This document shows positions 1-33,460 of a stretch of 33,460 nucleotides of DNA, in pieces; the first letter of the stretch is position 1; every line of letters begins with the position of its first letter. The translations under genes and the position numbers were made by a program. The stretch is from Candidatus Micrarchaeota archaeon (GTDB lineage Archaea > Micrarchaeota > Micrarchaeia > Anstonellales > JAGGXE01): contig JAGGXE010000024.1 of assembly GCA_021163225.1 (NCBI GenBank), forward strand, positions 1 through 33,460. Direction: 5' to 3'. Under the pieces are notes generated by a model, which had not been told where the DNA came from, did not search any database, and saw nothing but the letters and a program-made list of their open reading frames with translations.

Positions 1-83
1 ATTATATGTTTGATTAACTTATGTGCAAAAGGATGTCTCTTTTTATGTTCGAGATGTTTCTTGATGAGTTCGGTATCATTCAT
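1..83 (-). CDS. Unidentified protein, N-terminal fragment cut by the window edge
   Basis: An open frame runs from an ATG at 83 leftward off the window, giving 27 residues that start MNDTELIKKHLEHKKRHPFA. A Shine-Dalgarno-like GGAAGGTG lies a few bases before the ATG, which supports the start. The visible part is basic, rich in histidine and lysine, and predicted helical. It is too short to assign a family. It lies 35 nt downstream of a possible 43-aa gene on the same strand and may be co-transcribed with it. Confidence 0.5.
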   Translation of the reverse strand, partial: MNDTELIKKHLEHKKRHPFAHKLIKHI

Positions 84-118
84 AGAACACACCTTCCATC
101 AAGTAACAACAATAAATA

Positions 119-250
119 TTATGCATTTATCCTTTTTATATCTATCGCAGGTGTTTGTTTACCGTGTGCTTCTTGAATAAATACCATAACTATGCCCAAC
201 CGTTCGTCTCCTTCAAGATAACCAACTACCTTACACTTCCTTTTTTCCAC
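119..250 (-). CDS. Possible 43-aa small protein, unknown
   Basis: A GTG-initiated frame of 43 codons, ending at a TAA at 121-119. The product has a protein-like composition, including GYLEGDERLGIVMVFIQEAH, with a balanced mix of charged and hydrophobic residues and a single cysteine at residue 6. No good ribosome-binding site precedes the GTG. An AT-rich TAAAATAAT lies about 25 nt upstream and could be the TATA box of a leaderless transcript. The frame sits directly upstream of the edge gene on the same strand. I do not recognise it. It could be a chance frame, and conservation would decide. Confidence 0.33.
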   Translation of the reverse strand: MEKRKCKVVGYLEGDERLGIVMVFIQEAHGKQTPAIDIKRINA

Positions 251-373
251 ATTCCATAACTCTGTGGATTATTTTACAAAGAATTATATTGTTCACAAAG
301 GCAGTTTCCATACGATAGAAGTAAAATTCAGTGGTTTTCCAGTGGTATGATAGAAAAGTTTAATAATGTGACA

Positions 374-385
374 GTTTTTAAAAAC
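374..385 (+). promoter_or_regulatory. TATA-like promoter of the lipoprotein gene
   Basis: GTTTTTAAAAAC is a self-complementary TATA-like box 60-71 nt before the ATG at 445. Transcription would start near 405-412, leaving a leader of about 35 nt that contains AAGGTGATGG (434-443) as ribosome-binding site. A second AT-rich box (AAGTTTAATAATG, 356-368) lies just upstream. Confidence 0.45.
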
Positions 386-444
386 ATCGGACTAAAACAT
401 CAAAAGTTCGGAAGCGTTTCCAAACGTGATCAGAAGGTGATGGT

Positions 445-2493
445 ATGAACAGAAGATTGTTAATAGTTGGTCTTTTGCTAGTTCCTTTGGTCCTGTTTCT
501 GACCGGTTGCACAAGGAACGAATCGGAAGAAGCGGTTTCCAGCAATCAGAGTTCCGCGAACCTGACAGTTGCACTTGAGGAAGGTTCGAGTGCTGTTTTA
601 GGGAACTGGAATGTGACCGTAGAAGATATAAAGGTTAAGACAGAGTATGTTGATGGAACGTGCAATGTTACTGACGAACGTGCTAAGATTACAGTTGTGT
701 TTGGAAATACTTCTATAAGAAGATGGATGACCGTCGGCGACAGTATGACATTGCCGGACGGTTCTACGTTAACGCTTTCAGATATTCAAGAGATTGTCGA
801 AAAAGAAGAAACGCCGTGGTCTGTTGGGTCAAAGAAGGTTGTGTTCACCGTTACTGTTCCGGTTTATGACAGTCATATCAAAACCCTGTCCAAAGGAGAA
901 CATTATCTCTTGGACGATGGTAGAGAGTTATCTCTAAAGGATATAGGGATACATGCAGAATACTTCCCACCGACAGACCTTACGAGAACTATGGATGAGG
1001 GAGATAGGGTGAGCTATTCTTCGGACCTTGAGGTTTATCTTAGGAGCGTAACTGAAAACATCGTTACGGATTCTACAACAGTAGTTAATGTGACACGTGG
1101 GGAAGGTCAGCAGGTCTCACTGCCAGGTGATTACGCGGTGCGAATAATTAATATTACGCAGACCGTCGGCACACCGGATCACGAGACCGAAGTGGACGAG
1201 TATGAAGAGGGTGATTCCTTCGAACTTTCCGACGGAACCAGCGTCTCTGTGATGGAGATACACGTAGATGTGACGAACTGTTCCGAAGGGTGTTCGATAA
1301 CCAACGAATCTGTGGAACTCAGGGTCTATCCAGAAGGGTCACGGTCTTACGACACTTATGTTGTTGGCGAAGGTGATTCCATAAACGCTAGCGATCGCGT
1401 GGTGTTGACGGTTCAAAGCATAGACGAAACAACCTCCTGCGAAAACGAGACTTGTGTAGTATCTAACAAGAGTGTTCGCATCAGGTCTGTTGTGTACGCT
1501 TCAGAATGTCCCGTGTCCGACCGCGAAGTAGAACTCGAACTGCTGTTCCCAGACCTTTCCACGGAGACTGTTACACTCGGTTATGGTGAGGAATACTCCT
1601 TTATTACCGGTGAAAAGGTCAAGGTTCTGTCGATCACTGAAGATGTGAGCGATTCGGTTGCGGGTTCATGCACTGTGTCTGACGAGACGGTGACCCTTCA
1701 GATAACTCTGATAACTAAGAAATGTGATGTTGCTAACAAACGTGCGAGCCTTCGTATTACTTGGCACGGTGAAGATTACTCGGTGTCATTGGATGAGGGT
1801 TCTAACAAGACGTTGTCCACGCCCTATGGAGACCTTTTTGTTGAAGTGCCCGAGATAGACGTTTCCGTGGAACAGGATGATGACAGATGTTCTGTTGATG
1901 AAGAATCTGCAACTGTTCATATCAGCAGTCCCGCACGGTGCGAGGTGGAGAAGGATTCTGCCACACTTGAAATTAACGGAACCACTCTGTATCTGGATTA
2001 CGGTGATACCCACGGGTTCGGAGGTACACTTTTCACATTGGAAGATATCGTTTACGATGTTTCACCGGTAGAGAAGAGCGGGAGAACGATATGCGAACTA
2101 TCCAACGTTAAAGCGAGGTTAAGGATACAGGTGCCAACCACTCAAACAATCAGTATCGATGAAGGTGATGAGGGGAACGTGGACGATTTGATGATAAGAG
2201 TGGACGGAGTGAATTATTCAATTGTCGGGAACTGTACGGTAGGCAACTGCAGCGTTGGACCCAACATAACTGCGAACATCACGGTTGTTCTAGGGGATGA
2301 TAATCGGACAGCGACCGTCTATCCGGGATACACGTTTGTGATGGGTTCGTACACGGTGACTGTTCAGAACGTTTCCGTGGAGATTGTAGGCGGCGAGACA
2401 ACATGCAATGTAAAAGAAGCGCGTGCAGTATTAAGTTTGGTAAACACAAGTGCCAATCTATCCGTTCAGTCCGGGAACGAATCTGAAGATTGA
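445..2493 (+). CDS. Secreted repeat lipoprotein, rich in N-glycosylation sequons
   Basis: A 682-aa surface protein. Residues 1-22 are a signal peptide ending in a lipobox, FLTGC, so Cys22 would be lipidated and the protein anchored by its N-terminus. The rest is acidic and predicted beta-rich. Two short motifs alternate along the whole length. One is EG-D/S followed about 10 residues later by V-x-V-x-x-I (about 12 copies). The other is C-x-V/I/L-x-D/N/E-x-x-A/V-x-L-x-I/V (about 11 copies, such as CTVSDETVTLQI and CDVANKRASLRI). This gives about twelve units of roughly 55 residues. I count 25 N-x-S/T sequons, which suggests heavy glycosylation. The pattern recalls archaeal S-layer duplication domains, but I cannot assign a family. 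No C-terminal anchor is visible. The start has a good ribosome-binding site, and the gene converges on the isopentenyl phosphate kinase gene. Confidence 0.88.
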   Translation: MNRRLLIVGLLLVPLVLFLTGCTRNESEEAVSSNQSSANLTVALEEGSSAVLGNWNVTVEDIKVKTEYVDGTCNVTDERAKITVVFGNTSIRRWMTVGDSMTLPDGSTLTLSDIQEIVEKEETPWSVGSKKVVFTVTVPVYDSHIKTLSKGEHYLLDDGRELSLKDIGIHAEYFPPTDLTRTMDEGDRVSYSSDLEVYLRSVTENIVTDSTTVVNVTRGEGQQVSLPGDYAVRIINITQTVGTPDHETEVDEYEEGDSFELSDGTSVSVMEIHVDVTNCSEGCSITNESVELRVYPEGSRSYDTYVVGEGDSINASDRVVLTVQSIDETTSCENETCVVSNKSVRIRSVVYASECPVSDREVELELLFPDLSTETVTLGYGEEYSFITGEKVKVLSITEDVSDSVAGSCTVSDETVTLQITLITKKCDVANKRASLRITWHGEDYSVSLDEGSNKTLSTPYGDLFVEVPEIDVSVEQDDDRCSVDEESATVHISSPARCEVEKDSATLEINGTTLYLDYGDTHGFGGTLFTLEDIVYDVSPVEKSGRTICELSNVKARLRIQVPTTQTISIDEGDEGNVDDLMIRVDGVNYSIVGNCTVGNCSVGPNITANITVVLGDDNRTATVYPGYTFVMGSYTVTVQNVSVEIVGGETTCNVKEARAVLSLVNTSANLSVQSGNESED

Positions 2494-2525
2494 GGAATAA
2501 GGAGTTCTAAAGGAAAAGTAAATTT

Positions 2526-3287
2526 TTATCGAGACGGTAGGATCGTCGTTCCTACCTTTTCCTTTCCTTCGAGAGCGTTCCGCAATCCTCTGGGATCGGT
2601 TATTACTGCGTGTACACCAGACCTTAAAATCTCGGTCACTTTACCCAGCATGCCACCGGTTACATCTATGTTTCCAGAATCTTTAATGTATCTTTTCAAC
2701 TCTTTGATATTCCCTCGATGTATGACCGGTATAACCTTGTTTTGACCGTCTAACACTCCTCTGACGTCGGATACGAATATTGCTTTTTTTGCTTTCATGG
2801 TTTTAGCCAGGTAAGTTGTTATCTGATCCCCAGACAACACAGAACCGCCCAACCTTGTATCTATGACCATATCACCGTAAAGAACGGGTAGATAACCTTC
2901 TTTCAAAATCCGTATCAACGGTTCGTCGAAACATTTCGTTATCCTGTTGTTACGCAGTCTGAAGATTACGAGTGGCGGGATCGAAATGGCAGGCACCTTC
3001 CTTCTAATCAGTTCTGAGGTCACTATGTTGGACAGTTCGGATACTGACCGATGCGTCTCCGCAAACCCCAACCTATGCTTGTCCGTTTTGACCCCTTTAT
3101 CGATGCCGTACTTGACAACCGGCATATGACCGTACGAACCTGCACCGTGGACCAGTATCATCTTTTTCTTCCCGTAAAATTCGGATATGACTCTGGCCAG
3201 GTAGGATATCATTCTTCTGTTCGGTTGTTTGTACCTGTTTTTATCGGTTATTACGCTTCCGCCCAACTTTACGATTACCGTTTCCAT
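2526..3287 (-). CDS. ipk: Isopentenyl phosphate kinase
   Basis: A 253-aa member of the amino-acid-kinase fold that phosphorylates isopentenyl phosphate to isopentenyl diphosphate with ATP, the last step of the archaeal mevalonate pathway. The N-terminal VIVKLGGSVITDK (residues 4-16) is the ATP-binding glycine loop. HGAGSYGH (47-54) carries the histidine that marks this family. VLSGDQI and FVSDVRGVLDG are the later nucleotide-binding motifs. I start it at the ATG at 3287 rather than at the longest frame (3383): METVIVKLGG matches the family N-terminus, and a TATA box lies 20-30 nt before it, implying a leaderless mRNA. Its partner pathway genes lie about 8.5 kb away beyond the RHS gene, in the opposite orientation. 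Confidence 0.93.
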   Translation of the reverse strand: METVIVKLGGSVITDKNRYKQPNRRMISYLARVISEFYGKKKMILVHGAGSYGHMPVVKYGIDKGVKTDKHRLGFAETHRSVSELSNIVTSELIRRKVPAISIPPLVIFRLRNNRITKCFDEPLIRILKEGYLPVLYGDMVIDTRLGGSVLSGDQITTYLAKTMKAKKAIFVSDVRGVLDGQNKVIPVIHRGNIKELKRYIKDSGNIDVTGGMLGKVTEILRSGVHAVITDPRGLRNALEGKEKVGTTILPSR

Positions 3288-3306
3288 GCTTTTTTTGGAG
3301 ATGGAA

Positions 3307-3317
3307 GTTTTTAAAAG
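3307..3317 (-). promoter_or_regulatory. TATA-like box for ipk
   Basis: On the minus strand CTTTTAAAAAC lies 20-30 nt before the ATG at 3287. There is no Shine-Dalgarno before that ATG, so transcription probably begins at or next to the start codon. This box also argues against the longer open frame, because it would fall inside the coding region. Confidence 0.5.
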
Positions 3318-3379
3318 CATTTTGAAAATCGAAAATGACTTTCCGAAATTGCTTATTCTCTCGTTTAAAAAGAATATTT

Positions 3380-4393
3380 TCACTGTCTTGGTTTTGGGAC
3401 TGTTTTGATGGTGCTTTCGTATAGTGCCTTGTAGGAAAGAATAGATATAAGATTAAGATTGAATACTTCCTGTTCGTCGACATCTAAACCCAAATCCTTA
3501 ACTATCTCAACTGCGATCCATGCCTCATAAGACGCGTTATTCTTTTCTTCAGGAGACATACTCTCCCAAAGCATCTTTATTTTATTCATATCTACACCTT
3601 CGGAGACCACCTTAAACCTGACTAATGACAACTCAAATTCTAAACGCAATGGAAATAACCTCTTTCCTAACTCCGACTCCAATGCATCCATAAATTCTTT
3701 TACTTCTTTTGTTTCATACCCTGCAATACCGAATTTCCTTGTAAAATAGGACGATGTATCTTCGCTCGTAAGTTTAGCCGTAAGTGCTTTGATCTTTTCA
3801 TAAAAGTGTGTATTTATGGGAGCAAAAATCTCGTATTTATTTTTATCTCTATCAAAAACATAAACAATTATGCCCGCTTCATACTTACTTTTTAACGGAT
3901 CTTCAAGTTCCTTTTCAAAGGAAGATGACATGCTTGATAAATTAGAGATAGTTATGTCAGGTTGTTTGGTGAGTGAATAACCTAATTCAACATTCTTTTC
4001 AGTTGTATCCATCTCGACATATAACAGATTATAATGCATATACCTATTATATACCTCCTGAACCAATTCTTCGGTAGGTTTGGGCATGCCTTTAACACTT
4101 CTCAACGAAGTAAAGAAATTTATTGTCTGTCTAATTGATATGCTGTGCAGATAATCTCTTTTTTGTTTTGATAAGGATGAATATTTCTTCTGTATCTCAC
4201 TTGTCTTACCCTTTTCACTAATATACTCTTCAAAACCTTTCATCAGTTGTTCTTGGTCTGTCTTGATTTCTACAGGTTTTTTTACTTCACTTATATCATT
4301 TATACTAAGTAAGCCCAACTCTAACAGATTGAAAAATCGTATCTTTTTTTTGTTCGTAATTCTAAACCCCTTTTTATACGTCTCAAATTTCAT
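3380..4393 (-). CDS. Hypothetical protein, 337 aa, very AT-rich
   Basis: I do not recognise this protein. The start at 4393 (MKFETYKKGF) is preceded by AGGTGA 7-8 nt upstream; the longer frame only adds a GTG four codons earlier. The product appears soluble, with no signal peptide or membrane segment, many lysines and glutamates, and alternating helical (about 50-120, 210-300) and beta segments (for example AGIIVYVFDRDKNKYEIFAP). Base composition is lower in GC than that of the housekeeping genes: a 60-base stretch at 3841-3900 has 16 G/C. It is the next gene downstream of the giant RHS gene on the same strand, about 490 nt away, so it could be a partner or immunity protein. That is position-based inference only. 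It lies 92 nt upstream of ipk. Confidence 0.8.
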   Translation of the reverse strand: MKFETYKKGFRITNKKKIRFFNLLELGLLSINDISEVKKPVEIKTDQEQLMKGFEEYISEKGKTSEIQKKYSSLSKQKRDYLHSISIRQTINFFTSLRSVKGMPKPTEELVQEVYNRYMHYNLLYVEMDTTEKNVELGYSLTKQPDITISNLSSMSSSFEKELEDPLKSKYEAGIIVYVFDRDKNKYEIFAPINTHFYEKIKALTAKLTSEDTSSYFTRKFGIAGYETKEVKEFMDALESELGKRLFPLRLEFELSLVRFKVVSEGVDMNKIKMLWESMSPEEKNNASYEAWIAVEIVKDLGLDVDEQEVFNLNLISILSYKALYESTIKTVPKPRQ

Positions 4394-4884
4394 ATTTAGA
4401 TTCACCTATCCTGTATATCACGTCAAGATCTTGGTAGGGAGGCAATGCTGTGGCTATTAGTGACCAGATCCAACTCTTGGGAACGATGATGTTAAGACTG
4501 AAACCAAGATTTATAAATCTATATGTTTGCTTCGAAGGTTGTACTATTCCGAAATTACTTCCTCTCGTTGAAAAAGATAAGAAACGTCTTAAAGAAACTG
4601 AAAGTATGTGGGAACCAACAAGAGGAAGCTCAGGAGGATAGTTAGAGAGATGGATAGAGAGGAATTTTCTGTTTACAGGGTAGCAAAACAACAGCGGATA
4701 ACTCCTAGGTGGTAAGAGAGATCTATTCTACCCTACCCCACTAGTAGCTGTAACCTCTTTGTCATTTCCTCATACTACTCTTAACCAAAAAGATTTAATA
4801 ATCTCATCAAATCCACTCTCTACTCTGGGGATTAGTCTCATAAATATTTATTCACAAAGACGCTTCGAAGTGATCTTGAAGATC
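4394..4884. other. AT-rich gap between the RHS gene and the 337-aa gene
   Basis: About 490 nt without a confident gene. A 63-codon plus-strand frame (4450-4641, GTG start, GGGAGG 6 nt upstream) has a lysine/glutamate-rich C-terminus and could be a small gene or a remnant; I rate it about 0.2. A perfect 14-nt palindrome, AGATTTATAAATCT, lies at 4507-4520 and resembles a TATA box. Near the RHS stop, 4871-4888 contains the overlapping short palindromes GATCTTGAAGATC and AAGATCTT. No tRNA or repeat array is seen. Confidence 0.4.
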
Positions 4885-7800
4885 TTACCAAGGTATAGGT
4901 ATATTGAGCCAACCTCTAACGTACCTATCTCCTTCTAGAGTTGTTCCAATAGACGCACCAAATGACCCGCCATTGAAAATATTAAACTCACAGCCAAAAA
5001 CGATTCTGTTAGTGGGTGACGTTTGGATCCAAAAATCATGAAGAGAGAACCTTGCCTGAATACCTGCATATACAATCCCAATTTTTTTATCTACTGACAC
5101 ATGAGTATACCGATAACGGTCATACTCTGTTTTTTGCAAGATCAAATCTTTGGTTGCGAAAATCCCCGTATCTACGTAAGATGGAGAGTTCTTCTGTAAC
5201 CACTTTTGTAGATTTCCCTCCAGATTTAAGGATAGCTTGAGGGAACCTCCGTCCATGGTGAAGCTTCTTTTTATTTTTCCATGGGGCATATCCGCTCCAC
5301 TACCTACAGGTACAGGATGGCTTGGAGGATGGTGATGCGCTGTTGAGCCTCTAAATTCCTTATTTAATTTGTTCACAAATTTGTTCCATGGAATCTTTCC
5401 CGAGGGTGTCCATTTCCACACCCTTAAAAATGGAACTGACCACTGGGATGTGCGAAGGTTTATCTTAAGTATCTCAATGTTATTAATACTAAACGTTTTT
5501 ATTTGGTCTTTATTATACTCTGCCACATCTCTCAAGAGATTCTCTCTTAAGTTAAGGTATTCTTTATAGTAATAGTCATTCAGATTTGCATATCCATAAT
5601 TTCCTCCAACTGGCATCCCACCGTACATCTCTTCTCCATAAACAACCAACTCTTCGCCCACATACAGGGGCATATCCGCACTTAGTACTTCTGGTTGATT
5701 TCCTGTGTAGTCAACCAACCCGATAGGATTGTTATACGCATAGACATACCTATTAAGTCCGCTTGGTAACGGATCAGGCGTGATAAACCTACCTATCTCT
5801 GAATCGTAATATCTCATGCCAAAATACTGCAGTCCAGAATCGTCACGCTCATGATTAACAAATTCTCTTCTATTGTTGACTGTATCATTTATGTCTATAT
5901 TCAGATTAACAGGATTACCAAAGGCATCATAATCTGCAGACCAAACAACTTTTCTGTTTCTGTCTAATATAAACCTAGGAGTGCGATAATCAGAATAATA
6001 ATAGTAAATCTTTGGATGAGTAACAAACCTATGTTGACCGATAAAATAAGTATTATAGTCTGCACGCGCAAGAATACGGTCATGTCCCTCTATGTATAGT
6101 GAATCCTGTTCTATAACGGTGCTTGGAGAAGTTGAAGGGATTGAAGACAGTGTATGATGATGTATAGGGACGATAGGAATTGACATAATGAAATATCCTT
6201 TACCGGGTTCCACTTCATTAATGGGCACATAGACATATCTTCTTAGTTTTGGCTCGTAGTGCCAGAACAGGATCTGTTTATCACTGTTGGCGGTAATAAG
6301 ATTTATCAACTGTTCATAGTTCCTTATCCCTATCAGAACAAACTTTCCAGGAGGCAATTTAAATCCAGTATCAGACGTGGTCTTACCGGTATCAAAGGCT
6401 ACGTCCATGCTTTTTTTCATGTAAACGAATACACAGTCAGTTTTATTAGGCCCTCTAGAATCATCCATTTTAAAATATTTGTTTGTGTCTGGGTCATATC
6501 CAAATGCACATATATATGAATCTTTTGGTAGCGATTTATAGACGTCATAAGATATCATGTTCCAACCAGGGTATAAGTCAATATACCTTTTTCCTATGTC
6601 TGCCAACGATTCTATTTTTTTCTTTGTCCTTTCATATACAATATTCCCGGCTGGATCCCTAAAATAATACACCACTATCTTGCTGTTATTTTCATCTTCT
6701 ATTATCTTTGCAACCCTATCCCAGTTAGAATCATAATAATAAGTTTCGTTTCCAAAAGCTCCATTGATATTCTTAACTCTACCCAATCCGTCATACGAAA
6801 TCTCATAAACTTTAAAGACATCACGAACTCTAGGCGAAAAAATACTATCAAAACCCGACGATTCTAAGATACTGTGTTGTTCACGGAACCGATCTTCTTT
6901 ACTATTTTTCTTGGGACCACGTCCCTGGAAATGTTTCCTATATGTAGAAGTATATTTCGATAACAAACGGCCTATGTTATCATATTGGTAGTAATTAATA
7001 GTGTTCATCTCCCCGCCAGAACTTACAATTACATACTTTAAGCGTACCGAATTTGATGGAGATGGTAGCTGATAATCAAAATAATATCTTAATCGAACCG
7101 AATCTCCATTCTCCACGATACGATTGTCTAAATCATCATATTCATATGTAACATTACCATAGTATCCTGCAGTAATATCATTTACTCTTATTAATCTGCC
7201 AACAGCATCGTAATTAAAACTAACTATCGGCCTCCATTCAGATCTTCTTGCGGACAGATCGACACTGGAGGTTGGCACCGGCTCACTTATTGCAATTATA
7301 TTTCCTAATGGGTCGTAATGGTAGCGTCTACTAAAGTACGTGGTATCTGGAGTCCTGACAGTTATCTGAGTGATAAAGTTGTCGTTGTCATACTGATAGT
7401 GAGATTCAACATTGTTTCCGTATTCTATTGTTGTAACCCTACCACGATCGTCTATATCAAAATCTGCAATTTTATAATCAGAAAGATACACACGCGTAAG
7501 TTCACCGTGGTTATTGTACATATATCTTATAGGCTTTCCATTGATTTTCTCTTCAGAAAGAAGGTTATGGTCATAGGTATATTTCACACTCAAAGACTCT
7601 GAATCCTCGGGTGAATCGAGCGTAATTGTGACCGAATAATCTGATATCCTACCTTTTTTGTCATAATTATAATTCTGTTTGACATTTACTGAATGTTTAG
7701 AACAAAGCCGCCCAACACCGTTACGACATCTATCATAGATGTTCTCAAGTACGATAGAACCTGAGCGGTTTTTAACGCTTGTCAGACGATTTATCCAGTC

Positions 7801-10800
7801 GTATTCGTAATATAAATCAACATATGATAACTTAGAACCGGTATTAGGTACTATGTAAAGATCGTCTATGTACGTTTCACCGTAGCCAGCACTATAGTAA
7901 TAAAGATAGGCGTATTCTGCAGATTCAGGAACCGTAATATTTCTCTCATATTTTGACCAAGATTCTGTTAGATTTGGACGTAAATAGTATGACGAGATTA
8001 GATTGTCCTCACCGTCATAGAACTTTAGAACCATCCAAAATGAATGCATGCGTGAACCCTTTTTAAAATAACCTCCAAAAACTATGTTCTCACCACCAGA
8101 AACAGGCAACTTATATAATTGATAAATTTTGTGTGGTCCAGAGAGTTTTAAACAACCTTTTCCATCATAACAATCTTGATAATATATCTCTAATCCTCCT
8201 GCAAATGGATACATTTCTATTAGATAGGAAGTGTCATTTATTTCAAAACCTGAATTAATCACAAAATTATTGTGTGACGTGTAGATTATGTTATCTTTAT
8301 TGTCGTAATAAGTTGTGGTATAACCAGCATCAGGGTCATTTGTATGAATTGGACGATCTTTATAGTCAAAAGTAGTTTTAGTTTTTCTTCCTAATGGATC
8401 GGTGTATATTTTTGGAACCTTTGAAAGACCATCATACTCATAATGCAAGGTCCTACCTATCTGATCACTGACCCTCATTAAACGTCCCAAGCTGTCGAAT
8501 TCTTTAGTAATAGTAGAGCCCATAGCATCTGTTTCCTGCACTATTATAGTTCCGCCATCTCCATGTAGATTAATAGAACTTATCAATCCGTGATCATAAT
8601 CATAACTTTCTTCAAGAAATTTTAATGGGTCTTTAGAGTAAACATTTTCTAAATATAATGCAGATTCTGGGAAATCAAAAGTTATGTTAGATTCAGGAGC
8701 TGACAAGATACTGCTTATCCTAACCAATGAACCCGCGGAATCATAACCATAATTAATATATAACACTTTGTCACATCTTTCATATTCACAATCTTGATTA
8801 TTTGTTCTCTTCTGGATGATTTGGCCAAAACCATTATAGTATATTACAAGGGTTTTAGCTTGTGTGCCAGTCATTTGTTGACGAATAATTATGTGTGAGG
8901 GGGTTTCGCCATCATAAAGATAATATTTATAAATGAAAGAGGGTTCTCTATCTCCCGGGAGATATAACCTGTTGAGACGTCCAAAACGGTCATAGGTATA
9001 ACGTAACACTGCACCGTTGAATTTTTTAACACCAATCAAGTTAAGTTTTTCATCATAATCATATATCTCAAAACCTAACGGCACTTTTTTCCTCGTCAGG
9101 AGGTTGGTAGAGTCATTATAATAATATTCTACTGTGATATTCTTTGATGTTTCTGACCTTATTAGACCGTTTGAGTAATATTCTATAGATAACTGGTTTT
9201 CAAACCTTTTTTTATCAAAATTGTAGATGCTAACATTTGAAGGTACCAATACGAGACTACCTTCCTCACCTATGTTAATGTAATCTATTTTTGTTACGGT
9301 TTCTAAACCGTCAAAATCTCCTCCTACGAACGATTCATAATCAGATTCCTGAGTTCCAACCGCAGTCATCGACACATAGCTCAACAAATTATTTTTTATC
9401 ACTTCTGTTCTCATACTTGGATCTTCATGTAAATATCTTACATATGAAATTTTTTTGGTCTCGTATGCATCAGACCCTTCGATAGTATAAATCAATTGGT
9501 TGTATTGGTTGTAGTACGCTTTAATCCTGTTTTCTATCCCTTTGACATTTGAACTTAAATCAGTAATCAGTATGGAGTATATGGTCGGCTCGAACGACTT
9601 GTATGAGACGTTATAAGTCTGCTCAGAATATGCCACTAATTCACCATCTGCAGAATAAATCTCAGAACGGTATTTTCTGCCTTTCAACTGGTCTCCTAGA
9701 TAATCAGAATTATTTTGAGGACCTGTAAAGAAATAATCGACTGTTTTACCATTATCTTCTGTTATGGTTTCAACCTTTTCATAATATATATCACCATATT
9801 GTTTAATAGAACCAGGATATTCCTCAAAATGATCTTCACTCCAAACCCATGCATTCGGTAACTCATAATAATAGAGTGTTCCGTTAGAGTACTCATATCT
9901 GATTGTTATATTTTTATTTCGAATAGGATCATAATGAGACACCGATTTTATTCTCCATCCAAATGAATTAAATGTTCCAGAAGGTGAAAAAATGAGATAT
10001 AAATAATCTTCTGGTCTGTCACATGAGAGCCAAAGGTCTCTAAATCTTAATATCTCTTTTGAAATATTGCCTTTCGGTTCGTATTCAAAGATCTGTTGTC
10101 CACCATTTATATTTGTGATACTTTTAAGCAGTCCGAGATGTTCGTCATCACTTTTATTATAGTATTCATACTTATTAATTAAGATACAATCTGTTGCATC
10201 TTCATCAGAACAGATATATATACTACTTAAAAATGAAACGTCTTTTACCCGCCAATATCTGTCAGTACTACTGTCTATGTTCAATGTTATGTTCATGTCT
10301 TGAATGCTCATGTTATAATATCTCAGATCTATTACCTTAATTAATTGGCCAGAAGGAGCGTATTTTTTAATCTTATCAAGTCGTACACAAGAAGTGTGTT
10401 GATTATATGGATGATAACAATATGTTTCTGGAAGTTCCTCGTATTCGAATACCAATGCGTTTCCGTACGAATCACTAATATTAACTAATTTAGTAAGACT
10501 TGTATAATTAACTGTGTAATATGTTATATCATTACATGTGTATTCTGGATGACTATTACTGGGGACTAGATCCAGAGGGTGTTGTAGAGCCCAGCAATAT
10601 TTGCAGGCGTGTAGTTCATCAGTTATTCGGCATGGATGATCCGCGGGAACGATACTACCCGCACCAAGACCACAACTACTGCCATTAAAATACTTATGAC
10701 AAAAGTTACTCCCTGTAGAGTCATCGCAATTACTACACTCAGTCGTAACCCAATCAGGTATGCTTCCTCTGATCATCATAATAAGTCCTGATTCACAATA

Positions 10801-11598
10801 GGCATATCTAAATGTAGTCGTTTCATCTTCATAGTTGAACGAAAGAGAATTACCAAACTTGTCTACTACTTTACTAACATCCCATTGAGAGGGATAGGTG
10901 GAATAATAATATTGAACAGGATAAAATGGTACTCCTGTAGAAATATCGCACACTGGTATGTCCTCACCACCCGGTCCGCTTCTAAGAAGGCTGTTATGCG
11001 TTGCTTTTGTAGTTGTTGGAATTAAACTATATCTTGTATGGTTAAAGTAATAGATATTGCCTAATGTATCTTTAACAATCCAGTAGGATTCGTTTGTAGA
11101 AGTATCTTTTTTCTTAATTACTATCAGATTAGAGTATATTTTTGTTCTGTATACGGTACCTCCATACTCCTCTTTAAGGACTGTATCGTTAACCTTGACA
11201 AGCTCATACTTCACATTAGGGCCTAAAGAAAGTACATATGTATATAGATCATTAGACCCTGTTTTGGGTCTTGCTTCTATCTTTGGTGGTGAGTAGGACC
11301 ATCCCACACCGTATTCTGAAGGTGTTGCATATTCTAGGGGTTTTGCATCCGCATTAAAATCAGTTAATGATGAAAGAAGTAGACGGCTGGAATACTCTAG
11401 AGTAACAGTGTGTCTTAAATCGATGTTATTATCTATCGATATAAGGTCAATGGATGTGTATAAATCCCCGGTTGCGAGGTTAGGATTTGCCTTTGTAAAC
11501 TCTGCATCAAATACGTCCGGATGGCTGAGCACATACCCCTCCGAAAATACTAAGCCACATGAAATAACAAACATAAACATCATGCATTTTTTATCCAT
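4885..11598 (-). CDS. Giant secreted RHS/YD-repeat protein
   Basis: A 2237-aa protein starting at ATG 11598, chosen because a signal peptide follows (MDKKCMMFMFVISCGLVFS) and a TATA box lies 21-34 nt upstream. Residues 25-130 resemble the RHS N-terminus (TGDLYTSIDL, SSRLLL, GVGWSY). A cysteine-rich insert sits near 285-340. YD repeats of the type YEYDGLSKV, YDRFGRLNRL and YDAVGRLIRV run from about 430 to 1950. Within them are a jelly-roll-like domain (about 1110-1250, VINSGFE to YIDDLYIV) and an inserted PGWNMIS...PGKGYFIM domain (about 1675-1800). The core ends with the RHS signature YDSEIGRFITPDP and YAYNNPIGLVDYTG near 1935-1965. The last 270 residues are a separate tail with a histidine-rich stretch and a beta-rich end that I cannot classify. 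By family analogy the YD repeats form a hollow shell; a toxin, adhesin or surface role is inference. GC is below that of neighbouring genes, consistent with transfer. Confidence 0.93.
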   Translation of the reverse strand: MDKKCMMFMFVISCGLVFSEGYVLSHPDVFDAEFTKANPNLATGDLYTSIDLISIDNNIDLRHTVTLEYSSRLLLSSLTDFNADAKPLEYATPSEYGVGWSYSPPKIEARPKTGSNDLYTYVLSLGPNVKYELVKVNDTVLKEEYGGTVYRTKIYSNLIVIKKKDTSTNESYWIVKDTLGNIYYFNHTRYSLIPTTTKATHNSLLRSGPGGEDIPVCDISTGVPFYPVQYYYSTYPSQWDVSKVVDKFGNSLSFNYEDETTTFRYAYCESGLIMMIRGSIPDWVTTECSNCDDSTGSNFCHKYFNGSSCGLGAGSIVPADHPCRITDELHACKYCWALQHPLDLVPSNSHPEYTCNDITYYTVNYTSLTKLVNISDSYGNALVFEYEELPETYCYHPYNQHTSCVRLDKIKKYAPSGQLIKVIDLRYYNMSIQDMNITLNIDSSTDRYWRVKDVSFLSSIYICSDEDATDCILINKYEYYNKSDDEHLGLLKSITNINGGQQIFEYEPKGNISKEILRFRDLWLSCDRPEDYLYLIFSPSGTFNSFGWRIKSVSHYDPIRNKNITIRYEYSNGTLYYYELPNAWVWSEDHFEEYPGSIKQYGDIYYEKVETITEDNGKTVDYFFTGPQNNSDYLGDQLKGRKYRSEIYSADGELVAYSEQTYNVSYKSFEPTIYSILITDLSSNVKGIENRIKAYYNQYNQLIYTIEGSDAYETKKISYVRYLHEDPSMRTEVIKNNLLSYVSMTAVGTQESDYESFVGGDFDGLETVTKIDYINIGEEGSLVLVPSNVSIYNFDKKRFENQLSIEYYSNGLIRSETSKNITVEYYYNDSTNLLTRKKVPLGFEIYDYDEKLNLIGVKKFNGAVLRYTYDRFGRLNRLYLPGDREPSFIYKYYLYDGETPSHIIIRQQMTGTQAKTLVIYYNGFGQIIQKRTNNQDCEYERCDKVLYINYGYDSAGSLVRISSILSAPESNITFDFPESALYLENVYSKDPLKFLEESYDYDHGLISSINLHGDGGTIIVQETDAMGSTITKEFDSLGRLMRVSDQIGRTLHYEYDGLSKVPKIYTDPLGRKTKTTFDYKDRPIHTNDPDAGYTTTYYDNKDNIIYTSHNNFVINSGFEINDTSYLIEMYPFAGGLEIYYQDCYDGKGCLKLSGPHKIYQLYKLPVSGGENIVFGGYFKKGSRMHSFWMVLKFYDGEDNLISSYYLRPNLTESWSKYERNITVPESAEYAYLYYYSAGYGETYIDDLYIVPNTGSKLSYVDLYYEYDWINRLTSVKNRSGSIVLENIYDRCRNGVGRLCSKHSVNVKQNYNYDKKGRISDYSVTITLDSPEDSESLSVKYTYDHNLLSEEKINGKPIRYMYNNHGELTRVYLSDYKIADFDIDDRGRVTTIEYGNNVESHYQYDNDNFITQITVRTPDTTYFSRRYHYDPLGNIIAISEPVPTSSVDLSARRSEWRPIVSFNYDAVGRLIRVNDITAGYYGNVTYEYDDLDNRIVENGDSVRLRYYFDYQLPSPSNSVRLKYVIVSSGGEMNTINYYQYDNIGRLLSKYTSTYRKHFQGRGPKKNSKEDRFREQHSILESSGFDSIFSPRVRDVFKVYEISYDGLGRVKNINGAFGNETYYYDSNWDRVAKIIEDENNSKIVVYYFRDPAGNIVYERTKKKIESLADIGKRYIDLYPGWNMISYDVYKSLPKDSYICAFGYDPDTNKYFKMDDSRGPNKTDCVFVYMKKSMDVAFDTGKTTSDTGFKLPPGKFVLIGIRNYEQLINLITANSDKQILFWHYEPKLRRYVYVPINEVEPGKGYFIMSIPIVPIHHHTLSSIPSTSPSTVIEQDSLYIEGHDRILARADYNTYFIGQHRFVTHPKIYYYYSDYRTPRFILDRNRKVVWSADYDAFGNPVNLNIDINDTVNNRREFVNHERDDSGLQYFGMRYYDSEIGRFITPDPLPSGLNRYVYAYNNPIGLVDYTGNQPEVLSADMPLYVGEELVVYGEEMYGGMPVGGNYGYANLNDYYYKEYLNLRENLLRDVAEYNKDQIKTFSINNIEILKINLRTSQWSVPFLRVWKWTPSGKIPWNKFVNKLNKEFRGSTAHHHPPSHPVPVGSGADMPHGKIKRSFTMDGGSLKLSLNLEGNLQKWLQKNSPSYVDTGIFATKDLILQKTEYDRYRYTHVSVDKKIGIVYAGIQARFSLHDFWIQTSPTNRIVFGCEFNIFNGGSFGASIGTTLEGDRYVRGWLNIPIPW

Positions 11599-11618
11599 GG
11601 AACAACAATGAAATAGAA

Positions 11619-11632
11619 TATTTAAAAATATA
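11619..11632 (-). promoter_or_regulatory. TATA-like box for the RHS gene
   Basis: Minus-strand ATATTTTTAAATAT lies 21-34 nt before the ATG at 11598. No ribosome-binding site precedes the ATG. This supports a leaderless transcript and the signal-peptide start rather than the longer frame from 11652. Confidence 0.5.
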
Positions 11633-11782
11633 TGTCGATCGAATGCTGACACAACATACCTTTCCTTATGCCATGATTGTCTACACCACCGAAATTATTA
11701 GCCTCACGAAATATCATCTAACAAACACGATCATCTTACCTCATTCAGCCACAGGTTACGGGAAGATATTGTGATGCGAAGA

Positions 11783-11794
11783 TATTTTAAATAG
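11783..11794 (+). promoter_or_regulatory. TATA-like box of the ubiX-ubiD-dehydratase operon
   Basis: TATTTTAAATAG lies 23-34 nt before the ubiX ATG at 11817, with no Shine-Dalgarno between, so the operon mRNA is probably leaderless at its first gene. Confidence 0.5.
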
Positions 11795-11816
11795 ATGTTT
11801 TGATAAATATACCTGC

Positions 11817-12371
11817 ATGAAGATACTTCTTTGTATTACCGGTGCATCAGGTGTTATCTACGGGAAACGGTTGTACGAACGAATGGATACGTTGAGCGAG
11901 AAATTCGGGTTGGATGTTAAGGTGGTTGTCAGTTCATCGGCCGAAAAGATTGCTGAATATGAAGGGGTAGAACTACCTGAAAGTGATTATTCCGAAGACG
12001 ATATTACTGCACCGGTTGCATCGGGTAGTAATCCGCCAGATGTTATGATCGTGGCACCATGCAGCATCAAAACGCTCGGTAAGATAGCGAACGGTATATC
12101 AGATAACTTGATAACCCGTGCCGCAGAAGTGTGTCTGAAAGAACGTAAAAAACTGGTCCTTGTAGTCCGTGAAACACCGTTATCTTACATCGCCATAGAA
12201 AACATGAGGAAGGTAACACTTGCCGGCGGCATCATACTGCCTGCATCACCCGGTTTCTATCATAACCCGAAAACCGTAGATGATTTGATAGATTACGTAG
12301 TTGATAAGGTTTTGTTTATCTCCGGGATGGATTACAAATCCCGGATAAGATGGGAGGGAGATACGCAATGA
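11817..12371 (+). CDS. ubiX: Flavin prenyltransferase UbiX
   Basis: A 184-aa flavoprotein that joins a dimethylallyl group to reduced FMN to make prenylated FMN, the cofactor of UbiD-family decarboxylases. Family marks are the N-terminal ITGASGVIYG (residues 7-16), the APCSIKTLGKIANGISDNL segment in the middle and LVVRETPLS near 115-123. Length is normal for the family. It is the first gene of an operon and overlaps the next gene by ATGA (12368-12371), so translation is probably coupled. Its place beside a UbiD homologue and the dehydratase indicates that it serves isoprenoid synthesis here rather than quinone synthesis. Confidence 0.94.
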   Translation: MKILLCITGASGVIYGKRLYERMDTLSEKFGLDVKVVVSSSAEKIAEYEGVELPESDYSEDDITAPVASGSNPPDVMIVAPCSIKTLGKIANGISDNLITRAAEVCLKERKKLVLVVRETPLSYIAIENMRKVTLAGGIILPASPGFYHNPKTVDDLIDYVVDKVLFISGMDYKSRIRWEGDTQ

Positions 12372-13681
12372 AATCTTTGAGAGAGTTTATCGCACGTCTT
12401 GAGAAGGAAGACAGAATAATAAGATTGAGTAAACCCGTGTCCAAGGAGCTTGAGATGGCAAGCGTGTTCAAAGCGCTTGAGAAGAAAGGGTTACCCATCA
12501 TCGCAGAGGATAAGGATTCGGGTAGACGGGTAATCTGCAACGTATACGGAAGCAAGAAACTTGTTGCCGACGCGTTGGAATGTCGTCCAGAGGAATTGGT
12601 ATTACGTCTGAAGAAGGCCGTAGACAACCCTTCCGAACCCGAGGTTGTAGGTCGTAACGAAGCACCAGTACTGGAAATTGAAGAATCCCCTAACCTTCGC
12701 GGATTACCGATACCTCTGCATACAAGGATGGACGGCGGCCCCTATCTAACATCCGCGGTAGTGTTTGCAAAGGATCCTGAGTACGGTCAGAATGCCTCTT
12801 TTCATAGGATGATGGTGATAGATGAGGATAAGGTAGTGATCCGTATGTTGCCCAGACATCTTCATACGTTCATGGAACGTGCTGAAGAGAACGGTAAAAA
12901 TCTTAAAATAGCGTTTGCTGTCGGATTACCGATTAACGTTCTTTTGGCCGCTGCCACTTCTGTAGAACTTGGTGTGGATGAGATGCGTATCGCTAATTCC
13001 CTATCACCGGTCAAACTTGTCGAGATCGATTACGGGATAAGGATTCCCGCCGATGCGGAGTACGTTTATGTCGGTGAAATCACCGGAGAGATGCATGAGG
13101 AAGGTCCGTTTATCGACCTGACCGGAACATTGGATATCGTTAGAAAACAACGGGTTGTCCGGATCGAAAAGATATACCATCGGAAAGACCCATTACATCA
13201 TGTACTACTACCGGGTGGTTCGGAGCACAAGATACTGATGGGTATGCCGAGGGAACCTACGATATGGAAAAGCGTCGAGGAAGCGGGAATAACCGTTAAA
13301 GGAGTGAACATAACCCCTGGCGGATGTTCATGGTTGCACGGAGTGGTTGCAATAGAGAAGAAGAGGTCTGATGACGGTAAACGCGCGATAGAAGCAGCAT
13401 TCAAGGGTCATAAGAGCATGAAACACGTTGTAGTGGTTGACGATGACATAGACATATTCGACCCGAACGATGTGGAATGGGCGATCGCTACACGATTCCA
13501 GGCAAATAAGGACCTCTACTTGTTCGAGAATGTCAAGGGGTCATCTCTCGACCCGAGCGCAGACCCGGTAACGCGGATGACTACTAAGATGGGACTGGAT
13601 TGCACTAAACCGATCGATCCATCCAAGAAAAGATTTGAGAGGGTCAGGTACGCGGATATCGATCCGGACATTTATTTATGA
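12368..13681 (+). CDS. UbiD-family decarboxylase, probable anhydromevalonate phosphate decarboxylase
   Basis: A 437-aa UbiD-family enzyme predicted to decarboxylate trans-anhydromevalonate 5-phosphate to isopentenyl phosphate using prenylated FMN. Visible marks are the N-terminal LREFIARLEKEDRIIRL, SPNLRGLPIPLH near 108-118, NASFHRM (142-148) in the cofactor-binding part, and the acidic EMHEEGPF motif (241-248) typical of the active site. The ATG at 12368 is preferred over the in-frame ATG at 12350 because GGGAGGGAG ends 8 nt before it and it overlaps the ubiX stop. The substrate is assigned from context: UbiX, the two dehydratase subunits and isopentenyl phosphate kinase all occur in this window, which matches the archaeal mevalonate pathway described from Aeropyrum. 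The sequence alone would only say UbiD family. Confidence 0.92.
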   Translation: MKSLREFIARLEKEDRIIRLSKPVSKELEMASVFKALEKKGLPIIAEDKDSGRRVICNVYGSKKLVADALECRPEELVLRLKKAVDNPSEPEVVGRNEAPVLEIEESPNLRGLPIPLHTRMDGGPYLTSAVVFAKDPEYGQNASFHRMMVIDEDKVVIRMLPRHLHTFMERAEENGKNLKIAFAVGLPINVLLAAATSVELGVDEMRIANSLSPVKLVEIDYGIRIPADAEYVYVGEITGEMHEEGPFIDLTGTLDIVRKQRVVRIEKIYHRKDPLHHVLLPGGSEHKILMGMPREPTIWKSVEEAGITVKGVNITPGGCSWLHGVVAIEKKRSDDGKRAIEAAFKGHKSMKHVVVVDDDIDIFDPNDVEWAIATRFQANKDLYLFENVKGSSLDPSADPVTRMTTKMGLDCTKPIDPSKKRFERVRYADIDPDIYL

Positions 13682-13699
13682 GTTTACGGAGGAGAGGGC

Positions 13700-14869
13700 A
13701 TGTATCTTGATAACGAAGAAGAAAAGATGCTCGACGGAGAGTTCGGTCCTGCGGTTCAGAAAGCGATGGAGATACTGGTTGCGTTGGGTAAGATTTACGG
13801 TGCAGAAAGGATGATACGTGTAGAAAGTGTACAGGTGGCAGGTGTCAGTTACAAAACAATGGGTGATGCGGGGCTGGAATTTATCGAAGAGTTCGCAGAG
13901 ATGGGTGCCAAGGTCAGGGTACCGACGTTCATTAATCCTGCAGGTATGGACAGAATAAGATGGAGGGAGATGGGTGTTCCCGAAGAGTTTGCAGAGAAAC
14001 AGATCAGATTGATGGATGCCTACGAATCGATGGGTATCAATCCCACCTACACCTGCGCACCCTATCATATCGGGATAAGGCCGAAACTCGGCGAACACGT
14101 CGCATGGTCAGAATCCAACGCGGTATCTTTTGCCAATTCAGTTCTTGGTGCACGGACAAACAGGGAAGGCGGACCTTCCGCGCTCGCTGCCGCTATAACA
14201 GGTAGGACGCCTGAATACGGGTTACATCTCGATGAGAATCGGGCCGCTACGGTGCTGGTCAAAGTTAATGCAGACGTTTCGACACGTTTCATGTACGGTG
14301 CGTTGGGAGCACTGGTCGGTAAAATGGTGAAAGGCAAAATTCCTGCGTTTGAAGGATTGAAAACACCCGACGAAATCAAGATGAAATATCTGGGTGCGGC
14401 AATGGCTGCGTCCGGTAGCGTGGCGTTGTACTATGTCAAGGGAGGGACACCGGAATGGAAACTTGATGAGGATTACGAGACGGTTGAGATCAACGGGGAC
14501 ATGATCAGTGAAACTATCGAAACTATGAACAGTATAGATAACCCAGAGGTAATTACGATAGGTTGCCCACACGCATCTTTGGAAGAGATCGAGGAAATTG
14601 CCGGTCTGATGGAAGACGGTAGAATGAAAAAGGTTTGGGTGTTTACTGCACGTGCAATCTTTGAAAAGGCAAGAGAAAAGGGATTGATTAAGAAGATTGA
14701 AGATGCCGGGGGTAAGGTGTTTGCCGACACATGCATGGTTGTAGCACCGTTGTACGAGATAGGAATCCGTAGGACCGGAGTAGATTCAGGCAAAGCCGCT
14801 AAATACCTTCCTTCTTTCAATAAACAAAAGATAAAATACGGCTCGGTAGAGGAACTATTGGAAGGGTGA
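13700..14869 (+). CDS. Aconitase X large subunit, probable phosphomevalonate dehydratase
   Basis: A 389-aa aconitase-X (DUF521) catalytic subunit that should dehydrate mevalonate 5-phosphate to trans-anhydromevalonate 5-phosphate. The protein has exactly three cysteines: Cys119 (YTCAPYHIG), Cys289 (IGCPHAS) and Cys345 (ADTCMVVAP). This number and spacing fit ligands of the single iron-sulfur cluster of the family. Other marks are [13 protein letters not shown] and [19 protein letters not shown]. The strong ribosome-binding site GGAGGAGAGG (13688-13697) precedes the ATG. It lies 18 nt after the decarboxylase gene and is followed immediately by the small subunit. A hydroxyproline-type role, known for some bacterial aconitase X proteins, is unlikely in this context. 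Confidence 0.94.
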
Positions 14870-14874
14870 AGATT

Positions 14875-15270
14875 ATGATAATAAAAGGGAGAGGTATCTC
14901 AAAAGGTGTTGGTAGGGGTGAGGTGCTGATAACCAAAGACCCCATATCCTTTTTGGGAGGTGTGGATCCCGAGACCGGAGAAATCATAGACAAAGAAAAC
15001 GAGAAGTTCGGATGTTCTATTGCGGGTAAGGTCCTGGTTTTTCCAAGGGGAAAGGGGTCAACAGTCGGTTCCTATGTGATGTTACAATTGAAGAAGAACG
15101 GTGTTGCACCTGTCGCTATAATCAATGAGGAATGCGAAACTATCGTGGCTGTGGGCGCTATTATATCTGATATACCTTTGATAGACCATCTTGAGAAAGA
15201 TCCGTTTAAGATACTAAAAGACGGTATAGTTGTAAAAGTAGACGGCGGTCTTGGAATATTGGAGATATAG
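14875..15270 (+). CDS. Aconitase X small (swivel) subunit, probable phosphomevalonate dehydratase
   Basis: A 131-aa DUF126 swivel-domain subunit that pairs with the large subunit encoded just upstream. The start [16 protein letters not shown] and the motif [14 protein letters not shown] (residues 58-71), followed by [12 protein letters not shown], match the family. I use the ATG at 14875, with GGGTGA ending 5 nt before it. A GTG at 14866 overlapping the large-subunit stop is possible and would add three residues. In many archaea the two subunits are separate genes like this; in some bacteria they are fused. It is the last gene of the operon and converges on the HD-GYP gene. Confidence 0.93.
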
Positions 15271-15278
15271 GAACAACT

Positions 15279-15312
15279 TTTCTTTTAATATTCAGTTTCT
15301 TTTAATATTCAG
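15279..15312. repeat. Perfect 17-nt tandem duplication between convergent genes
   Basis: TTTCTTTTAATATTCAG occurs twice in a row (15279-15295 and 15296-15312) in the 38-nt gap between the dehydratase small subunit and the HD-GYP gene. The second copy runs into the HD-GYP stop codon. On the plus strand each copy is pyrimidine-rich and could act as a U-tract terminator. Confidence 0.85.
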
Positions 15313-16070
15313 GCCAGATATGTCCATATATCCTGATAAATGACATCTCTGAGCACTGGCCGAATCTTTGTCGAATACACATCTTTGAATATGTCTACAA
15401 TCTCAGGATCATATTCGGTACCACTTCGTTCGAGTATATACTTTAACGACACGTCCGGTCGCACGCTATCTTTTCTGGTCGTGGCTGCGTCGTAACAGTC
15501 GACTACTTTGATAATGCGTGCGACAACAGGTATACTGTTACCTCGCAGACCCAATGGATACCCGCCCCGTAATTCGATTCTGTTCGGGTCGAAAAGAAAA
15601 CCGTCCCATCTTTCATGATGTGCGAGAACTGCTCTGATAACCTCTTGCACGTACTCTTCATCCCTCCACTCTTTAGGTGTGATTTCAAAGATTATGCTCG
15701 CGCCAACAGACGGATGACGGACAATTATATCCCATTCCTCACTGCTAAGGGTTTCGGAGTATCGGAATACTCTTTCCGGGAACGTTACCTTTCCGATGTC
15801 GTGAAGCAATCCGCTCGTCAGCGTTACGCTCCTCCAGAATACGATATCCCTCTCATTCAGTTTGTTACCCTTCTTTAAATTTTCTTCTATCACACGGTCC
15901 ATCATCAAAGCACTGAGCCAGGAGACACGTTCAGAATGCAAAACCGTTTCAAAATCCAGATGAACGTCCTTATATTCGTCAGCAAACCATTTATAGAACG
16001 CATTGTTATAAAACCGTTCGAACCGTCTCGCTTTTTTCTTACCGGTTCTGACATTCGGCAGTAGTAACAT
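15309..16070 (-). CDS. HD-GYP-type metal-dependent phosphohydrolase, soluble
   Basis: A 253-aa single-domain protein. The HD-GYP landmarks appear in order: LHSERVS (His45), LLHDIGK (88-94), RHPSVGA (118-124), AHHERWDG (150-157), GGYPLGLRGNSIP (169-181) and VVDCYDAATT (189-198). In bacteria such domains hydrolyse cyclic di-nucleotides such as c-di-GMP; the substrate here is unknown. The HHExxDG and GYP parts are usually adjacent, but here about 12 residues separate them. There is no signal peptide, membrane segment or receiver domain. The start has a TATA box 21-33 nt upstream and no Shine-Dalgarno. No diguanylate cyclase domain is seen in the window. It may be a transferred bacterial gene or a general HD phosphohydrolase. 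Confidence 0.9.
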   Translation of the reverse strand: MLLLPNVRTGKKKARRFERFYNNAFYKWFADEYKDVHLDFETVLHSERVSWLSALMMDRVIEENLKKGNKLNERDIVFWRSVTLTSGLLHDIGKVTFPERVFRYSETLSSEEWDIIVRHPSVGASIIFEITPKEWRDEEYVQEVIRAVLAHHERWDGFLFDPNRIELRGGYPLGLRGNSIPVVARIIKVVDCYDAATTRKDSVRPDVSLKYILERSGTEYDPEIVDIFKDVYSTKIRPVLRDVIYQDIWTYLA

Positions 16071-16090
16071 GTTACTATTTATGGTTCCAA

Positions 16091-16103
16091 ATGTTTAAAT
16101 AAG
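16091..16103 (-). promoter_or_regulatory. TATA-like box for the HD-GYP gene
   Basis: Minus-strand CTTATTTAAACAT lies 21-33 nt before the ATG at 16070, again the leaderless arrangement. Confidence 0.45.
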
Positions 16104-16202
16104 TTCTTGGTTAGACAAAACCCAACATCCGCATAACTCATAACCGGTCGGTAGTTTTACACCTTCTCCGTTGAGTAAAAAGTAGGGCTTGCAGATAGAG
16201 AA

Positions 16203-16285
16203 AAGAATTTAAATGTTAACCTTTTTAAACTAATTCAGTTTTGCTCAGAACGTTTATGTTCTGTGTTGAACAGTTCTTTAAAAAA
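16203..16285 (+). promoter_or_regulatory. Promoter region of the proteasome/exosome superoperon
   Basis: Three TATA-like boxes precede psmA: GAATTTAAATG (16205-16215), CTTTTTAAACTA (16221-16232) and CTTTAAAAAATC (16277-16288). Between the second and third is an inverted repeat, CAGAAC-N6-GTTCTG (16246-16263), followed by CTGTGTTGAACAG, which shares the same half-sites. This could be an operator between alternative promoters. Which box is used cannot be told from sequence. Confidence 0.4.
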
Positions 16286-16314
16286 TCTGGAAATGTTTGC
16301 GAGGTGAGAATGTT

Positions 16315-17028
16315 ATGTATCCTGTTTCTCCACAGGCGTACGATAGAGCGATTACGGTATTCAGCCCGGACGGACGGTTGTTTCAGGTCGAATACGCAAA
16401 GGAAGCTGTAAAACGTGGTGCTACAGCAATCGGAATAACCTACAAGGATGGCGTGGCTCTTGTTTCGCATAAGATTATTCAATCACCGTTGGTTGTACCT
16501 GAGTCGATGAAGAAGATCTTTGAAATCGATACCCATATTTATACGACTGCCAGCGGTCTTATCGCAGATGCCCGTCGTCTCATCGATTATGCTCGGTCTA
16601 TCGCATCGTCTCATCGTATGACTTACGATGAACCGCCCTCTGTGATAAAGATAGCCCGGGAGGTCAGTGATACTCTTCAGGTTTATACCCAGTACGGAGG
16701 AATTCGACCGTTCGGTGTATCTCTGTTGATAGCAGGTGTTGATAAAGAGCCGGAGCTTTACGAAGTGGAACCGAGCGGTGCATTGACAGGTTATACTGCA
16801 GCGGCAATCGGGAGGGGTAAGAAGGTAGCTGAAGAGTTGCTGGAAAAGAAATACAAGAAGGGTATGGACCGTGATGAAGCGATCCTCCTTGCTGTAAAGG
16901 CTTTAAAGAAGAGCGAGGAATCTGCGTTGACACACGAATCCGTAGAAATTGCGTATACTGGTGAAAACGGTAAAGATTTTGTTATGCTTACCGGTAAAGA
17001 GGTTGAACGTTTTATCAAAAAGGTATAG
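16315..17028 (+). CDS. psmA: Proteasome alpha subunit
   Basis: A 237-aa subunit of the outer rings of the 20S proteasome. The alpha-type N-terminal signature AYDRAITVFSPDGRLFQVEY (residues 8-27) forms the gate region, and YGGIRPFGVSLLIAG is in the core. The ATG at 16315 is preferred to the upstream TTG at 16297 because GAGGTGA ends 7 nt before it and the protein then begins at the normal place. It is the first gene of the conserved archaeal superoperon. The beta subunit is not in this window. Confidence 0.97.
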   Translation: MYPVSPQAYDRAITVFSPDGRLFQVEYAKEAVKRGATAIGITYKDGVALVSHKIIQSPLVVPESMKKIFEIDTHIYTTASGLIADARRLIDYARSIASSHRMTYDEPPSVIKIAREVSDTLQVYTQYGGIRPFGVSLLIAGVDKEPELYEVEPSGALTGYTAAAIGRGKKVAEELLEKKYKKGMDRDEAILLAVKALKKSEESALTHESVEIAYTGENGKDFVMLTGKEVERFIKKV

Positions 17029-17059
17029 TTCTGCGACCTGACTTGTTCGGTGGTATACA

Positions 17060-17752
17060 ATGGGCAGTTTAGACAGAGCATTGATAGCGCATCTTGAGAA
17101 GGACGGTGAACGGTTTGAAATATACGTTGATCCGGATGAAGCGTTCAAATACCGTATGGGCGAATCCAAAGACGTTAGAAGAGTTTTGGTAGTTGACGAG
17201 ATATTCCGCGATGCAAGAAAAGGAGAGCGTCACGATACCGAAACATTGAAGAAAACGTTTAACACAACTGATCCGTACAAGATTGCCGAAGAGATTCTCA
17301 GCAGAGGTGATGTACCTTTTACCACAGAACAGAAGAAAAAGATGGCTGAACAGAAACTTAACAAGATTATAGATATCATTGTCAGAGAATCAATAGACCC
17401 CAGGACAAATGCGCCGCATCCGAGGTTACGCATTGAGAACGCTATCAAGAAACTTAAGGTTCACGTGGACCCGTTCAAACCTGCTGAGGCGCAGGTGGAC
17501 GTTGTTGTGAATAAACTTCGGACGGAGTTGCCTATAACCTTCAAACGTTTGAAGATAGCTGTGAGGGTACCTCCCGAATATGCGCAGAAGATGTACGGCG
17601 TACTTAAAGAATACAATATCAAAAAAGAGGAATGGTCTTCGCGCGGTGAACTCATAGTCATCGTTGAGATACCTGCAGGTATTCAGGGTGAGTTTTACGA
17701 TGTAATCAACAAACGTACTCACGGTCACGTTGAAACACGAATTATCGAATAG
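17060..17752 (+). CDS. sdo1: Ribosome maturation protein SBDS (Sdo1)
   Basis: A 230-aa homologue of the Shwachman-Bodian-Diamond protein, which acts in late maturation of the large ribosomal subunit. The N-terminal domain has KDGERFEIYVDPDEAFKYR; the middle helical domain contains NKIIDIIVRESIDPRTNAPH, ending in PHPRLRIENA; the C-terminal ferredoxin-like domain begins near residue 160. Length is normal for archaea. GGTGG lies 6 nt before the ATG. It follows psmA by 31 nt, the usual order in archaea. Confidence 0.97.
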   Translation: MGSLDRALIAHLEKDGERFEIYVDPDEAFKYRMGESKDVRRVLVVDEIFRDARKGERHDTETLKKTFNTTDPYKIAEEILSRGDVPFTTEQKKKMAEQKLNKIIDIIVRESIDPRTNAPHPRLRIENAIKKLKVHVDPFKPAEAQVDVVVNKLRTELPITFKRLKIAVRVPPEYAQKMYGVLKEYNIKKEEWSSRGELIVIVEIPAGIQGEFYDVINKRTHGHVETRIIE

Positions 17753-17780
17753 TGTTTCGTTACGTTCGAATCATACTGTA

Positions 17781-17792
17781 AAGGTTTATACT
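17781..17792 (+). promoter_or_regulatory. Possible internal promoter before rrp4
   Basis: AGGTTTATACTC in the 77-nt gap between SBDS and rrp4 resembles a TATA box and would place a transcription start near 17815, just before the GGAGGG ribosome-binding site. It may allow exosome genes to be expressed separately from psmA. Confidence 0.3.
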
Positions 17793-17829
17793 CACAACCG
17801 AAAACTTGTTAAGTCTTGGAGGGTTGAAT

Positions 17830-18438
17830 ATGGGATCAGATGTTGTTGTACCTGGAGAAAAGATTGCGGATAAACCGATTAAATCGTTTTACACGTACGT
17901 GGAGAACGGTAAAACCTATTCAACGGTTGTAGGATTGTTCAGAAACGGTAGAATCATTCCGTTGAACGGACCGTATTTCCCGGAAAAAGATGATCTGGTT
18001 GTCGGCGTGATCAGTGAAGTAAAAATACACGGTTACGGAGTGTACCTGGCTACACCGTACGATGCATTCATACCTGCCAGAGACGTGGTACGGAGTAGGT
18101 TTGATGTAGGCGATATAATCGTTGCAAATGTTTCAAACGTCGATGAGGTGAAGAACATTACTCTCACCAATGTACGTAAATTGGGGTTGGGCAGACTGAT
18201 CGAAGTGCCTCCTGTTAAGGTTCCTCGGATCATAGGGAGGAACAATTCCATGATCAACATGATTAAAGAGAAAACGGGATGTGTGATAATCGTTGGCAGG
18301 AACGGGTTGATCTGGATATCTCCAAAAGGTAAGGTCTCCTTAGCGGTTGATGCCATACGCAAAGTAGTTAAGGAGGCTCATATTCCAGGATTGACGGATA
18401 GAATGGCTCGGTTCATGAGTCATGAGCCGGAACTATAG
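17830..18438 (+). CDS. rrp4: Exosome RNA-binding subunit Rrp4
   Basis: A 202-aa cap subunit of the archaeal RNA exosome that binds RNA and feeds it to the Rrp41-Rrp42 ring. The order is N-terminal domain (VVVPGEKIADKPIKS), S1 domain (about 60-125, with VGVISEVKIHGYGVYL) and KH domain (about 130-195, with PRIIGRNNSMINMIKEKTGC and GRNGLIWI). The start is the ATG at 17830, 6 nt after GGAGGG; the longer frame from a TTG at 17806 includes that ribosome-binding site. The gene ends 19 nt before the rrp41 start. Confidence 0.96.
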   Translation: MGSDVVVPGEKIADKPIKSFYTYVENGKTYSTVVGLFRNGRIIPLNGPYFPEKDDLVVGVISEVKIHGYGVYLATPYDAFIPARDVVRSRFDVGDIIVANVSNVDEVKNITLTNVRKLGLGRLIEVPPVKVPRIIGRNNSMINMIKEKTGCVIIVGRNGLIWISPKGKVSLAVDAIRKVVKEAHIPGLTDRMARFMSHEPEL

Positions 18439-18457
18439 ATTAATGAAAGGTGGTCGT

Positions 18458-19207
18458 ATGGAAGAGATAGATGAATTGTTGGTGAACGGAAAACGCGTAG
18501 ATGGAAGACGTGTTGACGAACTTCGTCCCTTAAAGATCAAGGCTCACGTGTTGAACAGTGCCGATGGTTCTGCCTATGTTGAATGGGGTAACAATAAAGT
18601 GATAGCGGGTGTGTTCGGACCTACACAATGTTTACCTTATCATATTGCGAGTCCGCTCAAAGCCGTGATTCGGACACAGTATCTTATGGCACCGTTTTCG
18701 TCACCTGAGGAACACGGACGCAGCGGGCCCAACAGGAGAAGTATAGAGATATCCAAGGTGATGCGGGAAGCGTTGGAGCACGTTGTTATGGTCGAGAAAT
18801 TTCCGCGCGCTATGATAGAAGTGTATGTGTACGTGCTTCAGGCCGACGGCGGTACTCGGTGTGCTGCAACGACCGCCGCCTCAGTAGCGCTTGCAGATGC
18901 CGGATTACCGATGCGCGATATGGTTGCCGCAGTGGCTGTCGGTAAGGTAGGTGGCGAGATGGTTCTCGACCTGAATTATATCGAGGATAGTAAGGGTAGT
19001 GCGGACATGGCACTCGCAATGACACACCGTAACAAGGATATTCTCCTTATGCAGATGGAAGGTATACTTACTAAGGAGGAAGTGATGAAAGGTGTGGAAA
19101 TGGCTAAAAACGCGATCGACAAGATCCACGAGCTTCAGGTTAAAGCATTGAAAGATGTCTATGGGTCGGAAATCGAAGAAAACCTGTCCTACATGTTGGA
19201 GATGTGA
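18458..19207 (+). CDS. rrp41: Exosome catalytic subunit Rrp41
   Basis: A 249-aa RNase PH-like subunit that degrades RNA from the 3' end by phosphorolysis. The N-terminal NGKRVDGRRVDELRP is the family start. GPNRRS (Arg93-Arg94) supplies phosphate and RNA-binding arginines. DLNYIEDSKGSADMA (171-185) carries the catalytic aspartates Asp177 and Asp183. I start at the ATG at 18458, where AAAGGTGG is properly spaced, not at 18422 inside rrp4. Rrp42 follows. Confidence 0.96.
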   Translation: MEEIDELLVNGKRVDGRRVDELRPLKIKAHVLNSADGSAYVEWGNNKVIAGVFGPTQCLPYHIASPLKAVIRTQYLMAPFSSPEEHGRSGPNRRSIEISKVMREALEHVVMVEKFPRAMIEVYVYVLQADGGTRCAATTAASVALADAGLPMRDMVAAVAVGKVGGEMVLDLNYIEDSKGSADMALAMTHRNKDILLMQMEGILTKEEVMKGVEMAKNAIDKIHELQVKALKDVYGSEIEENLSYMLEM

Positions 19208-19255
19208 GTTTTGTGAACGTGTAAATGTATGTGAATAAGGAAAGAGGTGAACTGT

Positions 19256-20053
19256 ATGGATGTGTTGGAGGAAGTGGCACGTGCTACTGTTTATGATTTG
19301 ATTTCGATAAAAGGAAAACGGATTGACGGTCGGGGTTTTGACGAGTATCGTAAGATAAGTGTGCAGACAGGAGTTGTGACATCCGCAGAAGGGTCTGCTC
19401 TGGTACACCTTGGGAATACCCAAGTGTTGGCCGCTGTTAAGTTCGATCTGGCCGAACCGTTTCCTGATAGACCGAATGAGGGGATAATGTCAACCTCTGC
19501 AGAACTGTTGCCGTTGGCTTCGCCGACGTTCGAGCCGGGGCCGCCCGATGAAAACGCTATAGAACTCGCCAGGGTCGTTGACAGAGGGATACGCGCCTCT
19601 GAAATATTTGACCTCAAAAAATTTTATATCGAAGAAGGTAAAGTGTTGGGTATGTTCATAGATATATACGTGCTTGATTACGACGGAAACCTTGTGGATG
19701 CGTCAGGATTGGCTGCTATGGCAGCGTTACGTGATGCTAAGGTTCCTGTGTATGAGGATGGAGCGCTGATTCGTGACCCGGATAAGATGAAACCTCTGGA
19801 ACTGTCCGGTGATGTTACGTATGTGACGTTTGCCAGGGTCGGTGATACTATCATCGTTGATCCGAACGGCGAGGAAGAGTTGGGTGCAAACGGAAGGATA
19901 ACCTTCGGCATTCTGAACGGTGATCATGTGGTCGCTGTTCAGAAGTCTGGGAACGCAAGGTTCGCTATCGGGGAAATAGACGAACTCATCGACCGGGCAA
20001 TGAACCATAGCAAACATCTGACGGAAAGTATTAAAAATAGAAAAATAGAATAA
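19256..20053 (+). CDS. rrp42: Exosome non-catalytic ring subunit Rrp42
   Basis: A 265-aa RNase PH-fold subunit that forms the hexameric ring with Rrp41. Marks are KGKRIDGRGFDEYRK near the start, AELLPLASPTFEPGPPDE and IELARVVDRGIRAS. The position of the catalytic ED..G.AD motif of Rrp41 reads VDASGLAAMAAL, as expected for the inactive paralogue. The ATG at 19256 follows GAGGTGA by 5 nt; the upstream GTG lies inside that site. Confidence 0.96.
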   Translation: MDVLEEVARATVYDLISIKGKRIDGRGFDEYRKISVQTGVVTSAEGSALVHLGNTQVLAAVKFDLAEPFPDRPNEGIMSTSAELLPLASPTFEPGPPDENAIELARVVDRGIRASEIFDLKKFYIEEGKVLGMFIDIYVLDYDGNLVDASGLAAMAALRDAKVPVYEDGALIRDPDKMKPLELSGDVTYVTFARVGDTIIVDPNGEEELGANGRITFGILNGDHVVAVQKSGNARFAIGEIDELIDRAMNHSKHLTESIKNRKIE

Positions 20054-20125
20054 TGAAAATTCTAAAACGAAATCTGTGCGGAAACTGTGTTTTTTTGTCC
20101 GATCGATTCGAACGCGGTGGTCGGT

Positions 20126-20371
20126 ATGGTTCATCCGAATGTGAGAGGAGGTAGAAAGATCAGGAAATTACTCAACAAGGCTAAAGAGTCAAAGAAGACA
20201 GTGTATAAATGTCCTGTGTGTAAGAAACGGTCAGTGGTTAATGTGTCGTTCTCGGTATGGGAATGCAGGTCGTGCGGTGCTACGTTCGCAGGAGGTGCTT
20301 ATACGTTCACAACCGCACCGGGCGAAGAGATCCGAAGGAAGACGTCGCTCGCTGTTCAAAATAAAGGCTGA
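20126..20371 (+). CDS. rpl37ae: Ribosomal protein L37Ae (eL43)
   Basis: An 81-aa zinc-ribbon protein of the large ribosomal subunit. Four cysteines in the pattern C-x2-C-x14-C-x2-C (Cys29, 32, 47, 50) bind zinc, and WECRSCGATFAGGAYT is the family signature. The start is the ATG at 20126 (MVHPNVRGGRKIRKLL), with GGTGG 5 nt upstream. The longer frame adds 13 residues not expected for the family. It sits between rrp42 and rpoP as in many archaea. Confidence 0.95.
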   Translation: MVHPNVRGGRKIRKLLNKAKESKKTVYKCPVCKKRSVVNVSFSVWECRSCGATFAGGAYTFTTAPGEEIRRKTSLAVQNKG

Positions 20372-20428
20372 ACGATTGTGCAAGCTGAATGATTATGTAT
20401 GATCATGCACTGTGCATGGTGATGTTGA

Positions 20429-20560
20429 ATGTATGTGTGCGGGAAATGTGGTAGAACGATAAAATCTCTGGATGAACATTTTGTCAGATGCCCTTACTGC
20501 GGTCACAGAATTATCTATAAAGTCCGTGCACCCGTAGCCCGTGAGATATCAACCGATTAA
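20429..20560 (+). CDS. rpoP: DNA-directed RNA polymerase subunit P (Rpo12)
   Basis: A 43-aa zinc-ribbon subunit of RNA polymerase, homologous to eukaryotic Rpb12. It reads MYVCGKCGRTIKSLDEHF, then RCPYCGHRIIYKVRAP. Cys4, Cys7, Cys21 and Cys24 are the zinc ligands, and the RCPYCG-R-I-x-K-x-R core is diagnostic. GGTGATG lies 4 nt before the ATG, and a stop codon immediately precedes that ATG in frame. It follows rpl37ae by 57 nt and ends the first half of the superoperon. Confidence 0.94.
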   Translation: MYVCGKCGRTIKSLDEHFVRCPYCGHRIIYKVRAPVAREISTD

Positions 20561-20832
20561 ACCAGCAATCCCGCTTCTTTCCGCTTCTTTTGTTCACTCT
20601 TGAGTTGGATGTTAGGTAGGAGGGTGTTAGACAGGAGCAAGATGTACAACGGAGTGATATCCTAGGTACGCTTGTGTATAAATCCGATTAACTCATTGGA
20701 GACTTAAATTTTATGCCGGACTATCTACCGAATTTCATCCCTCATTTCCTTACGTCCTTTTGTACCTTACATCTCCCGAGTTTAAACGGTCCGGAGAAAG
20801 TAATTTAAATCAGATACGGTTGAAACATTCTC
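20561..20832 (+). other. Intergenic region: terminator-like tract and Brix promoter
   Basis: No gene or tRNA is seen. Just after rpoP, CCGCTTCTTT occurs twice in tandem (20571-20590), followed by TTGTTC, giving a pyrimidine-rich tract that could terminate transcription. Near the right end TAATTTAAATC (20801-20811) lies 22-32 nt before the Brix ATG, with no Shine-Dalgarno, so the second half of the superoperon probably has its own leaderless promoter. Confidence 0.5.
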
Positions 20833-21501
20833 ATGCTTTACATCACTACATCGCGTAATCCCGATAAAAGAATGATAGAGTTGGGTCGTCTTCTCGGTTC
20901 GGTAATCCCGTATTCGGTGTTCAGAAGACGCGGTGTAAAACCTTTTGAACGTGTTGTGCGTGACGCACGTCGTAGGGGAATGGACAGGATACTGTTCATA
21001 ACAAAAGAGAACAACAGACTCCTTTTCAGAATCATTCGGATACCGCCGGCAGAACCACGTCTCAGTTCTTTGATATCCGTCCATGATGTTTATTCCTATG
21101 GTGCGCCGCGGTCGGATGAACAGGGTAAACCGGATATCGATGTTATCGGAGGATGGGACGACATAGGTTTGTATTATGTTGACCGTGTCGACCCGGATGA
21201 TGTTGGTGAATGGATACGTATCCGTAGTGAGATGCGCGCGCGGGCGCGCATTGAGCGCGCCACGCGCGCGCCCGATCTTCATACAGATAAATACGGGTTC
21301 GGTTGCGGAGGCACCGATAACATCGTGTTTTTCAGATGCGATAATGAAGCAAGTACTCTGTTCGGTTATGAAGATAGCGTATTTAAGATGTTCGAAGATG
21401 CGGATATTGAGATACGTTTGAGAAAGTCAGATGATATTCAGGTACTGGGTATAAAGGCGTACGGTCATTCGATACGTATATCTATGAAACCGTACCAGTA
21501 G
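20833..21501 (+). CDS. Brix domain ribosome biogenesis protein (Imp4-like)
   Basis: A 222-aa archaeal Brix-domain protein, related to eukaryotic Imp4/Rpf, expected to act in rRNA assembly. The N-terminal MLYITTSRNPDKRMIELGRL and DRILFITKENN are typical; the C-terminal part (about 145-222) is less recognisable. Residues 134-147 are an odd RARARIERATRAP segment encoded by an all-GC hairpin, which looks like an in-frame insertion in a linker. The start follows a TATA box by 22-32 nt. Family placement is from the N-terminal half and from its place next to pcc1 and pfdB. Confidence 0.85.
   Translation: MLYITTSRNPDKRMIELGRLLGSVIPYSVFRRRGVKPFERVVRDARRRGMDRILFITKENNRLLFRIIRIPPAEPRLSSLISVHDVYSYGAPRSDEQGKPDIDVIGGWDDIGLYYVDRVDPDDVGEWIRIRSEMRARARIERATRAPDLHTDKYGFGCGGTDNIVFFRCDNEASTLFGYEDSVFKMFEDADIEIRLRKSDDIQVLGIKAYGHSIRISMKPYQ
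21234..21271. repeat. All-GC 16-bp hairpin inside the Brix gene
   Basis: The left arm 21234-21249 and right arm 21255-21271 pair over 16 base pairs, every one G-C, with one bulged A at 21262 and a 5-nt loop (ATTGA). Much of it is alternating G and C. It is entirely within coding sequence and encodes alternating arginine and alanine. Confidence 0.95.
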
Positions 21502-21522
21502 ATGTGGAGGAAGTGGTGAGTT

Positions 21523-21810
21523 ATGAAAGTTACGAGATCTGTAAAAATGTTGGAGACAACCGTCCGTATAACCTGCGAACCCCTTGAAGCAGGAGTTATT
21601 TACAAAACCCTTAAACCCGAAGAAACAGAAACTGATCGTGTAAAGACGCGTATTGAAAGAATTAAAAATGTAATTGTGATTAATATCATAGCGCGCGATC
21701 CGGTGGCTCTGAGGTCCGTTCTCAACAGTTATCTTAGGATACTGTCCGCGATCGCCGATGTTGAAGAGGTGGTTATGAATGACCGAATCAGAACGCGAAC
21801 AACAGATTAA
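21523..21810 (+). CDS. pcc1: KEOPS complex subunit Pcc1
   Basis: A 95-aa small subunit of KEOPS, the complex that makes the threonylcarbamoyl group of t6A37 in tRNA. Pcc1 is the dimerising subunit. The pattern EAGVIYKTLKPEE (residues 22-34) followed by a beta strand (VIVINIIARDPVALRSVLNS) and a C-terminal helix fits the family. GTGGTGAG lies before the ATG. It overlaps pfdB by 32 nt, a usual archaeal arrangement. Confidence 0.87.
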   Translation: MKVTRSVKMLETTVRITCEPLEAGVIYKTLKPEETETDRVKTRIERIKNVIVINIIARDPVALRSVLNSYLRILSAIADVEEVVMNDRIRTRTTD

Positions 21811-22051
21811 GTTGTTGGAGGCGCAGGTTCAGCAACTGGATTATCAGATCAAAGAGTTAGAGATTGCTGCAGAAGAGGTCAAGAAAGCCGAAGGTAACGT
21901 CTACAAAAATGTGGGCACTTTTCTTGTAGAGATGAGTAAGGATGAAGCCCTTAAAGATATTGAGGAACGTAAGAAAGGATTAATAGCCCGTAAAGATGTT
22001 GCTCTAAAACATATCAACAGATTGAAGAAAAACGAAGAAGGAACAGAATAG
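21779..22051 (+). CDS. pfdB: Prefoldin beta subunit
   Basis: A 90-aa subunit of the hexameric chaperone prefoldin, which captures unfolded proteins between coiled-coil arms. Two long heptad-bearing helices (about 4-38 and 56-86) flank a short beta hairpin with VYKNVGTFLVEMSKDEALKD (41-60), the beta-type signature. It is slightly shorter than usual. The start lies inside pcc1 after GAGGTGGT. Confidence 0.93.
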   Translation: MTESEREQQIKLLEAQVQQLDYQIKELEIAAEEVKKAEGNVYKNVGTFLVEMSKDEALKDIEERKKGLIARKDVALKHINRLKKNEEGTE

Positions 22052-22066
22052 GAAGATGGTGATCAG

Positions 22067-22756
22067 ATGGAAAGGGTCGCGACTGGAATATCCGGGCTCG
22101 ATAGGATGTTAAATGGCGGTATTCCAGCCAATCATACCGTGGCGGTCTGCGGGGGTCCGGGAACGGGCAAGACCTTACTGAGTTTTGAATACCTGTATCA
22201 CGGAGCCAAGGATTACAATCAACCGGGTTTGTTCGTTTCGTTAGTTGAAGCACCGAGGTTTTTGTTGAACAATCTTCGTGCCACGTTCTCTGAATGGACC
22301 GATATCGACACCTTGATAAATGAAGGTAAACTGTTTATCTCGAAACCGGATACCTTTGACCTGGTGAACATTGCCGACATGATAGAAAAGTATATTCTGG
22401 AACATTCGGTAAGACGGGTTGTAATCGATTCTGCGAACGTGTTACGTATAAATTTTGACAATGTAACAGAATACAGGCAGACGGTCCGGGAGTTCCTGAA
22501 CCTGTTGAGCGGGATGAACTGTACAACTTTTATGACTTACGAACTTCCGCGGTATTCTAGAGAGAATCAAAGGTTTGGCGTTGAACAGTTTATATCCGAC
22601 GGTATAATAAACCTATACTATATCCAACGTCAAGAGAAACGTGTTCGTGCGTTAGAGATTCTAAAAATGCGAGGCACAGGGTTTATCGAGGACCTTGTAC
22701 CCTTCCGTATAACCTCTCACGGGTTGGAAGTGTACGTTGGTGAGAAGATATACTAA
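22067..22756 (+). CDS. KaiC-like RecA-superfamily ATPase, single domain
   Basis: A 229-aa ATPase with Walker A GGPGTGKT (29-36) and Walker B VVIDS (118-122). The opening TGISGLDRMLNGGIP is the KaiC/GvpD/RadA-like entry motif. Archaea carry many such single-domain proteins and most have no known role. GGTGATC precedes the ATG. It lies 15 nt after pfdB, so it is probably co-transcribed with the superoperon. It is not a recombinase: the L1/L2 DNA-binding features of RadA are not seen. Confidence 0.9.
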   Translation: MERVATGISGLDRMLNGGIPANHTVAVCGGPGTGKTLLSFEYLYHGAKDYNQPGLFVSLVEAPRFLLNNLRATFSEWTDIDTLINEGKLFISKPDTFDLVNIADMIEKYILEHSVRRVVIDSANVLRINFDNVTEYRQTVREFLNLLSGMNCTTFMTYELPRYSRENQRFGVEQFISDGIINLYYIQRQEKRVRALEILKMRGTGFIEDLVPFRITSHGLEVYVGEKIY

Positions 22757-22823
22757 AACTGTGCAAGACCTTAAAACGCAGGATGTTTTGTTATTCTTTT
22801 GTTGTATGAACGGGGGTGTGGGG

Positions 22824-24062
22824 ATGGAAACGAACGATATTGAGAAATGGTTTAAACTCACCTATGATGAAGACCCGAAGGTCAGACTGCGTGCCGCCAA
22901 AGAACTTGCCAAATATCCCGATTCGCCGTTATCGATATTTGCTCTCTTCGAACTGAGTTACGATAAAGACGAGAAAGTTAAAGAGTTTGCAGTACGGACC
23001 CTTAAAGAACTCAAACTTAGGTCTAACGGTGATGAAGATAACAAATATTCTTTAAGCAACCTCCTTGCTCACGAAAAGGGCGAGACAGACCATGACCGTG
23101 AACTGATCGAGAGACGAGCCGAGAAGATTAAAGAACAACTCATGCCTGCAATCGAAAGTTACTATTTTCAAAACCTTAGCAAGGAAGAGGTTGAACGGGT
23201 TAAATCTATGGTCATGCCGTCTCTTGAGAAACTGTTTGAAAGGTTAGCGGTGCTGGAACTGACAGGGGACCGTGAGCAGGCGGAAAGGTTAAGAAAGTTC
23301 GTCACAGGTCAGGAGAAAGGTACGGACCGTGTTGAGGGGAAGGGTTCTGAGAAAGAGTCCGGGGAACCGAAACCCTCTGTTGGAGACAAATCAACTCTTC
23401 CGGACAGGAGAAGTCAACCGACATTGTTCGAACTTGTCGAAGAGGATGAGGACCAGTTGCCCGAAGAATACAAAGAGTATCTGGATGTGATGTCGCAGAT
23501 CGAACGGATCGTTCCCATCTCACCATCAAAGAAATCGGTTACCCCTCCGCAGGTGCATCCTCACCCGTCCCCCTCACGAAACAAAAATCTATCAGAAGAC
23601 CCGGTCATGGATTATCTGATCGGTCAGGCGATGACCGTTTACAGTCTTCCTCAAACATCTCCGAGTATGGTTAAACGCGAGATGAAACGTCTGATCAAAG
23701 AGATGGAGTTGAAGGTTAAATCTGCGTTTGACATTGCCAAACACAAGTTCAAGCACCGGGAGATAAAATCTTTGGCAGACCTCAAAGACGGTATGAGCAA
23801 CGTATACACTGGCGACCTTAAAGTGACGCTGGTTGAAGATAAATCATTTAAACTCAATAAAAGGACAGTGCACCGTATACGTTTGGAGGTAGAAGACCAG
23901 TACGGGAACACGTTTCCCGTGTATTTAAAAGGTAGCAAAGGAAGGGGGATCTACGAAGGTGACACGATCAGGTTTGAGGGCGCATCTGTCCAGACATTTC
24001 CAGCAACCGGCGAAACAGTCCTGGTGATCGATAAAAAGGGTAAAGTGGTTTTGACCCGTTGA
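22824..24062 (+). CDS. Protein with HEAT-like N-terminus and OB-like C-terminus, unknown role
   Basis: A 412-aa protein. Residues 1-70 form two helical HEAT-like units (DEDPKVRLRAAKELAKYP, then DKDEKVKEFAVRTLKEL). Residues 95-190 are helical and charged. A low-complexity linker (about 190-275) is rich in K, E, P and S. A second helical part lies at about 275-315. The last 97 residues (316-412) look like an OB fold (VYTGDLKVTLVE, HRIRLEVEDQYGNTFPVYL, ETVLVIDKKGKVVLTR), suggesting nucleic-acid or protein binding. I start at the ATG at 22824, after GGGGGTG; the longer frame begins inside the upstream ATPase gene. I know no function. Its place suggests a link to information processing, which is weak inference. 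Confidence 0.85.
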   Translation: METNDIEKWFKLTYDEDPKVRLRAAKELAKYPDSPLSIFALFELSYDKDEKVKEFAVRTLKELKLRSNGDEDNKYSLSNLLAHEKGETDHDRELIERRAEKIKEQLMPAIESYYFQNLSKEEVERVKSMVMPSLEKLFERLAVLELTGDREQAERLRKFVTGQEKGTDRVEGKGSEKESGEPKPSVGDKSTLPDRRSQPTLFELVEEDEDQLPEEYKEYLDVMSQIERIVPISPSKKSVTPPQVHPHPSPSRNKNLSEDPVMDYLIGQAMTVYSLPQTSPSMVKREMKRLIKEMELKVKSAFDIAKHKFKHREIKSLADLKDGMSNVYTGDLKVTLVEDKSFKLNKRTVHRIRLEVEDQYGNTFPVYLKGSKGRGIYEGDTIRFEGASVQTFPATGETVLVIDKKGKVVLTR

Positions 24063-24090
24063 AAAAACGAAGCACGAAAAACCGAGCCCG

Positions 24091-24111
24091 AGGATTTGCG
24101 AAGGATTTGCG
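24091..24111. repeat. Tandem 10-nt duplication between convergent genes
   Basis: AGGATTTGCG is repeated with an 11-nt period (24091-24100 and 24102-24111) in the 54-nt gap between the HEAT/OB gene and pcm. Confidence 0.8.
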
Positions 24112-24116
24112 GGGTT

Positions 24117-24755
24117 TCACAGTTCTTTGAACCCGCATCTGCCTATCACAGGCACAAACATGACCGGTAGAGCATAATCGATACGGTTACCTTTACGTCT
24201 GTATACAACGAGGTCCTGCATATATTTGGCACCTATCGGTGCTACGATGATTCCTTCCTCTGTTAGTTGCTCTTTCATTTCATCGGGCAGTCTCGGTAAC
24301 CCTGCAGTCACTATGATCCTGTCGTAAGGTGCGAACTCCTTCCATCCGCAACTCCCGTCACCTATTCTGAAGATAACATTTCTAACACCCAACCTTTTCA
24401 GTTTATCCTCCGCATTCTCCGACAACGATGGAAACCGTTCTACCGTGACTACCCGTCCCTTATCACCTACCAGTTCGGAAGCAAGGGCGGTTAACCAACC
24501 GCTCCCCGTACCTATCTCCAGAACGTTCTGACCGTTCTCCAGGTCCGCCAATCTCAACATCAATCCCACAATGCTCGGTGCGGATATGGTTTGTCCCAAC
24601 CCTATGGGTAAAGGGTAATCCGCATAACTGTGTTCCTTATAACCTTCCGGGACGAACAGTTCCCTCGGAAACCTGCGCATAGCTTTCGCTATTCTGTTGT
24701 CTATATACCCCTTATCCAACAATTCTCTTATCAGCCGCTCCTGTTTGGTTGGCAT
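24117..24755 (-). CDS. pcm: Protein-L-isoaspartate O-methyltransferase
   Basis: A 212-aa SAM-dependent enzyme that repairs damaged aspartyl and asparaginyl residues by methylating isoaspartate. The motif PLPIGLGQTISAPSIVGLML (49-68) is the family substrate-binding signature, and VLEIGTGSGWLTALASEL (78-95) is the SAM-binding loop. VPVIGRCGF is a normal C-terminus. A TATA box lies 22-31 nt upstream of the ATG. It converges on the HEAT/OB gene. Confidence 0.96.
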   Translation of the reverse strand: MPTKQERLIRELLDKGYIDNRIAKAMRRFPRELFVPEGYKEHSYADYPLPIGLGQTISAPSIVGLMLRLADLENGQNVLEIGTGSGWLTALASELVGDKGRVVTVERFPSLSENAEDKLKRLGVRNVIFRIGDGSCGWKEFAPYDRIIVTAGLPRLPDEMKEQLTEEGIIVAPIGAKYMQDLVVYRRKGNRIDYALPVMFVPVIGRCGFKEL

Positions 24756-24776
24756 GACAAAAAATCAACAATCAAT

Positions 24777-24786
24777 CTTTTAAAAC
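24777..24786 (-). promoter_or_regulatory. TATA-like box for pcm
   Basis: Minus-strand GTTTTAAAAG lies 22-31 nt before the pcm ATG at 24755, the leaderless arrangement. Confidence 0.45.
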
Positions 24787-24834
24787 GCTTTCATCGTTAA
24801 CGATAGATGACTGACCGCTCTACAGGAAACCAAA

Positions 24835-24845
24835 GATTTATAAAC
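24835..24845 (+). promoter_or_regulatory. TATA-like box for the 144-aa gene and AlaX operon
   Basis: GATTTATAAAC lies about 75 nt before the ATG at 24919. A leader of roughly 50 nt would carry GAGGGGTTG as ribosome-binding site. Together with the pcm box this forms a divergent promoter region. Confidence 0.4.
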
Positions 24846-24918
24846 AAAAATATACATAATAAATTCCCCAAATAAAGACATGAAATTTTATAGAATATAA
24901 CAAAACAGAGGGGTTGAT

Positions 24919-25353
24919 ATGGTTTTTGAGGAATTGAGTGGTAAGGGTAGCGGTGTAGATGTGCACGATGTTCGGGCAGAGCGCAGAAAGTTACATACTA
25001 TAAGAAAGAAGATGAGCGATGAACTGAACAGCACCTACTACCGTCTGTATATTCGTAAGAAGTTCTTCATTGACCCGTATCTAAAGTACCTTAAAAAATG
25101 GGTGAGTTCGGAGGGTAAGGTTAACGGAGAACTGAAGATGTTGTATGAGATGGTTAACCAGTTGGGCCGGTTGATAGAATCGCTTCACGAAAACAAATCT
25201 AAGAAGGATGCGGAGAAAGTGGCACGCATAATGCATTTCATAGAACTTAACGAACGACATTTCTTGATAATCGATAACGAGGGTCAACCGGAGATCAGTA
25301 GCCAGTTCCTTAAATCCCTTAGAAACCTTCTCATTCGTGTTCGTTCTGACTGA
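24919..25353 (+). CDS. Hypothetical helical protein, 144 aa
   Basis: I do not recognise it. The product is almost entirely predicted helix, basic, with the segments RAERRKLHTIRKKMSDELNS and NQLGRLIESLHENKSKKDAE. It has no signal peptide, membrane segment or metal motif. The start is supported by AGAGGGG about 8 nt upstream. AlaX follows after 32 nt on the same strand, so the two are probably co-transcribed; no function follows from that. Confidence 0.78.
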   Translation: MVFEELSGKGSGVDVHDVRAERRKLHTIRKKMSDELNSTYYRLYIRKKFFIDPYLKYLKKWVSSEGKVNGELKMLYEMVNQLGRLIESLHENKSKKDAEKVARIMHFIELNERHFLIIDNEGQPEISSQFLKSLRNLLIRVRSD

Positions 25354-25385
25354 CATCAAAACGCAGGTTATCGGGAGGTGGCCGG

Positions 25386-26114
25386 ATGACTGAACTTCTC
25401 TATCAAGGCGATGCCTATCTAACCAGTGCGGATGCAAAGGTAACGGATGTTATAGTGGATGAGGATGGACGGTTCGGTCTGGTTTTTGACCGCACAGTTT
25501 TCTATCCCGAAAGCGGTGGCGTAGCCTGTGATACGGGTCGGGTCAAGACGGATGTTTCCGAATGGATAGATGTAACCGAGGTGACTAAATCGCAAGGGGA
25601 AGTGATCCATTGGACGGACCGACGGATCGAACCAGGCACTAAAGTACGTATGGAGATAGATTGGGACAGAAGGTACACACTTATGAGATATCATACTGCA
25701 GCACATGTCATAGCAGGCCTTTTCTACACCCGTACCGGTGCGCTGATAACAGGCAACCGTATCACCGTTGAAAAGGCGCGGTTCGATTTCAGTTTGAAAG
25801 AGTTTGACAGGTCACTGATCGAGTCGATTATCGATGAAGCGAATTCTTATTTCGGCAAGGATATCCCTGTGACTGTGAGATATCTCCCACGGGATGAGGC
25901 GTTGAAGATTCCCAGTATGGTTAAATTAGCCAATGCCTTTCCCCCTTCTATCAAGGTCCTGCGTATTGTACGAATCGGAACCAAGGACCACGTGATAGAC
26001 GAACAGGCGGACGGCGGTCCCCATGTCTCAAACCTTCGCGAGGTTCCTAAGGTTCGCATACTGAAAATGGAGAACAAAGGGAAAGGAAACAGACGTGTAT
26101 ATTTCTCTTTTTGA
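25386..26114 (+). CDS. alaX: Alanyl-tRNA editing protein AlaX
   Basis: A 242-aa free-standing editing domain related to alanyl-tRNA synthetase, which removes serine or glycine wrongly attached to tRNA-Ala. Residues 1-95 form the AlaX-M-type N-terminal domain (VFYPESGGVACDTGRV). RYHTAAHVIAG (101-111) gives the zinc ligands His103 and His107. The second metal motif, usually C-G-G-T-H, reads DGGPH (209-213), keeping His213 but with Asp209 at the cysteine position. Whether this variant is common in archaeal AlaX I cannot check. GGGAGGTGG lies 5 nt before the ATG. Confidence 0.92.
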   Translation: MTELLYQGDAYLTSADAKVTDVIVDEDGRFGLVFDRTVFYPESGGVACDTGRVKTDVSEWIDVTEVTKSQGEVIHWTDRRIEPGTKVRMEIDWDRRYTLMRYHTAAHVIAGLFYTRTGALITGNRITVEKARFDFSLKEFDRSLIESIIDEANSYFGKDIPVTVRYLPRDEALKIPSMVKLANAFPPSIKVLRIVRIGTKDHVIDEQADGGPHVSNLREVPKVRILKMENKGKGNRRVYFSF

Positions 26115-26137
26115 ACTTTCATCCGAGGTTGCCTGTT

Positions 26138-26719
26138 ATGTCAGCGTTAGGTAAAACAATATTCTTCGGATTATCCGCGATCGGGATTATCGTAGGTTAT
26201 GCATTCTATCATGATCAACTTGCCGTTTCTAACCCTTTCTTATGGTTGTTTATACCTGATTGTCCGTTGTACGTTCTGTTGGCACTGTTAGTGGTTATGT
26301 TTAAGATTAAATCTTCGTGGTTCAGGTTGATTGTAAGCGCAGGTTTGATAAAATACGGTTTGTGGACCGAACTGGTATTCCTTATTTACCACGACTATTA
26401 TTTTGCACCGTTTATCATCGAGAGTACCATCCTTTTGGGAATAGGGCACGTGGTTATGATTCTTGAATCGTTATTGTTTTTACCTGAGCACTTGAAACCC
26501 GTAAACCTTGCAGTATCCTTATCATGGTTTTTAGCAAACGATTTTTCTGATTACGTGCTCGGTACGGTACCAAGAATACCTACTGATCATATATGTTTGG
26601 TGGGGGTTTTGACTGTTCTTTTAACTTTTGTTTCTGTGGGTTCGGTCTACTTTGCAACCAGATACAATATGTCAAAAAACAGTGTTGTTGCACGGTTACG
26701 GGATTTTTTCATCGGGTAA
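26138..26719 (+). CDS. DUF1405 family membrane protein
   Basis: A 193-aa integral membrane protein with about six hydrophobic segments, such as FFGLSAIGIIVGYAFY and YVLLALLVVMF. The motif FLWLFIPDCPLY in the first third is the mark of DUF1405, a family found in bacilli and some archaea with no known function. The ATG at 26138, after GAGGTTG, is preferred to a TTG at 26111 that overlaps alaX. The 3' end overlaps the convergent GTPase gene by 11 nt. Confidence 0.85.
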   Translation: MSALGKTIFFGLSAIGIIVGYAFYHDQLAVSNPFLWLFIPDCPLYVLLALLVVMFKIKSSWFRLIVSAGLIKYGLWTELVFLIYHDYYFAPFIIESTILLGIGHVVMILESLLFLPEHLKPVNLAVSLSWFLANDFSDYVLGTVPRIPTDHICLVGVLTVLLTFVSVGSVYFATRYNMSKNSVVARLRDFFIG

Positions 26720-27542
26720 CTTCTTTCAACCGTTTCTTCCATTTGGTTATCATTTTACCTGTTTGCCATTCTTTTAACAATGTGTTAGCCATCTGCGAGA
26801 TGTTCGGCTCGCCTCCTTTGAGCAGCATCCCGCGCCGTAACGTGATACGTTCAAGGATGTTTTCCGGTTCATCCGTCGGTTTCACATCCACATCATAAAC
26901 GAGTTTAAAGAACCGCGGGCCGTACTGTTGAGAGGTTAACAGGTTCTCTATAAGTTCTATTGCGAGAGGTACCGGGTCGTCCAACCGATCAACATCGAAT
27001 GCGGAATGTAAAGTCAGTTTGTCAATGCGTTCGCCCTTCGGAAACACGCCCGGCGAATCGATGAGAAGTATGTTTTCATCCAACCTGATGTACTGTTTAC
27101 CCCGTGTCGTACCGGGTCGTGAACTTACGGTCGTCTTACGTTTCCCGGATAACATGTTAATGAGGGAGGATTTGCCGACGTCCGGATACCCGATGACGCC
27201 TATCTTGACCTTTTCTTTTTTCTGCAGGTTTTTGTCCTTCTCTATGATTTCGTAGATCTTTGTCATCAAAGATTTTCTTCCGCGTCTCTCTCTACAGCTT
27301 ACGACTGCGTAGGGGATCCTCTTTCTTTCCAGTTCCTCGGTAAAATCTGCTATATCCTTACGGTCTGCCAGGTCTATCTTGTTGATGACGATGAGTAACG
27401 GTTTTCTCTTTATCATACGTTCGAAGTGTAGGTTTCGAGTCTCCTTAGGAAATCGCGCATCAACAATCTCTATAAGCAGATCCGCTTCCCGTAGCACCGT
27501 CTTCAGATGTCTTATGATTCTATCGTAGGTTAACCTTTTCAT
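26709..27542 (-). CDS. Circularly permuted GTPase of the YlqF/RbgA type
   Basis: A 277-aa GTPase whose motifs occur in permuted order: DARFP (28-32) and NKIDL (G4, 54-58) first, then GYPDVGKSS (G1, 118-126), PGTT (G2, 143-146) and DSPG (G3, 162-165). Relatives bind pre-ribosomal particles and act in large-subunit assembly, so ribosome biogenesis is the likely role. The start is the ATG at 27542; AGGAAGTGAT, one mismatch from the ideal ribosome-binding site, precedes it. It lies 31 nt downstream of the 305-aa gene and is probably in one operon with it. Confidence 0.93.
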   Translation of the reverse strand: MKRLTYDRIIRHLKTVLREADLLIEIVDARFPKETRNLHFERMIKRKPLLIVINKIDLADRKDIADFTEELERKRIPYAVVSCRERRGRKSLMTKIYEIIEKDKNLQKKEKVKIGVIGYPDVGKSSLINMLSGKRKTTVSSRPGTTRGKQYIRLDENILLIDSPGVFPKGERIDKLTLHSAFDVDRLDDPVPLAIELIENLLTSQQYGPRFFKLVYDVDVKPTDEPENILERITLRRGMLLKGGEPNISQMANTLLKEWQTGKMITKWKKRLKEVTR

Positions 27543-27573
27543 CGATATCACTTCCTCCTTTGAGAAGGTGTTT

Positions 27574-28491
27574 CTACTTCAGTTTTTCGAACACTTCGAC
27601 ACTGTATCTATTCTCGCGTGCCAATTTAGCCAACCGTTTCAGTATATTGAAAAGTTTATCCGGACCGAGTGTTGACCATTTTACTACATGCGCGGACAGT
27701 ATTCCCAAGAATTCGATCTCGTTCATGTTCTCGGAACTGATCAACGGTTCAACGATCTGTTCATCGATAAATTTCGCGATCCGTACAATGTCATCGGTAG
27801 AATACCCTTTGGTTTTAAGCGTGTCAACGACGTCGTTAAGCATCGCCTCTTTAACCATCCTGACCATTCGTTCATGATGTCGTAATTCTGCATTCATCAC
27901 TATGCTGTTACACAACCTTTTTATGTCGTCCTCGGAATCGGCTTCAAGGATCTGTTTTAAATGTGTTTTCACGATCTTGAAATATTCGTTAGGTGAATCG
28001 ACATACTCCTTCAAAGGGTCGAGAAGGATTTTCTGGATAATGTTGAACGTCTTCTCGGGTGACCCGTATACCTTCACAACGGGTGCTGATCTGTTTTCCT
28101 CCAAGTAATGGTGAACGAACAGATAGGTATTCCCGTAGTAGGCCTGCTCCTTCACCTCCGGCTCAGGAGGTAGAAGTTCTTCTGATTCCAGTACTTGATG
28201 GGCAACCAGTTTCTGTTTTTGGTATCTGTGTTCAACTTTTGCAATATTGCCTTTCACAGTAAGCACGGTTTCGAACCCTGCTTTGTTCAGTTCCTTTACA
28301 AGTTCTTTGAGACGGTCGATCTCTTTATCCCTTGCTTCCAACGTCGGATATTTGACCTTTGCTACAGCGGTTTTACCTTCAACAAGTTTTTTGAGTTCAT
28401 CTAACCCGTACTTAAGCGAACCCGAATACCTGTTTATTACGTCCATTGCCTTGTTTGTTTTGTCGTTCGACGACTTCCCTTGAGTTGACAT
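27574..28491 (-). CDS. Hypothetical protein, 305 aa
   Basis: I do not recognise it. The N-terminal 100 residues are charged, with a possible alpha/beta unit (helix DRLKELVKELNKAGFETVLTV, strand GNIAKVEHRY). The rest is mainly helical, with PVVKVYGSPEKTFNIIQKIL and LRHHERMVRMVKEAMLNDVV. No membrane segment, signal or known catalytic motif is seen. A TATA box lies 23-35 nt before the ATG. The circularly permuted GTPase follows in the same direction, so a link to ribosome assembly is possible but not shown. Confidence 0.82.
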   Translation of the reverse strand: MSTQGKSSNDKTNKAMDVINRYSGSLKYGLDELKKLVEGKTAVAKVKYPTLEARDKEIDRLKELVKELNKAGFETVLTVKGNIAKVEHRYQKQKLVAHQVLESEELLPPEPEVKEQAYYGNTYLFVHHYLEENRSAPVVKVYGSPEKTFNIIQKILLDPLKEYVDSPNEYFKIVKTHLKQILEADSEDDIKRLCNSIVMNAELRHHERMVRMVKEAMLNDVVDTLKTKGYSTDDIVRIAKFIDEQIVEPLISSENMNEIEFLGILSAHVVKWSTLGPDKLFNILKRLAKLARENRYSVEVFEKLK

Positions 28492-28513
28492 AGTTTAAGC
28501 TCTTCTCCAGATG

Positions 28514-28526
28514 TTTTATTAAACTT
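28514..28526 (-). promoter_or_regulatory. TATA-like box for the 305-aa gene and GTPase
   Basis: Minus-strand AAGTTTAATAAAA lies 23-35 nt before the ATG at 28491, in the gap after the MFS gene. Confidence 0.4.
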
Positions 28527-28596
28527 TTCCTTTCATACGTTTGTCGGTTCGGTTGTGAATAGATTTGGTTAACTCGTGGTTCGGTTGCACACTGGA

Positions 28597-30033
28597 CTAT
28601 TTGGTCATGTGTTTAACGGTTTCATGCGAATAATGATAGTGGTGGAATATGAGATGGGTGATCGAGCGGACAGGATATTCTGTAAGCATGGCAACGATCA
28701 GTCTACCTTCGTGTTTTATCCCGTGGTCTTTCAGTATAGGTATGAATGTTACTGCCACGAGTAATCTTAACAATCCGGAGAATGCGATCACGCCCGCAAC
28801 ACCGGTTAATCCCAGGAACGGTACTGTTTCGAACTTGTCTATCAGAAGCAGACCCAAATTCGTTCCGATGAAACGTGTGATACCGAACAGAAAGTTGTAG
28901 ATTGCAACGTACTCGGCGCGGGACTTCTTATTCGAATGGGACATGATGTACGAGAACCCGCCTACATCGTGAGCAGACCATCCAAACCCGCTTAACACCG
29001 AAGCCAGTAACAACCATTCGAACCTGGGCAAAAGAACGTATATGAAGACGTGTGAAGCGACTATGATACCGCCGGCTAAAGTGACCGTTTTACTTGAATA
29101 TTTATCTATCATGTTGCCCCAGTATTTGCTTGAGAAATACCTTGACAGAGCGCTTGTCAGAATCAAAGCACCGTACTGAAGATAGGTTAACTTCAGTATC
29201 TTTAATTCGTAGATTATGAAGAAAGGACTGGCTATGGTTACTACAAGGAACAGTAGGGATGCATAGATGAGGAAAAGACGGACGCGGTATTTGTGTTTTG
29301 TCTGTGTTAGTGTACTATTCTTCATTCGTGTACTGTTTCTTTTGTTTGATTGTACTCTCTTCGGTTCTGATGTTTTAATATTCGTAAATCCCTCCGGTAC
29401 CGGGTTTTCGGGTATCTTCATAAGGTAGACCAGTGACATCAACCTGCCCAAAGCGGCAAGACTGAAGAGCACGGCAAATCCGACGAGCACGTTCGTTTGG
29501 TCGAACAAGGTTAAAAAGTATCCTGCACCCACGCTGATTACCGCAGACACAGTACTGACGACCGCGTCACGTTTACCCACTATCTCCCCGAGTGTTGACC
29601 TATTAAGGTAGTCCCCGAACCATGATGCCCATAACGGTGCGACTATCCCTTTGATGGAAGTATAGACGATAACATAGATCATAAGTAACGTGAGAGCGTT
29701 TTGTGTAGGCATCGCAGTCAATAACACTATACCCATCCATACCAGAAGGGATAACGCTACACCCCCTACCACTACCAGTTTCCGTTTATGAAACAGTTTT
29801 GACGATAGAAGTTGAAGGACGGATGATATAAGTGCAGGGATGGCAGAGAATTCTCCTATGAACCTGTCGTCCGCACCCAGAGCCAGTGCGTACGCGCCCA
29901 GGTAGGAATCACCGGCCGCTGTAGTAACGGCGGTACCTACGCCTTCTTTAACAAAAAGGTCTGTTTTATCGTTACGGTTATCGATATTCCGTTTTGTTCT
30001 GTGACGTTTTCTGTGTTCCGTTCTCCCGGCCAT
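28597..30033 (-). CDS. Major facilitator superfamily transporter
   Basis: A 478-aa membrane protein with about 12 hydrophobic segments in two halves, split near residues 220-260 by a basic loop (KTSEPKRVQSNKRNSTRMKN). The motif WGNMIDKYSSK in the second half corresponds to the loop 2-3 type motif of the superfamily. The N-terminal 30 residues are very basic. I use the ATG at 30033, with AGGTG 7 nt upstream; a TTG at 30099 would add 22 residues and lies about 32 nt from a TATA-like box, so a longer form is possible. The substrate cannot be told. It begins about 120 nt after the 3' end of the 23S rRNA. Confidence 0.9.
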   Translation of the reverse strand: MAGRTEHRKRHRTKRNIDNRNDKTDLFVKEGVGTAVTTAAGDSYLGAYALALGADDRFIGEFSAIPALISSVLQLLSSKLFHKRKLVVVGGVALSLLVWMGIVLLTAMPTQNALTLLMIYVIVYTSIKGIVAPLWASWFGDYLNRSTLGEIVGKRDAVVSTVSAVISVGAGYFLTLFDQTNVLVGFAVLFSLAALGRLMSLVYLMKIPENPVPEGFTNIKTSEPKRVQSNKRNSTRMKNSTLTQTKHKYRVRLFLIYASLLFLVVTIASPFFIIYELKILKLTYLQYGALILTSALSRYFSSKYWGNMIDKYSSKTVTLAGGIIVASHVFIYVLLPRFEWLLLASVLSGFGWSAHDVGGFSYIMSHSNKKSRAEYVAIYNFLFGITRFIGTNLGLLLIDKFETVPFLGLTGVAGVIAFSGLLRLLVAVTFIPILKDHGIKHEGRLIVAMLTEYPVRSITHLIFHHYHYSHETVKHMTK

Positions 30034-30129
30034 TTCGATGCACCTTTCTATCTTTCTACTGGGTCTATTTCGAGATATAATCTGTTCCCTGTGAAACAAA
30101 ATGTCTAGATATCTCTAAACCTGCTTAAT

Positions 30130-30140
30130 GATTTAAAAAG
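30130..30140 (-). promoter_or_regulatory. T-rich tract: MFS promoter and/or 23S terminator
   Basis: Minus-strand CTTTTTAAAT just beyond the 23S processing stem reads both as a TATA box for the MFS gene and as the end of a U-rich tract (ATTCTTTTT) suited to terminating the rRNA transcript. Which role it has is not determined. Confidence 0.35.
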
Positions 30141-30151
30141 AATTAGGATCC

Positions 30152-30187
30152 GAGCGACGATCAAACCGACCGGTTTCTACCGGGTAA
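30152..30187 (-). repeat. 23S pre-rRNA processing stem, 3' arm
   Basis: This arm pairs with 33054-33090 in the minus-strand transcript: 26 continuous base pairs (some G-U), then a short mismatch zone and about 9 more pairs that include the terminal helix of the mature rRNA. Such stems bracketing an rRNA are the substrate of the archaeal splicing endonuclease. Confidence 0.85.
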
Positions 30188-33062
30188 TCGGCTTTAGTAA
30201 CGGCCGGCTGAACGCCTCGGTTGCCCTTGGCGCTTACACCGCCGTCCTATCAAAGCCGTCTGCTACGGCCGCCTACACCGCCTAGTCTTGAGGGAGGCTT
30301 CGAGCTTAGATGCTTTCAGCTCTTATCCTCTGGGGCGTAGCTGCCCGGCTATGCGTTGGCACAACCGGTACACCAGAGGCCCCGGCCCCCTGTTCCTCTC
30401 GTACTGAGGGGACCTTCCTCTCAGGCGGTAGCGCTCCCAGTAGATACTACCGTACTGTCTCGCAACGTACTGAACCCAGCTCACGTAGGACTTTGATGGA
30501 TGAACAACCCAACCCTTGGAGGCTGCTGCACCTCCAGGATGACCTGAGCCGACAGCGATGTACCAAACCGCGAGGTCGATGGGTACTCTCGCCCGCGACA
30601 AGTCGGTTACCCCCGGGGTAGCTTGTCTGACAGATGGGACCCTCATCAATAGGGTACCCATGTTCGCTAAGCCCGGCTTTCGCCTCTGCGTCCGATTTTG
30701 TTAGGGACGCAGTCAGGCCGGCATTTGTCTTTGACCCTCTACGGAGGATTTCTGACCCTCCTGAGCCGACCTTTGGGCACCCTTGTTTCCTTATCGAGGG
30801 TGTACCGCCCCAGCCAAACTACCCACCTGCCGCTGTCCCCTTTCGGGTGAGTGATACAGAAACCGTTGAGTGGTGTTCCATTGGCGCCTAGCTGCCAGCC
30901 GGGACTGACAGCATAACAGCTCCCACTTACGCTCTGCAACGGTTCCCATATCACAACGACAGGCTGTAGTAAAGCTCCACGGGGTCTTCGTTTCCCACTG
31001 GGAGTCCTCGGCATATTCACCGAGTAGTGAGTTCACCAGGTCCGACCCAGGGACAGTGGGGGAGTCGTTACGCCGTTCATGCAAGCCGCCAATTAAGCGG
31101 CGAGGTATTACGCTACCTTAAGAGGGTCAGAGTTACCCCCGCTCTTCACCGGCGCTTCGCCCGGTTGGAACCGGGTTTCACGTACCGGCAGTGAGCAGGC
31201 GTCGGCCACCGTACTAGGCCTTACGGCTTTGCGGTGACCTGTGTTTTTGGTAAACAGTCGCTCCCCCCTTGTCACTGCGACCTGCAGTCGCCTTGCGACA
31301 ACCGCAGGCACCCCTTATACCGAAGGTACGGGGCTAATTTGCCGAATTCCCTTGGGTCGGTTATCCTGATACGCCTGGGCCTCTTCAGCCAGCAGCACCT
31401 GTACTGGTTCTAGGTACGGTCGTCCGGAATCGGACAGGTTCCCTTTTCACGGATCCCAGGCCTCAGCCGATTTTTCCCAGGTTTATACTGCTTCTCCTCG
31501 TTACAAGTCTCCGCAGTATTATCCTGGTTAAACGGGGTCTCCCCCGCTCGGCCTAGCCCGAGATGTCAGGAACCTGTCTTGCGTTGCCGCATCTATCCGG
31601 ACGGGGCCGGAATATTAACCGGCTTCCCTTTCGTGCGGAGGTGATTAGCCCCGCACTTAGGACCGCCTTACTCTTGGCTGACGAACATGGCCAAGAAACC
31701 CGGGTGCTATCCGGCGCCCAGGATTCCCACCTGGGTACGCTGTTACTAACACCAGGATATTCATACCAGCCCGGTCCACACGACCTCACGGCCGTGCTTC
31801 TGCCCGGACCGGTCGCCCCCCTACCGGATCACCTCTCACAGAGAGGTGCCCTGAGGTCTCGGTACCCGGCTTAAGCCCCGGGCATTTTCGGAGTCTGCCC
31901 TCTCGGCTGGTCCGCTGTTACGCGTTGTTTAAAGGATGGCTGCTTCTAAGCCTACCTTCCAGCTGTCTAAGAGAGGGGACTCCTTTCGGATTAACACTTA
32001 GCCGGGATTTAGGGACCTTAACCTCAGTCCTGGTCGTTCCCATAATGGCCAGCCGGCTTACCCGACTTGAGCCCGACTCCTGCCTTCTACGGTGAGCACG
32101 CATTCGGAGTTTGACAGGAGGGCGAGGGATTTCTCCCCCGTGACCTCCAATCAGTGCTCTACCGCGTGCTCCACCTCCAGCAGGGCTGTGCTGAGACACA
32201 TTTCGGGGGGAACCCGCTATCGCCGCGCTCGACTGGACTTTCACCCCTAGACGCGGGTCACCCGAGGGGAATAGACCACCACCGGTTGACGGCTTCCATC
32301 GGCCGGTAGGCCGACTTCACCGTGCCCGCGCCTAGATCGCAGCGGCTTCGGGTCTGACGACAGTGACTAATCCCCCTTATCGGAGGACGCCCCTGACCCA
32401 CAAGGGGCTGCGGGCTGTTGCTTTCGCTCCGGCTTTCGCCTCGCCACTGCCGTCAACTCCCTGGCCCTTGCTTCGAGAAGGACGATGCGACGCCGGTAAC
32501 CGGTTCTCGCTCCCGGCCTCTCGGCCGGTCGCTTCGAACCGGCTATCCTTTCACGCCGCATCAAACTGTCACCGCCCAGTTTCAGGTTCTTTTAACACCC
32601 CTTTCGGGGTCCTTTTCAGCTTTCGCTCACGCTACTGGTTCGCTATCGGTCTGGGGTTATGTTTAGGGTTGGGAGTTGATTCTCCCATATTCCGACGCAC
32701 GATCCAGTGCGCCGTACTCTTCCGCCACCCTTCCTGACAGACTTCGCCTACGGGGCTATCACCCTCTATGGCACAGCTTTCCAGCTGTTTCGGCTCGTCT
32801 GTCAGGATAGGTAACGGTGGCCCCACATCCCGACTCACGTTACCGTGAGCGGTTCAAGACGCCCTGTCCGGGGTTCAGTCGCCCTTACTACCCGGATCGC
32901 TATTGCTTTCTCTTCCTGCCGGTACTAGGATGTTTCGATTCCCGGCGTAACGCGGGGATCCCAGGATCAAAGGATGCATGCTCCTACCCTGGGCTTATCG
33001 CAGCTTGCCACGCCCGCGTCTACCCCAGCCGAGCCATCCACTGGGCGGTTTGGTTACCCAGA
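30180..33062 (-). rRNA. 23S ribosomal RNA
   Basis: About 2.88 kb of GC-rich sequence whose minus strand is a complete archaeal large-subunit rRNA. The 5' end has CCCAGTGGATGGCTCGGCTG and GGCAAGCTGCGATAAGCCC; the 3' part has the sarcin-ricin region AGTACGAGAGGAAC and ends with AACCGAGGCGTTCAGCCGGC. The ends are approximate (within about 15 nt), set by the terminal helix GGGTAA/TTACCC. No group I or archaeal bulge-helix-bulge intron is obvious from the length. All open frames in this stretch are shadows. No 16S, tRNA-Ala or 5S gene adjoins it. Confidence 0.97.
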
Positions 33063-33090
33063 TGGAAACCGATCAGTTTGATCGCCGCTC
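33054..33090 (-). repeat. 23S pre-rRNA processing stem, 5' arm
   Basis: Complement of 30152-30187. In the transcript it begins GAGCGGCGATCAAACTGATC and ends GGGTAA at the mature 5' end. The G-U pairs against the 3' arm show compensatory-type variation, which supports a real RNA stem. Confidence 0.85.
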
Positions 33091-33198
33091 TTCATCCTCA
33101 TGATAACAACGCTCCCCGCAGATGCGAGGAAACGCAATCATCGGTTAAGTCGTACCCGAGCCCTCAACGGGCCGAGCGGTATATATAGTAAGCGATTT

Positions 33199-33215
33199 CT
33201 TTTTAAACCTTTCGT
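33199..33215 (-). promoter_or_regulatory. Dedicated promoter of the 23S rRNA unit
   Basis: Minus-strand CGAAAGGTTTAAAAAG combines a purine-rich BRE-like element with a TATA box. Transcription would start near 33180, giving a leader of about 90 nt before the processing stem. The leader contains a short hairpin, CCTCGC-ATCT-GCGGGG. Confidence 0.6.
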
Positions 33216-33311
33216 CATCACCTCTGCGCTCTGCGATTGTGAATAAATCCCGAAATTTTTCTTAAAAACAGGATTTTAGTTGTGTTAATATGTTAATATT
33301 TGTATTTTATC

Positions 33312-33343
33312 TTTTGTTATGTGAGGTATAATACATAACAAAA
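33312..33343. repeat. Perfect 11-nt inverted repeat at the transposase 3' end
   Basis: TTTTGTTATGT (33312-33322) and ACATAACAAAA (33333-33343) are exact inverted copies with a 10-nt spacer. The transposase stop codon lies in the left copy. It may be a terminator hairpin or part of the element's end. Confidence 0.8.
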
Positions 33344-33460
33344 AATAAAATTAGAGAGGAGAATCAACATACCAAGCACATACCTGACCACATTCTCAAA
33401 ATTCCTACCCCTTACCATCTCACCTAATATCATCTTAAGTCTAGAGAAATATGTTTCTAC
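33317..33460 (-). CDS. Probable IS transposase, C-terminal fragment cut by the window edge
   Basis: An open frame enters from the right edge and ends at the TAA at 33319-33317, giving 47 residues: VETYFSRLKMILGEMVRGRN, followed by a hydrophobic end. The pattern V-E-x-x-F-S-R-L-K, then R-x-F-E-N, is typical of the last helix of DDE-type IS transposases, where the E is the final catalytic acid. The family cannot be fixed from this part. The stop codon lies within an 11-nt inverted repeat. Confidence 0.65.
   Translation of the reverse strand, partial: VETYFSRLKMILGEMVRGRNFENVVRYVLGMLILLSNFIFCYVLYLT

Follow-up and report, generated by a model that had tools for sequence, protein, structure and literature searches.

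Near-perfect GC-rich hairpins in the coding sequence of a Micrarchaeota genome and their possible origin by fold-back template switching

The window analysed here is the whole stretch of 33,460 nucleotides given above, and the feature under study is a hairpin that lies inside one of its protein-coding frames. The frame is open and remains intact across the hairpin, where its translation reads ..RSEMRARARIERATRAPDLH.. in the one-letter code. The features are as follows.

20833-21501, + strand: host open reading frame, 222 aa, provisionally Brix-like (residues 2-72 weakly match 2cxh, E 0.0055)
21227-21282, + strand: weaker outer extension of the hairpin (predicted fold)
21234-21249, + strand: 5' arm, GCGCGCGCGGGCGCGC (inspection and RNA/DNA folding)
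21250-21254, + strand: loop ATTGA with a C-G closing pair (inspection and RNA/DNA folding)
21255-21271, + strand: 3' arm, GCGCGCCACGCGCGCGC, with a bulged A at 21262 (inspection and RNA/DNA folding)

The hairpin at 21234-21271 was borne out as originally described, with 16 pairs that are all G-C, the ATTGA loop and a single bulged A; the 3' arm reads GCGCGCC-A-CGCGCGCGC, with A21262 as the bulge. In the outer extension, TGAGAT on the 5' side of the 5' arm is predicted to pair with ATCTTCA from 21275, leaving 21272-21274 unpaired, and these outer pairs are weak and may have arisen by chance. The structure had been regarded as non-random and extraordinary, and the folding energies support this. 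The RNA fold of 21225-21285 reaches -41.3 kcal/mol compared to a shuffle mean of -26.2 (z -5.2), the DNA fold of the same interval reaches -28.4 (z -5.3), and in both cases none of 200 shuffles was as good. The window has 8 copies of the motif GCGCGC compared to 1.7 expected, and six of the eight lie inside the hairpin. Because of its bulge, the hairpin went undetected in a repeat search run at default settings. Archaeal LSU rRNA was the only match in an Rfam search of the window, and the hairpin has no curated family there.

The name of the host gene is weaker than the original prediction had claimed. The frame has no match in Pfam, and phmmer gives a marginal match to 2cxh, an archaeal Brix structure. 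The neighbours, on the other hand, fit a Brix gene: an Rrp42-like exosome subunit, L37ae, Pcc1 and a prefoldin-like protein. The protein has a detectable match in only 4 of 58 relatives of the same order, all in the N-terminal half, and since these matches reach only about the first 96 residues, the Arg/Ala segment encoded by the hairpin is not comparable across relatives. A single-sequence AlphaFold model of the protein has a pLDDT of 37, with values below 50 at that segment. Two other observations concern the surroundings. Between L37ae and the Brix-like gene, a small unlisted frame at 20431-20560 encodes a CxxC..CxxC peptide (CGKCGRTI..RCPYCGHRIIYKVRAP), probably the RpoP/Rpb12 subunit of RNA polymerase. 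The 23S rRNA gene occupies 30176-33065 on the minus strand, and about 240 bases past its 5' end lies an AT-rich 19-bp inverted repeat with a 10-nt loop (33304-33351), which may be an rRNA processing stem.

The source genome (880 kb in 63 contigs, 44% GC) contains many further hairpins of this kind. About 54% of it was sampled in stretches, and pattern searches covered the whole. The stretches for the scan were chosen without prior inspection and were searched with a hairpin aligner at a score of at least 30, with mirror repeats as a control. The scan found 19 GC-rich hairpins in 475 kb, a count that includes the pre-selected one of the window and falls to 18 without it. Ten additional hairpins came from stretches that were targeted and so form a biased sample. 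The whole-genome pattern search for adjacent GCGCGC motifs had already pointed to several GC hairpins besides that of the window, each differing in sequence. No mirror repeat reached the same score in the 269 kb in which this control was run.

In open reading frames of at least 100 codons (430 kb) there were 17 hairpins. Synonymous shuffling across whole genes yielded 0-1, and shuffling confined to blocks of 20 codons yielded 0-4. Near-perfect inverted repeats with short spacers are therefore in excess over both composition and codon controls, as would be expected of a template-switch class. Perfect stems of 6-10 bp were close to shuffle levels, whereas stems of at least 11 bp with a 3-nt loop numbered 9 compared to 0 in the shuffle. 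This marks the hairpins as a class of their own rather than the extreme of a continuum. Dozens of near-perfect GC-rich coding hairpins are present in this assembly, and we hold the existence of the class with high confidence.

We found nothing in sequence, position, gene class or spacing that the members share. Their lengths range from 23 to 63 nt and are mostly not multiples of three, the arms measure 10-28 nt, and 28 of 29 have loops of 3-5 nt. Eleven of the 15 triloops are of the form C-GNA-G, compared to 5 of 101 chance stems of 6-8 bp (p 6e-9), and the mini-hairpin that d(C-GNA-G) forms in DNA is of exceptional stability. The motif is found on either strand (6 coding, 5 template), which argues for a feature at the DNA level and against one at the mRNA level. 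The encoded residues are 22% Ala and 24% Arg, compared to 6-7% each outside (46% and 13% for the two together), and CGC accounts for 63% of Arg codons inside hairpins and 8% outside. The hairpin of the window fits this class except for its ATTGA loop and the one bulge in its stem. Palindromes of another type are found on contig C17, where two near-identical AT-rich sequences of 60 nt (ACTTAAGTTAAATTGCGATTTG.., L044:4405-4464 and 5537-5596) lie about 1.1 kb apart; they are the only copies in a search of the genome itself.

The genomes used for comparison belong to the same order as the source and none to its own family. Sampled stretches of these genomes gave about 2 GC hairpins in 867 kb (p 3e-7 for the comparison with the source genome). 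They comprise one borderline hairpin in about 24 same-order genomes (567 kb) and exactly one in 306 kb of the nearest relative, G002. Sampling around homologous genes in relatives gave 3 hairpins in 693 kb, and sampling around topoisomerase VI-A gave 2 in 317 kb from 80 records, although these two sets overlap each other and partly the 567-kb set. The isolated GC hairpins of other Micrarchaeota genomes (L103, L127/L351) include GCATCAGCATCGTCC-aaa-GGACGATGTCTGATGC.

Several hairpins lie in conserved genes for which relatives or solved structures can be aligned. The strong ones include the following.

L072:3041-3078: coding hairpin in PorB
L044:3937-3963: coding hairpin in topoisomerase VI-A
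L087:815-1049: two coding hairpins in the archaeal phosphoglycerate mutase gene (apgM)

In topoisomerase VI-A, GDH, PolX and the second apgM site, the hairpin falls on homologous residues without a gap, and for topoisomerase VI-A this holds also against structure 2zbk. Alignments of PorB and QueA have gaps of 1-3 residues near the hairpin site, and the first apgM hairpin and that of ScpA lie within gap-prone regions. By these alignments, the hairpins replace homologous codons rather than being inserted at most of the testable sites. In other genes the peptide has changed: in apgM the consensus AACIAGGALYK becomes CACVAGAPLYK, with the change in the outer 3' arm. Topoisomerase VI-A is the clearest case of replacement, since the motif QASRGARRL is almost unchanged throughout the order (QASRGCRRL) and is written here as CAGGCGTCGCGC-GGA-GCGCGACGCCTG. 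The same site in G002 reads CAAGCGTCGCG-TGGAG-CGCGACGCTTG. One pair is CAG..CTG here and CAA..TTG there and is paired in both, so that two synonymous changes have exchanged a G-C pair for an A-T pair with the stem retained, which is a compensatory change. The other relatives examined have no stem at this site.

We also compared the two arms with relatives, on the expectation that a derived arm would be the less conserved one. Lhr (identity 0.59 in the 5' arm and 0.16 in the 3' arm) and MnmA (0.31 and 0.12) fit this pattern and in GDH the better-conserved arm is the 3' one, with relatives that are not close enough to represent real ancestors. Identity is low in both arms of the ScpA hairpin and the first apgM hairpin, and neither these nor the second apgM hairpin have a clear donor arm by this measure. 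A loop inversion is found in the overlapping contigs C42 and C45, which carry the same hairpin with the loop as CA in one and TG in the other and are nearly identical in the remainder. The C42 copy stops 23 bases past the hairpin, and with the contig end so near, the inversion could be an assembly error.

The reading that we prefer is that repeated fold-back template switching, also described as quasipalindrome correction, makes and keeps this class of coding hairpins, and we give it a probability of roughly 0.6. It draws on the excess, the coding location, the diversity of sequence, the substitution of codons, the loop bias, the compensatory change and the one loop inversion; the polymerase mechanism behind the hairpins is what we infer from them. 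The process would start from a short quasi-palindrome of G and C that arose by chance, has a tight loop, preferably the very stable C-GNA-G, and folds in single-stranded DNA at the replication fork. The polymerase would copy one arm in place of the true template and then return, and the second arm would thereby become the perfect complement of the first. Later mismatches would be erased by the same copying, and stems would stay perfect. Because variants that wreck the protein would be lost, the survivors would be found where the peptide tolerates them, and these peptides would often be rich in Ala and Arg since the codons GCG and CGC complement each other. Simple copying does not account for the GC content of the two arms, which is far above that of the gene. 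From the strong preference for GC and for the CGC codon we would guess at a further repair step that favours GC, or at stringent filtering for stable stems. Some of the hairpins, those of FtsZ (GGGTGTG), a helicase (RRGRAGR) and RuBisCO (GGGVHGHP), may be only conserved peptides with GC-rich codons. For the hairpin of the window, template switching would be an origin deduced from the class and not from its own gene, and our confidence in a function for this particular hairpin is low.

A bolder version, which we consider tentative, is that the lineage has an unusual state of replication or repair, in which C-GNA-G mini-hairpins would continually seed G-C-biased conversion from arm to arm and rewrite conserved proteins. 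Coding genes would then steadily gain GC hairpins and patches rich in Ala and Arg. As a candidate cause of the hairpins, loss of the hairpin nuclease Rad50 was considered and rejected. A match to the Rad50 zinc hook is present at C28:13287, and in the stretches sampled, relatives without a detected hook are also without comparable hairpins.

Selection of the hairpins as functional DNA or mRNA structures, with codons tuned to keep them, seems unlikely to us. Such structures might be binding or nicking sites, replication signals, or elements that control translation or decay. The perfect stems and the preferred loop type would fit, as would the compensatory synonymous change in topoisomerase VI-A, given that the sample of G002 contains only that hairpin. 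However, the hairpins have nothing in common in sequence, position, gene class or spacing, the same loop type is found on both strands, and the hairpins are missing from nearly all relatives. Changes at conserved protein motifs, such as GGALYK to GAPLYK, also carry a cost. The earlier suggestion that the hairpin affects translation of the Brix-pcc1-pfdB message locally is possible as a secondary matter, although it leaves unexplained both the hairpins in many unrelated genes and a loop type that recurs on the coding strand as well as on the template strand.

Two further explanations are improbable in our estimation. The first is chance, as helices rich in Ala and Arg would be self-complementary without further cause when GCG and CGC are the codons used. 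The high share of these residues inside hairpins is in its favour, and the 0-4 hairpins obtained by local shuffling mean that codon clustering explains a small part. The observed 17 nevertheless exceed either shuffle, hairpins are practically missing from those sampled relatives whose GC is higher (47-57%), stems continue into mixed sequence (for example GAGCAAACGGCTGC and AGCGAGGTTGCGC), and the loop bias is left unexplained.

The second is that the hairpins are artificial, created by the metagenome assembly or by fold-back chimeras among the library molecules. The assembly does invite this concern with its 63 contigs, several of which overlap by exactly 127 bases and point to an assembly graph of k=127, and with contig ends at or just beside hairpins (L043, L079, L021, L083). 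Against this, the hairpins do not interrupt the reading frames, which have homologous sequence to their left and right, the arms are far shorter than 127 bases, and G002, a separate assembly, has one hairpin in common. Contig ends at hairpins suggest instead that the hairpins are hard to sequence and thus physically present. Apart from this, the contig ends of C20/C37 (L047:6123-7090 and L082:1-1014), C1/C26 and C42/C45/C16 overlap at 90-99% identity, which suggests strain mixtures or recent duplications.

Palindromic elements of Rickettsia are related insertions that lie within open reading frames. The original prediction had raised a small mobile palindrome of this sort fixed in frame, and we regard it as very improbable: the scatter of the hairpins through coding sequence and the gaps in or near PorB, QueA, ScpA and the first apgM hairpin would suit it, but the arm of the window hairpin is absent elsewhere in the genome within 2 mismatches except as its own complement, no two hairpins have a sequence in common, most lengths are not divisible by three, and the aligned topoisomerase VI-A, GDH, PolX and second apgM sites have homologous codons and no insertion.

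Fold-back template switching has counterparts in three known systems. Mitochondrial genes of Nematomorpha contain many perfect inverted repeats, scattered in conserved protein-coding sequence with both arms coding; perfectness is binary, conversion by template switching has been proposed, and the abundance is unexplained (PMC6649704, which also mentions the Rickettsia elements). In the archaeal genome, perfect repeats are likewise found in conserved genes with both arms translated and, in several genes, without insertion, although the stem in the window is bulged. In contrast to those mitochondrial repeats, whose arms reach 284 bp, the hairpins here belong to a cellular archaeal genome, have arms of 10-28 nt and none of hundreds of bp, and are GC-rich with loops of 3-5 nt and the C-GNA-G bias. 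In genes of Saccharomyces cerevisiae, template switching within coding DNA has two outcomes on record, homogenisation of arms and inversion of the spacer (PMC8604942). The archaeal case would resemble these events in homogenised short inverted repeats, in its one possible spacer inversion and in clustered amino-acid changes in coding DNA. The yeast events are single ones placed on strain trees, whereas here there is an accumulated genome-wide load of GC-rich stems without a tree. Template switching also creates and maintains RNA hairpins, and stable loops have been proposed to prime switching within a strand (PMC8794818). Perfect stems, compensatory changes and, with the one possible case here, loop inversions are common to those hairpins and ours, but they belong to rRNA and microRNA genes and ours to protein genes with DNA-type triloops.

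The literature that we found describes frequent coding palindromes from hairworm mitochondria, and template switching in the coding sequence of yeast as sporadic. Short-read assemblies may fragment or miss genes that bear such hairpins. If our reading is true, a cellular archaeal genome with dozens of these hairpins and a loop signature of DNA folding would make fold-back priming directly testable, and DNA structure would be able to reshape conserved proteins.
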